The position numbers were made by a program, and so were the translations under genes. Shown here in pieces: positions 1 through 64,000 of a stretch of 64,000 bases of DNA (its first letter is position 1; each line of letters opens with the position of its first letter). The notes below the pieces were generated by a model that ran no database searches, had not been told where the DNA came from, and worked only from the letters and a program-made list of their open reading frames with translations. The DNA comes from Myxococcus stipitatus (lineage in GTDB: Bacteria > Myxococcota > Myxococcia > Myxococcales > Myxococcaceae): NCBI RefSeq assembly GCF_037414475.1, contig NZ_CP147913.1:4402001-4466000 (forward strand). The letters run 5' to 3'.

Positions 1-1123
1 CGTAGTAGATGTACTTGCCCGTCGCGGTCCGGACCACCAGGTCCGCGTCGCCATTGCGGCCCCACATCGCCGTGATTTGCAGCTTCCCGTGGCCACCGCC
101 GCCGCCTGAGCAGACCCCACCCGTACACGTCCGGCCCGGACCACAGACATTGCCACAGCCACCGCAATTGTTCGCATCACAGGACGTGTCCACACACGCG
201 TTGCCACACCGGGTGGTGGGCGGCGGGCAGCTCACCGGCGAGCACTGGTAGCTCCCCTGCGTGTTCACACACTGGCTCCCCGGAGGGCAGTTCGCCGTCC
301 CATTGGCGCACTCGTCAATGTCCGTACACGTCCGCCCATCGCCTGAGTACCCCGGCCTGCACGTGCAGGTGTAGCCCCCGGGGGTGTTCGTGCAGTAGGC
401 ATGAGGCGAGCACTGCGCCGTGCCGTTGGTGCACTCATTCACATCCACACACTGGCTGGGCTGGCCCTGGCACGTATAGCCAGGCTCGATGACGCATAAT
501 GGACTGCATCCGTCGCCGGCCACGCGGTTGGCGTCGTCGCACTGCTCACCCGCGCTCAGCTCCCCATCGCCGCACACGGCCGAGTTCGCCATGCTCGTCG
601 CCTCGATGGCGTCCACCTGATAGAGCGAGAGCAGCGCGCTGCGCAGCCGCACGTACCGGTACGGCGTGGTGCGGTGATAGGGCACCAGCGCGGAGTGAAT
701 CCCCAGCCCCAGGTCGATGAGGCTCACCTGCGACGAGATGATGACACTCATGTCCGCGCGCAGGAACTCCACCTCCGCCACCACCGACAACGACAGGCCC
801 CGGTAGTAGATGCGCAACGGACCGTTGCCCTCTTCTCCCGCCCCCATGTCCAGCAGCAACGAGCCGCCCAGCAGCCCCAGGAAGTTGGCCGTGTTCCCAT
901 CCGGCGGGCCCACCGCGTTCTCCGGACTGCCCACCAGGATGATGCCTCCTTGCACCACCGCATCCGCGTACGGGTCCCCCGCCAATGGGGACTTCTGCTC
1001 AACCACTTGCCCCTCGGGAGGGAGCTCTTCGCCCTCGGGTACCGCCCCGCATGCACTCACCATGGAGAATGCCAGGACCGCGCTCAACCACCGTGCCACT
1101 GAGACACTTCGATGGACCTTCAT
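1..1123 (-). CDS. Cysteine-rich surface lipoprotein (3' end outside window)
   Basis: The reading frame opens at ATG 1123 on the minus strand and runs without a stop to the window edge, so the C-terminus is missing. The N-terminus is a lipoprotein signal (basic start, hydrophobic run, cysteine after VSA). A beta-rich domain of about 150 residues follows, then a Myxo-type disulfide repeat (CGDGELSAGEQCDDAN...GDGC), two EGF-like calcium-binding modules that begin DVNEC and DIDEC, a short CGGCGNVCGPG cysteine repeat, and the start of a C-terminal beta domain (KLQITAMWGRNGDADLVV). This is the same order as the next gene (1537-3342), so the two are tandem paralogs. Such proteins are usually anchored outside the cytoplasm; partner and function are unknown. 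Certain as a gene, unsure in role. Confidence 0.85.
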   Translation of the reverse strand, partial: MKVHRSVSVARWLSAVLAFSMVSACGAVPEGEELPPEGQVVEQKSPLAGDPYADAVVQGGIILVGSPENAVGPPDGNTANFLGLLGGSLLLDMGAGEEGNGPLRIYYRGLSLSVVAEVEFLRADMSVIISSQVSLIDLGLGIHSALVPYHRTTPYRYVRLRSALLSLYQVDAIEATSMANSAVCGDGELSAGEQCDDANRVAGDGCSPLCVIEPGYTCQGQPSQCVDVNECTNGTAQCSPHAYCTNTPGGYTCTCRPGYSGDGRTCTDIDECANGTANCPPGSQCVNTQGSYQCSPVSCPPPTTRCGNACVDTSCDANNCGGCGNVCGPGRTCTGGVCSGGGGGHGKLQITAMWGRNGDADLVVRTATGKYIYY

Positions 1124-1536
1124 GTTCGCTCCATTCCACTCGACCGGCTGGACGAAGCCCCTGCCCAGGTTGACTCGCACTGGTGGGGGCTGCGTCGTGC
1201 CCCATGAAACGCACGACGGCCCATTCCTGCGGAGCCCCAACTGGAATTAACCGCATTTCATGTAAAACCAAAAACAATACAGACGTCCGCTGCAACCCTG
1301 CCGCATGACAGTCGACACCGGGTTTGCGGACCTCGCTACACTTGATACATCGGTGTCTGTCTAGTCCCAAGGATTGAGAGGCCGTGAAACGCCGGGCTCC
1401 GACCTGGACCTGAAGGGACCCACAGGTATGGCCAGGCATCAGCCCGCATGTCCACGGGCCTCGAGCGGTGTCTGGGGAAACCCGGACCCTCTCCGGCGCG
1501 GCTGGAAAGGGTCCGGGGAGGATTCAGCCCCGTGTT
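1124..1536. other. Intergenic region with AT-rich promoter-like stretch
   Basis: No credible gene lies here. About 1248-1290 is clearly AT-rich compared with its surroundings and sits upstream of the lipoprotein that starts at 1123, so it is the likely promoter region of that gene. The other end holds the hairpin at 1481-1517 described separately. Short reading frames in this gap have no ribosome binding site or recognisable product. Confidence 0.5.
1481..1517 (-). terminator. Hairpin downstream of the 1537-3342 gene
   Basis: CCCGGACCCT at 1481-1490 pairs perfectly with AGGGTCCGGG at 1508-1517 (10 bp, 17-base loop). It lies 20 bases past the stop codon of the minus-strand gene 1537-3342, and on that strand it is followed by TTTCCCC, so it reads as an intrinsic terminator with a weak U tract. 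Confidence 0.55.
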
Positions 1537-3342
1537 TCAGGGGGCATTGAAGGTCCCGATGAAGGAGGGGCTCTCCGGCGTGCACGGCTGGAGGAGCTGC
1601 GGCAGGGTGAATGTCTTTGAGAGGGTGAGGTCCGCCTGACCGCTCCTCCGGATGCGAACGCTCACGCTGACAGGGTCCAGCGGGCTCACCAGCGGGAGGA
1701 AGGCCGTCACCGCCGCGCAGACCCGATAGGCCCCCGTCGGCGGCGTCACGTCATCCGCCCAGAAGATGTTCTCGGGCCCCTTGCCCAGCTGGTCGTCGAT
1801 GTCGAGCTGGCCGAAGTCCGTCTGCGGACCGGGCCCGGTGTTCGCGAAGGAGATGAGCTTGCCGGTGGGCGTGAGGACCAGGAGGTCCGCGTTGCCATTG
1901 CGGCTCCACGTCATCGTCACCTGGAGCTTCTTCTCTCCACGGCACACGCCCGCCGCGCAGCTCTTTCCCGCCGCGCAGGCGTTGCCACACGTGCCGCAGT
2001 GGCTGTTGTTCGACTGGACGTCCACGCACGCCCCATCACACGTCATCCTCGGCGGCAGACATCCGGGCAGGCACGCGCCCAGCGAACAGCTCGTCCCCGT
2101 CGCGCAGACGTTTCCGCACGTGCCGCAGTGGCTGTCGCAGGACAGGACGTCCACACAGGCCCCGTCACACATCATCCGGGGCGGCAGACACACCACCTGC
2201 AAGCACGCGCCCAGCGTACACGTCGTCCCCGCCGCGCAGACGTTTCCACAGGTGCCGCAGTGGTTGTTGTCCGACAGGACGTCCACGCACTCCCCATCAC
2301 ACGTCATCCTCGGCGGCAGACACACCGGAGGCAGACACACGCCCGCGGTGCACGTCGTCCCCGCCGCGCAGACGTTTCCACAGGTGCCGCAGTGGTTGTT
2401 GTCCGACAGGACGTCCACGCACGCCCCACCACACGTCATCCTCGGCGGCAGACATGCCGGTGGCAGGCACACGCCCAACGTACAGCTCGTCCCCGCCGCG
2501 CAGACGTTTCCGCACGTGCCGCAGTGGCTGTTGTTCGACAGGACGTCCACGCACTCCCCATCGCACGTCATCCTCGGCGGCAGACACGACGGCAGACACA
2601 GGTAGCTTCCGGGGAGGTTGACGCAGACCTCGGCGGGAGCACACGTGTCCGTTCCCTCGGCGCACTCGTCGATGTCCGTGCACACGCTCGGCGCGCCGGT
2701 GCAGCGGAAGCCCGGCTCCACCTGGCACAGGAGACTGCACCCATCCCCCGGGAGGATGTTGCCGTCGTCACACGTCTCGGTGCCGGTAATCCGCCCATCC
2801 CCACAGAGCGACGGCAGCGACGGCAACGTCGTCACCGCGTCCACTTGGAACGACACGAACGGCGCGCTCCACACCCTCACGTATCGATACGTCTTCAGCG
2901 GCTGGAGATAGGGAACCAACCCCACCTGCGGCCCCGGCCCCAGCCCCACCAGGTCCAGCAGCCCATAGGCCACCACCGACCCATCCGCCGCGAGGAAGTC
3001 CACGTGTGTCTGCGCCGGCAGAAGCAGCCCCTGGTAATTCACCGTCAGCGGCGCCCACCCCTCCTGCCCCGCGCCCATGTCCAGCACCAGCGCCGTGCCG
3101 AGGACTCCCAGCACCGTCGCCGCCTTCCCATCCGGCACCCCCAGCGCATCCTTCGCGTTGAGCACCGTGAGCCACGACGTTCCCGGCCCCACCGCGTCGG
3201 CCGCGTTCACCAGTCCGTCCTTCGACGTCACCGGCGCCTCGCTCGCCGACTCCGGCCCCTCGTCCTCCGGGACCCGCTCCCCACCACACGCCCCCAACAC
3301 CAGACACAACAAGACGCCCCATCTCAGGCCCACGCGCTTCAT
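1537..3342 (-). CDS. Cysteine-rich repeat lipoprotein
   Basis: 601 residues. I chose ATG 3342 because GAGGGGGAAG precedes it and it gives a lipoprotein signal, MKRVGLRWGVLLCLVLGAC. Order of parts: an N-terminal beta domain to about residue 180, a disulfide repeat (CGDGRITGTETCDDGN...GDGC), an EGF-like module starting DIDEC, five near-identical units CLPPRMTC-DG-CVDVLS-N-HCGTCGNVC-AAGT-SC, then a C-terminal beta domain (KLQVTMTWSRNGNADLLV) that resembles the beta-sandwich pre-peptidase C-terminal type. Expected in the outer membrane or on the cell surface. It follows a paralog in the same direction. The repeats suggest a rigid disulfide stalk between two beta domains; any ligand is unknown. 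Confidence 0.88.
   Translation of the reverse strand: MKRVGLRWGVLLCLVLGACGGERVPEDEGPESASEAPVTSKDGLVNAADAVGPGTSWLTVLNAKDALGVPDGKAATVLGVLGTALVLDMGAGQEGWAPLTVNYQGLLLPAQTHVDFLAADGSVVAYGLLDLVGLGPGPQVGLVPYLQPLKTYRYVRVWSAPFVSFQVDAVTTLPSLPSLCGDGRITGTETCDDGNILPGDGCSLLCQVEPGFRCTGAPSVCTDIDECAEGTDTCAPAEVCVNLPGSYLCLPSCLPPRMTCDGECVDVLSNNSHCGTCGNVCAAGTSCTLGVCLPPACLPPRMTCGGACVDVLSDNNHCGTCGNVCAAGTTCTAGVCLPPVCLPPRMTCDGECVDVLSDNNHCGTCGNVCAAGTTCTLGACLQVVCLPPRMMCDGACVDVLSCDSHCGTCGNVCATGTSCSLGACLPGCLPPRMTCDGACVDVQSNNSHCGTCGNACAAGKSCAAGVCRGEKKLQVTMTWSRNGNADLLVLTPTGKLISFANTGPGPQTDFGQLDIDDQLGKGPENIFWADDVTPPTGAYRVCAAVTAFLPLVSPLDPVSVSVRIRRSGQADLTLSKTFTLPQLLQPCTPESPSFIGTFNAP
1950..2590 (-). repeat. Five tandem ~120-bp coding repeats
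   Basis: Five copies of a roughly 40-codon cysteine unit (core CGTCGNVCAAG) lie head to tail inside the lipoprotein gene. They are similar at DNA level, for example 'gcagacgtttcc' recurs in four copies, which points to recent duplication. They are in frame and not separated by unique spacers. Confidence 0.8.
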
Positions 3343-3490
3343 GCAAACCACTTCCCCCTCATGAGCGAAGGCGGCACTGCGTGTGCCTTTGCCCCCTTCA
3401 AGAGGATGGGAAGCTAAGAGCCGGCGTCTCCCCCGAACACCCGCCACGGATTCGCGGCAGGTGTCTCGCGCTCAACGCCTTCGGCGACTC

Positions 3491-3510
3491 CCGCCACGGC
3501 GCCGTGGCGG
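3491..3510. other. Perfect 20-bp palindrome between divergent-use regions
   Basis: CCGCCACGGC followed at once by its inverse, GCCGTGGCGG. It lies between the start of the cysteine-rich lipoprotein (3342) and the end of upp (3586), both on the minus strand. It could be part of the upp terminator or an operator for the lipoprotein gene; nothing in the sequence decides. Confidence 0.4.
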
Positions 3511-3555
3511 ATGTCACTCGCTCAACACGGGCCCCGCGCCGGGCGCTCACCTCGA

Positions 3556-3570
3556 GCCTCCTCGGGAGGC
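3556..3570 (-). terminator. Short hairpin after upp
   Basis: GCCTCC-TCG-GGAGGC, a 6-bp all-strong stem with a 3-base loop, begins 16 bases past the upp stop codon on the minus strand. There is no U tract, so termination is only inferred from position. Confidence 0.35.
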
Positions 3571-3585
3571 CGCGGCCCGCTTCGC

Positions 3586-4221
3586 CTACTTGGTCCCGAA
3601 GAGGCGGTCTCCCGCGTCGCCCAGGCCCGGGATGATGTAGCCGTGCTCGTTCAGCCGCTCATCCACCGCGGCCGTGTACACATGGACGTCCGGGTGGTGC
3701 TCGCGCAAGGTGGCCAGCCCCTCCGGACACGCCAGGAGACACACGAAGCGCAGCGAGCCCGGCTTGCTCTTCTTCAGCCGCTGGAGCGCCGCCACCGCCG
3801 AGTTGCCCGTGGCGAGCATCGGGTCACACACCACCACGTCGCGGTCCGCCAGCTGCCCCGGCACCCGGTAGTAGTACTCCACCGGCGTCAGCGTCTCCGG
3901 GTCTCGATACAACCCGATGTGTCCCACGCGCGCCGACGGCACCAGTTGGAGCATCCCGTCGAGGATGCCCTGCCCCGCGCGCATGATGGCCACCAGCACC
4001 AGCTTCTTGCCCTCCAGCATGGGCGCCCGCATGGGCGCCATGGGCGTCTGGATGTCCTCGTCGGCCAGCTTCAGGTCTCGAAAGGCCTCATACGCCAGCA
4101 GCAGGGAAATCTCCTGGAGCAACGTCCGGAAGGTCGCCGTGCTCGTCTCCACCCGCCGCATCAACGTCAGTTTGTGTTTCACCAGCGGGTGGTCCACCAC
4201 GGTGCAGTTCGGGAACTCCAT
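3586..4221 (-). CDS. upp: Uracil phosphoribosyltransferase (URC6-like role)
   Basis: 211 residues, the normal size for the family. It makes UMP from uracil and PRPP. Start ATG 4221 ([18 protein letters not shown]) has GAGGGACAC just upstream; the longer frame to 4446 is only read-through of the preceding gene. The PRPP-binding loop is [17 protein letters not shown], and the C-terminal uracil-binding segment is [18 protein letters not shown]. It begins 27 bases after the URC4 stop and is last in the mmsA-URC1-URC4-upp operon. In yeast the URC pathway starts with conversion of uracil to UMP by such an enzyme (Urc6/Fur1), so here it may serve catabolism as well as salvage. Confidence 0.95.
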
Positions 4222-4247
4222 GTGTCCCTCCTCGAAGCCAGCGTTGG

Positions 4248-5459
4248 TCAGAACACCGTTCCGTCGCTCTCGACGCGAATCGGTGGCACGCCACCGGGAC
4301 GCAGCTCGGCCGCCACCTTGCGGCCCGCCGTCCACGTCCCGCCTTGAAGCACCTTCCCCAGGGGCAGCTCCTCGTTGCTCATCCCCAACCGCCCCCGCAC
4401 CAACGCGGCGACGCGGTCCAGCAGCGCCACCGTCAGCGCGCGCCACTCTACAATGGGCTCCTCGCTGGGGTGCAGGACCTCCCGCGTGAGCCTCACATCC
4501 CGAGGCACCAGCACCCCCAGGTCCACGAAGAGCCCTCCGTTGCGGTACTCAGGCAGTCCGGTGAGCCCATCCAGCTCCACCACCCGCACGCCCGCCTCCG
4601 CCAGCGGCTCCACCAGCGAATACGTCAGCCATTGGGACAACTTGTGGAAGGGCACCAGCGCGTCCACGCTCTCCACCGGCCCCAGCGCGGAGTGCGGCCA
4701 CACGTCTCCCAGGTTCACCGCGTCCACCATCACCCGCCCCGGCCAGATGGGGCCGAGCAGCTCCAACACCAGCCCCAACAACTCGGAGGCGCGCGCGCTG
4801 CTCCCCTGCGCGACGACGATGTCGTGCAGCGCGCCGGGCCTGGGCAACACCCGCGACAGCCCGTGCATCAGGTGCAGCCGCCCCTCCAGGCCATCCAGCG
4901 GGTTCGACTCGGAGACCTGGAGCCCGCGCGCCAGGGACTCGCGAGACAGCCGCCCCAGCGCCTCCGCGTCCGCGCGCAGCGGCCAGTCCGGGTCCGACGA
5001 GAAGACGCCATCCATGAACATGCGGAAGCTGGCCACGGCCAGCCCCTCCGAGCGCGCCCACGTCCCGCCTCCCTGCTCGCGGTAGCGCCACTTGGGTCCG
5101 CTGCCCGCGTCCAGGAGCACGCTCACCACGGCCAGGTCCAGCTTCGCCCGCGCGCGCTCCTGCGGCGTGGCGTCCTTCAGCCGCGCCTCCAGCTCCGCCA
5201 CGCGCGCCACCCCACCCGCGTCGAAGTGACGCCAGCGGCTGTGCAGCGGAATGTCCAGCGTGGGGTATGCCTCGCGGGTGACCTCCAGCACCGCGTCCAC
5301 CACCGCGGGCAGCCGCGAGGGTTCGACGCGGAAGTGCGTCAACTTGCCCGCGAGCCCCAGGTCGAGCAGTTGGTGGCACCGCTCGCGAATGGCCGCCGGC
5401 GTGCGCAGCCACGCCACCGCCGGAGAGACCTCCGGCCTCGAGTGCGAATGCTCAGGCAT
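4248..5459 (-). CDS. DUF1688 family protein, URC4/Urg3-like uracil catabolism
   Basis: 403 residues, matching the DUF1688 (URC4 in Lachancea kluyveri, Urg3 in fission yeast) family in length and in recognisable stretches such as [32 protein letters not shown] and [17 protein letters not shown]. In yeast URC4 is required to use uracil as nitrogen source and acts after UMP formation, probably on ribosylurea; its exact chemistry is not firmly settled. The gene overlaps the URC1 stop by 8 bases (ATG 5459), which implies translational coupling, and precedes upp. No signal peptide; cytoplasmic. The family assignment is from recalled sequence features. Confidence 0.85.
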
Positions 5460-6705
5460 CGAGCTCCCTCCCCTTCACCTGCGTCAGGCCCGCGGCGTCC
5501 GCCACCGGCCCCTTGGTGAAGTAGCCCGCCGCCTTCTTCGCCTCCATCTCCACCTTCGCGTCCGCGGGGATGAGCTCCTCCGGGATGGGGACTCGCTCGA
5601 GGATTTCAATGCCCGAGCGGACGATGGCGTCGTGCTTCATGTCGCTCATCGACACGAAGCGGTGGATGCGGGTGATGCCCAGCCAGTGCAGCACGTCCGG
5701 CATCAGCTCCTGGAAGCGCATGTCCTGCACGCCGGCGACACACTCGGTGCGCTGGAAGTAGGTGGCCGCGGAGTCGCCGCCCTCCTGCCGCTTGCGTGCG
5801 TTGTAGACCAGGAACTTGGTCACCTCGCCCAGCGCCCGGCCCTCCTTGCGCAGATACACGATGATGCCCGCGCCGCCGGCCTGCGCCGTGCGGACGCACT
5901 CCTCGATGCCGTGGGCAAGGTATGGACGGCACGTGCAGATGTCGCTGCCGAACACGTCCGAGCCATTGCACTCGTCATGCACGCGCACCGCCAGCGGGAT
6001 GTCCCGGTTGGACACCGAGGAGACCTCGCCGAACGCATACAGCGTGAGCCCGCCGATGGGCGGCAGGAAGACGTGCAGGTCCGGGCGCGTAATCAGCTCC
6101 GGGAACATGCCGCCCGTCTGCTCGAAGAGCCCGCGGCGCAGCGCGCTCTCCGTCATGCCGAAGCGCTTCGCGATTCCCGGCAGGTGCCACACCGGGTCCA
6201 CCGCGGCCTTCACCACCTTGATGTCGCCGTTGGCCGTGAGCAGGTCTCCATCCGGCTTGAGCCGGCCCGCCTCCACCGCGTCGCGCAGCTCCGGCAGGTT
6301 GATGTGCGCGCGCGTGACGGCGATGGTGGGCCGGAAGTCGATGCCCTGCTCGGCGTGCGAGCGGAAGGCCTGCGGCGCCACCGCGCCCCACGGGTCCAGC
6401 GAGACGATGCGCTCCGGGTCGCTCCACGACGGATGCGGACCAATCTGCGCCGCGGGAGACGTGTCCTTGAGGTCCGCGCGGTGGTCCTGCGGCAGCATGC
6501 CCGCCGCCACGGCCAGCGCGCGATACACGGCATAGGAGCCCGCATGCGTGCCGATGACGTTGCGGTGCGCGGGCTCCGTGAGCGTGGCCACCACGGGGCC
6601 GCGGCGAAGCGGGTCCGCCTCTCCCCAATGGATGGCGACACCGGGCGTGTCCCCATCGGGATGAGAGGTGAGGCGGATGTGATTGACGGGCTTCTTGTCT
6701 GCCAT
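5452..6705 (-). CDS. GTP cyclohydrolase II-like protein, URC1/Urg1-type
   Basis: 417 residues, twice a normal RibA. The C-terminal half has the cyclohydrolase II zinc site (HDECNGSDVFGSDICTC, three cysteines kept) and the catalytic stretch IVYLRKEGRALGEV. The usual guanine-binding TNNPxK region is replaced by SMSDMKHD, and there is a roughly 190-residue N-terminal extension. That combination is the signature of URC1/Urg1 proteins, which in yeasts open the pyrimidine ring of the uracil nucleotide rather than make riboflavin precursors. It starts 63 bases after mmsA and overlaps URC4 by 8 bases. ATG 6705 is preceded by AAGGAGTGCG. The alternative, a riboflavin enzyme, is unlikely given the neighbours. 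Confidence 0.9.
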   Translation of the reverse strand: MADKKPVNHIRLTSHPDGDTPGVAIHWGEADPLRRGPVVATLTEPAHRNVIGTHAGSYAVYRALAVAAGMLPQDHRADLKDTSPAAQIGPHPSWSDPERIVSLDPWGAVAPQAFRSHAEQGIDFRPTIAVTRAHINLPELRDAVEAGRLKPDGDLLTANGDIKVVKAAVDPVWHLPGIAKRFGMTESALRRGLFEQTGGMFPELITRPDLHVFLPPIGGLTLYAFGEVSSVSNRDIPLAVRVHDECNGSDVFGSDICTCRPYLAHGIEECVRTAQAGGAGIIVYLRKEGRALGEVTKFLVYNARKRQEGGDSAATYFQRTECVAGVQDMRFQELMPDVLHWLGITRIHRFVSMSDMKHDAIVRSGIEILERVPIPEELIPADAKVEMEAKKAAGYFTKGPVADAAGLTQVKGRELDA

Positions 6706-6768
6706 GGAAACGCACTCCTTGCGGGCGCGATGGGAGCTCGAGCGAAGTAGAGCGGAGAGGACGGAGGA

Positions 6769-8253
6769 TCAGCTCATCCAGGAGCCGTCCGTGCGGGCCG
6801 ACCACTTGCGGGTGACCTTCTTGAGCTGCGTCCAGAAATCGAGGCTGGAGGGCCCGGTGATATCTCCGTGGCCGAAGCGCGACTCCCCCGTGCCGCCGAA
6901 GGAGAAGGGCTCGCGTGGAACGGGGACACCCACGTTGACGCCCACCATGCCCGCGTTGACGCCCTCCACCACCGCCTGCGCCACCGCGCCGCTGGTGGTG
7001 AAGATGGACGCGGCGTTGCCATAGGGCGACGCGTTCTCCACCGCCAACGCCGCCGACAGCGTGGGCACGCGGATGATGGAGAGCACCGGGCCGAACAGCT
7101 CGCGCCGCGCCGCCTCCATGTCCGGCCTCACGTGGTCCAGGATGGACGGGCCCAGCCAGTGGCCACCCGCCCACGCCTCGCCCTTGGGACGCTTGCCGCG
7201 TCCATCGAGCACCACGCTCGCGCCCTCGGACTCCGCCCGGGCGATGGCCTGCTCCAGCCTGTCCACCGAGCCCTTGTCGATGATGGCGCCCATCCCCGGC
7301 CCCACCTCGAGCTTCTCCGCGCGGCGCACGATATCCGTGAGCACCTGCCCCACGTCGCCCACCGCGACCAGCACGCTGCCCGCCATGCAGCGCTGCCCCG
7401 CGCAGCCGGTGAACGAGTCCACCACCGCCTGCGCCGTGAGCTCCGGGTCCGCGTCCGGGGCGATGATGAGGTGGTTCTTCGCGCCGCCCAGCGCCAGCAC
7501 GCGCTTGCCGCGCTCGCTGCCCCGCACATAGACCTGCCGCGCCACCGCCGAGGAGCCCACGAAGGCCAGGGCCTTCACGTCCGGGTGCGCCACCAGCGCG
7601 TCCACCGCCTCCTTGCCACCGTGGACGATGGAGAAGACGCCCGGGGGATATCCCGCCTCGCGCATCAACTCACCCAGCGCGCACGCGGTGAGCGGCACCT
7701 TCTCCGACGGCTTCAAGATGAAGACGTTGCCCAGCGTCACGGAGATGGGGAACATCCACATCGGCACCATCGCCGGGAAGTTGAACGGGGTGATTCCCGC
7801 GACGATGCCCATGGGCTCGCGGCGGTACTCACAGGTGACACCGCGGCTGACCTCCAGATGCGAGCCGCTGTCCAGGTTCTGCAACGACAGCGCGAACTCA
7901 CACACCTCCAGGCCCTTGAGCAGACCCGCGCGAGCCTCGGCCACCGTCTTGCCGGCCTCGCTTGCGGCCAGGTTCGCCAGCCGGCTCAGGTCCTTCTCCA
8001 GCAGGTGCCGGAAACGGAAGAGGTGCTGCGTGCGCTCGCGCAGCGGCAACATGCGCCAGGACGCCAGCGCGGGACGCGCGGCCTCGACGACCTGGTCCAC
8101 ACCCGCGGCGGAGGTGAGAGGGACACGGCCAATGACGGTGCCGGTGTACGGGCTGCGCACGTCGAGCAGCGTCGCGCCTTCCGGCATCCGCCACTCGCCT
8201 CCCGCCAGGTTCCGACACAGGACGACGTTCTCGGGAAGCTCCACGAACGACAA
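6769..8253 (-). CDS. mmsA: CoA-acylating (methyl)malonate-semialdehyde dehydrogenase
   Basis: About 494 residues. The family oxidises methylmalonate or malonate semialdehyde with CoA and NAD to propionyl- or acetyl-CoA plus CO2. Visible features: PFNFPAMVPMWMFPI, the NAD-binding FVGSSAVARQVY, GGAKNHLIIAPDAD and the catalytic cysteine in FTGCAGQRCMAGS, all typical of MmsA/IolA. I take TTG 8253, preceded by GGAGG; GTG 8259 is the alternative, and the frame open to 8346 is not needed. It is first in the operon with URC1, URC4 and upp, so its likely substrate here is malonate semialdehyde from uracil breakdown, though valine or inositol catabolism cannot be excluded. Confidence 0.93.
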   Translation of the reverse strand: MSFVELPENVVLCRNLAGGEWRMPEGATLLDVRSPYTGTVIGRVPLTSAAGVDQVVEAARPALASWRMLPLRERTQHLFRFRHLLEKDLSRLANLAASEAGKTVAEARAGLLKGLEVCEFALSLQNLDSGSHLEVSRGVTCEYRREPMGIVAGITPFNFPAMVPMWMFPISVTLGNVFILKPSEKVPLTACALGELMREAGYPPGVFSIVHGGKEAVDALVAHPDVKALAFVGSSAVARQVYVRGSERGKRVLALGGAKNHLIIAPDADPELTAQAVVDSFTGCAGQRCMAGSVLVAVGDVGQVLTDIVRRAEKLEVGPGMGAIIDKGSVDRLEQAIARAESEGASVVLDGRGKRPKGEAWAGGHWLGPSILDHVRPDMEAARRELFGPVLSIIRVPTLSAALAVENASPYGNAASIFTTSGAVAQAVVEGVNAGMVGVNVGVPVPREPFSFGGTGESRFGHGDITGPSSLDFWTQLKKVTRKWSARTDGSWMS

Positions 8254-8341
8254 GCGCACCCTCCGGCGGTGAGTGAGGACGTGCGGCTCATCGTATCCGT
8301 GAAGACAGACAGGTAAGCAACCCACCCCCCTCGAAACCCTC

Positions 8342-8362
8342 GACACTCCACCGCCGAGTGTC
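8342..8362. promoter_or_regulatory. Inverted repeat upstream of the mmsA-URC operon
   Basis: GACACTC at 8342-8348 and GAGTGTC at 8356-8362 form a perfect 7-bp inverted repeat with a 7-base spacer, about 90 bases upstream of the mmsA start. Its size and place fit a binding site for a dimeric regulator. A weaker repeat, CCTGT-N5-ACAGG, lies at 8381-8395. No regulator gene is adjacent. Confidence 0.4.
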
Positions 8363-8486
8363 CGTCACCCCAGCACTTCGCCTGTCCGATACAGGACCCG
8401 CCTCCCCGCGAGGCATGCGACGCGCGGGCCGCACCGCGTCAAGAATTGAACGGGGTGGGTCTGGACTCAGGCGGGGACAATGTCTT

Positions 8487-8897
8487 TCAAGTCCGAGTGG
8501 AAGAAGACACTCCGGATTGAAGCCGGGTGAGGACGGAGGTGTCCTCGCCGTCCAGGGTGGCCCCCAGGGATTGGGCCTCGGCGTACAGCGCGAGTGCGTA
8601 CCGGAAGCGGACAGCCGCCGTCGCGGGGTCTCCCTGGTCCTGGTGCAGCTCCCCATCCTCCGCCACGAGCCGGGCGAGCACCTTCACCCTCGACGGCTCT
8701 CCCAGGAGGCGCGCGGTGGAGGAGGCGTCCACCATGAGCAGGGCGTCGTACTCCATGCCCAGGGTGTCGAGCGCGGTGGCGCGCAGGAGTCGGGCCGCGT
8801 CGTCGAAGCGCTTCTCGCGGCGGGCCTTGAGGAGCCGGGCCAGCGCGGCGGCGAACTGCTCGACGAGTCGCTCGATGTAGTCCTTGCGGATGGACAT
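8487..8897 (-). CDS. Small conserved protein, helical, unknown function
   Basis: 136 residues from ATG 8897 (MSIRKDYIERLVEQFAAALA), with GGTCAGCCTTCTCCC upstream and no strong ribosome site. It is almost wholly helical and charged, with an RxLKARREKRFDDAARLL segment that recalls a TPR-like helical pair. The N-terminus resembles short proteins of the DUF6483 type from memory; I could not verify this. It has no signal peptide or membrane segment. It stands alone, divergent from the TssB-TssC fusion gene (start 9037, 139 bases away), so the two may share a control region. Confidence 0.7.
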   Translation of the reverse strand: MSIRKDYIERLVEQFAAALARLLKARREKRFDDAARLLRATALDTLGMEYDALLMVDASSTARLLGEPSRVKVLARLVAEDGELHQDQGDPATAAVRFRYALALYAEAQSLGATLDGEDTSVLTRLQSGVSSSTRT

Positions 8898-9036
8898 GGG
8901 AGAAGGCTGACCTCGGCGGGTGGAACACGCAAGCACCAACCCCCGGAGTCCCAAGTGGGCAGGGGTGCCCCTTCGCGAATGACACCCACTGCCGCTAACG
9001 TGCGGCACCTGACTCTTGTTGGCTGGGGGGCGGTTC

Positions 9037-10674
9037 ATGAGCCGGAGCGGAAGCAATGCGGAAGCAGCACGCGTGCGGTGGTTCGTGGCGGGGGCGTTCT
9101 CCTCCACGCCCACGGGGCGGCGCTTTCACCTGACGCCAGACACCTTCGCGAGCGAGCTGGCCAAGGCCACCCGCCAGGTGCGCGTCACCGTGCCGGACCG
9201 GCTGGGCGCGGCGGACACCTGTCCGGTGGAGCTCTCGTTCGAGCGCCTGCGTGACTTCAGCGTGGCGGAGGTGCTCCCGCGCCTGCCGAGGCCGCGCGAG
9301 CTGCATGCGCTGCGAGACACCCTCATGGGCCCCATGCCCTCCGAGGAGGTCGTCCAGCGCGTGACGCGCATCACGGGACCCGGGCGACTGCCGGACGCCG
9401 TGGCCGCCGCGCTCCGCGACGCGGAGCCTCGTGCCTCCGCGCCTCCGCCAGGCGCGGCCACGGGAGATGAGTCGCTGGTGGAGAGCCTGCTTCAACAGGC
9501 GGAGAAGGCCTCTGCGACGCAGAACGCCTCGCGCGCCGTCAGCGCGTTCATCAAGGCCATCAATCCCAGTCCGCGGTCCTCCACGGCCTCGGGGCCCACG
9601 GGCGCCGCGCGCAAGGCGGTGAAGGACCTGGTCGACGAGACGCTGCTCCGATGCGCGACGGACGTGCTCATCGCGGAGCCCGTGGCCCGGCTGGAGTCCG
9701 CGTGGCGGGGGCTGAAGTGGCTGGTGGACCAGTGCCCCACGTCCGCGGGCATGGCGGTGGAGGTGCTCGACGTGAGCCGCGCGGAGCTGCCGGGCGCGCT
9801 CGAGGAGGCCCTCTCCGGCGAGCCCTTCGAGCGGCCCGACGCGGTCTTCGTGGTGGACACGAATGACGACGTCGCGGTGCTGGCCCGCCTCGCCGCGTTG
9901 GGGGAGCGCGCGCAGCTCCCCATCATCGCCGCCGTGGCGCCGTCGCTCCTGGGCCTGTCTCCGGATGAGCTCTCGCTGGGCCTGGATGACGGCCGCGAGA
10001 AGGTCGCCGAGGCGTGGAAGGAATTGCGCCAGGACGAGTCCTCGCGGTGGCTGTGCGCGGTACTCAACCGCGTCGTCGTGGCCAACGAGGCGAAGGCGAA
10101 GCGGTGGGCGTTCACCAGCCCCGCGCTCGCGGTGGCGGCCATGCTCGCGGCCAGCTTCCGGGAGACACGCGCCTTCGCGCGCATCGTGGGCCAGCCCGGG
10201 AGCGTGCGTGCGCCCGCGCTCTGGGAGGTGCCCGCGGGCCGGGACAAGGGCCTGTCCATCCCCACGGAGACGTTCCTGCCCATCCGCGCGCAGACGAAGC
10301 TGGAGGCCCACGGGGTGCTGGGGCTGGGCAGCCGGCGCGACGCGGACGCGGTGCTGCTGGCGGCGGCGCCCATGGCCTTCGGCGGAGGCTACGCGGTGCC
10401 ACTGCCCGCGCAGGTGCTCACCGGCCGCATCGTCCGCTTCGCCACGTGGGTGAGGGACCAGCTCCCTCCAGGCTCGGGCAACGTGGAGGTGGCCGCCATC
10501 TTCTCGCAGGCCGCGGAGGTCTTCCTCTTCCAAGGCGCCAGCGAGCAGGGACAACTGCACGGAGAGCTGGTCCCCACGGACCACGGCCCCGGGGTCCACG
10601 TCACCGCCACCGTGCGCCCGGAGCACGCGGGCACCCGCTTCCAGCTCGCCTTCACGCTGCCCATGCGGGGCTGA
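9037..10674 (+). CDS. TssB-TssC fusion protein related to the type VI sheath
   Basis: 545 residues from ATG 9037 (MSRSGSNAEAARVRWFV), with a GGGGGG run 6 bases upstream. Residues about 10-110 follow the TssB pattern: WFVAGAFS, VRVTVPDRLG, then PVELSFERLRDFSVAEVL and LHALRDTL. Residues about 190-400 follow TssC: VARLESAWRGLKWLV, a stretch ending in DAVFVVDTND, LPIIAAVAPSLLGLSPDEL, and WKELRQDESSRWLCAVLN. The conserved TssC 'PRFLLR' patch is replaced by LNRVVVAN. A linker rich in Ala/Pro joins the halves. TssB and TssC are normally separate and build the contractile sheath. No other sheath, baseplate or ATPase gene is nearby, so whether it assembles a sheath is open. Confidence 0.8.
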   Translation: MSRSGSNAEAARVRWFVAGAFSSTPTGRRFHLTPDTFASELAKATRQVRVTVPDRLGAADTCPVELSFERLRDFSVAEVLPRLPRPRELHALRDTLMGPMPSEEVVQRVTRITGPGRLPDAVAAALRDAEPRASAPPPGAATGDESLVESLLQQAEKASATQNASRAVSAFIKAINPSPRSSTASGPTGAARKAVKDLVDETLLRCATDVLIAEPVARLESAWRGLKWLVDQCPTSAGMAVEVLDVSRAELPGALEEALSGEPFERPDAVFVVDTNDDVAVLARLAALGERAQLPIIAAVAPSLLGLSPDELSLGLDDGREKVAEAWKELRQDESSRWLCAVLNRVVVANEAKAKRWAFTSPALAVAAMLAASFRETRAFARIVGQPGSVRAPALWEVPAGRDKGLSIPTETFLPIRAQTKLEAHGVLGLGSRRDADAVLLAAAPMAFGGGYAVPLPAQVLTGRIVRFATWVRDQLPPGSGNVEVAAIFSQAAEVFLFQGASEQGQLHGELVPTDHGPGVHVTATVRPEHAGTRFQLAFTLPMRG

Positions 10675-10684
10675 TGGCGACGGG

Positions 10685-10717
10685 CTCCGGGAGGGCGCGA
10701 GCACACGCCCTCCGGAG
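10685..10717. terminator. Bidirectional terminator hairpin
   Basis: CTCCGGGAGGGCG at 10685-10697 pairs with CGCCCTCCGGAG at 10706-10717 with one bulged G. It lies between two convergent genes, 11 bases after the TssB-TssC stop and 10 bases after the GNAT stop. Confidence 0.65.
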
Positions 10718-10726
10718 ACATGGTGG

Positions 10727-11263
10727 TTACGGAGTCGAGCCCTTCAACGGCATCACATACGCCTCCAGGGACACGGAGGGCAGGACCATGTCTCCCGCGG
10801 GCTCACGCAGGTAACCGCGGTTCATGTACATGCGCGCCACGCCCTCGACGCCCAGCCGGACGTGGAGGCAGATGGCCTCCACGCCCCAGCTCCGGGCCAG
10901 GTTCTCCGCGGCGTCGAGCAGCGGCCGGCCCAGCCCCTTGCCATGCATCTTCACCGAGGTGGCCAGGCCTCGCAGGTCCGCCGCGTTGGGCAACCACGCC
11001 TCCGACCCCGGCGCCCCTGGAGGAAACAACGCCACCGTCCCCACCACCTCGCCGTTGAGCTCGGCCACCATCACCGTGGCGACCTTGCGCCGCGCGGCCA
11101 CGTCCCTCAGCTCGCGCTTGCGCTCCTCGGTGTAGACCAGTTCGGGGAACTTCTTCGCATACTGGGAGATGAAGGCCTCCACCAGCAGCTCCCCCACCAC
11201 CTCATCGTCCTCGGGCCGCGCCTCACGGACAACCACCTGCCCCAATACATCCTGTGCACTCAT
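10727..11263 (-). CDS. GNAT family N-acetyltransferase
   Basis: 178 residues from ATG 11263 (MSAQDVLGQVVVREARPED). It should transfer an acetyl group from acetyl-CoA to an unknown amine. The acetyl-CoA site is visible as the pair LATSVKMHGKGLGRPLLDAA, equivalent to motif A (R/Q-x2-G-x-G/A), followed by GVEAICLHVRLGVEGVARMYMNRGY, typical motif B. An EGEVVGTVALFP-like strand precedes it. Size is normal for the family. It stands alone, convergent with the TssB-TssC fusion. Its start codon abuts the ATG of the remnant on the other strand, sharing the sequence CATATG. The longer frame to 11701 is spurious. Confidence 0.85.
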   Translation of the reverse strand: MSAQDVLGQVVVREARPEDDEVVGELLVEAFISQYAKKFPELVYTEERKRELRDVAARRKVATVMVAELNGEVVGTVALFPPGAPGSEAWLPNAADLRGLATSVKMHGKGLGRPLLDAAENLARSWGVEAICLHVRLGVEGVARMYMNRGYLREPAGDMVLPSVSLEAYVMPLKGSTP

Positions 11264-11725
11264 ATGCCCCCGGCCCATACCACGGGCCCACCAGGAGCGC
11301 CTCCCTCTCCCAACCCGCTCGGTGCCCCTCCCCACGGCACATCGCTTGCCACGACCAACAGCTTCGGCGCGGGCTTGTACGCAGGCGAGCGCTTCTCCTT
11401 CGGCGAGCGCCCCCTCCAAGGTGTCTTCCTCTCCGCCCCGGGAGCCCTGACCTGGTTCGACTCCCAATCCGACCCCGGATACGAAAGGAGCGGCAGCCGT
11501 CAGTCCCTGGGGGGGCTGGTGGGCTACTCCCATGCGTTCGCGAAGCGCTGGCTCGTCTCCGTCGGCGCGGGCGTCCAGCACGTGGTGACCCGGACCCAGA
11601 GCAAGCCGCCCCTGCTTCCCGTCTGCATCTACCTCGTGTGCCTCAGGGAGCCCGGAGAAACCGTGCGCACGGAGAAGGAGACCGTCGAACCCCTCGTCCA
11701 ACTGGGAACCACTTTCAGGTTCTGA
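11264..11725 (+). pseudogene. Outer-membrane barrel gene remnant (C-terminal part)
   Basis: From about 11350 the frame encodes beta-barrel-like sequence: NSFGAGLYAGERFSFGER, LGGLVGYSHAFAKRWLVSVGAG, and a last strand ending TVEPLVQLGTTFRF, with a terminal phenylalanine as outer-membrane barrels require. But only 3-4 strands are present and the codons from ATG 11264 (MPPAHTTGPPGAPP) give no signal peptide, so the 5' part of the gene seems lost. No ribosome site is visible. The complete relatives are probably DUF3575-like outer-membrane proteins; that is a guess. Confidence 0.5.
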
Positions 11726-11792
11726 GCCCGGACACCCGAATCCAAGACAAAAGTTTCACACACCCGGCGGAACCGGATGTCTAACTTTTCAA

Positions 11793-11808
11793 CCCAGACG
11801 TATCTGGG
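11793..11808. promoter_or_regulatory. Small hairpin upstream of the 55-residue peptide gene
   Basis: CCCAGA-CGTA-TCTGGG lies about 90 bases before ATG 11896 in a stretch poorer in GC than the surroundings. It could end transcription from the remnant gene or act as an operator. Confidence 0.3.
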
Positions 11809-11895
11809 GTGTCCTGATAAATCTCAGTTGTCTTTCATTGCCGGCGACAGCATCTTGTCGGGGCCGTACGGACACACATTCAGGAGACAAACACC

Positions 11896-12063
11896 ATGTC
11901 GGCTCGAAAGACCCTCCGTGTTGCCGCTGTCCTCGCCGCCACCGCCGCTGTCTTTACCGTGACCACGGGCTTCAAGCCGGCGGCCCCTGCCTCCGAGTGC
12001 GCCCCGATTTGTTACAAGCACCCCATCACCGGCCAGCTCATCTGCACGGCTCCCTGCCCGTAG
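11896..12063 (+). CDS. Small exported four-cysteine peptide
   Basis: 55 residues, below usual gene-finding limits. ATG 11896 follows AGGAGACAAACACC, a good ribosome site. Residues 1-30 are a signal peptide (MSARKTLRVAAVLAATAAV, then a cleavable ala-rich end near APA-S). The mature part is about 23 residues with four cysteines arranged C-x3-C-x10-C-x3-C (ECAPICYKHPITGQLICTAP), symmetric enough to form two disulfides. A strong hairpin follows at 12100-12138. It has no neighbour partner. Function unknown; a small secreted or periplasmic disulfide peptide. Confidence 0.75.
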   Translation: MSARKTLRVAAVLAATAAVFTVTTGFKPAAPASECAPICYKHPITGQLICTAPCP

Positions 12064-12099
12064 GCCTCCGCGCCCTTCCGGGCACGGCGTAGAAGTTCA

Positions 12100-12138
12100 A
12101 AGGGGCCTGGTCCGCGCATGACGCGGAGCAGGCCCCTT
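12100..12138. terminator. Strong bidirectional terminator hairpin
   Basis: AAGGGGCCTGGTCCGCG at 12100-12116 pairs with CGCGGAGCAGGCCCCTT at 12122-12138 around a 5-base loop, with 16 of 17 positions matching. It lies between the four-cysteine peptide gene and the convergent permease gene that ends at 12173. Confidence 0.8.
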
Positions 12139-12172
12139 CTCACGAGACACGGGTGGATTTCCGGTGGCGCAT

Positions 12173-13396
12173 TTACTCCGTGCGCATCGCCTCCACGGGG
12201 TCCAGCTTCGCCGCGCGCGCGGCCGGGTAGATACCGAAGCCCAGGCCCACACCGCTGCTCATCGCCAAGGACAACCACACCGCCCAGGCCGGGACCTCGG
12301 TGGGCAATCCAATCACCCACCGCACCAGGTGGGACGCGCCGATGCCCAGGGCCACCCCCAGCGCGCCGCCCGTCAGCGACAGCACCACCGCCTCCGTGGC
12401 GAACTGCGCCAGGATGCGCCGCTTCTTCGCGCCCAGCGCCTTGCGGATTCCAATCTCCCGCGTCCGCTCCGTCACGGCGACGAGCATGATGTTCAGGATG
12501 CCGATGCCCCCCACCAGCAGGGACAAGAGGCACACCCCGAAGCTGGCCGCGGAAATCACCTTGGACATGCCGTTGAACATCTCCGTGGCGCTCTCGTTGG
12601 AGAACACGAAGAAGTCATCGGGCGCCAGCGGCGCCAGGCCGTGCCGCCGGCGCATCAGGAGGGTCACCTCGTCCTCCGCGCGCTTGAGCACCTCCGCCGT
12701 GTGCGCCTGGACGCTCACCCGGTAGTCCCCCACGCCGAACAGCGGCTTGAAGGTGGTCAGCGGAATCATCACGCTGTTGTCCTGTCCGCCCCCGCCCAGG
12801 AAGCTCCCCTTGCGCAGGAGCGTCCCCACCACCAGGAACGTGCGGCCCTTCAACCGGAACGACTGCCCCAGCGCCTGCGTGCCGGGCCACAACACGTCCG
12901 CGATGTTCTGGCCAATCACCGCCACCTGGCGGCCATCCATGTACTCCACGTCCGTGAAGGCGCGCCCCGCCGCCACCATCACCGAGTTCGTCTGGAAGTA
13001 CTCCGGCGTCCCCGCCCACACGCCGATGTTGGCGCGCGTCTCACGCAGCGCCGTGTAGAGCTTCTGTCCGCCCTTGGAGTCCTCGCCCGCCGCCGTCAGC
13101 ACCGAGGGCAGCTTGCGGATGGCCTCCAGGTCCGCCTCCGTGAAGCGCGGCCGCTTCGCCAGCTCCGCCGCCGACAGGCTGCCCGCGCCGAAGGGCAGCC
13201 GCTGCACCTGGAAGCAGTTGGCGCCCAGCTCCGACATGTTCTCGTTCACCTGGTTGCGCAGGCCCTCGATGATTCCCATCATCGACACCACCGTGGTGGC
13301 GCCGATGACGATGCCCAGCAGCGTCAGGAAGGAGCGCAGCGGGTTGGAGACGAAGGTCCCGAACGCCAACCGCAAGGTATCCAGCAAGGCCATCAT
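12173..13396 (-). CDS. MacB/FtsX-type ABC transporter permease
   Basis: 407 residues. The layout is one N-terminal membrane helix (NPLRSFLTLLGIVIGATTVVSMMG), a large periplasmic MacB_PCD-like domain (about 45-260), then three C-terminal helices of the FtsX fold with the marker VGGIGILNIMLVAVTERTREIGIRKALG. Such permeases move lipoproteins, peptides or drugs, or transmit mechanical signals, with a separate LolD/MacB ATPase. It follows a paralogous permease by 12 bases; the two are probably a heterodimer. No ATPase or periplasmic adaptor gene is present in this window beside them, which is unusual unless it lies elsewhere in the genome. Confidence 0.9.
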   Translation of the reverse strand: MMALLDTLRLAFGTFVSNPLRSFLTLLGIVIGATTVVSMMGIIEGLRNQVNENMSELGANCFQVQRLPFGAGSLSAAELAKRPRFTEADLEAIRKLPSVLTAAGEDSKGGQKLYTALRETRANIGVWAGTPEYFQTNSVMVAAGRAFTDVEYMDGRQVAVIGQNIADVLWPGTQALGQSFRLKGRTFLVVGTLLRKGSFLGGGGQDNSVMIPLTTFKPLFGVGDYRVSVQAHTAEVLKRAEDEVTLLMRRRHGLAPLAPDDFFVFSNESATEMFNGMSKVISAASFGVCLLSLLVGGIGILNIMLVAVTERTREIGIRKALGAKKRRILAQFATEAVVLSLTGGALGVALGIGASHLVRWVIGLPTEVPAWAVWLSLAMSSGVGLGFGIYPAARAAKLDPVEAMRTE

Positions 13397-13408
13397 GGAA
13401 GGTGTTCC

Positions 13409-14635
13409 TCAGTCGTGGCGGAGCGCTTCCACCGGGTCCAGGTTCGCCGCGCGCGCCGCGGGCCAGATGCCGAACAGCAGGCCCACCGCCGCCGCGAAGC
13501 CCACGCCTCCCACGATGGTCAGCGGCTTCACCGCCGCCGCCAGGGGCGTAATCCACGACACCGTCTTCGCCAGCCCCAAGCCCACCAGCGTCCCCATCAC
13601 CCCGCCCACCGCGGACACACTCGCGGCCTCCATCAGGAACTGGAGGATGATGGTGCGCTTCCTGGCCCCCAGCGCGCGCCGCACGCCAATCTCCCGCGTC
13701 CGCTCGCGCACCGACACCAGCATGATGTTCATGATGCCGATGCCGCCCACCAGCAGCGTAATCAACCCCACGCCCGTGGCCGCGCCGTACAGGGCGCCCG
13801 TGAGCTGCGCGTACATGTTGGCCAATTGCTCGGGGCGGTTGAGCGCGAAGTCGTCCTTGGCCCCGGGCGGCGTCCTGCGCTCGCGGCGCAGCGTGGCGGC
13901 GAGCAGGTCCTGCGCCTTGAGCACGTTGTCGGGTGAGTCCACCATCACGTTGATGACGGGCGAGTTGCGCTTGCCGAAGTGCGTCTGGAAGGAGCGGTAG
14001 GGAATCAGCACCTGGAGGTCCTGGTTCTCCCCCAGCACCGTCCCCTTGGACTCCATGACGCCCACCACGCGGTAGGGCTTGGTGCCCAGCACCATCCGGT
14101 GGCCCACCGGGTTGAGGCCCGGGAACAGCGTGCGCGCCACCTCCGAGCCCAGCACCACCACCTGCGAGCGCGTCTCCACGTCCGCCGTGGTGAGGAAGCG
14201 GCCCTGGTCCACGTTGAGCGACGAGATGAGGGCCACCTCCGGCGTGGAGCCCAGCACCACCACCGAGGCCATCCGCCGCTCCAGGAACCGCGCCTCCACC
14301 CGCTCGAAGTAGATGGGCGCCACGGCCACCACGTGCTCGGAGGACTTGAGGATGGCGGGGACCAGGTCCGCCGACAGGTTCTTCCGGTTGCGGTACTCCC
14401 ACCAGTCCCCGCCCATGGCCCAGGGGAACTTGGAGACCTGAATCGTGTTGGAGCCAATCTGCGCGAGCTGGTCCGCGAATGACTGGTTGATGCCCTGGAT
14501 GATGCCGACGATGGCCAGCAGGGTGCAGACCCCCACCCCGATTCCCACCGTCGTCAGCACGGTCCGCAGGCGGTTGGCCTTCAGCGAGAACAGGGCGATG
14601 CGCCCGCCCTCCCACACGTCGACCCTGAAGCTCAC
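13409..14635 (-). CDS. MacB/FtsX-type ABC transporter permease
   Basis: 408 residues from GTG 14635 (MSFRVDVWEGGRIALFSLKANRLRT by GTG). Same plan as its downstream partner: an N-terminal helix (RTVLTTVGIGVGVCTLLAIVG), a periplasmic domain with GSEVARTLFPG and VVGVMESKG that are typical of MacB_PCD, and three C-terminal helices with LVGGIGIMNIMLVSVRERTREIGVRRALGA. It is the upstream half of a permease pair. The gap to the cysteine desulfurase stop (14696) is 60 bases on the same strand, so they could be one transcript, but no functional link is evident. Confidence 0.9.
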   Translation of the reverse strand: MSFRVDVWEGGRIALFSLKANRLRTVLTTVGIGVGVCTLLAIVGIIQGINQSFADQLAQIGSNTIQVSKFPWAMGGDWWEYRNRKNLSADLVPAILKSSEHVVAVAPIYFERVEARFLERRMASVVVLGSTPEVALISSLNVDQGRFLTTADVETRSQVVVLGSEVARTLFPGLNPVGHRMVLGTKPYRVVGVMESKGTVLGENQDLQVLIPYRSFQTHFGKRNSPVINVMVDSPDNVLKAQDLLAATLRRERRTPPGAKDDFALNRPEQLANMYAQLTGALYGAATGVGLITLLVGGIGIMNIMLVSVRERTREIGVRRALGARKRTIILQFLMEAASVSAVGGVMGTLVGLGLAKTVSWITPLAAAVKPLTIVGGVGFAAAVGLLFGIWPAARAANLDPVEALRHD

Positions 14636-14695
14636 GTGAAACCCTCTCGCACGGGCCCAAGGCCCCGCACCCGCTGCATGCTCTGGTTCCAGCCC

Positions 14696-15847
14696 CTACG
14701 CCAGAGCCTGGTGGTTGATTGCATTCCAGCCGCGAATGAGTGCGTCGGCCGCCCGGTCCACCTCGTCCTGGGACGTGTCCGGCCCCAGCGACAGGCGCAC
14801 GGAGCCCAGGGCCTCCTGCTCGCCCAGCCCCATGACCCGCAGGACGGGTGACGCCGTCTCGCCCCCTTCGTGGCACGCCGAGCCCGTGGAGGCGGCGATC
14901 TCCGGGGTCGCCGCCAACACCGCGCCGCCGCGGACGCCGGGGAAGCGGACATGCAGTGTGTTGGGCAGCCGCTCCGCGTCTTGACCGCTCAAGGCCAGTC
15001 CCGGAATCGCGACACGAAGCCGCGCCCACAGCCGCTCGCGCAGGGCCACCTGGTCCGCGATGCCCCGCGCGAGCCGGCGCCCCGCGAGCTCACACGCGAC
15101 GCCCAGGCCCACGGCATGGGGCACGTTCTGGGTCCCCGGCCGCAGGCCCCGCTCCTGCCCGCCGCCCAGCGTCACCGCCCGGAGCGGTGTGCCCTGACGC
15201 ACGTACAGGGCCCCCACGCCCTTGGGGGCGCGCAGCTTGTGTCCCACCAGCGTGAGCAGGTCCACCCCGAGCACCGCCACGTCCACCGGCACCTTCCCCA
15301 CCGACTGCGCCGCGTCCGTGTGCACGGTGACCCCCTGCCGACGCGCCAGGGCCGCCACCTCCGCCACGGGCTGGAGCACGCCCGTTTCGTTATTGGAGTG
15401 CATCAGTGACACAAGCGCGGTTTCGGAGTCCAGGGCACGCGCGGCGTCCTCCACCCGCACGCGGCCTTGCGAGTCCACCGGCAGCCACGTCACCCGCCAG
15501 CCGCGCCACTCCAGCGCGTCACAGGGCAGGCGCGTGGCGGGGTGTTCGATGACGGAGGTGATGAGGTGGCGGCGCTCCGCGCGGGCCTCGGCGGTGCCTC
15601 GGATGGCCAGGTTGTTGGCCTCGGTGCCGCCGGAGGTGAACAGCACCTCGGAGGGCTTCGCGCCGATGAGCGCGGCCACCTTGGCGCGGGCAGCCTCCAG
15701 CGCCTCGAGCGCGCGGCGCCCATAGGGGTGGCCGCTGGACGGGTTGCCGAAGTGCTCGCGCAGGTACGGCAACATCGCGTCCACCACCTCCGGGTCCACG
15801 GGGGTGGTGGCGTTGTGGTCCAGGTACAGCGGGTGCTCGGGGCTCAT
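14696..15847 (-). CDS. Cysteine desulfurase (NifS/IscS family)
   Basis: 383 residues. A PLP enzyme that removes sulfur from cysteine as a persulfide for Fe-S clusters or thio-modifications. Visible: the N-terminal YLDHNATTPVDPEV, TSGGTEANNLAI, the PLP lysine in VGHKLRAPKGVGALYV, GGGQERGLRPGTQNV and the active cysteine in STGSACHEGG. The compact loop around the cysteine resembles group I NifS/IscS proteins. ATG 15847 follows the stop of the lysyl-oxidase gene by 12 bases. No iscU, iscR or tRNA-thiolation gene is nearby, so the acceptor is unknown. Confidence 0.93.
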   Translation of the reverse strand: MSPEHPLYLDHNATTPVDPEVVDAMLPYLREHFGNPSSGHPYGRRALEALEAARAKVAALIGAKPSEVLFTSGGTEANNLAIRGTAEARAERRHLITSVIEHPATRLPCDALEWRGWRVTWLPVDSQGRVRVEDAARALDSETALVSLMHSNNETGVLQPVAEVAALARRQGVTVHTDAAQSVGKVPVDVAVLGVDLLTLVGHKLRAPKGVGALYVRQGTPLRAVTLGGGQERGLRPGTQNVPHAVGLGVACELAGRRLARGIADQVALRERLWARLRVAIPGLALSGQDAERLPNTLHVRFPGVRGGAVLAATPEIAASTGSACHEGGETASPVLRVMGLGEQEALGSVRLSLGPDTSQDEVDRAADALIRGWNAINHQALA

Positions 15848-15859
15848 GGCCCCGGAGGT

Positions 15860-17821
15860 TTACGGCAGCACCGTCACGGTGTCTCCCTCCAGACGCACCG
15901 GGAAGCTCACCGTGTTGGGATGGGTTGTCCCCTCGTCGACAATGTCCCGCGTGTCCACGCTGACCTGGAAGGTATAGGTGCCGTCCGGCAGGTCCGTGAC
16001 GTCCACCCACTGGCACGGGGTGTCGAGCGTGTAGATGTCCGCCCATCCCGGGGAGATGCCCATGGGGTCGTAGGTGTAGTCCGCCGGCGCCGCGTCCGAG
16101 CAGTAGCTATGGACGTCCACCAGGGCGAAGCCCTGCTTGCGTCCCACCAGCGCGGTCCTCCCGTTGGAGTCGCGCAGCTCGTAGGCCGCGAAGTTGATGA
16201 GGTGGTTGTGGCCGTGGCACGCGTCGAAGACGTACAGGTCCGGGTTCTCCCCGATGGGCGGGAGGATGGCGGCCTTGGAGCCCAGGTTCAGGATGGACGT
16301 GCTGAAGCTCATGAGCTTGCGCCGTCCTGGCGCATTCACACACTGCTCCTTCACCTCGCACGCATCCGCCGCGAAGGTCCTCCACTTCACGTGGGCGGTG
16401 CGCCGCAGCGTCTCCGCGTCCACCGTCAGGTCCGGCTTGCCATTCACCGGGTCCAGCGCGAGGCCACACGACTTCGGCGCCGGCAACAGAGGGGGCTCGG
16501 CGGGCTGCGTGGGCACCTTGCCTCCCGCGTAGATGCTCACGTCCCCCCGGGACCGCTCGTCCGAGTCACCTAACGACGAGGTGGCGACAATCAGGTCATC
16601 GATGCCGTCTTGGTTGAGGTCCCCCGGCGTCGCCACGGAGTAGCGCCGGTAGTCGCCATAGCCGTTGGGGATGGAGTCCGCCCGGGGCCACGCCCAGACG
16701 GGCTTCAGGGACTCGGAGACGCCGTCCTTCGGCGAGAAGAAATAGAGCCGGCCGAGCGCGCCCATGACGAAGTCATTGCGCAGGCCATCCCCATCCAGGT
16801 CCCCCACGCCGCGAAGGGCCGTTCCCGTCCCCGGGAACACGGGGTCGCCCGGCGTGGACCAGACGGCCGTCTGTGATGGCGCACCATCGCGCTCGGAGAG
16901 GTGGAGTTGGAGCAGCCCCGTCTCCGTGGAGACGAACGACTCCCGGTGCCCGTCCCCGTTCATGTCCGGAAGGACTCCGTAGACCACGGACCGGGACTCC
17001 ACGCGCAGGGGCTCCGCGGAGATGGGGCCATTGCAACGGAATGACGCGCCCGGCTTGCAGCCCAGGAAGTACCCCTGCCCTCCCCCCTCCATCGACAGCA
17101 GCACGTCGTCCGCGCCATCGCCATTCAGGTCTCCCGCGGACGCGGCGGTATGGAATCCCTCACGCACGAGCACGCGGGTGAAGAGCCCCTCCGGCGCGCC
17201 AGGGGTCGCCAGATAGAAGTCCTGGCCCTGGTTGGTGCTGACGATGAAGTCGCCGCGGCCATCCCCATTCAGGTCCAGGAACGGGGTGGACCGCATCGAC
17301 GTGTTCCCAGGGACACGGAAGGCGGGCTCACGCAGCATCGCCTCCAGGTCCGCCTGGCCCAGGAAGACATTGAGGCCATAGGTCGAGGACACGAGCAGGT
17401 CCGTAAAGCGGTCTCCATTCACATCGCCCGCCACCGCGCGGAGGCTGGCGCCCGAGGCGCGTGGATGGGTGCTCTGCCAGGTCATCAACGCGGAGACGGG
17501 TTGCTTGGAGTAGAAGGACTCCTCCCCCTGGAAGATGGACACGCGGCCTGGGTGCTTCGCGACGCGCATCAGGACGATGCACGGCTGCGTGCCGACCACC
17601 AGGTCCCTGCGGCCATCCCCGTTGAAGTCCCCGAGCGACACGGAGTTCCCAAAGCACTCGAGCGGGTCGCTCGGCAGGTCCTTCACCTGCCACAGCGGCG
17701 TCTCGGAGAGCATGGGCTCCTCCGGCTTGGGCGGCGGAGGGACGGGCTCATCGTCGTCCTTGCACCCGCCTCCCACCCACAAGGCCCCAATGACAACCAA
17801 CGACTTCCACCCTGAACGCAT
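15860..17821 (-). CDS. FG-GAP repeat lipoprotein with C-terminal lysyl-oxidase domain
   Basis: 653 residues from ATG 17821 (MRSGWKSLVVIGALWVGGGC), a lipoprotein signal preceded by GAAGGGGGCGG; the upstream extension to 18262 has no coding character. Residues about 60-420 carry repeated DxNGDGxxD calcium-binding FG-GAP blades, forming a beta-propeller. Residues about 440-653 match the lysyl-oxidase family: copper ligands in DACHGHNHLINF, a lysine in VGRKQGFALVDVHSYC and a tyrosine in GISPGWADIYTLDTPCQWVD, the two residues that cross-link to lysine tyrosylquinone in animal enzymes. It would oxidise lysine amines outside the cell. Calling it active is inference; all key residues are there. Confidence 0.85.
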   Translation of the reverse strand: MRSGWKSLVVIGALWVGGGCKDDDEPVPPPPKPEEPMLSETPLWQVKDLPSDPLECFGNSVSLGDFNGDGRRDLVVGTQPCIVLMRVAKHPGRVSIFQGEESFYSKQPVSALMTWQSTHPRASGASLRAVAGDVNGDRFTDLLVSSTYGLNVFLGQADLEAMLREPAFRVPGNTSMRSTPFLDLNGDGRGDFIVSTNQGQDFYLATPGAPEGLFTRVLVREGFHTAASAGDLNGDGADDVLLSMEGGGQGYFLGCKPGASFRCNGPISAEPLRVESRSVVYGVLPDMNGDGHRESFVSTETGLLQLHLSERDGAPSQTAVWSTPGDPVFPGTGTALRGVGDLDGDGLRNDFVMGALGRLYFFSPKDGVSESLKPVWAWPRADSIPNGYGDYRRYSVATPGDLNQDGIDDLIVATSSLGDSDERSRGDVSIYAGGKVPTQPAEPPLLPAPKSCGLALDPVNGKPDLTVDAETLRRTAHVKWRTFAADACEVKEQCVNAPGRRKLMSFSTSILNLGSKAAILPPIGENPDLYVFDACHGHNHLINFAAYELRDSNGRTALVGRKQGFALVDVHSYCSDAAPADYTYDPMGISPGWADIYTLDTPCQWVDVTDLPDGTYTFQVSVDTRDIVDEGTTHPNTVSFPVRLEGDTVTVLP

Positions 17822-17962
17822 GTCCGCCCCCTTCGAGAACTGGGATGCAGACACGAATGCCCTCACGTCACCTTTACACGCAAATACGCCCACGCGATGC
17901 TTGCCGGATGGTGTGTTTCTCCTTGCACACCCGGCTTCGTCTTTTCCAAGACAGAGGAACCC

Positions 17963-17994
17963 CCCGCGAGCGGAGGGTCCCCGCTGCTCGCGGG
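17963..17994. promoter_or_regulatory. Inverted repeat in the divergent gap before the DHA2 exporter
   Basis: CCCGCGAGC at 17963-17971 and GCTCGCGGG at 17986-17994 form a perfect 9-bp stem with a 14-base loop, about 90 bases before the exporter start. It could be an operator or a leader hairpin. Confidence 0.35.
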
Positions 17995-18080
17995 TGTTGG
18001 CCGAACAACCCGCCGCGAGCGAGTGCTGGCGCGGCTGACGCGAGGGCCTCAAGCTCGCCTGAAGCCCGCAGACCCCTCTC

Positions 18081-19856
18081 GTGAACATGGCCTCGTCCGC
18101 CGCGCCCCCGTCTCCGGATGCAGCGCCCGCCGCGTTCCCCGCGTTCACCCGCGCGCAGAAGGTCTTCACGATGTTGGGGGCCCTGCTCGGCCTGCTGCTG
18201 GCGGCGCTGGACCAGACGATTGTCGCCACCGCGGGCCCCTCCATCCAGGCGGACCTGGGCATCCCCGCGTCGCTCTACCCGTGGCTCACCACGTCGTACC
18301 TCGTCGCCTCGACGATGATGGTGCCCGTGTGGGGGAAGCTGTCGGACCTGGTGGGCCGCCGGGCCGTGCTGGGTGCGGGCATCACCATCTTCCTACTGGG
18401 CAGCTTCCTGTGCGGCGTGTCGCGTTCGACGGTGACGCTCATCCTGTTCCGCGCGGTGCAGGGCCTGGGCAGCGCGGCGCTGTTCACCGGCGCGCTGGCG
18501 GTGGTCGCGGACCTCTTCGCGCCTCGAGAGCGCGGCAAGTATCAAGGCCTGTTCGGCGCGATGTTCGGCCTGTCCAGCGTGGTGGGCCCGCTGGCGGGTG
18601 GCTTCATCACGGACCAACTGAGCTGGCACTGGGTCTTCTTCATCAACCTGCCCGTGGGCGCGGTGGCGCTGGCCCTGGTGATGCTGCGCATGCCCCGGCT
18701 GCGGCCCGCGGGCGTGGCGCGAGGACGGCTGGACCTGGCGGGCGCGGTGACGCTGGCGCTGGCGGTGGTGCCGCTGCTGCTCGCGCTGAGCCTGGGACGC
18801 ACCCGGGAGCAGGGAGCCCAGGGAATCGGCTTCGCGTGGGGCTCCTGGCAACTGCTGGGGTTGTTGACGCTCGCGGCGGTGGGGACGGTCGCGTTCCTCC
18901 GCGTGGAGTCACGCACCCAGGACCCCCTGTTGGACCTGCGCCTGTTCCAGCAGAAGACGTTCGGTTTGGGCAACGCGGCGGTGTTCATCATCGGCGCGGT
19001 GTTCCTCTCCGGCATCGTCTTCCTGCCGCTGTTCATGGTGAACGTGGTGGGTCTGTCGGCGACGCACTCCGGTCTGACGTTGACACCGCTGACCCTGGGC
19101 GTGGTCGCGGGCAACGTGCTCAGCGGACAGCTCGTGTCCCGACTGGGGCACTACAAGCCGCTGATGCTGGGCTCCTTGCTGCTGCTCGCCGCGGGCTTCG
19201 CGGTGATGGGCTTCACGCTGACACCACACTCCACCCAGGCGGAGGTGACGGTGAAGATGGTCATCGTGGGCCTGGGCCTGGGCCCCTCGATTCCGCTCTA
19301 CACCGTGGCCATCCAGAACGCGGTGTCTCCGCGTCAGATTGGCGTGGCCACCTCCGCGGCGACGTTCTTCCGTCAGCTTGGGATGACGCTGGGTGTGGCG
19401 CTGCTGGGCGCGGTGTTCGCGACCACGCTGTCCCATCAGATGAGGACCCGCGTGGCTCAAGCCTCCAGCGGACTGCCTCCTCACGCGCGCGCCCGACTCC
19501 TGTCCGCCATGCTCAGCGAGCACGGAGAAGGCGGCGCGTCGCACACGGCCCTCCAGCCGGAGGCCCTCAAGGCCCGGCTTCGCGCGGAGCTGGAGTCCGG
19601 ACCGGACGGCGCGCGGCCCCGCGAGGAAGTGGACCATGCGCTCACGGCCGTGGACCGGACAGAGCAAGCGTTGAAGGAGGCGTTCACGGAAGCCGTGAAA
19701 GCGGTGTACCGCTGCGCCATCCTCGTCGCGATGCTCGCGTTCCTGGTGACGCTGCGCCTGCCCGAACAGCCTCTGCGTCGCGCCCGGGCTCGGCTCCCCG
19801 TGGGCCCACCGACTCACGCGGCGGTGAGCGCGGAGGACTCCGACCCCAGGGTGTAG
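18081..19856 (+). CDS. DHA2-family (EmrB/QacA) MFS drug exporter
   Basis: 591 residues from GTG 18081; ATG 18087 is equally possible and neither has a clear ribosome site. About 14 membrane helices, as in the DHA2 drug:proton antiporters. Marker motifs: LDQTIVATAGPSIQADLG (motif D1-like, conserved Asp in helix 1), WGKLSDLVGRRAVLGAGI (motif A) and the antiporter motif C segment SVVGPLAGGFITD. A charged loop near residues 455-540 (SEHGEGGASHTALQPEALKA) lies before the last helix. It acts in the inner membrane. Its last 43 bases overlap the 3' end of the convergent cyclase gene. No regulator is adjacent. Confidence 0.92.
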   Translation: MNMASSAAPPSPDAAPAAFPAFTRAQKVFTMLGALLGLLLAALDQTIVATAGPSIQADLGIPASLYPWLTTSYLVASTMMVPVWGKLSDLVGRRAVLGAGITIFLLGSFLCGVSRSTVTLILFRAVQGLGSAALFTGALAVVADLFAPRERGKYQGLFGAMFGLSSVVGPLAGGFITDQLSWHWVFFINLPVGAVALALVMLRMPRLRPAGVARGRLDLAGAVTLALAVVPLLLALSLGRTREQGAQGIGFAWGSWQLLGLLTLAAVGTVAFLRVESRTQDPLLDLRLFQQKTFGLGNAAVFIIGAVFLSGIVFLPLFMVNVVGLSATHSGLTLTPLTLGVVAGNVLSGQLVSRLGHYKPLMLGSLLLLAAGFAVMGFTLTPHSTQAEVTVKMVIVGLGLGPSIPLYTVAIQNAVSPRQIGVATSAATFFRQLGMTLGVALLGAVFATTLSHQMRTRVAQASSGLPPHARARLLSAMLSEHGEGGASHTALQPEALKARLRAELESGPDGARPREEVDHALTAVDRTEQALKEAFTEAVKAVYRCAILVAMLAFLVTLRLPEQPLRRARARLPVGPPTHAAVSAEDSDPRV

Positions 19857-21100
19857 ATGGCCACGGGGTGAGGCACCCCCTTGAGGGGATGGCGCCCCAG
19901 GTCCTTCACGCCGCCTTGGTAGTGGGAGACGAAGGACTCGGACAACAGCACGGGCTCGTTGAGGCCCGCGCACAGGCCCGCGATGCGGCTGGCCAGATTC
20001 ACGGCCGGACCAATCACGGTGAAGTCCAGCCGGTCCGAGGCGCCGATGTTGCCGTACATGACATCGCCCACGTGCAGCGACGCGCCGAACTCGTAGGGCG
20101 TGAGGCCCTGATTCATGCGCAGGGCATTGTCGCGCGCGGTGGCGGCCACGGCCTCGCGGATGGTGCGCGCGGCGGCCATGCACCGCTCCTCCACGGGCGA
20201 CTCCTCGTCGATGCGGAAGATGGCGAGCACCGCGTCGCCCATGAACTTGAGCACCTCCGCGCCGTGCGCGTGGAACGCGCTGACCATCGTCTCGAAGTAC
20301 GCGTTGAGCAGCTCCAGCAGCGCGTCGCGAGGCAACGCGTCCGACAGCGCGGTGAAGCTGCGCAAGTCGCTCAAGCAGATGACGGCGGACGTCGTCTCTC
20401 CATCCCCCCGGCGAATCTGTCCCTGGAGGATGCGCCGGCCCGTGTCCCGGCCCAGGTACGTGTCCAGGAGCACACCCGTCATGTCCTTGCGCGCGATGAC
20501 CTCCAGCACCAGCTCCAGCAGCGGGTGCAGCTCGTGGAGCAGGGCACGCTGCGCGTCGGTGAAGCCTCCGGGCTCGGACGTGGACCAGGAGACGGCGTGG
20601 CGCGAGCCATCGCTGAAACACACCGGCAGCGCCAGGTACTCCGTCAGGCCCTCCTCGCGCAGCCCCTGGAACATCGGGTAGTCGTCCGGGACGAGCGGCA
20701 TCTCCAGCCGGCGGTGGATGACGGGCACACCGTCACGCAGCGCCTTGAAGGGACTCTGCGAGAAGGCGGGCAGGTGTTGCAGCCCGTGGGGATGCACCTC
20801 GGTGGTGGCGGAGGGGTGGCCCGCGCGCCAGCGGAAACTCCTCGCGTGCAGGAGCGGGTGCAGGGTGAACAGCGAGATGGAGGCCCGCGCGATGGGGACA
20901 CCGCGCGCGGTCAATCGCTCACACACGCCCTCCAGTAGAGGCGCGGGGCTCGGAAGGAGCCGTGCGTCCGACACGAGCCAGCCCACCGCGTCTGGGTCGG
21001 AGGTGTCGCGGAGGCTCCGAGGGTTTCGAGCATTCACAGTCACGAGGCGCTCTTCACTGTCCCAGCCGGGCCGAGGCCAGGACGCGCGCCACGCAACCAT
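19814..21100 (-). CDS. Class III adenylate/guanylate cyclase with N-terminal sensory region
   Basis: 428 residues if ATG 21100 is used; GTG 21043 (MNARNPRSLRD-like) has a better spaced GAAGAG and would drop about 20 residues. Residues about 50-200 look like a GAF-type sensory domain. The C-terminal cyclase domain has metal aspartates in CLSDLRSFTALSD and KFMGDAVLAIF, the purine-site lysine (EVLKFMGD) and LDFTVIGPAVNLASRIAGL with the transition-state Asn and Arg. So it should be active, and the residues favour cAMP. It has no membrane segment. It lies 87 bases downstream of the M28 peptidase on the same strand and overlaps the convergent exporter by 43 bases. Confidence 0.88.
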   Translation of the reverse strand: MVAWRASWPRPGWDSEERLVTVNARNPRSLRDTSDPDAVGWLVSDARLLPSPAPLLEGVCERLTARGVPIARASISLFTLHPLLHARSFRWRAGHPSATTEVHPHGLQHLPAFSQSPFKALRDGVPVIHRRLEMPLVPDDYPMFQGLREEGLTEYLALPVCFSDGSRHAVSWSTSEPGGFTDAQRALLHELHPLLELVLEVIARKDMTGVLLDTYLGRDTGRRILQGQIRRGDGETTSAVICLSDLRSFTALSDALPRDALLELLNAYFETMVSAFHAHGAEVLKFMGDAVLAIFRIDEESPVEERCMAAARTIREAVAATARDNALRMNQGLTPYEFGASLHVGDVMYGNIGASDRLDFTVIGPAVNLASRIAGLCAGLNEPVLLSESFVSHYQGGVKDLGRHPLKGVPHPVAIYTLGSESSALTAA

Positions 21101-21187
21101 GGACCTCCCGGAGCGTCAACGACGAGCACACGCGAGCAAGCCAGGCAGGCCCCTGGCCCATCGACCCGTCGTCCGTCCCGCCGTGAC

Positions 21188-22663
21188 TCAGTGTCCCGCC
21201 GCGGCCTTCTGCGGAGCGGCCACGGGCGGCGCGGAGGGAGCCTCCGGGCGCACGAGCGTGTCGGGCGACTCCGCCATCGCGTACGTCACCCACGCCGTGG
21301 CGGCGGTGCTGCGCGCCAGGTCCTGTGGGTCCACCTTGTCCAACGTATCCGCGTGTGTGTGGTGCACGTCGAAGTAGCGGCTGGCGTCCACCTCCACGCC
21401 GAAGAAGGGGACCCGCGCGGGCAACAAGGGGCTGATGTCCGCCCCACCCGCCTCACGCGAGGAGAACGTCGCCGCGCCCAGCGCCACCAGCGGCGGCATC
21501 CACGGCCGCAGGAGCTCCTGCCCACCCGCGCCCGAGCGCAGGCTCACCCCCACCGGACGCCCACCGCCCGAGTCCATCTCCAGGGCGGCCACGTGCCGGG
21601 GAAGCTCCGCCGCGTGGGCCTCCGCGTAGGCACGCCCTCCCGCGAGCCCGTTCTCCTCGTTCATGTAGAGCACCACGCGCACCGTGCGACGGGGCGCCTG
21701 CGGCAGCCTCGCGATGAGGCGCGCGGCCTCCATCACCATCACCACGCCCGCCCCGTCGTCGTGCGCGCCCGTGCCCACGTCCCACGAGTCCAGGTGCGCG
21801 CTGATGAGCACGATTTCCTGCGGCTTCTCCCGCCCGCGAATCTCCGCGACCACGTTGTGCGAGTCCGCGTCCGGAAGCTCCGAGCTGCCCAGCACCATCT
21901 TCACCTGCACGGGCCCCTTCGCGAGCAGGCGGTGCAGGAGCTCCGCGTCCTCCGTCGTGACGGACGCGGCCGGAATCCGAGGGCCCGCGTCGTCGAAGCG
22001 CGTGGACCCCGTGTGCGGCGTGCGCAGGGACGCCGTGGCCAGCGAGCGCACCAGCGCCCCCGCCGCGCCCGCCTTCGCCGCCAGCGCGGGACCTCGGCCC
22101 CGCAGCCCCGCGAAGCGCCCATAGTCCGCGGCCACCGACATGGTGTGATTGATGAAGACAATCTTCCCCTTCACCGAGTCGCCCAGCGCGGCCAGCTGCT
22201 CCTGCGACGTCACCTCCACGACCTCCGCCGTGAGCCCCTCGGGCGCGGTGGGAGGACTGCCCCCCAACGTCAGCAGGTGCAGGGGGTGGCCTCGGGTGAG
22301 AGAGGACGCGAGCACCTCTCCGCGCTCCTCGCCGCGCACCCAGTGCGGCACCTTGACCGGCTCCGTCCACGCCTTCACCCCGTCCGCCTTGAAGCTCCGC
22401 AGCGCCCACTGCACCGCCGCCGCGGCGCCCTCCGAACCCGACAGGCGCGGGCCAATCCCATCCGTCAGCTCCGCCAGCCGCGCATAGGCCCGCCCCTCCG
22501 TCAGCGCCGGCCCCACCAGCTTCTCCGCCGTGGCCAGGGGAGGCATGTAAGCCTTCACCGCCGACGCGGGCGGAGCGGACGCGGGCTTCGAGCCGGCGGG
22601 CGCGGCCCCCGACACGAGCTGCAGCGCGAGCGACGACGACACCAACAGCGAGGAGACGGGCAA
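21188..22663 (-). CDS. Exported M28 family zinc metallopeptidase
   Basis: About 491 residues. I choose TTG 22663 because GGAGG lies five bases upstream and the protein then starts with a signal peptide (MPVSSLLVSSSLALQLVSG, cleaved before APAGS). A PA-like insert occupies roughly residues 140-270. The aminopeptidase domain has zinc ligands in ISAHLDSWDVGTGAHDDGAG (His, Asp), the catalytic and metal acids in MNEENGLAGG, MDSGGG, and the last ligand in HHTHADTLDKVDP. It should release N-terminal amino acids from peptides in the periplasm or medium. The longer frame to 22735 is unsupported. Confidence 0.9.
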   Translation of the reverse strand: MPVSSLLVSSSLALQLVSGAAPAGSKPASAPPASAVKAYMPPLATAEKLVGPALTEGRAYARLAELTDGIGPRLSGSEGAAAAVQWALRSFKADGVKAWTEPVKVPHWVRGEERGEVLASSLTRGHPLHLLTLGGSPPTAPEGLTAEVVEVTSQEQLAALGDSVKGKIVFINHTMSVAADYGRFAGLRGRGPALAAKAGAAGALVRSLATASLRTPHTGSTRFDDAGPRIPAASVTTEDAELLHRLLAKGPVQVKMVLGSSELPDADSHNVVAEIRGREKPQEIVLISAHLDSWDVGTGAHDDGAGVVMVMEAARLIARLPQAPRRTVRVVLYMNEENGLAGGRAYAEAHAAELPRHVAALEMDSGGGRPVGVSLRSGAGGQELLRPWMPPLVALGAATFSSREAGGADISPLLPARVPFFGVEVDASRYFDVHHTHADTLDKVDPQDLARSTAATAWVTYAMAESPDTLVRPEAPSAPPVAAPQKAAAGH

Positions 22664-23413
22664 GAGGACCTCCGGAAGAGGCGCCCACTCTCCGCCTCGC
22701 GTGGAGGGCTCGCAAGCCGGATGCACGCGGTCCACGTCACGCGGGAGGCCGCTTGCCTGCTGACTTCACGAGGAAGTGGGGAATCCCAGGGGCCACCGCG
22801 CGCCGAGAGGGGGAACGCGGCGCGCGGGGCTCAACTGGGACTTCATACGGCGGTATCGCTTTTGGGGGAGGCGAACACCGCCGCTGCGTCTCACTCTTTT
22901 GGAGGAAACGTGGCGGGCATGTTGAAGATCATTCGCAACGCCGTCAAGCGTTGTGCCTCACTCCGCGTACAAGCGAACACTATTTCCCGGGAGAAGCTTC
23001 AATTTTACAGTGAGACCATTATCCCCAAGTAAGGAAGTGTAGTCGACTTCACCGCGAGTCTGCATTTGCGCGGGGAATCCTCGGCTTGAGCAAGGATGGC
23101 GCTCAAGACATTGGGCTGGGCGCTCAGCGACGTCGATTATTTCTGATGTGCTTGTGCTTGTGTTGCCAGCGCTCGCGAGCATCCCAGGAATGCGACAGGA
23201 ATTGAGCCCCGCCGTCAGTGTGGGCCGGCGTGCTTGGACACGCCTGGGTCTGTCATCACGCCCCTGGGTCAATCCATTACGGACATGCATTTTTTCCCGA
23301 AATGGTGTCTATGTCACTGAAGGCACGTTAGTCCCCGTCAAGCACCCCAGGCGCGCGACCCAGCCCCCCCATGGGCCGTGACGTCACGCGCCGTGGCGCG
23401 TCGAAGGAACGCA
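22664..23413. other. Intergenic region, lower GC, with one possible small gene
   Basis: Between the M28 peptidase and the hybrid kinase lie about 750 bases that are richer in A and T than the flanks, above all 22970-23040 and 23130-23340. I find only the 40-codon candidate at 22910-23032. The remainder shows no recognisable gene, RNA or repeat and must hold the promoter for the kinase gene. Confidence 0.5.
22910..23032 (+). CDS. Candidate 40-residue basic peptide
   Basis: GTG 22910 is preceded by TTTGGAGGAAAC, a near-perfect ribosome site four to eight bases away; ATG 22919 is in the same frame. The product is short and basic (MLKIIRNAVKRCASLRVQAN, then a tail ending ETIIPK) with one cysteine and no signal peptide. 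Codons are AT-richer than the neighbours. I recognise no family. It could be a leader peptide, a peptide precursor or chance; only the ribosome site argues for it. Confidence 0.35.
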   Translation: MAGMLKIIRNAVKRCASLRVQANTISREKLQFYSETIIPK

Positions 23414-25732
23414 ATGTTGATGGAGCAGTGGGCTCATCGTTTCTTCGAGCTCTCCACCGAATTGTTCGTGGTGTTGGGCCCGCAAGGGCGGGTGCTGGAA
23501 GCCAATCCGGCGTGGACCGTGACGATGGGCTGGTCTCCCACGGAGCTGCGCCTGGGGGGTTACCGCGGCTTCGTGCACCCCGAGGACCTGGAGTCCATGG
23601 AGGCCCGGCTGGAGGGGCTGACCCGGACGCCCGGCTCCACGCGCTTCTCCTGCCGGTGGCGCTGCCGGGATGGGACGTGGGCGTGGCTCGTCTGGAGCGC
23701 GGCCAGCGCCGCGGAAGGTGGGCCGCTGTACTGCACGGTGCGGAGGATGGAGTCACCGCCGGAGCTCGAGAAGAGCCGGGGTCCTGGAGTCAGTGAGCTG
23801 GTGCCCTCGTGGGCGTTGAGCGACGACCTGCCCTTGGGCCTCTACGTGGTGGAGGTGAGCAGCGGCACGGTGCTCTACGCGAACCACCGCTTCTGCCAGC
23901 TGTGGGGCATCGAGCCCCTGGAGGGCGCCATCCGCAAGGGGCAGGTCTCCCACGAGGACGTGGTGGACCACTGCCTGCACTCGGGGGAGGCGGCCAACTT
24001 CCTGCGCACCAGTCCCTGCGCGAGCCTGGACGGTCCGCCGCTGCACGGGGATGAGGCGGTGCTCTCCAGCGGGCGGACGCTGCGCAGGTTGTGTTCGACG
24101 ATGGGCGCCAGCGGGGATGCGTCGCGCTACCGGATGTTCGCCTTCGAGGACGTCACCGAGCGCAAGCGCACGGAGGAGGCGCTGCACCGCTCCGAGCAGA
24201 GCTTCCGCAAGCTCATCGAGACGGCGCCCGAGGCCATCTTCGTCCACCGCGAGCAGCGCTTCGTCTACGTCAACCCCACGCTCCTGCGCGCGCTGCGGTA
24301 CGAGCATGCGGGTGAGCTGATTGGCCGCCCCATCTGGACCATCGTCCATCCGGATGATCTGGACGTGGTGCGTCAGCGCGTCCACGCGGTGGTGGCCCTG
24401 GGCGAGTTCGCCCCGCTGCGCGAGATTCGCTACATGCGCCGCGACGGCACCTGGTTCGACGCGGAGAGCGCGGGCCTGCCGGTGGACTTCGACGGCGAGC
24501 GCGCGGTGGTGGTGATGGCGCGCGACATCACCGAGCGCAAGCGCATGCAGTCCCAGTTGCTCCAGTCGGACCGGATGGTGCTGGCGGGCACGCTCGCGGC
24601 GGGCGTGGGGCATGAAATCAACAACCCGCTCACCTACGTCATGGCCAACCTGGAGTCGGCCCTGGAGGCCATGAACCGGCTGGGCGGAGAGCTGGGGCGG
24701 ATGTTGCCCGACGGCGCGGCGCTCGCGCCCAACTGGTCCATGACGTTGAAGGACACGGTGGAGCTCCTCAAGGAAGCACACGAGGGCGCCACGCGCGTGC
24801 GCAACATCGTGAGGGACTTGAAGTACATCTCGCGCCAGGACGAGGAGCGGCGGGAGCTGCTCGACGTGCGCGAGTCGCTGGAGTTCTCGCTCAAGCTGGC
24901 CTCCAGCGAGCTCAAGCCCCGCGCCCAGGTCATCAAGCGTTATGAGGACGTCCCGCCCGTGCACGCGGACGCGTCGCGGTTGGGCCAGGTCTTCCTCAAC
25001 CTGGTGGTGAACGCCGCACAGGCCATTCCGGAGGGAGACCCGAACAACCACCACGTGACGTTGTGGGTGCGGCCCGGCCCCAGCGGTGGCGTGGCGGTGG
25101 ACGTCAGCGACACGGGCTCGGGCATGCCGTCCAGCGTGCTCGCGCGCATCTTCGACCCGTTCTTCACCACCAAGGCGGTGGGCGCGGGCACGGGCCTGGG
25201 CCTGTCCATCTGCCACGGCATCATCCGGGGGCTGGGCGGTGAAATCACCGTGCGCAGCGAGCCGGGGCGCGGGACGACCTTCACCGTGCAGTTGCCTCCA
25301 GCGCCGCCGGACGCGGTGCCTCGCGAGGCGCCTGTCCTGCCCGCGCCGTCCTCCGAGCGCAGCGGGCGGCTCCTGGTGATTGACGACGAGCCCGCGGTGG
25401 GGCGCTCGCTGGCGCGCATCATCGGCAAGCGGCACCAGGTGACGGTGGTGGGCAGTGGCGAGGAGGCGCTGGCGAAGCTCAACTCGGGCGGCCCCTTCGA
25501 CGCCATCTTCTGCGACTTGATGATGCCGGGCATCACCGGCATGGACGTCTACGAGCGGGTGCGCGAGCGGGAGCCGGGCTTGAGCCTGCGCTTCATCTTC
25601 ATCACGGGCGGCTCCTACACCGCGCGGGCCCGGCAGTTCCTGGAGCGCATTCCCAACCCGCGCATCGAGAAGCCCTTCGATGCGCAGATGATTCAACAAC
25701 TGGTCGGCGAAGTGCTGGCGACCGAGACCTGA
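23414..25732 (+). CDS. Hybrid sensor histidine kinase with three PAS domains and a receiver
   Basis: 772 residues from ATG 23414, preceded by GAAGGAACGCA; GTG 23378 is less likely. No membrane segments, so a cytoplasmic sensor. Three PAS domains (about 10-115, 140-250, 260-385, the last two ending in DVTERKR and DITERKR), then HisKA with the phospho-acceptor in GVGHEINNPLTYVMANLESA, an ATPase domain with QVFLNLVVNAAQAI (N box), VDVSDTGSGMP, IFDPFFTTK and GTGLGLSICHG, and a C-terminal receiver (about 650-765) with IDDEP, phospho-Asp in IFCDLMMPGITG and lysine in IEKPFD. All catalytic residues are present. The output partner is not in the window. Confidence 0.93.
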   Translation: MLMEQWAHRFFELSTELFVVLGPQGRVLEANPAWTVTMGWSPTELRLGGYRGFVHPEDLESMEARLEGLTRTPGSTRFSCRWRCRDGTWAWLVWSAASAAEGGPLYCTVRRMESPPELEKSRGPGVSELVPSWALSDDLPLGLYVVEVSSGTVLYANHRFCQLWGIEPLEGAIRKGQVSHEDVVDHCLHSGEAANFLRTSPCASLDGPPLHGDEAVLSSGRTLRRLCSTMGASGDASRYRMFAFEDVTERKRTEEALHRSEQSFRKLIETAPEAIFVHREQRFVYVNPTLLRALRYEHAGELIGRPIWTIVHPDDLDVVRQRVHAVVALGEFAPLREIRYMRRDGTWFDAESAGLPVDFDGERAVVVMARDITERKRMQSQLLQSDRMVLAGTLAAGVGHEINNPLTYVMANLESALEAMNRLGGELGRMLPDGAALAPNWSMTLKDTVELLKEAHEGATRVRNIVRDLKYISRQDEERRELLDVRESLEFSLKLASSELKPRAQVIKRYEDVPPVHADASRLGQVFLNLVVNAAQAIPEGDPNNHHVTLWVRPGPSGGVAVDVSDTGSGMPSSVLARIFDPFFTTKAVGAGTGLGLSICHGIIRGLGGEITVRSEPGRGTTFTVQLPPAPPDAVPREAPVLPAPSSERSGRLLVIDDEPAVGRSLARIIGKRHQVTVVGSGEEALAKLNSGGPFDAIFCDLMMPGITGMDVYERVREREPGLSLRFIFITGGSYTARARQFLERIPNPRIEKPFDAQMIQQLVGEVLATET

Positions 25733-25745
25733 AGGGAGTTGTCTG

Positions 25746-26819
25746 GTGATTGGAGATGGCTTTGTCATCGACGCGGTGACGCACGCGTACAACTTGCACC
25801 CGTCCAACTGGCGCGCGGGGAAGTACGCCGAGTCCCTGGCTCAGCTCATCTTCGGCCTGCACAGCGGGCTGTCCGGTGAAACGCACCGCGTGCTGCAGCC
25901 GGAGCGGTTCATGAAGAACTGGTCCGTGGACGAGCTGGCCCACATCCTCTTCGTGGAGAGCGACATCGACCTGGCGGTGCACCACGTGCTGCCGCTCCAG
26001 ACGCTCTACACGGACGGGCTGTGCTCGTACGAGAAGACGGTGGACATCAAGCGGCGCTATCCGGACCGCTTCCTCGTCTACGCGGGCGTGGATCCGCTGC
26101 GAGGCACGGCGGCGTTGGATGACCTGGACCGTCAGGCGGAGGAGCTCAAGCCCTCGGGCCTGAAGCTCTACCCGGCCGCGTGGCTGGGCGACTCCTTCCA
26201 TCACACCGGCTGGCGGATGGACGACCCGCGCATCGCCTTCCCGCTGTTCGAGCGGGCCCGGAAGCTGGGCATCAAGAACATCGCGGTGCACAAGGGCCTG
26301 CCCATGGGCGCGGTGCCGCTGGAGGCCTACAAGGTCGACGACATCGGCGGCGCGGCGGATGCGTTCCCGGACCTGAACTTCGAAATCGTCCACGGCGGCA
26401 TGGCGTTCCTGGACGAGACGGGCATGCAGCTGTCGCTGTTCCCCAACGTCTACGTCAACCTGGAGGTGACGGGCGCGTTGCTGGTGAAGCGCGAGCGCTG
26501 GTTCGCCGAGTCGCTGGCCGCGCTGCTCAAGTGGGCCGGCCCGTCGAAAATCATGTGGGGCTCCGGCACGGTGTTCAGCCACCCGCAGCCCGCGCTGCAC
26601 AAGTTCTGGCACGACTTCCAGCTCCCCGAGGAGCTGACCCAGGTGTGCGGCATGCAGGTGACGCCGGAGGTGAAGCGGATGATTCTCTGCGACAACTACG
26701 CGCGCTACGCCGGGGTGGACGTGGAGGCGGTGAAGAAGCGCATCGCGAATGACGAGTTCGCGCGCAAGAAGGCGAAGGGGAACATCCAGCCCTACAGCTT
26801 CCAGGAGTCCAAGCCGTGA
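25746..26819 (+). CDS. Amidohydrolase-family metal-dependent hydrolase (amidohydrolase 2)
   Basis: 357 residues from GTG 25746, with GAAGGGAG upstream. The N-terminal strand is VIDAVTHAYNLHPSN (not the classical HxH; here only THAYN with one histidine). Later barrel motifs are LKLYPAAWLGDSFHHTGWRMDD, NIAVHKGLPMGAVP, FEIVHGGMAFLDETGMQLS and MWGSGTVFSHPQP. It is related to ACMSD/uracil-hydrolase-like 'amidohydrolase 2' proteins. It overlaps the next gene (MIP18 family) by a base or more. Proteins like this pair accompany binuclear-iron monooxygenase operons in actinobacteria, from memory; no such monooxygenase lies here. Substrate unknown. Confidence 0.85.
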   Translation: MIGDGFVIDAVTHAYNLHPSNWRAGKYAESLAQLIFGLHSGLSGETHRVLQPERFMKNWSVDELAHILFVESDIDLAVHHVLPLQTLYTDGLCSYEKTVDIKRRYPDRFLVYAGVDPLRGTAALDDLDRQAEELKPSGLKLYPAAWLGDSFHHTGWRMDDPRIAFPLFERARKLGIKNIAVHKGLPMGAVPLEAYKVDDIGGAADAFPDLNFEIVHGGMAFLDETGMQLSLFPNVYVNLEVTGALLVKRERWFAESLAALLKWAGPSKIMWGSGTVFSHPQPALHKFWHDFQLPEELTQVCGMQVTPEVKRMILCDNYARYAGVDVEAVKKRIANDEFARKKAKGNIQPYSFQESKP

Positions 26820-27190
26820 TGACGGAAGCGGCGATTCGCGAGCGCATCCAGTCGATTCCCGACCCGTGCAGCCTGGCCACCGGCGTGCCGCTGGGCATCG
26901 GGGAGATGGGGCTCATCGAGAGCGTGGCGAACCACGCGGGGAAGGTGACGGTGCGGCTGCACATCACCTCGCCCATGTGCATGATGGCCGCGTACTTCAT
27001 GCGCGAAGTCGAGCAGCGCCTCCAGGGCCAGGAGGGCGTCGACTCCGTGCACGTCGAGTTCGACCACGACCTGAAGTGGACGCCGCAAGACATCCACCCG
27101 GAGGCGCGTGAGCGGCTGGCGTCCCGCCGCATCACCATGCTGGGCGGGCGGCTGTTGCCACGCCCGGATGCCGCGGCGACGGGCGGCTGA
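26819..27190 (+). CDS. MIP18/DUF59 family Fe-S (metal-sulfur) assembly factor
   Basis: 123 residues from ATG 26819, which overlaps the amidohydrolase TGA by one base; GTG 26816 would add one residue. The protein shows the family pattern: IRERIQSIPDPCSLATGVPLGIGEMGLIESV (shown here in parts; the usual form is 'DPE...NIVDLGLV'), then KVTVRLHITSPMCMMAAYF with the conserved cysteine, and DSVHVEFDHDLKWTPQDI. Family members (PaaD, SufT, MIP18) help insert Fe-S clusters into specific targets. Translational coupling to the amidohydrolase suggests it serves the same enzyme system. Confidence 0.85.
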   Translation: MTEAAIRERIQSIPDPCSLATGVPLGIGEMGLIESVANHAGKVTVRLHITSPMCMMAAYFMREVEQRLQGQEGVDSVHVEFDHDLKWTPQDIHPEARERLASRRITMLGGRLLPRPDAAATGG

Positions 27191-27401
27191 TTCGCGCGGA
27201 GAGCGTCCGAGCGTCCCATCGTGGCGGCTCGGGCGCTCCCGCGCTGGGTGCGGCCGGGCCCGCACGCAGCTGGCGGGCAAGTGCCTTGAGGGCTGATGGC
27301 AGCAGCCGGAGCGATGTCTCCCAGCAGGCGGACAGGCGGGTGTGCACGCGGCCCTGGACCCGGAGCCCCTTTGGAGGGAGAGAGGGCGCCGAGAGCACCC
27401 C

Positions 27402-28622
27402 ATGTCGACGACAGCTCCTTCGGAATCCGCGCAGGCGACACTCAGCCCCAGGCTGGTGTGGCTCATGGCCATCGCGTGCGGCGCCACCGCCGCCAGCCTC
27501 TATTACAACCAGCCCCTGCTCGGAGACATCGGCCGGGAGTTGAGCTCCTCCGGGGGGCTGTTGGGACTGGTGCCCACGCTGACCCAGGTCGGCTACGCGG
27601 CGGGCATGCTGCTCATCGTCCCGCTTGGTGACAGCCTGGAGCGGCGGCGGGTCATCGTCACCATGTCCGTGCTGGTGAGCCTGGCGCTCGTCGGCGCCGC
27701 GCTCGCGCCCTCGCTGCCCTGGCTCATCATCGCCAGCTTCCTCGTGGGCGCCACGGCCGTGGCCCCTCAGCTCCTCATCCCCTTCGCCGCGCACCTGGCC
27801 CCCGCCGCGCAGCGAGGGCGCGTGGTGGGGACGGTGATGAGTGGCTTGCTCATCGGCATCCTCCTGTCGCGCACCGCCGCGGGCTTCGTCGGCACGCACC
27901 TGGGGTGGCGCGCCATCTTCTGGATTGCCGCGGGGGTGATGCTGCTGTTCGCCGTGGTGCTGCGCTTCAGCCTGCCCTCGCAGCCGCCCGTGGCCGCCAT
28001 GCCCTACCCGGAGCTGATGCGCTCCATGGTCCACCTGACGCGCACCATGCCCGCGCTGCGCACCCACGCCATCCTCGGCGGACTCACCTTCGGTGCCTTC
28101 AGCGTCTTCTGGTCCACGCTGGCCCTGTACCTCCAAAGCCTCCCGGAGCACTACGGGCCCCAGGTCGCCGGCCTCTTCGGTGTGGTGGGCGTGGTGGGCG
28201 CGATGATTGCTCCGCTCGTCGGCCGCTACACGGACTCCCATGGAGGCAAGCGCATCAACGTGTTCTCCATCGGCGTGCTGCTGCTGTCCTTCGTGCTGAT
28301 GTGGCCGCTGGGACAGTGGCTCTGGGGCATCGCGCTGGGCGTGGTGCTGCTGGACCTGGGCGCCCAGGGCAATCACATCTCCAACCAGACGCGTGTCTAC
28401 GCCATGCGCCCGGAGGCGCGCAGCCGCCTCAACACCGTCTACATGGTGACGTACTTCGCGGGCGGCGCGGCGGGCTCGTGGCTGGGCACCACCGCGTGGA
28501 CACACTGGGGTTGGACAGGCGTCTGCCTGGCGGGCGCCGCGCTGTGTGTCACGGGACTGGTGATACTCGGGATGGAGCGTCGTCCTGACGCGCCTCCCGA
28601 GCAGGCCCCTTCCGAGGCGTAG
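27402..28622 (+). CDS. MFS transporter, YnfM-like efflux type
   Basis: 406 residues from ATG 27402 (MSTTAPSESAQATLSPRLVW). About 12 membrane helices. Motifs: ATAASLYYNQPLLGDIGREL in helix 1, PLGDSLERRRVIV (motif A), and YTDSHGGKRINVFSIG as the second motif A between helices 8 and 9. The helix-1 sequence 'YYNQPLL' is characteristic of the arabinose-efflux-permease-like subgroup of MFS. Likely a proton-linked exporter in the inner membrane; substrate unknown. The 3' end faces the carboxylase gene with only 21 bases between stops. Confidence 0.9.
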   Translation: MSTTAPSESAQATLSPRLVWLMAIACGATAASLYYNQPLLGDIGRELSSSGGLLGLVPTLTQVGYAAGMLLIVPLGDSLERRRVIVTMSVLVSLALVGAALAPSLPWLIIASFLVGATAVAPQLLIPFAAHLAPAAQRGRVVGTVMSGLLIGILLSRTAAGFVGTHLGWRAIFWIAAGVMLLFAVVLRFSLPSQPPVAAMPYPELMRSMVHLTRTMPALRTHAILGGLTFGAFSVFWSTLALYLQSLPEHYGPQVAGLFGVVGVVGAMIAPLVGRYTDSHGGKRINVFSIGVLLLSFVLMWPLGQWLWGIALGVVLLDLGAQGNHISNQTRVYAMRPEARSRLNTVYMVTYFAGGAAGSWLGTTAWTHWGWTGVCLAGAALCVTGLVILGMERRPDAPPEQAPSEA

Positions 28623-28643
28623 GCCCTGGAGCCCGAGCCGCCG

Positions 28644-30632
28644 TCAACTCTCCGGCTTGAGGACCACCAGGAGCTGCTTCGCGGAGACCTGCCCGCCGGG
28701 TGAGGCATTCACGGCCTCGACGATGCCGGGCAGGTCCGCGACGAGCTGGAACTCCATCTTCATCGCCTCCAGCACGACGAGCACCTCCCCCGGCTTCACC
28801 GAGGCACCCGGCCGTGTGTCCACGCGGAGGATGCGTCCGTCCATCGGCGCGAGCAGCCGGCCCGTGCCCACGCCCTCCGAGGGCTTCGGCGGGCGGAACG
28901 TCGCGTCCGTGAGCTGTCGCGCGCCGTCGCCCAGGTCCAGCCACACCGAGTCCCCGGCGCGCAGATAACGGGCCCGTCCACGCGCACCCGCCACGGAGAA
29001 GTCGAAGACTCCGTCCGAGAGGCCGAGCACGGCGATGTCCAACCTATCGTCACCGGTGACAACCTCGTAGCGCTCCGAGGACACCGGGCGCACGGAGACC
29101 CTCGTGTCCCCCTTCGAGTCCTCCAGCGTCATCGACACGGGGTACCGGTGCGCGGGGTTCCAGTTCACCAGCGAGGCATCCAGGCCGCCCGTTCGCGCGA
29201 GGCTTTGCGCCTGGTCATGGAAGAGCGCCACCGCCGCCAGCGCGCGCTCACGGGGGCGCGTCGAATACAGCCGCTCCAGCACCGCGGTGTCCGCGTGCTG
29301 GCCGATGAAGCCGGTGTCATAGGCGCCCGAGCGGAACGCCGCGTTCTCCAGCACATGGAGCAGCAGGTCCTTGTTCGTGGTGACGCCGAACACGGTGAGC
29401 TCCCGCAGCGCCTCCACCAGGCGGCGCCGAGCCGTCTCACGGTCCGGGCCGGAGGCAATCACCTTGGCCTGCATGGAGTCGTAGAAGGGAGGGATGTCCT
29501 GCCCCTCTCGCACGCCATGGTCGATGCGAATCCCCTCGTGGGAGGGCAGGCGCCACGTCAGCAGGCGCCCGGCGCGAGGTGCGTACTGGTTCGCGGGGTC
29601 CTCCGCGCACAGCCGCACCTCGATGGCGTGCCCCTTCCAGGTGATGTCTCGCTGTGCCAGGGGCAACGACTCACCTTGCGCGACACGGAGCTGCCACTCG
29701 ACCAGGTCCAGCCCGGTGATTTGCTCCGTGACGGGGTGCTCCACCTGGAGACGGGTGTTCATCTCCATGAAGTAGAACTCGCCATTGGGGGCCAGGAGGA
29801 ACTCGAGGGTCCCCGCGCCCTTGTAGGCGATGGCCTTCGCCGCGGTGGCGGCCACCTGCCCCATGCGCTCGCGCAGCTCCGCGCTGACGGCGGGGGACGG
29901 GCTCTCCTCGACAATCTTCTGGTGGCGACGCTGCACGGAGCAGTCGCGCTCGCCCAGGTGCACGACGTTGCCGTGCTCGTCCGCGAAGACTTGAATCTCG
30001 ACGTGCCGGGCGTTGACCACGGCCCGCTCCAGGATGAGCTCGCCGCTGCCGAAGGCGTTGGTGGCCTCCGAGCGGGCGCCTTTCAGCGCGGCGGGGAGCT
30101 GCGCGGCCTCGTGGACCCAGCGCATGCCGCGCCCACCACCGCCCGCCGCCGCCTTCACCATCAGCGGGAAGCCGATGCGCTCGCCCTCCGCCACCAGCGC
30201 CGCGTCATCCGCGTCCGTCGCCTCGTAACCCGGGATGCAGGGGACACCGGCGGCCATCATCCGCAGCTTCGCCTGACGCTTGTTGCCCATCAGGGTGATG
30301 GCCTCCGCATCCGGGCCGATGAAGACCAGCCCCGCGTCCTTGCACGCGCGGGAGAAGGCCGCGTTCTCGGAGAGGAAGCCGTAGCCCGGGTGGATGGCCT
30401 GGGCCCCCGATGCCTTCGCGGCGCCGATGAGCTTGTCGATGACGAGATAGGACTCCTTCGCGGGGGAAGGGCCGATGAGCACGGCCTCGTCCGCCGCGAG
30501 CACGTGGGGCGCGCCCCGGTCCGCCTCGGAGAACACGGCCACCGTGCGGAAGCCCAACCGCTTGCATGTGCGAATCACACGGACGGCAATCTCTCCGCGG
30601 TTCGCGATGAGGACCTTGTTGAAACGCTCCAT
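28644..30632 (-). CDS. Acyl-CoA carboxylase alpha subunit (biotin carboxylase + BCCP), AtuF-like
   Basis: 662 residues from ATG 30632, preceded by AGAGGAGCGGACGGG. It carboxylates its own biotin with ATP and bicarbonate and hands it to the beta subunit. Biotin carboxylase domain about 1-450: FNKVLIANRGEIAVRVIRT, the glycine loop KAAAGGGGRGMRWV, MEMNTRLQVEHPVTE; then a linker; BCCP at about 590-662 with the biotinylated lysine in VLEAMKMEFQL. It is the third gene of AtuA-beta-alpha, starting 14 bases after the beta stop. The partner genes suggest geranyl-CoA or a related branched substrate; methylcrotonyl- or propionyl-CoA remain possible. Confidence 0.93.
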   Translation of the reverse strand: MERFNKVLIANRGEIAVRVIRTCKRLGFRTVAVFSEADRGAPHVLAADEAVLIGPSPAKESYLVIDKLIGAAKASGAQAIHPGYGFLSENAAFSRACKDAGLVFIGPDAEAITLMGNKRQAKLRMMAAGVPCIPGYEATDADDAALVAEGERIGFPLMVKAAAGGGGRGMRWVHEAAQLPAALKGARSEATNAFGSGELILERAVVNARHVEIQVFADEHGNVVHLGERDCSVQRRHQKIVEESPSPAVSAELRERMGQVAATAAKAIAYKGAGTLEFLLAPNGEFYFMEMNTRLQVEHPVTEQITGLDLVEWQLRVAQGESLPLAQRDITWKGHAIEVRLCAEDPANQYAPRAGRLLTWRLPSHEGIRIDHGVREGQDIPPFYDSMQAKVIASGPDRETARRRLVEALRELTVFGVTTNKDLLLHVLENAAFRSGAYDTGFIGQHADTAVLERLYSTRPRERALAAVALFHDQAQSLARTGGLDASLVNWNPAHRYPVSMTLEDSKGDTRVSVRPVSSERYEVVTGDDRLDIAVLGLSDGVFDFSVAGARGRARYLRAGDSVWLDLGDGARQLTDATFRPPKPSEGVGTGRLLAPMDGRILRVDTRPGASVKPGEVLVVLEAMKMEFQLVADLPGIVEAVNASPGGQVSAKQLLVVLKPES

Positions 30633-30646
30633 CCCGTCCGCTCCTC

Positions 30647-32263
30647 TCACAGGCGTGCGACCCCGAAGGTGTTGGGGTTCAGCTCGCGCCGGCCCGCCTC
30701 GCGGCAGATGGAGAGCGCGAACCCGAGCACCCGCCGCGTGTCCCGTGGGTCGATGATGCCGTCGTCGAACAACCGCGCGGACGCGTTGAAGGGGTGAGAC
30801 TCCTTCTCGAACTGGTCGATGATGGGCTGGGTGAAGGCGCGCAAGGCCTCCTCGTCCACCGTCTCCCCGCCTCGCGCGAGCTTCTCCGCGAAGACGATGG
30901 ACATCACCTTCGCCGCCTGCTCACCGCCCATGACGGCCGTGCGCGCGTTGGGCCACGCGAAGATGAAGCGCGGATGGAACGGCCGGCCACACATGCCGTA
31001 GTTGCCCGCGCCGAACGAGCCCCCCACGAGCAACGTCACCTGAGGCACCGTGGCGTTCGCCACCGCCTGAATCATCTTCGAGCCGTGCTTGACGATGCCG
31101 CCCTGCTCCGGCTGCGTCCCCACCAGGTAGCCCGTGGTGTTCTGGAGGTAGACGATGGGCGTCCCCGACTGGCAGCACAGCTGGATGAACTGCGCCGCCT
31201 TCGTCGCGCCCCTCGGGCTGATGGGGCCGTTGTTCCCGATGATGCCAATGGGCCCGCCGAAGATGCTCGCCCACCCGCAGACGGTGTGCGCGTCATAGTC
31301 GTCCTTGAAGCCCATGAAGTCGGAGCCGTCGACGATGCGCGCGACGATTTCGCGGCAGTCGTAGGGCTTGCGGTAGTCGGCGGGGATGGCGCCGCACAGC
31401 TCGTCCGGTGAGTAGAGCGGCTCGGCGTAGGGCGCTGGTGCCTGGGCCGCGAGGCGCTCGTTCCAGCCGAGCTTGGAGACGATGTCTCGCGCCATGCGGA
31501 TGGCGTCGGTGTCGTTCTCGGCGAGGTAGTCGGCGGTGCCCGCGACGGTGGCATGCATCTCCGCGCCACCCAGGTCCTCGTCGGTGGCGACTTCACCCGT
31601 GGCCGCCTTGAGCAGCGGCGGGCCCGCGAGGAACACCTTCGCCTTCTTCTTCACCATCACCACGTAGTCGGACAGGCCGGGCAGGTACGCGCCGCCCGCC
31701 GTGCTGGAGCCGTGGACCACGGTGACTTGCGGGATGCCCGCCGCGGACAGGCGCGCCTGGTTGTAGAAGGTCTCCCCGCCCGGGATGAAGATCTCCTGCT
31801 GGTACATCAGGTTGGCGCCGCCGCTCTCCACCAGCGACACCATGGGCAGCTTGTTCTGGAGCGCGATGGCCTGGCCCCGCAGCGCCTTCTGCACACCCCA
31901 CGGAGAGGCGGTGCCTCCCTTGATGGCGGAGTTGTTCACGAAGACGAAGCACCGCACGCCGGACACATAGCCGATGCCCGCGATGCTGTTGCCGCCCGCC
32001 AGCGAGCCATCGTTGTCGTCGTGGTAGCCGTACCCGCACAGCGTGGACAGCTCCAGGAAGGGTGAGCCCCGGTCGAGGAGCATCATCAGCCGCTCACGCG
32101 GGAGAAGCTGGCCGCGCTTGTGGAACTTGTCGCGGGCCTTCTCCTCGGAGGCGCGGACCTTGGCCTCGATGCCACGCAGCTCCTCGAGCCGTCCGAGCAT
32201 GTCCGCGCGCTGCGCCTGGAAGGTCTCCGAGCCTGTGTTGATTCGCGATGTGATTCTCGGCAT
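30647..32263 (-). CDS. Acyl-CoA carboxylase beta (carboxyltransferase) subunit, AtuC-like
   Basis: 538 residues from ATG 32263; GTG 32272 overlaps the upstream stop and is the alternative. Two crotonase-fold halves: N-terminal with VESGGANLMYQQEIFIPGG and STAGGAYLPGLSDYVVM, C-terminal with FGGPIGIIGNNGPISPRGATK, NTTGYLVGTQPEQGG and GGEQAAKVMSIVFAEKLA. These match the methylcrotonyl/geranyl-CoA carboxylase branch rather than the acetyl-CoA type. Coupling with DUF1446 (AtuA) upstream and the biotin subunit downstream makes a geranyl-CoA-like carboxylase the best guess. The substrate cannot be read from the sequence alone. Confidence 0.92.
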   Translation of the reverse strand: MPRITSRINTGSETFQAQRADMLGRLEELRGIEAKVRASEEKARDKFHKRGQLLPRERLMMLLDRGSPFLELSTLCGYGYHDDNDGSLAGGNSIAGIGYVSGVRCFVFVNNSAIKGGTASPWGVQKALRGQAIALQNKLPMVSLVESGGANLMYQQEIFIPGGETFYNQARLSAAGIPQVTVVHGSSTAGGAYLPGLSDYVVMVKKKAKVFLAGPPLLKAATGEVATDEDLGGAEMHATVAGTADYLAENDTDAIRMARDIVSKLGWNERLAAQAPAPYAEPLYSPDELCGAIPADYRKPYDCREIVARIVDGSDFMGFKDDYDAHTVCGWASIFGGPIGIIGNNGPISPRGATKAAQFIQLCCQSGTPIVYLQNTTGYLVGTQPEQGGIVKHGSKMIQAVANATVPQVTLLVGGSFGAGNYGMCGRPFHPRFIFAWPNARTAVMGGEQAAKVMSIVFAEKLARGGETVDEEALRAFTQPIIDQFEKESHPFNASARLFDDGIIDPRDTRRVLGFALSICREAGRRELNPNTFGVARL

Positions 32264-32268
32264 CGGCC

Positions 32269-33978
32269 TCACCCCTCTCCTTCACGAAGCAGCGACTCGG
32301 GAATGTCCACGTGGCGGGAGCGGAGCCACTCGCCCAGCGCCTTGCCCTGCGGGTCGAAACGCGTCGAGGACGACACGCCCTCGCCCAGAATCCCGTCGAC
32401 CACGAAGTTGAGTCCCCGGAGCAGGGGGAAGACATGGCGCTCCACGGGGAAGGTGGCGGCCTCGGGCAGCAGCTCGCGCAACTTCTCCACGGTGAGGAAG
32501 TGCGCCAGCCATCGCCAGGCTTCGTCCGTGCGTGCCCACACGCCGATGTTGGCCGTGCCACCCTTGTCGCCGCTGCGGGCCGCGACGATGTGGCCCAGGG
32601 GAACCCTGCGCGTGGGTCCGGAGGGCAGCGGCGCAGGGAGCGCGGGAGGCTCCACGGGGGCCAGTGCCTGGGATTGTTCGGGAGGAGTGACGACGGTGCG
32701 CGCGCCATCCGGGAGGACGGCGAGGTGTTCCACGCGCTTCGCGTCGACGTAGGCGGGGGTGTAGACGCCGTACGGTGCACCATCGGAGGGCGGGGCCGTC
32801 ATCGTGAAGCCGGGGTAGCTGCCCAGCGCCAGCTCGACGGCGGCGCCGCTGAAGGCGCGGCCCACGAGCTTCGCGTCGGAGTCCTTCACCACCACGCGCA
32901 GGAAGGCCGCGGCCTGCTCCTCCGTGGCGGCGTCCTCGCGGTCCGTGCGCACGAGCGTCCAGTGTGCTTCCTTCGGCTTGCGCGTGAGCGCGGCCTCCAT
33001 CTGCTCGCGGATGAGGCGCGCCTTCTCCTCGATGTCGAGCCCCACCAGGATGAAGGTCGCCTCGTTCTTGTGGCCACCGAGGTGGTTGAGACAGACCTTC
33101 ACGGTCGGCGGAGGCGGCTCGCCTCGTACGCCGGTGATTCGCACACGGTCCTTGCCGTCGGGTGCGAGGGTGATGGAGTCGAAGCGCGCCGTGGCATCCG
33201 GCCCCGCGTACCGGGCTCCGGTGATTTCGTAGAGGAGCTGCGCGAGCACCGTGTCCACCGTCACGGCGCCACCGGTGCCCTCGTGCTTGGAGATGACGGA
33301 CGAGCCATCCGAGTACAGCTCCGCGAGCGGGAAGCCCGGGCGGCGGACGTCCACTTCCTTGAAGAAGGAGTAGTTGCCACCGGTGGCCTGGGTTCCACAC
33401 TCGAGGATGTGGCCCGCGACCATGGCGCCGGCGAGCTTGTCCCAGTCGTCTTTCTTCCAACCGAAGTGCGCGGCGGCCGGGCCCACCACCAGCGAGGCGT
33501 CCGTCACGCGGCCAGTGACCACGACATCCGCTCCCGCGCGCAGACCCTCGGCGATGCCCCAGCCTCCCAGATATGCGTTCGCGGTCAGCGGTGCGCCGAG
33601 GCCCAGCTCATCGGCTCGGCCGGAGAGGTCATCGCCTTCGACGTGGGCGATGCGGGCCTTGAGGCCCAGTTTGTTGTTCAGCTCTCGCAGCGCGGCGGCG
33701 AGTCCCTCGGGATTCAAGCCACCCGCGTTGACGACGACCTTCACCTTCTTGTCCAGCGCGAGCCCCAGACACTGCTCCATCTGTCGGAGGAACGTCTTGG
33801 CGTACCCGGTGGAGGGGTCCTTCATCCGGTCCCTGCCGAGAATCAACATCGTCAGCTCGGCCAGGTAGTCGCCGGTGAGCACATCCAGCTGGCCCCCTTC
33901 GAGCATCTCCCGGACCGCCGAGAACCGGTCGCCATAGAAGCCCGAGGCATTGCCGATACGGAGAGGAGACTCGCTCAT
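32269..33978 (-). CDS. atuA: AtuA family protein (DUF1446), acyclic terpene utilisation
   Basis: 569 residues from ATG 33978 (MSESPLRIGNASGFYGDRFS). Typical DUF1446 features: the N-terminal RIGNASGFYGDR, VNAGGLNPEGLA, the central VVVTGRVTDASLVVGPA, GTQATGGNYSFFKEVD, and the C-terminal VAARSGDKGGTANIGVWA. In Pseudomonas AtuA is required for citronellol/geraniol growth, though its reaction is not settled. First of the carboxylase operon, overlapping or abutting the next start. It is divergent from a TetR gene, with a perfect palindrome 26 bases upstream of its start. No ribosome site is visible, so the message may be nearly leaderless. Confidence 0.9.
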   Translation of the reverse strand: MSESPLRIGNASGFYGDRFSAVREMLEGGQLDVLTGDYLAELTMLILGRDRMKDPSTGYAKTFLRQMEQCLGLALDKKVKVVVNAGGLNPEGLAAALRELNNKLGLKARIAHVEGDDLSGRADELGLGAPLTANAYLGGWGIAEGLRAGADVVVTGRVTDASLVVGPAAAHFGWKKDDWDKLAGAMVAGHILECGTQATGGNYSFFKEVDVRRPGFPLAELYSDGSSVISKHEGTGGAVTVDTVLAQLLYEITGARYAGPDATARFDSITLAPDGKDRVRITGVRGEPPPPTVKVCLNHLGGHKNEATFILVGLDIEEKARLIREQMEAALTRKPKEAHWTLVRTDREDAATEEQAAAFLRVVVKDSDAKLVGRAFSGAAVELALGSYPGFTMTAPPSDGAPYGVYTPAYVDAKRVEHLAVLPDGARTVVTPPEQSQALAPVEPPALPAPLPSGPTRRVPLGHIVAARSGDKGGTANIGVWARTDEAWRWLAHFLTVEKLRELLPEAATFPVERHVFPLLRGLNFVVDGILGEGVSSSTRFDPQGKALGEWLRSRHVDIPESLLREGEG

Positions 33979-34003
33979 GGAGTCAGTCTGGGAGGCAGGG
34001 TCT

Positions 34004-34029
34004 AAAAAAGCAAGCGCGCTTGCTTTTTT
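34004..34029. promoter_or_regulatory. Perfect 26-bp palindromic operator between atuA and tetR
   Basis: Each half is AAAAAAGCAAGCG, joined head to head with no spacer and no mismatch. It lies 26 bases before the atuA start and just upstream of the TetR start, in the only AT-rich patch of the gap. Such sites between a TetR gene and a divergent target are the classical arrangement, so self-control and control of the carboxylase operon are expected. Confidence 0.85.
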
Positions 34030-34055
34030 CGGGGGTGGCTTTCAAGCTGTTTGTC

Positions 34056-34682
34056 GTGAGTGAGGCACCGGCCGCGACGGGCAGACAGGAGCAGGAGCGC
34101 AGCCGCGTCACGCGTCAGCGTTTGATGGAGGCGGCCATTGGCGCCCTGTCGGAGCTGGGGTGGGCGGGCGCGACGATGACGGTCATCGCCGAGCGGGCGG
34201 GAGTGTCTCGGGGTGCATGTCAGCATCACTTCCCCACGCGGGGTGATTTGGTCGCCGCGGCGGTGGAGTACGTGGGGCATCAGCAGGTGGAGGAGCTGAG
34301 CCGGCGGGCGGCCCGGTTGCCGGCGGACGGGCGGCGGACGGAGAGCATCCTGAACATGCTGGCGGGCATCTACACGCAGCCGATGTTCGCGGCGGCGGCG
34401 CAGCTCTGGGTAGCGGCGAGCGCGGACGCGGAGCTGCGGGCGCAGTTGTTGCCGGTGGAGGCGAAGGTGGGGCGAGAGGTGCATCGGCTCACGGTGACGC
34501 TGTTGGGCGTGGATGACCGGGAGCCGGAGACGCGCGAGCTGGTGCAGGCGACGCTGGACCTCATCCGAGGGTTGGGGTTGGCGAATCTGTTGCGGGACGA
34601 CAGTGCGCGCCGGAAGAAGATTCTTCACCGCTGGGCGCTCACGCTGGAGGACGCGCTGCGTTCCCGGCGAGGGCGGGACTGA
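34056..34682 (+). CDS. TetR family regulator of the atu-like locus
   Basis: 208 residues if GTG 34056 is the start (MSEAPAATGRQEQERSRVTR); GTG 34035 and TTG 34020 are in the same frame, and TTG 34020 lies inside the palindrome. The helix-turn-helix is visible as TVIAERAGVSRGACQHHFPTR, starting near residue 36. The C-terminal half (about 80-205) is a helical ligand-binding domain. It is divergent from atuA across the 26-bp palindrome and followed by the SDR gene 27 bases on. Probably a repressor that responds to an acyl-CoA or terpenoid intermediate, as AtuR does. Confidence 0.88.
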   Translation: MSEAPAATGRQEQERSRVTRQRLMEAAIGALSELGWAGATMTVIAERAGVSRGACQHHFPTRGDLVAAAVEYVGHQQVEELSRRAARLPADGRRTESILNMLAGIYTQPMFAAAAQLWVAASADAELRAQLLPVEAKVGREVHRLTVTLLGVDDREPETRELVQATLDLIRGLGLANLLRDDSARRKKILHRWALTLEDALRSRRGRD

Positions 34683-34709
34683 TGCCGCCAGGCGGCCACA
34701 GGAGACGTC

Positions 34710-35588
34710 ATGGGCTACCGCTCTGTATTCGCACCGGGTTGTTTCAAGGGGCAGAACATCATCGTGACGGGTGGCGGCAGTGGGATTGGCCGCTGCACGG
34801 CGCACGAGCTGGCGTCATTGGGGGCGCACGTCGTCCTGGTGGGGCGCAAGCGGGACAAGTTGGAGGCGGTCGCCGCGGAGCTTCGCGAGGACGGTGGGGA
34901 GTGCTCGCTGGAGGCGGTGGACATCCGCAACGAGGAGGGAGTGAAGGCGACGGTGGGGCGCATCGTCGCGGCGCGTGGGCGGATTCACGGGTTGGTGAAC
35001 AACGCGGGTGGGCAGTTCCCGTCGCCGTTGGCGGATATCTCGAAGAAGGGCTTCGAGGCGGTGGTGGCGACGAACCTGACGGGCGGGTTCCTGATGGCGC
35101 GGGAGGTCTATCTCCAGTCGATGCGTGAGCACGGTGGGTCCATCGTGAACATGCTGGCGGACGCGTGGGGCGGGATGCCGGGGATGGGGCATTCGGGCGC
35201 GGCGCGGATGGGGATGCTCAACCTGACGCAGACGGCGGCGGTGGAGTGGGCGGTGTCGGGGGTGCGGGTGAACGCGGTGGCGCCGGGCTGGGTGATTTCG
35301 AGTGGCCTGGACAGCTACGAGGATGAGGCGGTGAAGGCGCTCATCCCGATGTTGCAGAAGGAAGTGCCGTTGCAGCGGTTGGCCACGGAGGCGGAGGTGA
35401 GCGGGGCCATCGTGTTCCTGCTGTCGGACGTGGCGTCGTTCATCACCGGCGAGTTCATCAAGATTGACGGTGGAGCTTCGTGCAACACGAAGATCTTCCC
35501 GCTGGAGGAGACCTCGGCGTCCAAGCCGTACCAGGGGTTCCACCGCGCGGCGCCCCCGCGCATCCTGGGTGGACCGAGCAAGGAGTGA
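34710..35588 (+). CDS. SDR oxidoreductase, PECR/DECR-like with atypical active site
   Basis: 292 residues from ATG 34710, with GGAGACGTC upstream. The NAD(P) site is clear: IIVTGGGSGIGRCTA, LVGRKRDK and LVNNAGGQFPSP. The usual YxxxK is absent: at its place is HSGAARMGMLNLTQTAAVEW, with Ser for Tyr and Arg for Lys, as in peroxisomal enoyl-CoA reductases (PECR) and dienoyl-CoA reductases, which use other residues. Therefore an acyl-CoA reductase is more likely than an alcohol dehydrogenase. It follows the TetR gene in the same direction and fits the carboxylase locus, perhaps reducing an unsaturated branched acyl-CoA. Confidence 0.88.
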   Translation: MGYRSVFAPGCFKGQNIIVTGGGSGIGRCTAHELASLGAHVVLVGRKRDKLEAVAAELREDGGECSLEAVDIRNEEGVKATVGRIVAARGRIHGLVNNAGGQFPSPLADISKKGFEAVVATNLTGGFLMAREVYLQSMREHGGSIVNMLADAWGGMPGMGHSGAARMGMLNLTQTAAVEWAVSGVRVNAVAPGWVISSGLDSYEDEAVKALIPMLQKEVPLQRLATEAEVSGAIVFLLSDVASFITGEFIKIDGGASCNTKIFPLEETSASKPYQGFHRAAPPRILGGPSKE

Positions 35589-35628
35589 TGCGCGCGCTCA
35601 GCGCGTGACGCCGCTGTCCGTCGGTCGG

Positions 35629-36072
35629 TTACGTTCCAAGCGAATGCGAGAGACTGAGCACACCAACAGACTCATCCCAGAATACTCTGACCCCATTCTC
35701 GAGTTCAATGAACGGCGTCATTCCCAAGCTGGGCTCTATGCGGTGCGGAATGGTGTGTTGCTTTAGCCAATCGAGCACATGCTGGCGCGTGGGATGCTTG
35801 CTCTCGAAGCAGATGCTTTCTTGTTCGGGTCCGCCAAATTCAGCACTGAGCGACACCAGCCCGGTATCGCGCTTGAATGTCAATATCAGGTTCCCGTACT
35901 GAAGAGCAAAATGCTGCTTCCCCTGCTTGGAGTATCCTTCCGGGGGGCCAAGAGCAGTCTCGATTTCGTCTCGTGTACTTCCCCACTCGAACTTTCCAAG
36001 GCGTCCTGTGCTCAGAAGTTCGTAAGCACTAAACTTGTGGCGCGGCGTCCACTGGGCGTCACTCGCGGTCAT
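35629..36072 (-). CDS. Probable immunity protein for the Rhs toxin
   Basis: 147 residues. ATG 36072 overlaps the Rhs stop codon by one base (TGATG), the usual coupling of toxin and immunity genes. Cytoplasmic, no signal peptide. Segments: FSAYELLSTGRLGKFEWGST, LGPPEGYSKQGKQHFALQYG and FDESVGV-like acidic C-terminus (ENGVRVFWDESVGVLS). The 'WGSTRDEIETALGPPEGY' opening recurs in small effector-associated proteins that I recall only vaguely. GC is clearly lower than the genome norm: 33 of 60 bases at 35701-35760. No family recognised with confidence; the role comes from position. Confidence 0.75.
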   Translation of the reverse strand: MTASDAQWTPRHKFSAYELLSTGRLGKFEWGSTRDEIETALGPPEGYSKQGKQHFALQYGNLILTFKRDTGLVSLSAEFGGPEQESICFESKHPTRQHVLDWLKQHTIPHRIEPSLGMTPFIELENGVRVFWDESVGVLSLSHSLGT

Positions 36073-39000
36073 CAGCAGCCACCATTCTTTGGGTTGTCCA
36101 TACGTTGGATGTTTTTGGCGATGAAGTGCGACTCGATAACCTTCCCCCGCGCCAAGTGCCTGTCCTCTCCGGTGAAGCCTGCCAACAAACTTTTGTCTGT
36201 GGCGTTTAGGGCATTCTGGAGGATGTGCTGTCGCCATTCCGGCGTATTGGTGAATCGGTTGCTGGCCGCTGCAATGGCCTTCTCGACTTGCTGAGGTGAG
36301 TACTTCTTGCTGAATGGAGAGCGGAAGAAGATCCCACCTTTGTGATCGGTCTTGATCGACAGCTCAACGCTCTCGGGCGCATAGAAATGCAGCCCCTTCG
36401 TCGCAAAGTCAGGATAAGCTGGTGAATGGACCTGCCAAGTCTTATATCCACCTTCGCTGAGACCAAACGGGTCTATGAACGTGAGCGGGTCTTTTGGGTA
36501 TCCGTAGAGGTCCAAGCCACCCGCCAGCCCAATGGGGTCCCTGCTGATGTACCGGCCCGCGCTCGGGTCGTAGTAGCGGAAGCGGTTGTAATAGAGCCCT
36601 GTCTCCGCGTCTTCGTACTGGCCGGGCCAGCGCCACGGTGCAAACGGCTCTTGTGCTTCTCCGTCCTGACCTCCCACCTTTGCCCGGCCAAGGATGTCCA
36701 GGCGCATCCATCCCACGAGTTCGCCATCCTCGTCGTAGCTCTCGGTGGGGGTGCCCAGATGGTCCGTCGCGAAGGTGCGCAGCATCCCGTCCCTCTCCAC
36801 GGCCACGGGGGCGAACGTGCCCGGCATCCAGTAGTTCGTGGTGGTGTTCCCGAAATCGTCCACCTCGTGGAGGGTGGTGTCGCCATCCCAGATGAAACGC
36901 ATCTCCGTCTCGCTCTCGACCTTCTTGTCGCGGAGCCGGGCAACGCGCTTCTTCGTTCGGCGGGCCAGGGCGTCGTACTCATACGCCGCCCACTTCACGA
37001 GCGGCCCGTCCGTCTCCTCCACTTCCTTCAGCAAGCCCGAGCCGCTCCACGTGAACACGGTGACAACGCCACCCGCTGTGACGCGCTTCACGAGATTGCC
37101 GTCTTCGTCGTGCTCGTAGCGGGTGCCCTCGGCCTCTTCCAGCCGACCGCCAGGGCCGTACTCGCGCGCCATGAAGTTGGGCGTCCGATACACGTTGCCC
37201 ACCGCATCCAGGGCTCGCGTCACAGCGCGACCGTTGTTCTCCGAGCGAACCAGGCGGTTTCTGGCGTCGTGGCCGTAGCGCGTGGTGCCTTGCGTGGAGT
37301 CCCTGAGGGTGCCCAACACATCCTCGCCCTTCCACTCGTACTCCAGGCTCTGGCTGTGTCTCGTGCCCCCTGCGGTGTGCGTCAACGTCCTGCGCTCGGT
37401 GGGCCTGCCCGCCACGTCTCGGTGCCACTCCACACGCACGTTTCCAGGGAGCACGCGAGCTGATTCCATTCCCTCCATGTCGTGCTCGAACCGGAGGATG
37501 GGCGGGGTGTGGCGGTCATCAGAGAGGAGCATCGTCTCGGGCTGGCCCGCCGCATTCAAGAGGACGGACTGCAGCGCCCCTGCCGAGGACTCCATCCAGG
37601 AGCGCTCATCCGAGAGGTAATACTTGGATTGAACGACGTATGGGCCTTGCGTCTCCTTCGTCACTCGGCCGAGGGCGTCTCTTTCAAACTCCACCACGCG
37701 GGACTCGTTCTCGGCCTTCATGACAGCGCCGTCCACGCGGTAGGTGTAGCGGTTGAAAGTCTTGTCCCAGAAGTGCGCCTCCGTCCTTCGGCCCATCACG
37801 TCGTAGGTGAAGGTCGTCTGCCGGTCAGCGGGGCTGGTCACTCGAATGAGCTGCCCCCCGTCGTCGTAGAGGTACTTGCGCCCGGCTCCATCGAAGCCCT
37901 TCTCTTCCTCGACGAGGCCATTCGCCCCGTATTGGAAGGAGTAGGTTTCGCCCGCTTCGTTGATGACTTCCGCGAGCTGGCCCTCCGTGTTGTGTCGGAA
38001 GGTGCGACGTGAGTCGGCCTCTTCTCTCCAGGCCAACCAGTTGAAACCCTCGTATCCATAGCGGACAACCTTGTCGGGCGTGCGCTCCACCAGGACGTTG
38101 CCTTCCCTGTCGTACTCCCACTCCCAGGCGCCTTTCGTGCCGTCGCCCAGAGGACCTTCCACGGCCCGCACCTGGTCCAAGGCGTCATACCGAATGTGCC
38201 GCTCACCCCCTCGTGCGTCCTTCTGGCGCGTGAGGCGGCCCAGCAAGTCATAGGCCCGTTGAATGGTACCGCCCGTGGGCAAGCGGATGGAGGAGAGGTT
38301 CTTGTGCTTGTCGTACTCCAGCTCCACCCGCCGCTCGCCCGAGGACACCACGGCGGACACGGAGCGTTGCTTGTACTCGTAGCGATGCGTGGCGCCGACG
38401 GGGTTCTCCTCTTCCAGCAACCGGCCCCATGCGTTGTACCGCCACGTCCACTTCCCGCCCGACACATCCACTGCTTCCACGGGGAGATTCAGCTCGTTGT
38501 ACTTCACGCTGAGGGTGGAACCATCTGGGTGAATCGTCTGGGTGCGGTTCCCCTTGGCGTCATGCTCGAAGCGGGTGGTGTGGCCGAGCGGGTTGGTCTC
38601 CGCAATCACTCGCAGGTTGTCGTCGTGGGCGTAGAAGGTCTTCCCCCAGCCCATCCTCCACACTTGCGTGACGGCGCCCAATTCGTTGGCGAAATAGACC
38701 GTGTTGCGGCCAACGCTGTTCGTCACCGTGGTGCGGAGCTGCTTCTCGTCGTAGCTGATGCGATGGTCGTAGACGCCGCCCGTGCCCCACGTCCGGATGC
38801 ACTTCGCATACACGCCGGGCCTGTCGTATTTGAAATGGAAGGACAGCCCCTCGCGGTCCGTCTCCTTCTTCAGGAGGTGACTGGGCGCGTACTCGTAGCG
38901 GAAGGAATGGCCCAGCGCGTCCTCCACTTCCGACAGCTCTCCCAGCTCCGAGTAGAAATAGCGGTTGTGGGGCGCGTGGGCGCCAGCCTCCTGCGGATGG

Positions 39001-40226
39001 GGCAGGTGGACGCTGACGAGGTGGCCGTCGTCGTCATGGAGAAAGCGGACAGCACGGCCCACCGAGTCCTTCACCCGCTCCAGGTGGCCCGTCTTCTCGT
39101 CGTAGAAGTAGCGGACCTCCTGGCCCTCCCGATTGAACGTGCGCAGCACCTTGGCTTCGCGGGAGCGCTTCTTGCCCACTCGTACCAACCCGAAGTCATG
39201 GGCCAGGCCGTGGGCGTCCATGACCCTCCAACGGTTGTCGCCCATGCACTTCAGCGTCAGGCGGTGCAACGGCTCGTACAACTCTTGCCCGGGTCCCATG
39301 GCCTGGCGGGGGAAGTCGAAGGTGTCGAACTCCAGCTCCCGCCCGTCCTCGGCGCGGTACACCACCTTGCCCTTCTCCTTCCACACAGCCAGGTTGAAGG
39401 AATGGCTCCAGCCAAAGCCGAGCGGTGAATCCCTGTCCGCCCAGTTGGTGCTGTAGTTTCTCTCGAAGCGAACGGGCAGTGGGCCGGGCAGCTCCCAATC
39501 CGTGGCCTCCGTCACCACGCATCCGCTCGCCACGTCCACGGGGTGTCCGGTGAAGAAGCACACCGTCTTGTGCAGGAGGTTGCGCGCGCGTCTTGGAGCC
39601 AGTCTCCCCACCAGCGCGTGAATCCGGTGGGAAACCCATTTGCTGCGCAGGGCTTTGTTGAAGGCGAATTGCCCCAGGGCATCTCCCCAGTTGGCCACCG
39701 AGGCGCCAGCAATGAGGACCGGTGTTCCGGTGGTCATCGCGATGACGCGGGAGGTGGGCAGGCGCACCGGGAAGCTACAGCTCAACGCCACCTCGCCATT
39801 GCGTACCGGCGAGGCCCCCTCGAAGAAGACGTTATCAGCCCCGTGCAAGAGGAGCGCGTCGCCGGGAGGACGGGTGGGCGGGGTGGGCTTGGGCGGCCCT
39901 TTGCGCAATGGGTTGGGAAGCGTCGGAGCCGGGGCCCAGGCGATGCCGGGCGGGATGATGAAGTGCGGGAGCGTGAAGGTGTTGCTCGTGTTGGTTCCCA
40001 CCACCGTGGCGCGCTTGCCGTTGATGAGGACGGGCCCCTTCGGAGGTGGCCCACCATTCATCGCCAGAATCAGGTCCTTGGCCGCCGTGAAGGCGAGCCC
40101 CGTCACGTCATGCACCATGCCCACGAAGGGGTGAGGCAACAGGACTGGGGCGCCCATGGGCGTCAGCTCCAAGTGGAAGTCCACGCCCACCACCAGGTCC
40201 CACCAGGTGCTGGCTGGCTTGTGCAT
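36072..40226 (-). CDS. Rhs-repeat polymorphic toxin with PAAR-like N-terminus
   Basis: 1384 residues. N-terminus about 1-190 is PAAR-like (PVLINGKRATVVGTNTSNTF, then a second LLLHGADNVFFEGASPVRNG half). A DUF6531 entry follows (FFTGHPVDVASGCVVTEATD, FERNYSTNW), then YD/Rhs repeats (for example YEYDALARRTKKRV) to the core end RYYDPSAGRYISRDPIGLAG and FIDPFGL near residue 1255, where Rhs shells cleave themselves. The last ~128 residues are the variable tip: VHSPAYPDFATKGLHFYAPE, TDHKGGIFFRSPFSKKY, GEDRHLARGKVIESHFIAKN, with no family I can name. Delivered by the VgrG encoded upstream; the adaptor gene lies between them. Confidence 0.92.
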   Translation of the reverse strand: MHKPASTWWDLVVGVDFHLELTPMGAPVLLPHPFVGMVHDVTGLAFTAAKDLILAMNGGPPPKGPVLINGKRATVVGTNTSNTFTLPHFIIPPGIAWAPAPTLPNPLRKGPPKPTPPTRPPGDALLLHGADNVFFEGASPVRNGEVALSCSFPVRLPTSRVIAMTTGTPVLIAGASVANWGDALGQFAFNKALRSKWVSHRIHALVGRLAPRRARNLLHKTVCFFTGHPVDVASGCVVTEATDWELPGPLPVRFERNYSTNWADRDSPLGFGWSHSFNLAVWKEKGKVVYRAEDGRELEFDTFDFPRQAMGPGQELYEPLHRLTLKCMGDNRWRVMDAHGLAHDFGLVRVGKKRSREAKVLRTFNREGQEVRYFYDEKTGHLERVKDSVGRAVRFLHDDDGHLVSVHLPHPQEAGAHAPHNRYFYSELGELSEVEDALGHSFRYEYAPSHLLKKETDREGLSFHFKYDRPGVYAKCIRTWGTGGVYDHRISYDEKQLRTTVTNSVGRNTVYFANELGAVTQVWRMGWGKTFYAHDDNLRVIAETNPLGHTTRFEHDAKGNRTQTIHPDGSTLSVKYNELNLPVEAVDVSGGKWTWRYNAWGRLLEEENPVGATHRYEYKQRSVSAVVSSGERRVELEYDKHKNLSSIRLPTGGTIQRAYDLLGRLTRQKDARGGERHIRYDALDQVRAVEGPLGDGTKGAWEWEYDREGNVLVERTPDKVVRYGYEGFNWLAWREEADSRRTFRHNTEGQLAEVINEAGETYSFQYGANGLVEEEKGFDGAGRKYLYDDGGQLIRVTSPADRQTTFTYDVMGRRTEAHFWDKTFNRYTYRVDGAVMKAENESRVVEFERDALGRVTKETQGPYVVQSKYYLSDERSWMESSAGALQSVLLNAAGQPETMLLSDDRHTPPILRFEHDMEGMESARVLPGNVRVEWHRDVAGRPTERRTLTHTAGGTRHSQSLEYEWKGEDVLGTLRDSTQGTTRYGHDARNRLVRSENNGRAVTRALDAVGNVYRTPNFMAREYGPGGRLEEAEGTRYEHDEDGNLVKRVTAGGVVTVFTWSGSGLLKEVEETDGPLVKWAAYEYDALARRTKKRVARLRDKKVESETEMRFIWDGDTTLHEVDDFGNTTTNYWMPGTFAPVAVERDGMLRTFATDHLGTPTESYDEDGELVGWMRLDILGRAKVGGQDGEAQEPFAPWRWPGQYEDAETGLYYNRFRYYDPSAGRYISRDPIGLAGGLDLYGYPKDPLTFIDPFGLSEGGYKTWQVHSPAYPDFATKGLHFYAPESVELSIKTDHKGGIFFRSPFSKKYSPQQVEKAIAAASNRFTNTPEWRQHILQNALNATDKSLLAGFTGEDRHLARGKVIESHFIAKNIQRMDNPKNGGC

Positions 40227-42191
40227 CTACGCAACCTCCGTCTGCTCTGGGCTGGCCTCTGGATCGGTGACGCTCGGAGTGGGCGCGGGCGGCTCGGGGG
40301 CGAACACGGAGGGGGCGGACTGCACCAGCAAGTGCTCGATGTCGGTGAGGTCGCGGGCTGCGTCAGTCGGGGGTTGCGCGCCTTCAGCGGGGAGCACGGG
40401 CAGCACCACGGTGTCGCGGGGGGCGGGCGCCTCTTCCTCCGTGAGCCAATCATCCACCAGCTCGGGAGGGGGCCAGGGTGCTTCGTCCTCCCCTGCGCGG
40501 CCCGCGTGCTCCAACTCGCTGAGGATGGCGAAGCGCGTCTTGTAGGGCCGCGCTCGGTCCTCGCGTGGAATCGCCGGGAGCGCGGTGGTGGGAGGGGACG
40601 TGCGGCGAATCTCAGCCAGTGACTCGGCGGTGAGCTGGGGATGAAACTCCCAGGGCTGAATGAGAGGGGCCTCTGGCGCGAGCGGCTCGGGCTGTGCTGG
40701 ACGGGCTCCGACGGCCGGGATGCCTGTGAGTGCTGTTCTCACTGACCGCGAGCCGAAGGGTGTCGGTGCCGTGCTCGTGGCGGGCTCAGCCTTTGGGGGC
40801 TCGGGTTTGATGACGCTCGCAGCGGGTGACGGCGTGGGGGTGGGTGTGCTGGTCGTGGGGCTCGTTCCTTCTTCGAGGTGAAGGGCTTGAGCTTCCAAGG
40901 AGTCGGCCAACGTCGTGTCCCCGTTCTTGCGGTAGTGGGCGGCAAGGGCACGGGCTGCTTCGTGGGCGCTGGTGGCTTGGGCTTCGGACGGGGGGAGACC
41001 CCGAGCAATCCAGAGGGCACGACTCCACAAGGGGGCGGCTTGTTCTTTCATCCCGCGCCGCCCGGCGGCGAGCTGGCCAGCAATCCGGTAGCCTTCAATC
41101 GCGAGAAGGGAGAGCTTCGCATCCTCGGCCACCCTCCCGGCGCGGGCGTAGGTGGCCGCGGCCTCTTCGACATGCCTTCCAGTGAGACGACTTCCGAGGC
41201 TCACTGGCTGGAGCTGAAGGGCACCGAGGGAGAGCAGTGCCTGGACTTCCTCCTGGGGCAGTCCGGCCTCTCGGGCGGTGTGGGCCGCCGCGGCATATGA
41301 CTTGATTGCAAGGGCGCGGTGCTCTTTGTCCTCGGCCATGGCGGCGAGGTAGGAGCCCAGAATCAGCTCCATGGACGTGGCCTCGGCGGGAAGCCTCCAC
41401 TCGACGCACATGCGGACAGCGGCGGCCTGATGTTTCAGGGCGTCATGGCGGCGTCCCTCTCGGAATGCCATCGCCGCCTTCATCACTTCGGCACGAAGCG
41501 CGACGGCTCGGCTCGGCGGCAACTGCGGGGTGATGGACTTCGTGCCAGCGTGCGGCGGGGCGGGCTCTTCGTCCTCGGCGAGCAGCCACTTCACCGCGTC
41601 GTGCTTGCGGGCTTCGTCCTCACGTGCATCCACCTGAAGCGCGTCCTCTCCCAGCTCCTTCAAGAGGCGCGGGAGGCTGCACACGTCCGTCTCCACGACC
41701 ACCCACCGCGCGTCCTCCAACGTGGGGTCCATCACCAGCTCGCGCAGCTCGTCCTCGAAGTGCCTGGGCTTTTCCACTCGCGACAGACAGAGCACCATGA
41801 GGGCCCCGTCCAGGGGCTCACACTTCGCATTCAGGACTTGATGCACTTGGAGCGCGAAGTGGGCGGCGGGCGGCGTGCGCTTCGCCGGTGGCGCCGGCAA
41901 GGCGGGGAGTGTGCTCCCTTCCGTCGCCAGGGCTTCGCGGCGGGCCTCATGGGTGAGTCGGAGCTGTTCCGCGCGTGCGGTCCATCCGTCCTCGACCGTG
42001 GTGTGGGCTCCCTCGAGGAGGAAGAGCGGTGAGAGATTGTCCGGGTGAAACTCCAACGCGGCGCACTCTTCCAGCACGCTGTCTCGGAGCTGCATCGACG
42101 TGGTGACGTGCATGAGGCGTAACGTCTTCAGCCGAGCAAACCATGTCGCTTCCTCGTGCAGCCTCTCCAGGGGCTTGGTGAGGGCATCCAT
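40227..42191 (-). CDS. TPR-like type VI effector adaptor, proline-rich C-terminus
   Basis: 654 residues from ATG 42191 (MDALTKPLERLHEEATWFA), two bases after the vgrG stop; its own stop abuts the Rhs start. Residues 1-190 form a mixed domain (LMVLCLSRVEKPRHFEDELR). Residues about 225-430 are helical repeats of TPR type (ALRAEVMKAAMAFREGRRHD, EEAAATYARAGRVAEDAKLS). Residues about 430-654 are Pro/Ala/Glu-rich and acidic. Its place between vgrG and an Rhs-PAAR gene is that of effector chaperones/adaptors, but it is not a DUF4123, DUF1795 or DUF2169 protein as far as I can see. Cytoplasmic. Confidence 0.75.
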   Translation of the reverse strand: MDALTKPLERLHEEATWFARLKTLRLMHVTTSMQLRDSVLEECAALEFHPDNLSPLFLLEGAHTTVEDGWTARAEQLRLTHEARREALATEGSTLPALPAPPAKRTPPAAHFALQVHQVLNAKCEPLDGALMVLCLSRVEKPRHFEDELRELVMDPTLEDARWVVVETDVCSLPRLLKELGEDALQVDAREDEARKHDAVKWLLAEDEEPAPPHAGTKSITPQLPPSRAVALRAEVMKAAMAFREGRRHDALKHQAAAVRMCVEWRLPAEATSMELILGSYLAAMAEDKEHRALAIKSYAAAAHTAREAGLPQEEVQALLSLGALQLQPVSLGSRLTGRHVEEAAATYARAGRVAEDAKLSLLAIEGYRIAGQLAAGRRGMKEQAAPLWSRALWIARGLPPSEAQATSAHEAARALAAHYRKNGDTTLADSLEAQALHLEEGTSPTTSTPTPTPSPAASVIKPEPPKAEPATSTAPTPFGSRSVRTALTGIPAVGARPAQPEPLAPEAPLIQPWEFHPQLTAESLAEIRRTSPPTTALPAIPREDRARPYKTRFAILSELEHAGRAGEDEAPWPPPELVDDWLTEEEAPAPRDTVVLPVLPAEGAQPPTDAARDLTDIEHLLVQSAPSVFAPEPPAPTPSVTDPEASPEQTEVA

Positions 42192-42193
42192 GG

Positions 42194-44548
42194 TCAATTC
42201 ACCTTCAGCGGGTTGCCTGTCACCTCATGCTCTCCAGTGGCGGAGGTCGTCAGCTTGTTTCCGGAGAGCGTGGCGGAGGTGGGCTGCAAGTCGAGCGTGG
42301 TGGTTCCACTGGTGACGCATGCACCTCGTGGTGCATCCAGGTGCGCCTTGCCGTCCTTCATGGACAGCGCACACTCACCCCCTTTCAACGTGATGGACCT
42401 GGCCCCCATCACCTCGACGTTGCCGCTCTTGTCCATGGAGAACTCCGCGCCACCGCACTGGATGACGAGGTTTCCAGCCACGACCAGGGTCACGTTCCCG
42501 CCCTCGAAGGTGCGCCGGGTGCCGCCCTGGACCAGCAGGTCCTTGCCGTCGACCGTGACTCGGCGCTCCACGCTGATGGACAGGATGTCGTTGCCCGTGA
42601 CCGTGGTCTCGCGGCCTGCCTCGAGCTTCGCGGTCTCCTTGCCGACAACCGTGTTCATGCGCTCGCCCTGGACGGTGTGGGACTCGTTCTTGTCCACCGT
42701 GGTGGTGCGGTTGCCGTGAATCGTCTTCGTGTCGTCCAGGTGGATGGTGGTGGTGCGGGTCTTCTCGACGGTGTGGGTCTCGTTCTCCTTCACCACCTTG
42801 AAGCGATGGCCCATCACGGTGACAGTCTGGGCGCCGCCCACTTCTTCCGTCTGGTTCCCCTTCACCTTGTTGGTCTGGTGGCTCGCCACCTCGGTGGAAT
42901 GCTCGTTCTTCACCACCTCCGTCAGGTCGCGTTGGGCGTGGAGGTGCAGTTCCTCCTGGCCCGCGGCGTCCTCCATGGCCAGCTCGTTGTAGCCGTCACC
43001 TCCGGGTGAAGATGCGGAGCGAAGGCAGAGGCGCGTCTTCTTCTCGGGCAAGTCGTGCGGCGGGGTGTTCTCTCCGTTGAAGGCAGCCCCCGTCACCATC
43101 GGCCTGTCGGGGTTTCCGTCGAAGAACTCCACCACCACTTCCATTCCGACGCGGAGCGTGGCGAGGAAGCCATAACCGGGGCCCGCCCAAGGCGTTTGAA
43201 CGCGCATCCAGCAGGAGGACTTGTCGTCGCGCTTGCCTTCGCGATCCCAGTGCATCAGCACCTTCACCCGGTTGTACTTGTCCGTGTGGACTTCCTCACC
43301 GGGTGGGCCCACCACCGTGGCCGTCTGGCGCAAGGCGAGGGGGCGGGGCTTCTCCGGGGCCCGAGGGCGAAAGGGCACGTCCAGCGGGATGCACTCGAAG
43401 GTGTTGCTGTAGCGGGGGCCCTGCGTCGCGTCCTTCCCACTCGTCGCGTGGATGGATTCCTCGGGAGCCTCTCCGGTGTGCGTGACGCGAGTGAGGAGGA
43501 AGGCGCGATTCAGCTCGGCGCGTTCATGACCCTGGAGATTGAAGGTGTGGCCTGGGGTGAAGACACTGACGCATCCCTCTCCCATCCCCCTGCACGCGAG
43601 CGCGACCTGCTCCTCGTGCAGTCGTCGGGCACTGCGCCCCACCTCATCCGTCGCGAACTTCACACCATCCCACCCGCCCACGGTGGATGCATCGTTGTGC
43701 GCGTAGAGGGTACGGTGAGGGGCCGCGTCCTTCGGGTGGGCTTGCTCCAGCTCCAGGCTGGGACGGCTCCAATCCATCTCGCGGACCACGACCCCCTCCG
43801 ACGTCATCTCCCGCGCATGATGGAGCGTCCGCACCGTCTCCGTGGAAGCCAGGGCCCCCGCTTCGTTGGCCACCCACACCGCGCCGCCTTCGAGGGCGCA
43901 GGGAGGACATGTGCTGTTCTCATCTGTCAGCACCAGCACCTCCGCGTCTCCGTCGTGCTCGAAGCGAAACGCGATGCCTTCTTCGTGAAGGAGTCGCACG
44001 CAGAAGTCCCAATCCGTCTCCTTGTACTGGCAGCAATACTCGCGCTTCGGGTACTCGCGGCGGGTCTCCAGCCGTACCTTCCGTTTGAAGGGTGCAAGGC
44101 TTTCTTCCAGCACCTCTTCCAGCACGTCGGGGACGCTTCGCTCCTGGAAGATGAAGGAATCCTTGCGCTGGGTGAGGACCCACGCTGCTGGCACCACCAC
44201 CACGCGGACCTTCACCTTGTCGACGTGGCTGCCCAGATACGACACCTTCGAGGCGAGCCCCAACACCCGCCGCACCTGGCCCCCACGCCACATCCGCAGC
44301 TCACACGATGACTTCCAAAGCGCATCCACGACCTCGCCGAAGGCATCCGCGATCAACTCCAGGGTGAGCGTGTAGAGCTGGGACAGTCCTTCTTCGAGGT
44401 GAAGCTTCCGGACATGCCACTCGATGTGCGGCGTGCCCTGAGACTCGAACTCGAAGCGGACTTCGGGCAGGGGGAGTGTTCCAACCAGAGGGGAGGCGAC
44501 TTGGGTCATACCAGCCGCAGCGCTTCCCAAAATCGTAGAAGGCTCCAC
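42194..44548 (-). CDS. vgrG: Type VI secretion spike protein VgrG
   Basis: 784 residues. I choose GTG 44548 because AAGGA lies five bases upstream; ATG 44509 (MTQVASPLVGTLPLPEVRF) is the alternative, and the frame to 44863 is not supported. N-terminal gp27-like part about 10-400 (AFRFEHDGDAEVLVLTD-like segment); OB-fold about 400-490 with VHTDKYNRVKVLMHWDREG and GYGFLATLRVGMEVVVEFFDGNPDRP; then a long beta-helix of repeated T/V strands (KTIHGNRTTTVDKNESHT); the DUF2345 segment; a short tail and no extra enzymatic domain. First of the effector module. The machinery genes are not in the window. Confidence 0.95.
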   Translation of the reverse strand: MEPSTILGSAAAGMTQVASPLVGTLPLPEVRFEFESQGTPHIEWHVRKLHLEEGLSQLYTLTLELIADAFGEVVDALWKSSCELRMWRGGQVRRVLGLASKVSYLGSHVDKVKVRVVVVPAAWVLTQRKDSFIFQERSVPDVLEEVLEESLAPFKRKVRLETRREYPKREYCCQYKETDWDFCVRLLHEEGIAFRFEHDGDAEVLVLTDENSTCPPCALEGGAVWVANEAGALASTETVRTLHHAREMTSEGVVVREMDWSRPSLELEQAHPKDAAPHRTLYAHNDASTVGGWDGVKFATDEVGRSARRLHEEQVALACRGMGEGCVSVFTPGHTFNLQGHERAELNRAFLLTRVTHTGEAPEESIHATSGKDATQGPRYSNTFECIPLDVPFRPRAPEKPRPLALRQTATVVGPPGEEVHTDKYNRVKVLMHWDREGKRDDKSSCWMRVQTPWAGPGYGFLATLRVGMEVVVEFFDGNPDRPMVTGAAFNGENTPPHDLPEKKTRLCLRSASSPGGDGYNELAMEDAAGQEELHLHAQRDLTEVVKNEHSTEVASHQTNKVKGNQTEEVGGAQTVTVMGHRFKVVKENETHTVEKTRTTTIHLDDTKTIHGNRTTTVDKNESHTVQGERMNTVVGKETAKLEAGRETTVTGNDILSISVERRVTVDGKDLLVQGGTRRTFEGGNVTLVVAGNLVIQCGGAEFSMDKSGNVEVMGARSITLKGGECALSMKDGKAHLDAPRGACVTSGTTTLDLQPTSATLSGNKLTTSATGEHEVTGNPLKVN

Positions 44549-44922
44549 TGGGGTCCTTTCGTGTGACCTGGGTGAGGGGCCCTGGCGGAACGTATGGTCT
44601 TGAATCTCCTTGTGCTTTTTTGTCGGCGCTGTTGACCAGACGTCACTTCCCAGCGGGCAGCCGCCATGGTCGTGAGGCAGCCACTCTTCCGCCGTATCGC
44701 GCGGGCACTGGGTCGTCCTCATCCCCCCAGAAGCGTCGGGGCATCGGGCGCCACGCCCCTGGCCTTGAATCGCACGGCTGGATGGGACCGCCCTTGAACG
44801 AGCGGTGCGGGCCAGCGCCCGATGAGCCCACCCTTCATTTGTACTTGCCCACTCGTCCAACAATCATTACTTGAACGCTCGTCCAAAAACAAAGGACTCC
44901 ACCGGGTCCAGGAGGAGCACGC
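44549..44922. promoter_or_regulatory. Divergent promoter region of vgrG and tetR
   Basis: No gene in 374 bases. It includes two AT-rich patches, near 44600-44625 (on the vgrG side, with a TTTTTT run) and 44835-44895 (on the tetR side). I looked for a sigma-54 pattern on both strands and saw none. Confidence 0.5.
44871..44886. promoter_or_regulatory. Imperfect palindrome, probable TetR operator
   Basis: TTGAACGCTCGTCCAA has the symmetric core TTG-ACG-CGT-CAA. A related half, CACTCGTCCAA, lies 20 bases before at 44850-44860. The site is 37 bases before the TetR start, so autoregulation is likely. Confidence 0.5.
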
Positions 44923-45528
44923 ATGGGCAGACCCAAGACTTTCGATGAGGAGGCGGTCCTGGACCGTGCCATCGACCAGTTCTGGACGACCGGCTACCAC
45001 GCCGTGTCCGTCAGGGACTTGGAGACCAGCACCGGCGTCCTCAAGGGCAGCCTCTACGCCGCCTTCGGCGACAAGCGCGCCCTCTTCCTCGCTTCCCTGC
45101 GCCGCTACGCGGACCAGAGCGTCATCGATATCCACGCGCTGCTCGCCAAGGGCTCAAACCCTCGCGCCGGCCTCGAGCACTACCTGCGCGTGCGCGGCAA
45201 GGAATGCATTGGACCTGCTCGCACCCGCGGCTGCTTCCTCGCCAACACCGCCGCTGAAGTCGCCCCACATGACCCCGAGGTCCGCGCCGTCGTGGGCCAG
45301 TCCTTCGCCAAGCTCGCCGACGCCCTCGAACCCACCCTCCGCGAGGCCCAGGAACAAGGCCTCGTCAGCCGCCGGCACGACACCCACGAGCTCGCCGCCC
45401 ACCTCGTCGTGCTCGTCCAGGGGATGTCCATCGTCGGCAAGACAGAACCCGACTCCGCACTCATCCGCTCCTCCCTCCGCTTCGCCCTCTCCCTGTTGGA
45501 ACCCGACACCCCCGAGAAATCACCATGA
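44923..45528 (+). CDS. TetR/AcrR family regulator
   Basis: 201 residues from ATG 44923, preceded by AGGAGGAGCACGC. The DNA-binding domain starts at once: MGRPKTFDEEAVLDRAIDQF, WTTGYHAVSVRDLETSTGVL and GSLYAAFGDKRALFLASL, typical of the subgroup with a 'GRP-FD-xxAL--A---F' opening (AcrR/YcdC-like). The second half has a cysteine in TRGCFLANTAAEV, a pattern shared by regulators of oxidoreductases and efflux. The gene overlaps doxX by four bases (ATGA), so it probably represses itself and doxX. Confidence 0.9.
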   Translation: MGRPKTFDEEAVLDRAIDQFWTTGYHAVSVRDLETSTGVLKGSLYAAFGDKRALFLASLRRYADQSVIDIHALLAKGSNPRAGLEHYLRVRGKECIGPARTRGCFLANTAAEVAPHDPEVRAVVGQSFAKLADALEPTLREAQEQGLVSRRHDTHELAAHLVVLVQGMSIVGKTEPDSALIRSSLRFALSLLEPDTPEKSP

Positions 45529-46076
45529 GCCACCCCCTCCTCCGCTTCCTCGTCGACCCTCGCTCCGCCACCCCTTCCCTCTCCTCCGGCCTGCTCGCCC
45601 TCCGCATCTTGAGCGGCGGCCTCATGACCCTGCACGGCGCCGGGAAGATGGTCACCCCCTTCACCTGGATGGGCGCTGACTCCTCCATCCCTGGCTTCCT
45701 CCAGTTCCTCGGCGCCGCCGCCGAATTCTTCGGAGGACTCGCGTGGATGGTCGGCCTGGCCACCCCCCTGGCCTCAATCGGAGTCGCGGGGACCATGCTC
45801 GTGGGCATCCTCATCGCGCACATCCCGATCGACGACCCGTTCATCCGCTTGAGCGTCTTGGGCAACACCTCCGGCCCTGGTGAGGCGTTCGCCGGTCTGC
45901 CCACCTGGCTCGTCCGCGCGGGCGGCCGCAGCGCCGGCGGCTCCGGCTCCTCGGAGCTCGCCACGCTCTACATCGCCGTCTCCGCGCTCCTGCTCAGCGC
46001 CGGTCCCGGACGCTTCTCACTCGACGCACTGCTGTCCCAGCTCCGGGAGAAGAAGACCCCCGCCGTCACCGGGTGA
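45525..46076 (+). CDS. DoxX family membrane protein
   Basis: 183 residues, ATG 45525 overlapping the TetR stop. Four membrane helices (ALRILSGGLMTLHGAGKMV, IPGFLQFLGAAAEFFGGLAW, GVAGTMLVGILIAHIPI, LATLYIAVSALLLSAG). The first helix with 'LR(I)..GG..LHGAGK' and AEFFGGL in helix two are DoxX marks. Inner-membrane protein, family function ill defined; often induced by oxidative or electrophile stress. Under control of the adjacent TetR by context. Confidence 0.88.
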   Translation: MSHPLLRFLVDPRSATPSLSSGLLALRILSGGLMTLHGAGKMVTPFTWMGADSSIPGFLQFLGAAAEFFGGLAWMVGLATPLASIGVAGTMLVGILIAHIPIDDPFIRLSVLGNTSGPGEAFAGLPTWLVRAGGRSAGGSGSSELATLYIAVSALLLSAGPGRFSLDALLSQLREKKTPAVTG

Positions 46077-46166
46077 CAGTCCTCCTCGAGCATCGAGCCC
46101 GCCTGCAAGGTCATGGAGACCCTGTTCGAGACGGGCTCACGCATCGACTCCTCACGCGGAACCCAC

Positions 46167-46197
46167 CACCTGCCGGGCATCCATCCCCCGGCAGGTG
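46167..46197. terminator. Bidirectional terminator between doxX and the DHS-like gene
   Basis: CACCTGCCGGG at 46167-46177 pairs with CCCGGCAGGTG at 46187-46197 (11 bp, 9-base loop). It sits between two convergent stops. Confidence 0.7.
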
Positions 46198-46210
46198 TGG
46201 TCCTCACGTG

Positions 46211-47233
46211 TCAGCGCATGTGCTTCGCGATGAGCGCGTTCGCCTTCTCCGGCGCGCGCTTGCACTCCAGCAGCGCGTTGAGCACCAGCGGCGCGACGAT
46301 GGTCGCGTCCGACTCCACGACGAACATCGGCGTCGTCTCCGTCAGCTTGTCCCACGTAATCTTCTCGTTGGGCGTGGCGCCCGAGTACGAGCCGTAGGAC
46401 GTCGTCGAGTCGCTGATCTGGCAGAAGTACGCCCACGGCTTCACGGGCTTCTGCAGGTCGTACTTGATGGAGGGCACCACGCAGATGGGGAAGTCACCGG
46501 CGATGCCGCCGCCAATCTGGAAGAAGCCCACGCCCTCTCCCGCGGAGAGCTCCTCATAGCGGTCGTAGAAGTCCGCCATGTACTCGATGCCCGACTTGAC
46601 GATGCTCGCCTTGCAGTCACCCGTCTTCACGTAGGACGCGAAGATGTTGCCGAAGGTCGAGTCCTCGTAACCCGGCACGACGATGGGCAGCTTCGCCCGC
46701 GCCGCCGCGAGCAGCCAGCACGCCTCCGGGTCTCCCTCGTACGACGAGGGCTCCAGCGCCTGGATGACCTCGTAGAAGTACTCGTGCCAGAAGCGGCGCT
46801 CGCCCTTCTCGCTCGCGTTCTTCCACATCGGGACGATGAACTTCTCCACCGCGCGGAACGCCTCGTCCTCGGGGATGCTCGTGTCCGTCACCCGGCGCAT
46901 CCGCTGCTCGAGGATGCGCGTATCGTCCTGCTTGGTGAGGTAACGGTACTCCGGGAAGTCCTTGTACGAGTGGTGCGCCACCAACCGGAAGAGCGACTCC
47001 TCGATGTTGGCGCCCGTCACGGAGAGCCCGTGAATCAGACCCGCGCGGATGGCGGGCGCGAGCGTGATGCCCAACTGCGCCGAAGACATCGCTCCCGCGA
47101 CGCTCCAGAACATGCGGCCGCCCTTCGACACGTGCTCCCAATAGGACAGGAGCGCATCGCGCGTCGCGCGGGCGTTGAAGTTCTTGTAGTTCGTGAGGAC
47201 GAACTCCAGGACAGGAAGTTCAGATGCGGCCAT
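46211..47233 (-). CDS. Deoxyhypusine synthase family protein
   Basis: 340 residues from ATG 47233, preceded by GGAGGCACTC; the longer frame is not needed. The fold is that of deoxyhypusine synthase: VAGAMSSAQLGITLAPAIRA, GLSVTGANIEESLF, GFFQIGGGIAGDFPICVVPS, and SYSGATPNEKITWDKLTETT, whose WDK lysine matches the catalytic lysine in eukaryotic and archaeal enzymes. In those it transfers the aminobutyl group of spermidine to eIF5A. Bacteria lack eIF5A, and bacterial members are thought to make homospermidine or unknown products. Isolated gene; no polyamine gene adjacent. Confidence 0.85.
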   Translation of the reverse strand: MAASELPVLEFVLTNYKNFNARATRDALLSYWEHVSKGGRMFWSVAGAMSSAQLGITLAPAIRAGLIHGLSVTGANIEESLFRLVAHHSYKDFPEYRYLTKQDDTRILEQRMRRVTDTSIPEDEAFRAVEKFIVPMWKNASEKGERRFWHEYFYEVIQALEPSSYEGDPEACWLLAAARAKLPIVVPGYEDSTFGNIFASYVKTGDCKASIVKSGIEYMADFYDRYEELSAGEGVGFFQIGGGIAGDFPICVVPSIKYDLQKPVKPWAYFCQISDSTTSYGSYSGATPNEKITWDKLTETTPMFVVESDATIVAPLVLNALLECKRAPEKANALIAKHMR

Positions 47234-47511
47234 GAGTGCCTCCAAGCAACGACGTGGTCGAGGCTCGGGCAGCGCCCTGTGGGAAATGCCACCCGAGGAC
47301 ACCCTACGGTCACGACCGGAAAGGTCGCGCCGCCATCGGAGCGTCAAGTGGCTGCCGGCTGGCTATCACAGCACGAACCTCTCGGCCACGGCATTGCACA
47401 ACCCCTCCCACGGGCCTCCACGAAGCCCCCCGTCCCCTCACTCGCCGGGCACCCTGGGATTCACAAAGTAGACATGCGAGAAGCCGCCCCATATCCAAGT
47501 CTTGAGTCGCG

Positions 47512-48663
47512 TTGTTGGCGTTGTTGATGTCCACGGGCTGTGCGAGCTCCCGCGCACTGTGTCCCCGTGAAGGGGGACGGGCCTGGTCCGAGGTGCGCAG
47601 CGAGCACTTCCGCTTGCAGACGAACCTCTCGCCCGAGGTCGCGGCGAAGTCCGCCGCCGAGTTGGAGAAGCTCCGCCGCGCCGTGCTGCTCGCCTGGGGG
47701 CCCGACTTCAATCCCCCGGGCTCGCTCGACATCGTCCTGCTGCGCAACACGAGTGAGCTCTGGGAGTGGGACCAGAAGGAGCTGTTCAACCAGGCGGAGA
47801 ACCAGCAGCACTACGCGTCCGCCTGGCTCTGGGTCCACTACCTCATCAACATGCACACCGAGCGCTTCGATGAGTTCCAGACGCGGCTGGCCCGCGCGGA
47901 GGCCCCCCGGCGCGCCTTCGAGGCCTCCTTCCAGGGCGTCAACGACCTGCGCGGAGAGCTGCGCACGTACCTCACCAGCGGACGCTCCTCGTTCCTCACC
48001 CTGCCGCTGCCGCCGGTGTCCACCGAGGTCAAGGTGCGGGAGCTGGAGAGCGCGGAGGTCCACGTGAATCGCGGGCTGTTGTTCCTGCGCGCCCCGAGCG
48101 AGCTGACGCGGGAGCAGCGCCAGGAGAAGGCCCGCGCCGAGCTGGCGCAGGCCCTGGCCGAGGACCCGAACAACGTGAGCGCCGCGCTCCTCGCCACGCA
48201 GCTGTCCACGAACCCGGCGGAGCACCTCGCCCGCGCTCGCGAGCTGGTGAAGGCCCACCCCGAGGACGGGCGCGCGTGGGATTTGCTCGCGGAGCAGCTC
48301 AACGGCCAGAGTGACGTGAAGACCCAAGAGCAGGCCCGCGAGTCCGCCGCGCGGCTGATGCCGCACGACTCGCGTGTCCTCGCGAACCTGGCCCAGCACT
48401 ACTCGATGACCCTTCAGCCCGAGAAGGGATTGCCCGTGGCCAAGCGCGCGGTGGAGCTGTCTCCGGGCAGCCCCTTCGCGCTGGCCATCCAGGCCGCGCT
48501 CTTCTCCCAGGTCAACCGCTGCCCGGAGGCCATCGCCTTCCAGCGCCGCGCGGTGGACATGGCCCACGAGGCCTACTCCTCCGCCTTCCGGAAGGAGCTG
48601 CGCGACTGGCTCCAGCGCTACGTGGAGCAGTGCGCCAAGAGCACCGCCAGGCCCACGCCTTGA
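47512..48663 (+). CDS. TPR-containing protein, probable lipoprotein
   Basis: About 383 residues. The frame opens at TTG 47512 just past a stop codon; ATG 47527 (MSTGCASSRALCPREG) is the other candidate. A weak lipobox (LMSTGC) follows a short hydrophobic start; no ribosome site is visible. Residues 25-160 form a domain with WSEVRSEHFRLQTNLSPEVA (a DUF1570-like start common in bacterial peptidase-like TPR proteins) and ASAWLWVHYLINMHTERFDE, but no HExxH is present. Residues about 190-370 are helical TPR repeats (ARELVKAHPEDGRAWDLLAE). Location likely the periplasm or outer membrane; no known partner. Confidence 0.75.
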   Translation: MLALLMSTGCASSRALCPREGGRAWSEVRSEHFRLQTNLSPEVAAKSAAELEKLRRAVLLAWGPDFNPPGSLDIVLLRNTSELWEWDQKELFNQAENQQHYASAWLWVHYLINMHTERFDEFQTRLARAEAPRRAFEASFQGVNDLRGELRTYLTSGRSSFLTLPLPPVSTEVKVRELESAEVHVNRGLLFLRAPSELTREQRQEKARAELAQALAEDPNNVSAALLATQLSTNPAEHLARARELVKAHPEDGRAWDLLAEQLNGQSDVKTQEQARESAARLMPHDSRVLANLAQHYSMTLQPEKGLPVAKRAVELSPGSPFALAIQAALFSQVNRCPEAIAFQRRAVDMAHEAYSSAFRKELRDWLQRYVEQCAKSTARPTP

Positions 48664-48677
48664 GTCCTCGCGGGCAC

Positions 48678-48715
48678 ACGGTGGGCATCGACCTGGGAGG
48701 TCCGATGCCCACCGT
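48678..48715. terminator. Strong bidirectional terminator hairpin
   Basis: ACGGTGGGCATCG at 48678-48690 pairs perfectly with CGATGCCCACCGT at 48703-48715 (13 bp), with further pairing of ACC and GGT in the loop. It lies 14 bases after the TPR gene stop and 20 after the convergent gene's stop. Confidence 0.8.
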
Positions 48716-48735
48716 TCGCCTTCAGGGGTCCTGCT

Positions 48736-52131
<3,396 letters not shown>

Positions 52132-52298
52132 CGGAGGTCCTCGTTTTGGGGGACTGCGCGAGACACGGCCGTACAGGGGGCGAAAGATTACCCGCCCCGG
52201 AGCAAGCAGGCTCGGCGGCCCTCAACAGGGGACCGGGCGTCCCTGTTCCTGAGCATTCGTCGCGCGCCATCCCCCCGTGATTCTGTTATCCGCTCCCC

Positions 52299-52751
52299 AT
52301 GTCGGATGACTTCAAGCTCCCCGAAGACAAGGCAGAGCGGATGGAACGCTGCTCCCTGTTCTACACGGACATCGTTCCCCACAACCACGCGCTGGGACTG
52401 AAGCTGCTGGACATCGGGCCCGCGGAGGCCGTCGTCGAGCTGCCCTACGCGGACTTCCTCGTCGGCAACCCGGAGACGGGCGTCATCGCCGGCGGCGCGG
52501 TGACGACGCTCATCGACGCGGCGTGTGGCTCCGCCGTCATCCTCCGGTTCGGCCGCTTCCTGCCCCTGGTGACGTTGGACTTGCGCATCGACTACCTCCG
52601 CCCCGCCCGCCCCGGCGCCTCGCTCACCGCCGTGGCCGAGTGCTACCGCGCCACGCGCCAGGTCGCCTTCGTCCGCGCACTCGTGCATCAGGGTGACAAG
52701 AGCAATCCGGTGGCCTCTGCGCAGGGCACCTTCATGCGGCTGGAGGAGTGA
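52299..52751 (+). CDS. Hotdog-fold thioesterase (PaaI/YbgC-like)
   Basis: 150 residues. The hotdog helix and catalytic acid are visible in GVIAGGAVTTLIDAACGSAV (the acid is Asp in LIDAACG), followed by VTLDLRIDYLRPARPG. Such enzymes hydrolyse acyl-CoA thioesters. ATG 52299 (MSDDFKLPEDKAERMERC); divergent from the propeller/amidohydrolase gene. Five bases after its stop the next gene, a paralog, begins, so the two may form a heteromeric thioesterase. Confidence 0.88.
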   Translation: MSDDFKLPEDKAERMERCSLFYTDIVPHNHALGLKLLDIGPAEAVVELPYADFLVGNPETGVIAGGAVTTLIDAACGSAVILRFGRFLPLVTLDLRIDYLRPARPGASLTAVAECYRATRQVAFVRALVHQGDKSNPVASAQGTFMRLEE

Positions 52752-52756
52752 CGGAC

Positions 52757-53215
52757 ATGAGTGACACGCAATCTTCTCCCACGCTCGCCGAGCTGGTCCT
52801 CCAGGTGCGCAAGTCGCGCGAGTACGGCCGCCTCACCGACGCCATCCCCTACGCGCGCTTCATGGGCATTGGCGTGGAGCACCTGGCCGGGGAGATGCTC
52901 TGCCGGATGACGTACACGCCCAAGCTCATCGGCAACAGCTTCCTGCCCGCGCTGCACGGCGGCACGCTGGGCGCGCTGCTGGAGTGCTCCGCCATCTTCG
53001 AGCTCCTGCTCCAGACGGAGACCCAGCGCGTCCCCAAGGTCATCTCCCTGACGGTGGACTTCCTGCGCTCCGGCAAGGCCCAGGACACCTTCGCGCGCGC
53101 CTTCATCACGCGCCAGGGACGTCGCGTGGCCAACGTCCGCGTCGAGGCCTGGCAGGACGACCGCACCCGCCCCATCGCCAGCGCGAACGCCCTGTTCCTG
53201 CTCGCGGAGCCCTGA
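52757..53215 (+). CDS. Hotdog-fold thioesterase, second of a tandem pair
   Basis: 152 residues from ATG 52757, with GGAG 10 bases upstream; GTG 52748 overlapping the previous stop is the alternative. The hotdog core has FLPALHGGTLGALLECSAIF, with Glu (LLEC) at the place of the usual acid, then TVDFLRSGKAQDTFARAF. It is paralogous to the preceding gene but diverged, and the acid differs (Glu for Asp). Cytoplasmic; substrate unknown. Confidence 0.87.
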   Translation: MSDTQSSPTLAELVLQVRKSREYGRLTDAIPYARFMGIGVEHLAGEMLCRMTYTPKLIGNSFLPALHGGTLGALLECSAIFELLLQTETQRVPKVISLTVDFLRSGKAQDTFARAFITRQGRRVANVRVEAWQDDRTRPIASANALFLLAEP

Positions 53216-53342
53216 GCCTCTGCCGCCCGCGAGGGCCGGGCCGAGGGGCGGAGCCGTTGGCCGCTCCCTCGGCGCACGGTGGGCTTTTGCGCCGGGCCAT
53301 CTCCACCTTCGTCCCCAGGAGCCCATTCTCGGGAGGCAGGCG

Positions 53343-54101
53343 ATGATGCGATGGAACGGTTGGATGCTGGCCGGCGTGGTCTTTCTGGGCGGCGCGGCGG
53401 TGGCGCAGGACACGCAGAACTCCACGGCGCCGCAGAACGGCACCGGCGACAGCCAGGGCATGATTCGCTCGGGAGAGGCGGACGCCATCGACCAGGGCGA
53501 GGACCTGCGCAAGCAAGCCCGCGAGGACCAGCCCGCGACGGGCGGCTCGGGTGAGCCCGACGCGCAGGCCCAGAAGTGGATGAAGGAGGGCCTGCTGCCC
53601 ATCCCCACCGATGAGAAGTCCTTCCTGGAGATACTGCACAGCGGGAACCAGATGGAGGTTCAGATGGGGCAGCTCGCGCAGAAGAACGGCGCGTCCCAGG
53701 ACGTGAAGGACTTCGGCGTCCGCATGCAGCGCGAGCACGGCAAGGCGGATGAGAAGCTGATGGCGTACGCGAAGAAGAAGGGCTTCCAGCTCGGTGAGCC
53801 CCAGGCGACGACGCCGCTCGCCAAGGCCATGGGCAACACGGAGCACGCCCTCATGGAGGAGCTCCAGCTGCGCCGCGGCCCCGCGTTCGACCGGGGCTAC
53901 CTGGCCGTCATGGTCGGTGACCATGACTCCGACATCGCCATGGTGATGGCCGGGCAGCAGCAGTTCGCCAGCAACACCGAGCTGAAGGGGATGCTCGACG
54001 AGACGCTGACCATGATGAAGCAGCACCGTCAGAGCGCGTACCGGCTGCTGGGCCAGGAGACTCCGCGCCAGGCCCGCCAGAGCCCTCGCGGCGGGCGCTG
54101 A
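53343..54101 (+). CDS. Exported DUF4142 family protein
   Basis: 252 residues from ATG 53343 (or 53346), with GGGAGGCAGGCG upstream. Signal peptide MMRWNGWMLAGVVFLGGAAVAQ cut after AVA-Q (given here in part). Residues about 30-80 are an acidic, Gln/Asn-rich linker. Residues about 90-235 are the helical DUF4142 domain: NQMEVQMGQLAQKNGASQDV, FGVRMQREHGKADEKLMA, FDRGYLAVMVGDHDSDIAMV. The family looks like a ferritin-like four-helix bundle, usually periplasmic and stress-linked. No partner is evident; the gene faces the kinase operon. Confidence 0.88.
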   Translation: MMRWNGWMLAGVVFLGGAAVAQDTQNSTAPQNGTGDSQGMIRSGEADAIDQGEDLRKQAREDQPATGGSGEPDAQAQKWMKEGLLPIPTDEKSFLEILHSGNQMEVQMGQLAQKNGASQDVKDFGVRMQREHGKADEKLMAYAKKKGFQLGEPQATTPLAKAMGNTEHALMEELQLRRGPAFDRGYLAVMVGDHDSDIAMVMAGQQQFASNTELKGMLDETLTMMKQHRQSAYRLLGQETPRQARQSPRGGR

Positions 54102-54111
54102 CGTCCAGCGC
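54095..54111. terminator. Hairpin between the DUF4142 gene and the kinase operon
   Basis: GCGCTG-ACGTC-CAGCGC, a 6-bp stem placed between convergent stop codons. Weak without a U tract. Confidence 0.4.
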
Positions 54112-54117
54112 TCCGGG

Positions 54118-55545
54118 CTACTCGACGGAGAGCGTGTAGACGCGCTCCGTCCCGTCCGAGAGCGACAACGTCATGCGAGTCACTCCCGGCTCCAGTGCCT
54201 TGAGCTGGAGCCGGCCGGGTGACACCTCCACCTCCACGAGGCGCGGGTCCTCCACGATGAAGTGCTGGATGCCTGGGACCAGCGACTCGCGCAGCTCACC
54301 TCTGCGCAGCTCGATGCGGTCCCCGTGCTCCTCCCCCGGGGATGAGGACACCTGCCTCATGCCGTCCTGCGCCTGACTCCAGAACACCAGGCCCAGCCCT
54401 CCTCCCAGGAAGAGGAGCAGCAGCGCCACGACCCCCAGCACCTTCCAGTCGCGTGTCACGTGGGGACGCGAGAGCGCCTGGAGCAACGCCTCCATGGAGG
54501 TGAAGCGCGACGCGGGCAGGTGCGACAGTCCTCGGGACAACGCACGCAGCACATGCTCCGGGGGACGGCCCGTGCTCGGACGCAGGCGCGGCGTCTGGGA
54601 TGGGGACGGAGGCGTCGCCGCGGGGGGCACGGCCACCCGCTGCTGCGCGGGGCGCTCGCCGTGCAGGGCTTCATACAGCGAGACACAGAAGCTGTACTGG
54701 TCGCTCCGTTCGTCCACGCGATGGCCCCGGCGCTGCTCGGGAGACATGTACGCGGGCGTGCCCAGCATGGTGCCCGCCCGCGTGAGAATCAGCTCGGTCT
54801 CATCCAGAGGAGTGGCCTCGGTCCGCCACCGCCGCACGAGCCCGAAGTCGGTGACTCGCACGCGCCCGTCCTTGCCCACCAGGACGTTCGCCGGCTTGAA
54901 GTCCCGGTGCACCAGCCCCTGGCGATGCGCCGCCGCCAGCCCCGCGCCCGCCGCGAGGAATTTCTCCAGCACCTCTCTCCAGGAGCGCTCCTTCTCTCGC
55001 AGCCACCCCGCGAGGGTCGTCCCCTCCACCCACTCCATCGCCAGATAGTCGCGGCCCTCGGCGGAGCCCAGCTCGAAGACAGGCAACACATTGGGATGAG
55101 ACACCCTCGCCATCGCTTGCGCCTCGCGCAGCAGCCGGCCCCGGCGCTCCTCCTCCACGCCCTTGCGAGCGGGGCGAAGCAGCTTCAACGCCACCTTGCG
55201 TCCCAGCCGCGTGTCGTCCGCCGCGTACACCACGCCCATTCCCCCCAGGCCCAGCATCTCTCCCAGCACGTAGGGGCCCAGCCGCGTCCCCTTCGGAAAG
55301 GCCAGGGCCGAGATGCCAAGCTCCTGTGCCGGGGGCGGCATGGTGAGCCGGCGCGTGGTGGCGTCCGCGTCATCCGATTCCGGCATCGTGCGCTCCGCCT
55401 CCACGAGCGCACGGCAGCTCTCGCAGGTGTCCAGATGCGCCGCCAGCCCCACCGCCTTCGCCGAGGGCAACGCCCCGTGGGCGAGGCTGATGAGTTCCTT
55501 CTTGTCTGGGCAGGGTGCTGGCACGAGGGGACGCTGCGGATTCAT
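54118..55545 (-). CDS. Ser/Thr protein kinase with anti-sigma-like zinc motif and exported secretin-type domain
   Basis: 475 residues. Residues about 12-50 contain the H-x3-C-x2-C motif of anti-sigma zinc domains (LAAHLDTCESCRALVEAE). Kinase domain about 90-340: glycine loop LGLGGMGVVYAADDTRLG, lysine VALKLL, catalytic HRDFKPANVLV, VTDFGLVRRW, GTPAYMSPEQ; all residues for activity are there. One membrane helix (VLGVVALLLLFLGGGLGLVFW) near 380-400, then about 70 exported residues: IELRRGELRESLVPGIQHF, VEVEVSPGRLQLKALEPGV, ending RVYTLSVE. That tail resembles the N-terminal domain of RcpC/CpaC secretin-type proteins. Last in the operon behind a paralog. Confidence 0.92.
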   Translation of the reverse strand: MNPQRPLVPAPCPDKKELISLAHGALPSAKAVGLAAHLDTCESCRALVEAERTMPESDDADATTRRLTMPPPAQELGISALAFPKGTRLGPYVLGEMLGLGGMGVVYAADDTRLGRKVALKLLRPARKGVEEERRGRLLREAQAMARVSHPNVLPVFELGSAEGRDYLAMEWVEGTTLAGWLREKERSWREVLEKFLAAGAGLAAAHRQGLVHRDFKPANVLVGKDGRVRVTDFGLVRRWRTEATPLDETELILTRAGTMLGTPAYMSPEQRRGHRVDERSDQYSFCVSLYEALHGERPAQQRVAVPPAATPPSPSQTPRLRPSTGRPPEHVLRALSRGLSHLPASRFTSMEALLQALSRPHVTRDWKVLGVVALLLLFLGGGLGLVFWSQAQDGMRQVSSSPGEEHGDRIELRRGELRESLVPGIQHFIVEDPRLVEVEVSPGRLQLKALEPGVTRMTLSLSDGTERVYTLSVE

Positions 55546-55637
55546 GTGATGTCTTGCATCATCGCAGCCTCATCCCCGGGGAGAAAGGAGGAGACTCGAG
55601 AGGTTCCGCTTGTTCTTTATTCACGGTGACAACTGCT

Positions 55638-57080
55638 TCACTTCCCCGAAACAGAGATGGTGTAGAGGCGCCTCTCACCCTGCCGGGTCCACACCAGCAG
55701 TTGGGATGCCCCCGACTCGAGCGGGGTGAGCAACAATCCATTCTCCACCACCTGAATATTCACCAGCCCCTGCTGGCCGATGGCGATGCGCGACATGCCG
55801 GAGAGCTCCAGCGTGCGCGGCTCCCCCATCACCAGTGGGAAGAAGATGTTGCCTCCCACCTTCCTCGCGGCTTCGACCTCCTGGAGGAAGGCTCGGTTCT
55901 CTTCCGTGTGCATGGGGGCCGACTCGTCCCCTCCCCACGTCCACGTGGCCAGCACCAGCAATCCCCCCAGGGACACCGCCCCCAATCCCAACCACCACGG
56001 CCTCCTGGACGGCGGGGCAGTGAGGGCCTGGAGCAAGGCCTCCATCGAGGGATGGCGCGCTCGAGGCTCGGTCTCGAGACCTCGGGACAGCGCGGCCTGG
56101 ACGTGCCTGGGGAGCTTGGATGACTTCTTCGCGTGCGCCGCCCCCGAGGGACGTGCTCCGTGGAGTGCTTCGTGGAGCGCGACGCAGAAGCTGAACTGGT
56201 CGCTGCGGGCGTCCACGGGGAGACCCCAGCGCTGCTCGGGCGACATGTACGCGGGAGTCCCCGGCGCGGCGCCTTCGCGGGTGAGGAACGTCTGTTCCAG
56301 GTCGTCCGCTGGCGGCGTGGGCGCGGCTTCGCGCGAGGTGGCGTGTGCATCGCCGTCGCCGCCGCGCCATCTCCGCGCCAGGCCGAAGTCCATCACTCGC
56401 GCGCGGCCGTCGCGGCCCACGAGCACGTTGGTGGGTTTGAAGTCGCGGTGAACCAATCCCTGGCGGTGTGCCGCCGCCAACCCCTGGCCCGCCTCGAGGA
56501 ACTTCTCCAGCACCTCTCTCCAGGGGCGCTCCTGCTCGCGGAGCCATCCGGCGAGCGTCGTTCCCTCCACCCACTCCATCACCAGGTAGTCGCGGCCGTC
56601 CTCTTGTCCCAACTCGAAGACAGGCAGCACGTGGGGATGGGACAAGCGCGCCATGGCCTGTGCCTCGCGAGACAGGCGCGCGCGGCTCTCTGCCTCCTGG
56701 TCCTCTGGCACGGGGCGCAAGAGCTTCACCGCCACTCTGCGCGCCAACCTCGGGTCCTCCGCCGCGTACACCACGCCCATGCCGCCCACGCCCAGGAGCT
56801 CCCGCAGGACGTAGGGGCCCAGCCGTGTCCCCTCGAGTCGAAGCTCTCGCGTCAGGTCTCGTGGCGGAGGACTCGCCGGGGGAGCGGACCCGGTGTTCAC
56901 GTCCGTCATGGAGCCCTCGGCCGCCACCACCGCGACGAGCGCCCGGCAGTCCTCGCAGACATCCAGGTGCGCGGCCACCGAGGAGACCTCGGACGGAGGC
57001 AGCGCTCCGCTCGCGAAGCCCGCGAGCACGTTCTCATCGGGACAGGCGAGGGACGCGGAGAAGGGTGGCAGCGGGCTCAT
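55638..57080 (-). CDS. Ser/Thr protein kinase with anti-sigma-like zinc motif and exported secretin-type domain
   Basis: 480 residues. Same plan as its neighbour: zinc-like motif VAAHLDVCEDCRALVAVV near residue 40; kinase domain about 85-345 with LLGVGGMGVVYAAEDPRLA, VAVKLL, HRDFKPTNVLVG, VMDFGLARRW and GTPAYMSPEQRWG; membrane helix (LGAVSLGGLLVLATWTW) near 375; exported tail about 400-480 (MGEPRTLELSGMSRIAIG, LLLTPLESGASQLLVWTR, ending RRLYTISVSG). The tail is clearly related to the small exported protein encoded just upstream (57163-57471). The kinases are about 45% alike by eye, so this is a recent tandem duplication. It starts 82 bases after that gene. Confidence 0.92.
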   Translation of the reverse strand: MSPLPPFSASLACPDENVLAGFASGALPPSEVSSVAAHLDVCEDCRALVAVVAAEGSMTDVNTGSAPPASPPPRDLTRELRLEGTRLGPYVLRELLGVGGMGVVYAAEDPRLARRVAVKLLRPVPEDQEAESRARLSREAQAMARLSHPHVLPVFELGQEDGRDYLVMEWVEGTTLAGWLREQERPWREVLEKFLEAGQGLAAAHRQGLVHRDFKPTNVLVGRDGRARVMDFGLARRWRGGDGDAHATSREAAPTPPADDLEQTFLTREGAAPGTPAYMSPEQRWGLPVDARSDQFSFCVALHEALHGARPSGAAHAKKSSKLPRHVQAALSRGLETEPRARHPSMEALLQALTAPPSRRPWWLGLGAVSLGGLLVLATWTWGGDESAPMHTEENRAFLQEVEAARKVGGNIFFPLVMGEPRTLELSGMSRIAIGQQGLVNIQVVENGLLLTPLESGASQLLVWTRQGERRLYTISVSGK

Positions 57081-57162
57081 GGGGTTCGTGACAGCGCGAT
57101 GATATCGCGAACCGGGCCCTGGGCCGCGCGCGGACCGCCCAGGGCCACCTCGGACGCGGAGG

Positions 57163-57471
57163 CTACTTCGTCTCGGCGGCGGCCTTCGCGCCGTCCTTCG
57201 TCACCACCACGGTGTACTCCTGCCGCTTGCCGCCCTCGCTCCACACGAGCAGCCGGGTGGTCCCCGCCGCCTTGCCCTGGATGTCGAGCTTGCCCGCGCC
57301 CAAGGTCTTCACATCCGCCGTGTCGAGGTCTCCCAGCGCCACCTTGTTCATCCCCTTCACGGTGAGCACCTGGTGCTCCCCCACCTTCAGCTCGATGCGC
57401 TCCTCCGCCGCGGCGCTCGTGCCCATCAGCACCGACGCCATCAGGGCAAGTCCCATCAGTCCGTTCCTCAT
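57163..57471 (-). CDS. Small exported protein with secretin-type N-terminal domain
   Basis: 102 residues from ATG 57471, with AAAGGACGG upstream; the longer frame is not needed. Signal peptide MRNGLMGLALMASVLMG with cleavage after SAAA. Mature part: ERIELKVGEHQVLTVKGMNK, VALGDLDTADVKTLGAG, KAAGTTRLLVWSEGGKRQEY. This is the 'pilus assembly protein N-terminal' domain of CpaC/RcpC, found here alone. It is homologous to the tails of both kinases downstream in the same operon, so it may compete with, mimic or bind them outside the membrane. Confidence 0.85.
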   Translation of the reverse strand: MRNGLMGLALMASVLMGTSAAAEERIELKVGEHQVLTVKGMNKVALGDLDTADVKTLGAGKLDIQGKAAGTTRLLVWSEGGKRQEYTVVVTKDGAKAAAETK

Positions 57472-57577
57472 GAGGTCCGTCCTTTCGTTCTTGAAGCGAG
57501 GCTCCCATGCCTGGCCTTCATCTGGGGGACACCGGCCACTTCGGTCCGTTGCACGGCCGTGATGAAAAAGTCGCCGC

Positions 57578-58546
57578 CTACGCGGTTTCCCGCAGCAAGC
57601 CCGGGAGGCTGAGGTCCAGCTGACCGCCCACCACACGCATCAGGCTGTTCAGGTCATCCACTGACAATTGGAGACGCGCCGCCAGGTGCTCGCGCGCATG
57701 CACCAGCATCTGCTGCTTCGCGTGTGACACCCAGCGCGACACCGTGGATTTGTGCGTGCGGTACATGGCGCCGATGCGCTCCAGACTCACGCCCTCCACC
57801 ACATGCAGCCGCAGCACCGTGCGCTCTCGCGGAGGAAGGTTCGCCACGGCCACCGCCAAGGCCTCGCGGAAGTCCTGGTGGTGACGCCGCCGGAGGTACT
57901 CCAGTTCGACGTCCCCTCCCAGCCCACCTTCCAGCGCCGTCCCATCCGCCTCCTGCTCCACCCGGGCGCGCCGCCCTTCCGCCCGCTGGAGATTGAGCGC
58001 CGTGCGCACCGCCGCCGCTCGCAGCCACGCGGACAGGGGCGCTGTTCCCCGATACTCGGCGATGCGTGGCTCCGCGCCCCCTTCCGTGGCGAGCAACCGG
58101 TGCCGCAACTGCTGGAGCACCTCCTCCGCGTCGACGCCGCCACCGCGGACCCGGGAGACCGCGCGAGCCACCTTGGAGAGGAAGTGCCGCTCCAACGCCG
58201 CGTGGGCCGCGGGGATTCCTCGCGCACAGGCACACGCCAGATAGAGGTCCGCCACGGGGACGTCCTGGGACGCCATCGAGGACACAGCCTCCGTCCCAAG
58301 CCGCTGGGCCAGGTACCGCGAGAAATCCTCTTCCGCGAGCACCACCTCCGGCCACGCCTCTCGTCCCACGGACACCCACGAACCCCGCGGCGCTTCAAGT
58401 CCGGACACGTCCACACCGTTCAACTCGGATAAGTGTTTCTCCAACGCTAGCAGGTGTCGGGCGAAGACCTGGGCACCGCCGTGCGGCATCGACATCCGTG
58501 CCGCGTGACCCATTCCTGGGAGGATTCCAGTCAGGCGGGCTTTCAT
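57578..58546 (-). CDS. RNA polymerase sigma-70 family (ECF-like) factor, myxobacterial type
   Basis: About 322 residues if ATG 58546 is used (MKARLTGILPGMGHAARM); ATG 58495 (MSMPHGGAQVFARHLLAL) is also possible, and none has a strong ribosome site. Region 2 is near GGGVDAEEVLQQLRHRLLAT and YRGTAPLSAWLRAAAVRTAL; region 4 is NLPPRERTVLRLHVVEGVSL followed by GAMYRTHKSTVSRWVSHAKQ, which is the -35-binding helix-turn-helix. A C-terminal ~40-residue tail (NSLMRVVGGQLDLSLPGLL) and the long N-terminus match the myxobacterial TIGR03001-type sigma factors from memory. First gene of the operon with the exported protein and two kinases. Confidence 0.88.
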   Translation of the reverse strand: MKARLTGILPGMGHAARMSMPHGGAQVFARHLLALEKHLSELNGVDVSGLEAPRGSWVSVGREAWPEVVLAEEDFSRYLAQRLGTEAVSSMASQDVPVADLYLACACARGIPAAHAALERHFLSKVARAVSRVRGGGVDAEEVLQQLRHRLLATEGGAEPRIAEYRGTAPLSAWLRAAAVRTALNLQRAEGRRARVEQEADGTALEGGLGGDVELEYLRRRHHQDFREALAVAVANLPPRERTVLRLHVVEGVSLERIGAMYRTHKSTVSRWVSHAKQQMLVHAREHLAARLQLSVDDLNSLMRVVGGQLDLSLPGLLRETA

Positions 58547-58768
58547 TGTTACAGCGAGGGGCGCCTTTTCTACAGGCCCCAAGCCCCCGGTCTGACGGCG
58601 ATGGCCCACCCGACGCTGTCCCTGGGTTCAACGTGAATGCCCACGCGGTAACGCCTGTTCGTGCTCGAAGCCACTATCGCCGAATGACATGCAACGCTTC
58701 GCGGCGAGTGCTTCCTGTCGGCACGCAGCCTGCTTCCCTCTCCCTGCATCCGTTCGGAGGGCAGGACG

Positions 58769-59704
58769 ATGAGCGAGCGCGTACAGACTCAACTGAAGAC
58801 CCTGAAGGAGACCTCGCGGTCACTGTTCATCCAGGAACGGTATTCCGAATGCGCGGAGGTCCTCGCGCGCATCGTCCGGCTGATGCCCAAGGACCCGAAC
58901 GCACGCGTGCGCCACGCCGAGATTTGCCGCCGAGCGGGAGACCGGCCCGGCGCGGTCGCCTCCTATCGCGTGGCCGCGGAGCTGCTGCTCGCGCAAGGCT
59001 GCGAAGCCCGCGCCCGTGCCGCCTTGCGCGCGGCGCTCGCGGTGGACCCTCGAGACCCTGAGCTGACCTCGGACGTCGCGCGCCTGGGCCAGGTGTCCTT
59101 GCCCCCCGCGACGGCGCTCGAGGACGAGCGGCTCTACATCACGGCCAATGACATCCTGGAGGAGCCCTCGCGCATGGAGACACGTGCGAACACGCCGCCG
59201 CCTCCACCACCCGCCTTCGTCCTGCGCGCGGCGGAAGAGACCGCCTCCGCCGGGCCGCTGCCCGCGGCGCCCACCATCGCCCCCGTGCGGATGAGGCCGT
59301 CCGATGCAGGACGCCTCCCACCTTCCTCCGGGAAGGCTCGGTGGGAGGAGCGTCCCCAGACGCCTCCCACGCTCGTCCCCGTGACGCCGTCCACGCCGCG
59401 CGCGGGAGGCGAGCCTGGCTCGGCGCCTCGAGGCCATGCTCCAGCCACCGCCACATCACGGCAGGTCGCTGCAACCCCCACGCATCCCACTCCATCGCCG
59501 CGCATCACACCCGAGCCCCCCGTGATGGGCTTTCGCCCCGAGCTCCGGTGGCTGAGTCCCAACGCCATCGCCTTGCGCTCCTCGCCTCAGTCCGCCTGGG
59601 TCGTCATCCGCGCCGAAGGCCCGCTGTCGCTGAGCCGCGCGGAGTCCGTCGTCACGCCTCCCGAGCTCCCCACGGACGACGAGCCCCTGCACCTCACCCA
59701 CTGA
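58769..59704 (+). CDS. TPR-like protein with proline-rich tail
   Basis: 311 residues from ATG 58769, preceded by CGGAGGGCAGGACG. Residues about 1-120 form three TPR-like helical hairpins (QERYSECAEVLARIVRLMPK, DRPGAVASYRVAAELLLAQG, CEARARAALRAALAVDPRDP). Residues about 140-260 are Pro/Ala/Thr-rich and low in order. The end (MGFRPELRWLSPNAIALRSS) may be a short folded part. No signal or membrane helix. Divergent from the sigma-factor gene, and 36 bases upstream of the methyltransferase gene. Role unknown; such tails often bind other proteins. Confidence 0.78.
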   Translation: MSERVQTQLKTLKETSRSLFIQERYSECAEVLARIVRLMPKDPNARVRHAEICRRAGDRPGAVASYRVAAELLLAQGCEARARAALRAALAVDPRDPELTSDVARLGQVSLPPATALEDERLYITANDILEEPSRMETRANTPPPPPPAFVLRAAEETASAGPLPAAPTIAPVRMRPSDAGRLPPSSGKARWEERPQTPPTLVPVTPSTPRAGGEPGSAPRGHAPATATSRQVAATPTHPTPSPRITPEPPVMGFRPELRWLSPNAIALRSSPQSAWVVIRAEGPLSLSRAESVVTPPELPTDDEPLHLTH

Positions 59705-59740
59705 CCACGCGCTTGTTCCTCGCGGCCCTCCAGGACCACG

Positions 59741-60484
59741 ATGAGGGGGCACCCCATGCTCCCCATCCCACTTCGAGAGACCCACGCCTTCGTCCGTCCC
59801 ACCGTGGCCCCGCACCGCCGCATCCTGGAGGTCGGCTGCGGCGACGGAGCACTCGCTGGACTCCTCGCCGCCGAAGGCCACGACGTCGTCGCCATCGACG
59901 CGCGGCTGCGCGACACACCCCGCCCGCCCGGCGTTCGCTTCGAGCAGGTCTCGCTGTCGAGCTTCGCCGCCGAGCCCTTCGACGCCCTGGTCGCGGTGGC
60001 CGTGCTCCACCACCTCTCTCCGCTCGAAGCCTCCGTGGCGAAGCTGCGCGAGCTGATTGTTCCGGGTGGGTCGCTCGTCGTGGACGACTTCGACCTGGCC
60101 GCTCCGGACGTCACCACCGCGCGCTGGTACTACGACGCGCAGGATCTGCTCGCCGCCGGAGGACTCTTCCCACCCGAGGCCGTCCATGGCGCTCCCGAGG
60201 AAGCCCCGCTCGAGCGCTGGCACCATGAGCACCTGCACCACGATGAGCCGCTCCACACCGGGGACAGCACGGTGGGTGCGCTGCGCGACGGGGGCTTCGA
60301 GCTCCAACACGTCACGCGCGGGCCCTACCTGTTCCGCTACCTGGCCAAGGGGCACCACGGCGCCCACGGCCACGTGCCCGCGCCGGAGCGCCTGGCTGAA
60401 TACATGCTCGCCACCGAGCGCCAGCGCATCGCCGAGGGTGTGTTCAAACCCGTCGGCCTGCGCATCGTCGCCCGGCGGCGCTGA
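59741..60484 (+). CDS. Class I SAM-dependent methyltransferase
   Basis: 247 residues from ATG 59741 (AGGA five bases before); ATG 59756 has GAGGGGG before it and is equally good. The SAM site is RILEVGCGDGALAGLLAAEG with the acid in VVAIDARLRD; then FDALVAVAVLHHLSPLEASV, typical of methyltransf_11/25. C-terminal lid-like part about 140-247 (FRYLAKGHHGAHGHVP). Size and motifs fit small-molecule or O-methyltransferases; substrate unknown. It follows the TPR-like gene in the same direction. Confidence 0.88.
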   Translation: MRGHPMLPIPLRETHAFVRPTVAPHRRILEVGCGDGALAGLLAAEGHDVVAIDARLRDTPRPPGVRFEQVSLSSFAAEPFDALVAVAVLHHLSPLEASVAKLRELIVPGGSLVVDDFDLAAPDVTTARWYYDAQDLLAAGGLFPPEAVHGAPEEAPLERWHHEHLHHDEPLHTGDSTVGALRDGGFELQHVTRGPYLFRYLAKGHHGAHGHVPAPERLAEYMLATERQRIAEGVFKPVGLRIVARRR

Positions 60485-60562
60485 GGCCAACACCCGCATC
60501 CCCGGTGGAGGGCTCTCACGTTCCCACGATGAGGTGCCCCCACTCGCGAGACCTCCGCGGCG

Positions 60563-60910
60563 CTACATCGCCACGGACTTCTTCGGGTCGAAGCGCTTCT
60601 TCTGGGGGGCACTCTCGGGCTTCGCGGGCGCCTCGGCCGGGGCCGCCTGCTCCGGCTCACGGCTCTCCAGCACGGGAGCCTCCGCCGTCTCGGGGGTCTC
60701 CGACGAGGACACCTGCGCCTTCACCGGCGCCTCGCAGTGTTCTCCCTTGCGGTTCGGATGGCAGTGCCGAATCCCATACACATGGTGGCAACCACATGCG
60801 TCCACCCGCTTCTTCGCGCAAATGGACGGGTTGAACACCGGCCCCGCCAACGAATCCGCCGGCACGGCCTGCATCGCCATCGCCAGGAAAATCCCACTGA
60901 GGAAACCCAT
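60563..60910 (-). CDS. Small exported cysteine/histidine-rich protein
   Basis: 115 residues from ATG 60910; the reading frame runs on to 62821 but the upstream part is antisense to rtcB and not coding. Signal peptide MGFLSGIFLAMAMQAVPADS with a cut near ADS-L. A compact stretch with six cysteines and four histidines follows (CAKKRVDACGCHHVYGIRHC, HPNRKGEHC), then a disordered Glu/Ala/Pro tail that ends KKRFDPKKSVAM. The Cys/His spacing could bind a metal or form disulfides. No family recognised. Divergent from rtcB, with GGGGGTGGGCG as a possible ribosome site. Confidence 0.7.
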   Translation of the reverse strand: MGFLSGIFLAMAMQAVPADSLAGPVFNPSICAKKRVDACGCHHVYGIRHCHPNRKGEHCEAPVKAQVSSSETPETAEAPVLESREPEQAAPAEAPAKPESAPQKKRFDPKKSVAM

Positions 60911-61186
60911 CGCCCACCCCCTGCCTGGATGGCAAATGGATGCGCCTGACGCGGGAATGCGGCAAGCCCCGCGCTGATCCAATTCCCGCGCTTCGCACGA
61001 GAGCCGACTCTCGCTCGGCCGTTCGTGTGGACGTGGACGGCGCGCGCCTCGGAAATTCGCTCGCCTTTCCGTCTCCTTCCCACGCATCCTCGGGAACACT
61101 CGGGCACGCCCGCACCCACAGGTCAGCTTGTTTCGGACGTTCCCGTCCCTCGCGCGCGTTTCCCCAGTCAGGGGGAGGTCAAGGTC

Positions 61187-62539
61187 ATGAGCTGGAAACA
61201 ACGATTGGAAAAGGCCGGCGAGGGCCACTACGTCCTGCCGAAGGCCAAGAGCATGCGGGTGGACGCGCACCTGTTCCTGTCCGACAAGCTGCTCTGGGGT
61301 GAGGGGCCCGACCTGCCGGGTCTCGAGGACGCCGTCTTCGACCAGGTGGTCAACGCCGCGTCCTTCCCCGGCGTCACCCGAGTCGCCGTCACCCCGGACT
61401 GTCACGTGGGTTATGGCGTCCCCATCGGCACCGTGGTGGAGACCGACGGCATCCTCCTGCCCACCGCCGCCGGCTACGACATCGGCTGCGGCATGGTGCA
61501 ATTGCAGACGACCCTCACCGCGGAAGACGTGGCGGACGCCGCCAAGCGCCGTCAGTGGATTGAGCAGGTGACCCGCCGCATCGCGGTGGGCGTGGGCGCC
61601 AGCCGCGTGCAGCAGCAGCGCAGGGTGTCCGACCGGGCCTTCGCCGACGTCGTGCGGCACGGCGCCAAGGCCCTGGGCCGAGGCTCCTCCGTCACCGAGC
61701 GCGACTTCATCCCCGTGGAGGATGACCGGGTGGACATCCCCGAGCGCGCCTTCGAGAAGCGCGGGCAGTTGGGCAGCCTGGGCGGCGGCAACCACTTCAC
61801 CGAGATGCAGGTCGATGAAGAGGGCCGCGTCTGGGTGATGCTCCACACCGGCAGCCGTGGCTTCGGGTGGAACATCGCCAAGCACTTCTTCGTGGAGGGC
61901 GCAGCCCAGCTCGGCCTCAAGAGCCGCAGCGAGGACTTCGTCTGGCTCGACGCCGACAGCCCGCTGGGCCGCGAGTACTGGAACCTCCACAACATGGCCG
62001 CCAACTTCGCCGTGGCCAACCGGCTCATCATCGGCGAGGCCGTGTGCGCCGCGCTGGAGGACGTGTTCGGCGGCACCGCGAGCGTCTACTACGAGATTTC
62101 GCACAACCTCATCCAGAAGGAGGATGGGAAGTTCGTCGCCCGCAAGGGCGCCACGCGTGCGTTCCCCGCCGGCCACCCCGCGCTCAAGAAGACGGACTGG
62201 GAAGGCACCGGGCATCCCATCCTGATTCCCGGCTCGATGGAGACCGGCAGCGCCATCCTGTTCGCGGAGGAAGGTGCGTCCAGGTCCATCTACTCGGTGA
62301 ACCACGGCGCCGGCCGCCGTATGTCTCGAGGCGAGGCGCGGCGCGTGCTCAAGCAGGACGCCACCGACGCGCGCATGGCCGAGTCCGGCATCATCCTCAA
62401 CACGCGGCACACCCCGCTCGACGAGTCCGGCCCCTGCTACAAGAACCTGGAGGACGTGCTGGAGACGGTGGAGATGGCGGGGCTGGCCAAGGTGGCGCGG
62501 CGGCTCAAGCCCGTGGCCTGCATCAAGGGCGCGGATTGA
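61187..62539 (+). CDS. rtcB: RNA ligase RtcB
   Basis: 450 residues from ATG 61187, with GGGGGAGGTC upstream; the longer frame to 61025 is not needed. It joins 2',3'-cyclic phosphate or 3'-phosphate RNA ends to 5'-OH with GTP. Motifs: PDCHVGYGVPIGTVVETDG, GYDIGCGMVQ, GSLGGGNHFTEMQ, HTGSRGFGWN and the guanylylation site VNHGAGRRMSRGEARR, with the active histidine. All metal ligands I know of are kept. No archease gene (its usual helper) and no RtcA or RtcR is adjacent, so it seems a stand-alone form. Confidence 0.95.
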   Translation: MSWKQRLEKAGEGHYVLPKAKSMRVDAHLFLSDKLLWGEGPDLPGLEDAVFDQVVNAASFPGVTRVAVTPDCHVGYGVPIGTVVETDGILLPTAAGYDIGCGMVQLQTTLTAEDVADAAKRRQWIEQVTRRIAVGVGASRVQQQRRVSDRAFADVVRHGAKALGRGSSVTERDFIPVEDDRVDIPERAFEKRGQLGSLGGGNHFTEMQVDEEGRVWVMLHTGSRGFGWNIAKHFFVEGAAQLGLKSRSEDFVWLDADSPLGREYWNLHNMAANFAVANRLIIGEAVCAALEDVFGGTASVYYEISHNLIQKEDGKFVARKGATRAFPAGHPALKKTDWEGTGHPILIPGSMETGSAILFAEEGASRSIYSVNHGAGRRMSRGEARRVLKQDATDARMAESGIILNTRHTPLDESGPCYKNLEDVLETVEMAGLAKVARRLKPVACIKGAD

Positions 62540-62608
62540 CCCACACCCGGTGGCACGTGGACTTCCTGGGGAGCCTGCTACAGTGGCGCCCCTCTGGAGT
62601 CCCACGAA

Positions 62609-63553
62609 ATGACCTCGTCGTCCCCCGCCGCCCGCGCCTCCATGTTGGGTTCCCGTGAGGCCGAGCTGGCTCGAGCAGAGAGTGATCTGTCCACCCAGGA
62701 GTCCCGTCTCGCGGAGCAGCTCACGCGAGCCCAGGCGGAGGCCGCCGCCCTCTCCACCCGGCTCGACGCGGTGAGGGCCGCGCTGGCCAAGGCGCACCAG
62801 GACCCGGACGCGGACCCGCAAATGGGTGAGCAGGCGTCCAGGCTCCAGGCCACACGGGTGCCCTCACTGAACGTGGACGCCGCGCGGGAGAAGGCCCTCG
62901 ACACACGCGAGAAGGCCCTGGAGGCACGCAAGCAGTTGGGCCTGGAGGCCCAGGCCGCGCTGCGCATCCAACAGGAGCAAATGGCCCAGGTGACGCGCGC
63001 GGTCGCGGACGCCGAGGCGGCCATGAAGCAGCAGGTGGAAGCCTCCGCGGCCCGGACGCGGGCGCGCCAGGAGGCCTCCACGCGCGCGCAGCAGGAGGCG
63101 GCTCGCGCGAGGCAGGCGGAGCTGGCCCGCGCCGCCACCGAGGCCAAGGCTCGGGGAGAGACAGTTCCCTCGGCCCCAGGGCCTGCCCGGACGAGCGGCG
63201 CGGAGGGCGTGGATGCGCGGCGCAACGGGCGCGTGCGGATGCACACGTCCATCGACATGCGCAGCGACTCGAACTTCTTCACCGGCTTCTCGATGGACAT
63301 CAGCGAGGGCGGCGTCTTCATCGCCACGGTGGACGCGGTGCCGCGCGGCACCCAGGTGGAGCTGGACTTCACGCTGCCCGGGGGCCGGCCCATGAAGGTG
63401 ACGGGCGTGGTGCGCTGGGTGCGCGAGGCCAACCCTCGCATGCCGGAGCTGATGCCGGGCGTGGGCGTCCAGTTCACCGGGCTGCCCGAGGAAGTGGCGT
63501 CCGTCATCTCGTCCTTCGTCACCACGCGTGACCCGATGTTCTATCCAGACTGA
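62609..63553 (+). CDS. PilZ-domain protein with long N-terminal coiled coil
   Basis: 314 residues from ATG 62609. Residues about 12-190 are a continuous heptad-like, Ala/Glu/Gln/Arg-rich helix (REAELARAESDLSTQESRL, AREKALDTREKALEARKQLG) with no membrane segment. The PilZ domain spans about 205-310: the c-di-GMP-binding RRNGRVRM (RxxxR) and MDISEGGVFIATVDAV (D/NxSxxG), then GGRPMKVTGVVRWVRE. Both ligand motifs are intact, so it should bind cyclic di-GMP and report it through the coiled coil. Such proteins act in myxobacterial motility and polysaccharide control, but no partner is adjacent. Confidence 0.92.
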   Translation: MTSSSPAARASMLGSREAELARAESDLSTQESRLAEQLTRAQAEAAALSTRLDAVRAALAKAHQDPDADPQMGEQASRLQATRVPSLNVDAAREKALDTREKALEARKQLGLEAQAALRIQQEQMAQVTRAVADAEAAMKQQVEASAARTRARQEASTRAQQEAARARQAELARAATEAKARGETVPSAPGPARTSGAEGVDARRNGRVRMHTSIDMRSDSNFFTGFSMDISEGGVFIATVDAVPRGTQVELDFTLPGGRPMKVTGVVRWVREANPRMPELMPGVGVQFTGLPEEVASVISSFVTTRDPMFYPD

Positions 63554-63614
63554 AGGCGGCGGACGCTTCGTCGGGTAGTCGACCCCATCGCTCGTGGGCC
63601 GGTGCAGGAACGGC

Positions 63615-63640
63615 GATGTCTGGCCATAAAGACAGACATC
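63615..63640. promoter_or_regulatory. Inverted repeat before the cupin gene
   Basis: GATGTCTG at 63615-63622 and CAGACATC at 63633-63640 form an 8-bp inverted repeat with a 10-base spacer, AT-rich in the middle, 8 bases before the cupin start. It could be an operator for the cupin gene or the end of the PilZ transcript. Confidence 0.4.
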
Positions 63641-63648
63641 AGGTTCCT

Positions 63649-64000
63649 ATGAGCGCGCCCACTCGCAGTCCCAATACCGCCACCGCCCGTCCACCTCGCT
63701 GGGATTCCCGCCGGCGCACCGAGCCCGCGTCCGAGGACACGTGCTCCAATGACACGGCCTCTCCGCCCGTCGTCGTCCCGGTGGACAAGGTCCACCTGGC
63801 CCAGGAGCTGACCCTCCTCACCGCACCCGACGCCTCCAGGGCCGTGGGCGCGCTCAATGGACAGCACGTCCAGTTGATGAAGCTCCACGGCGACGGAGCC
63901 TGGCGGCGGCACGAGCATGACGACACGCTCTTCCTGGTCCTCCATGGCCGGCTGCGCGTGGAGCTGCGCGAGCGCACCGTCGAGGTGGAGCCCGGCGAAC
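63649..64000 (+). CDS. Cupin-domain protein (cut by window edge)
   Basis: Open from ATG 63649 to the right edge. The first ~44 residues are Pro/Thr/Ser-rich and may not be used; GTG 63781 (MDKVHLAQELTLLTAPDASR by GTG) is another possible start. Then a single-domain cupin: NGQHVQLMKLHGDGAWRRHE with the HxH-like HEHDD, and DTLFLVLHGRLRVELRERTV. The metal motif HEHDDTLFLVLHG fits the small 'cupin_2' proteins of about 110-120 residues. The rest of the gene is outside the window. Confidence 0.75.
   Translation, partial: MSAPTRSPNTATARPPRWDSRRRTEPASEDTCSNDTASPPVVVPVDKVHLAQELTLLTAPDASRAVGALNGQHVQLMKLHGDGAWRRHEHDDTLFLVLHGRLRVELRERTVEVEPGE

Follow-up and report, generated by a model that had tools for sequence, protein, structure and literature searches.

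In Myxococcus stipitatus, one minus-strand gene set encodes a sigma factor, a lone exported domain, and two Ser/Thr kinases, each of which unites a zinc anti-sigma (ZAS) domain, a kinase domain, and an exported domain in a single membrane protein. The set lies in a window of 64,000 nucleotides (assembly GCF_037414475.1, contig NZ_CP147913.1, positions 4,402,001 to 4,466,000 of the forward strand), and the central observation of a preliminary description of this DNA, one such membrane protein within a conserved gene set containing a sigma factor, is upheld here. The kinases are probably membrane-bound anti-sigma factors and sensors for the neighboring sigma factor of the TIGR03001 family, a reading in which we infer sigma binding, the direction of the switch, and the identity of the signal. 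It is based on the gene set, the domain architecture, conservation, the neighborhood of the sigma family, the intact catalytic motifs, and a common upstream element. Furthermore, the gene set represents one form of a more general rule, namely that ZAS-kinases stand beside TIGR03001 sigma factors.

All four genes carry the domains previously claimed for them, as determined using Pfam and NCBIfam. The sigma factor (57578..58495, minus strand; about 305 residues) belongs to TIGR03001 (Sig-70_gmx1, "Myxococcales family 1"), scoring 269.7 bits against a curated NCBIfam cut-off of 154.6; in Pfam, its region 4 is above the cut-off and its region 2 is weak, and it has extensions at both the N- and C-terminus. 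The start formerly assigned, 58546, is probably too early because its ATG overlaps the last base of the upstream element and orthologues begin level with residue 18, i.e., at 58495. The lone domain (57163..57471, minus strand; 102 residues) is a secreted Tad-secretin N-domain (pil_N), the signal peptide being judged by eye. It scores 48 bits against PF13629 (Pfam cut-off 23), matches the PDB profiles 8jvb/9wfd and RcpA (8odn), and is modeled with seven strands, with a pLDDT of at least 90 at 62 of the 102 residues. The earlier label "RcpC/CpaC-like" holds for CpaC and fails for RcpC, since the domain belongs to the secretin RcpA/CpaC and RcpC is its binding partner. By sequence and fold, it is the N-domain of the Tad/Kil secretins (RcpA, CpaC, KilC) of pilus and prey-killing machines, although here it occurs alone or on a kinase and with no channel domain: PF00263 is absent from the Pfam matches of the four proteins, whereas this genome's Kil-like secretin has it. 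The N-domain of that Kil/Tad-type secretin is the closest relative of the free domain in its own genome, with 47% identity over 78 residues versus 30% to kinase 1, and a recent duplication from the neighboring kinase was rejected on these values and on a tree, short and with weak support, that groups 21 of 28 kinase pil_N domains in one clade excluding the free domains.

Kinase 1 (55638..57080, minus strand) comprises the ZAS domain (residues about 12-57), the Ser/Thr kinase domain (about 88-360), a membrane helix (about 362-380), and pil_N (about 412-478), as assigned from Pfam, alignment, and a moderately confident AlphaFold prediction (mean pLDDT 72.4). It scores 110 bits for Pkinase, 22.4 for zf-HC2 (cut-off 22.2), and 24.3 for PF13629 (cut-off 23). 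Kinase 2 (54118..55545, minus strand), 49% identical to kinase 1, repeats this architecture, its pil_N domain having diverged; its protein scores are 127 bits for Pkinase and, both below cut-off, 18.9 for zf-HC2 and 18.0 for PF13629. In the genome-wide search, its zf-HC2 match reaches 22.7 bits in frame, and its C-terminal domain scores 28.6 bits with a profile built solely from free domains; the earlier assignment of an N-terminal H-x3-C-x2-C motif, a membrane helix, and a C-terminal exported domain is borne out for both kinases. Judged by motifs, both are catalytically intact; among 75 kinases, HRDxKxxN is found in 75, DFG in 73, and VAxK in 73. The PASTA kinase model NF033483 is matched at 215 and 195 bits, by the kinase part alone, against a cut-off of 450, and thus falls short of a full-length match. 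The genome contains 110 Ser/Thr kinase matches. The PADLOC matches of both kinases resemble generic kinase matches.

Upstream of the set lies a conserved, promoter-like element, TGTAGAAAAG-N9-GCTGTAACAA (58546..58574, minus strand), with a single match in the window and with halves that, by eye, contain two CTGTA direct repeats 21 bp apart. One perfect copy is found in each of eight genomes (this one and seven relatives, all picked because alignments already showed the element), as against none in the eight for a backwards-pattern control; one genome (G008) has an additional match with three mismatches. With these numbers, the element was rejected as the mark of a larger regulon in the eight genomes, and a simple sigma-70 consensus was rejected likewise, as a scan using that consensus found none. 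In the alignments, the element stands at the head of the gene set regardless of which gene comes first, and two genomes (G012 and G004) retain both it and the free domain with neither a sigma factor nor a kinase in the vicinity. The common element suggests that the genes may be transcribed jointly; a scan of 53900-58900 yielded no terminator-like sites.

The zinc motif given in the preliminary description, H-x3-C-x2-C, is present and incomplete, the fuller site being C-x24-H-x3-C-x2-C. Its ligands C13, H38, C42, and C45 are invariant in the alignment of 16 kinases of the pil_N type, and all 70 ZAS-kinases surveyed retain the ligand positions, the upstream ligand being Cys at x24 in 65, Cys at x23 in one, and His at x24 in four (His by eye), as in the alignment of ChrR. 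The kinases thus have the four-ligand pattern of zinc anti-sigma factors, C/H-x24-H-x3-C-x2-C. The ZAS profile matches 3hug_B (which we take to be RslA), DdvA (8rlz), and ChrR (2q1z, 2z2s); RsrA and RsiW are further zinc anti-sigma factors, and RsiW is matched only at E 0.32. Just 4 of 10 further ZAS-kinases have a Pfam zf-HC2 match with an E-value of at most 1e-4, although 25 of 26 ZAS segments taken alone have one of at most 0.1. ChrR, DdvA, and RslA share with the kinases the zinc-site spacing, a gene beside that of a sigma factor, and the profile match; unlike them, the kinases have a Ser/Thr kinase domain between ZAS and the membrane helix, and the fourth helix is not predicted. Briefly, classical anti-sigma domains consist of helices 1-3 and a fourth helix wrapping the sigma factor, whereas the model of kinase 1 predicts helices at 16-24, 29-39, and 43-57 (block pLDDT 65-73, falling to 47 at residues 51-60) and no fourth, residues 55-75 having a pLDDT below 50. 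On this model, the ZAS domain may dock the sigma factor and not sequester it.

The sigma factor, the free domain, and a ZAS-kinase with membrane helix and N-domain are found side by side at 22 loci, in 22 genomes, and the locus is thus no single odd case. The free-domain gene lies on the strand of the sigma gene at 23 loci, and at 22 of them a ZAS-kinase with the N-domain does so too; the remaining one (L083) stops at a contig edge. Two pil_N ZAS-kinases per locus were seen only in the window and three close relatives (L067, L068, and L069), each remaining locus of this type having a single one. In L067, 5 kb separate the sigma factor from the free domain, and a search of this interval for GC-rich frames found none; L070 and L071 retain the free domain with neither sigma factor nor kinase nearby, which lends no support to the earlier suggestion that this domain is a competitor or ligand. 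The sigma factor and both kinases have dN/dS ratios of 0.28-0.36, as against 0.50-0.96 in the free-domain gene and 0.73 in the short segment coding for ZAS.

The wider rule emerges from a survey by sigma factor alone, covering 60 TIGR03001 sites in 16 genomes. A kinase lies within 3 kb at 56 sites, and at 51 it carries H-x3-C-x2-C ahead of the kinase domain; among sites with at least 4.5 kb on either side, a ZAS-kinase is found at 42 of 45. The N-domain is lacking at 50 of the 51 ZAS-kinase sites, where TPR or other C-termini occur, and kinase and sigma gene share a strand at just 33 of the 51. Across 82 TIGR03001 sites, 75 have a Ser/Thr kinase gene within 3 kb, and in the M. stipitatus genome, five of six TIGR03001 genes are flanked by kinases, six in all. 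At 14 other sigma-like loci, no kinase lies within 1.5 kb, and five have another ZAS protein. Alternatively, ZAS could be a generic zinc fold of kinases that signal elsewhere, the sigma factor being a mere neighbor. This is improbable, as the ZAS-kinase is present at those 51 sites chosen by sigma factor and the motif is found in all six kinases adjoining TIGR03001 genes in the same genome; consistent with it are two ZAS-kinases of that genome with no TIGR03001 match nearby and the nine of 60 sites without a ZAS-kinase, comprising four where the surveyed stretch shows no kinase (L032, L099, L104, and L139) and five whose kinase lacks the motif in the reading frame used (L097, L135, L137, L141, and L145). 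Sigma and ZAS distances among paralogues are correlated in six genomes (r 0.61-0.89); in 29 diverse pairs, the sigma-ZAS correlation is 0.30, lower than the sigma-kinase value of 0.50. The earlier proposal that the zinc domain holds the sigma factor is plausible because ZAS-kinases are the usual neighbors of TIGR03001 sigma factors. The preliminary description knew of no other case of the full architecture, which agrees with our literature searches, in which no description was found, although it proves to be one variant of a widespread class.

In the anti-sigma and sensor reading, the N-terminal ZAS domain would dock or sequester the neighboring sigma factor at the inner membrane, pil_N would read the state of the envelope from the periplasm, and the kinase domain would convert this reading into release or activation of the sigma factor by phosphorylating itself near ZAS, or the sigma factor, or both. 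The free pil_N protein, secreted and presumably co-expressed, would probably share a ligand with the domain of the kinase and tune the threshold. Several of the observations above count against this reading: the lack of a fourth ZAS helix, the nine sites and the two ZAS-kinases of this genome that depart from the pairing, the strand count, the persistence of element and free domain by themselves in G012 and G004, the dN/dS values of the free gene and of the ZAS segment, the low sigma-ZAS correlation in diverse pairs, and the small share of further ZAS-kinases with a Pfam zf-HC2 match. As a sub-case, the kinase may phosphorylate only its own ZAS domain or linker and thereby free a sigma factor that is never phosphorylated. 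This is possible at lower likelihood: in kinase 1, ZAS is followed by the low-confidence linker 55-75, which contains Ser and Thr, yet its length and sequence vary in the alignment, where no conserved phosphosite was found. A precedent is PknB of Mycobacterium tuberculosis, which, according to passages of two reports, phosphorylates the anti-sigma factor RshA and so releases its sigma factor (PMC8999054; PMC13147305). The kinase input to a ZAS anti-sigma/sigma pair (RshA-SigH) is alike, whereas kinase and anti-sigma factor are there, in the same passages, two proteins.

A rather unlikely alternative is activation by phosphorylation as in EcfP/PknT and EcfK/PknS, in which the kinase would switch on the sigma factor by phosphorylating it and ZAS would be a docking site alone. 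The ECF43 pairs, which also have a Ser/Thr kinase gene beside an alternative sigma factor, operate so in the portions of those reports that describe them (PMC8999054; PMC13147305); the kinase motifs here are intact, and candidate targets exist, since 76 and 70 of 82 sigma factors have Ser at the positions of Ser301 and Ser313, respectively, in the C-terminal extension, and Ser or Thr lies within the region 2.2 tetrad in 25 of 82. By contrast, ECF43 sigma factors have no acidic DAED motif in region 2.2, whereas 79 of the 82 TIGR03001 sigma factors retain two acidic residues or more in the tetrad and three retain one, that of the window being DAEE, and an EcfP-type mechanism is therefore not implied here. 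The earlier suggestion that the kinase may phosphorylate the sigma factor gains no support from this difference. Furthermore, the conserved zinc site seems more than docking alone would need.

A Tad/Kil-type apparatus mediates contact killing of prey in M. xanthus, as stated in part of one report (PMC8460266). The kinases carry a copy of the docking domain by which the Kil/Tad secretin would meet the periplasmic ring protein (CpaB/KilB; CpaB has a single match in this genome), and on this account the anti-sigma and sensor reading can be extended speculatively: the pil_N copy on the kinases might report assembly of the contact-dependent prey-killing machine, an outside ligand might make the kinase release its own anti-sigma clamp, and the free domain might compete for that ligand. 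Anti-sigma kinases made as a single polypeptide would in that case form a general, often duplicated myxobacterial module of sigma control with exchangeable sensors.

To our knowledge, partners are known for few myxobacterial kinases or sigma factors, and the rule pairing TIGR03001 sigma factors with anti-sigma-like kinases offers testable partners for many of both. Myxococcaceae have on average some 55 to 65 sigma factors, by the figures in part of a published survey (PMC7694542). Anti-sigma factors and kinases, usually treated apart, are here merged in one protein, and in the pil_N variant, docking within the periplasm by a Tad/Kil-type apparatus becomes a concrete candidate for the signal. 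The gene set thereby suggests a direct line from the cell envelope to gene expression in a large, little-described family.

In the single-contig genome of Myxococcus stipitatus (10.31 Mb), approximately 4.5 kb of the minus strand (window positions 54118-58546) encodes a sigma factor, followed by a small secreted protein and then by kinase 1 and kinase 2; the successive gaps between the genes are 106, 82, and 92 bases. The sigma factor matches TIGR03001 with 269.7 bits (cut-off 154.6), the small protein carries a signal peptide (judged by eye) and a single PF13629 domain (pil_N, the N-domain of the Tad secretins RcpA/CpaC), and in both kinases a zinc motif at the N-terminus is followed by a Ser/Thr kinase domain, a single membrane helix, and, at the C-terminus, a PF13629-type domain. 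The two kinases share 49% identity; the zinc and PF13629 scores of kinase 2 lie below the Pfam cut-offs in a protein-level scan, its zinc domain scoring 22.7 bits in the genome search and its C-terminal domain 28.6 bits with a profile of the free domains (secreted lone pil_N proteins) alone. Because the ATG at 58546 shares the final base of a conserved upstream element and the orthologue starts align with residue 18 of the frame opened there, 58495 is likelier to be the true sigma start than 58546.

The surroundings of such sigma genes were read with their flanks at 82 TIGR03001-type sites, a sample from the matches listed; 22 of the sites, the window among them, were selected for a nearby pil_N domain, and 60, in 16 genomes, by the sigma factor alone. 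In this 16-genome sample, a kinase lies within 3 kb of the sigma gene at 56 of the 60 sigma-picked sites and, within the same distance, is preceded by the zinc anti-sigma (ZAS) motif H-x3-C-x2-C at 51 of 60, the resulting ZAS-kinase sharing the sigma's strand at 33 of these 51; among sigma-picked sites with at least 4.5 kb on either side, 42 of 45 have a ZAS-kinase. No kinase was found within the stretch at L032, L099, L104, and L139 (a 4 kb contig), and at L097, L135, L137, L141, and L145 the kinase has no motif in the frame read, which leaves the contig at L097. The M. stipitatus genome holds six TIGR03001 genes over the cut-off, and the six kinases adjoining five of them all bear the motif, out of 110 kinase matches genome-wide, a few of which are split. 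At least 29 zf-HC2 matches are present there (150 of 270 candidates scored), seven of them within kinase frames, and the kinase of L031, with a weak motif, is an eighth ZAS-kinase. For two of these eight ZAS-kinases, at 7988080 and 4321298, the genome search gave no TIGR03001 match nearby; both are ZAS-kinase-TPR proteins (L225:4177-7266 and L226:7062-10385). As controls, 14 weaker sigma-like loci in the M. stipitatus genome were read with 1.5 kb flanks: a kinase was found at none of them and another ZAS protein at five. The survey and the control loci therefore place the ZAS-kinase in the position expected for an anti-sigma gene. Across the phylum, 106 of 193 genomes gave a TIGR03001 match.

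The zinc site extends beyond the motif: a cysteine stands at x24 ahead of H-x3-C-x2-C in 65 of 70 ZAS-kinases and at x23 in one (L100), and four others have, by eye, a histidine at x24, as does ChrR at the equivalent place in a profile alignment. A profile built from 26 ZAS-kinase segments retrieved from the PDB 3hug_B (1.4e-7), titled probable membrane protein, which we take to be the anti-sigma factor RslA, as well as DdvA (8rlz, 1.2e-5), the CHAT-domain protein 8rot (9.9e-5), and ChrR (2q1z and 2z2s, approximately 1e-4); RsiW and two chains other than anti-sigma factors followed at E >0.3. The ZAS-like segment of 8rot lies at the N-terminus of a 991 aa protein, hinting at protease-type relatives built on the same plan. 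Pfam zf-HC2 was recognized at E ≤0.1 in 25 of the 26 isolated segments and at E ≤1e-4 in just 4 of 10 whole ZAS-kinases. In the model of kinase 1, the ZAS domain is predicted with moderate confidence as three helices; the fourth helix, used by classical anti-sigma domains, is absent.

Against close orthologues, dN/dS is 0.28-0.31 for the sigma factor and 0.32-0.36 for the kinases, and 0.15 for the pil_N domain of kinase 1, but it rises to 0.50-0.96 for the free gene and 0.73 for the ZAS segment, both of which are short; the number of sites is small. Within each of six genomes, distances between paralogous sigmas correlate with those between their ZAS domains (r of 0.61-0.89 from 5 to 9 pairs per genome, a value reached by 1 to 33 of 1000 permutations), and sigma and kinase-domain distances correlate in four of the six, failing in G000 and G030 (184 and 186 of 1000 permutations). 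Taken over 29 diverse pairs, the correlation is 0.30 between sigma and ZAS versus 0.50 between sigma and kinase. Shared descent by itself can produce correlations of this kind.

A free pil_N gene on the sigma's strand was found at 23 loci in 23 genomes, and at 22 of them a ZAS-kinase with a C-terminal pil_N domain also lies on that strand, the 23rd (L083) being interrupted by a contig end. Twenty-one of 25 same-genus genomes have the locus, G004 and G012 showed the free gene only, and G011 and G019 showed neither. Two pil_N ZAS-kinases occur in the window and in the loci of its close relatives, L067, L068, and L069. The gap between the sigma and free genes is enlarged in L069, where a transposase cluster, presumably IS66-like, is present in two inverted copies, and in L067, where a search for GC-rich frames found none. 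L073 and L075 have an additional free gene ahead of the sigma gene, and in L089, from a different family of the same order, the free protein and the kinase each carry two pil_N domains. Scanning named genomes yielded 13 loci, of which 10 have sigma and free domain and nine of these a pil_N kinase as well, L212 ending at a contig edge; six of the 10 (L207, L208, L210, L211, L212, and L213) are genomes already counted, and the four added are M. llanfairpwllgwyngyllgogerychwyrndrobwllllantysiliogogogochensis, Archangium lansinium, A. violaceum, and a Myxococcaceae MAG. The three most distant named-genome loci have a ZAS-kinase without pil_N. BNCN01000009.1 (L210), titled Comamonas sp. KCTC 72670, bears this myxobacterial locus and looks like a mislabelled member of the window's genus. 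Genome G038 encodes other free pil_N proteins (L092:6984-7640 and L090:6369-6992), one with TPR repeats and the other with a weak BON-like match, and no sigma or kinase lies beside them in the stretch read.

Upstream of the sigma gene, window positions 58546-58574 hold a promoter-like element, TGTAGAAAAG-N9-GCTGTAACAA. It precedes the sigma gene with 0 mismatches in six of the 23 loci (window, L067, L068, L069, L072, and L074) and, by eye, in the named-genome locus L206, and with one mismatch in L088; close variants precede the pre-sigma free gene of L073 and L075 (by eye), and 12 M. xanthus-side loci have a diverged form with 5 to 7 mismatches. It was not found at L089 and L111, the latter perhaps keeping the left half. 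In eight genomes, all picked for having the element and searched with up to three mismatches, each contains one perfect copy, with an extra 3-mismatch match in G008, and the backwards control pattern gave 0 matches. In G012 and G004 (L070 and L071), a perfect element precedes the lone free gene, the flanking genes of which resemble those of the window, judged by protein starts; neither sigma nor kinase was found in the 16 kb around it. No close sigma orthologue was found genome-wide in either (best 41% identity, compared with 64% in G026, 68% in G025, and 82% in G014; the query began one residue after the 58495 start). As the element precedes the sigma or the free gene depending on the locus, it heads the gene set whichever gene leads, which suggests joint transcription. 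Its retention without the sigma factor in G012 and G004 is evidence against the sigma simply controlling it; the element's two CTGTA copies, direct repeats at a spacing of 21 bp, could also form an operator for a tandem-binding regulator.

The outside domain resembles secretin N-domains. A profile built from 16 free domains retrieved two secretins from the PDB at E <1e-9, one being 8jvb/9wfd, under type II/III secretion protein titles, and the other RcpA (8odn), and the free domain is modelled as a seven-strand sandwich with five Foldseek matches at E ≤0.001, four VirB9-type (type IV secretion) and one phage lambda tail Ig; further ranks hold many general Ig-like folds, with 9wfd at rank 23 (32% identity). 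In PMC10499894, VirB9 likeness is reported for the RcpA N-domain, which is distinguished there from N0, and PMC12307814 describes this domain as a monomer binding the RcpC (CpaB) ring, with an RcpC beta-hairpin modelled to complete its sheet, hairpin-less RcpC still being co-purified. In the M. stipitatus genome, the free-domain profile detects the three locus domains, a secretin scoring 82.5 bits at 59.5 kb, and, weakly, 2881060 (25.5 bits), where PF13629 barely exceeds its cut-off (23.8 bits), four more matches falling below it. The secretin consists of pil_N, BON, and secretin domains and adjoins a prepilin peptidase and an FHA-ATPase; because this gene content is described for kil cluster 1 in PMC8460266, it is here called Kil-like. 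M. xanthus KilC is described in that paper as short and without N0. The free domain shares 47% identity with the N-domain of this Kil-like secretin and 30% with the pil_N domain of kinase 1.

The gene set, its architecture, its conservation, and its neighbourhood are established. On their basis, the ZAS domain may hold or dock the sigma factor, the outside pil_N domain would read a ligand (homology points to CpaB/KilB as the best candidate, and the genome has a single CpaB match), and the kinase would convert this reading into sigma release. According to PMC8999054, the mechanism of the ECF43 (EcfP/PknT-type) pairs depends on a sigma factor without the acidic region 2.2 motif, whereas TIGR03001-type sigmas keep these residues, with at least two acidic residues in the tetrad in 79 of 82 and one in 3 of 82, so activity of the sigma factor need not depend on phosphorylation in this tetrad. 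Two serines in the C-terminal extension, Ser301 and Ser313 (numbered from the 58546 start), would be the first candidate phosphosites to consider; these positions are serine in 76 and 70 of 82 sigmas, respectively. Searches of mostly open-access literature on TIGR03001, ECF groups, and anti-sigma or secretin domains with kinases found the arrangement nowhere described; earlier mention is possible.

The sensor end of these kinases varies. Of the ZAS-kinases found at 51 sigma-picked sites, one (L111) carries pil_N according to our own profile. Among 14 further sigma-adjacent ZAS-kinases scanned with Pfam, TPR repeats occur in seven (L030, L033, L034, L093, L094, L105, and L112), and in six (L031, L098, L102, L138, L143, and L144) only kinase and zinc domains were recognized. 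The fourteenth, adjoining a TIGR03001 sigma at L108:7425-11345, is fused, according to Pfam, to an nSTAND1 (STAND) NTPase and an FGE-sulfatase domain. The pil_N kinases of the window are one sensor variant within a modular series.
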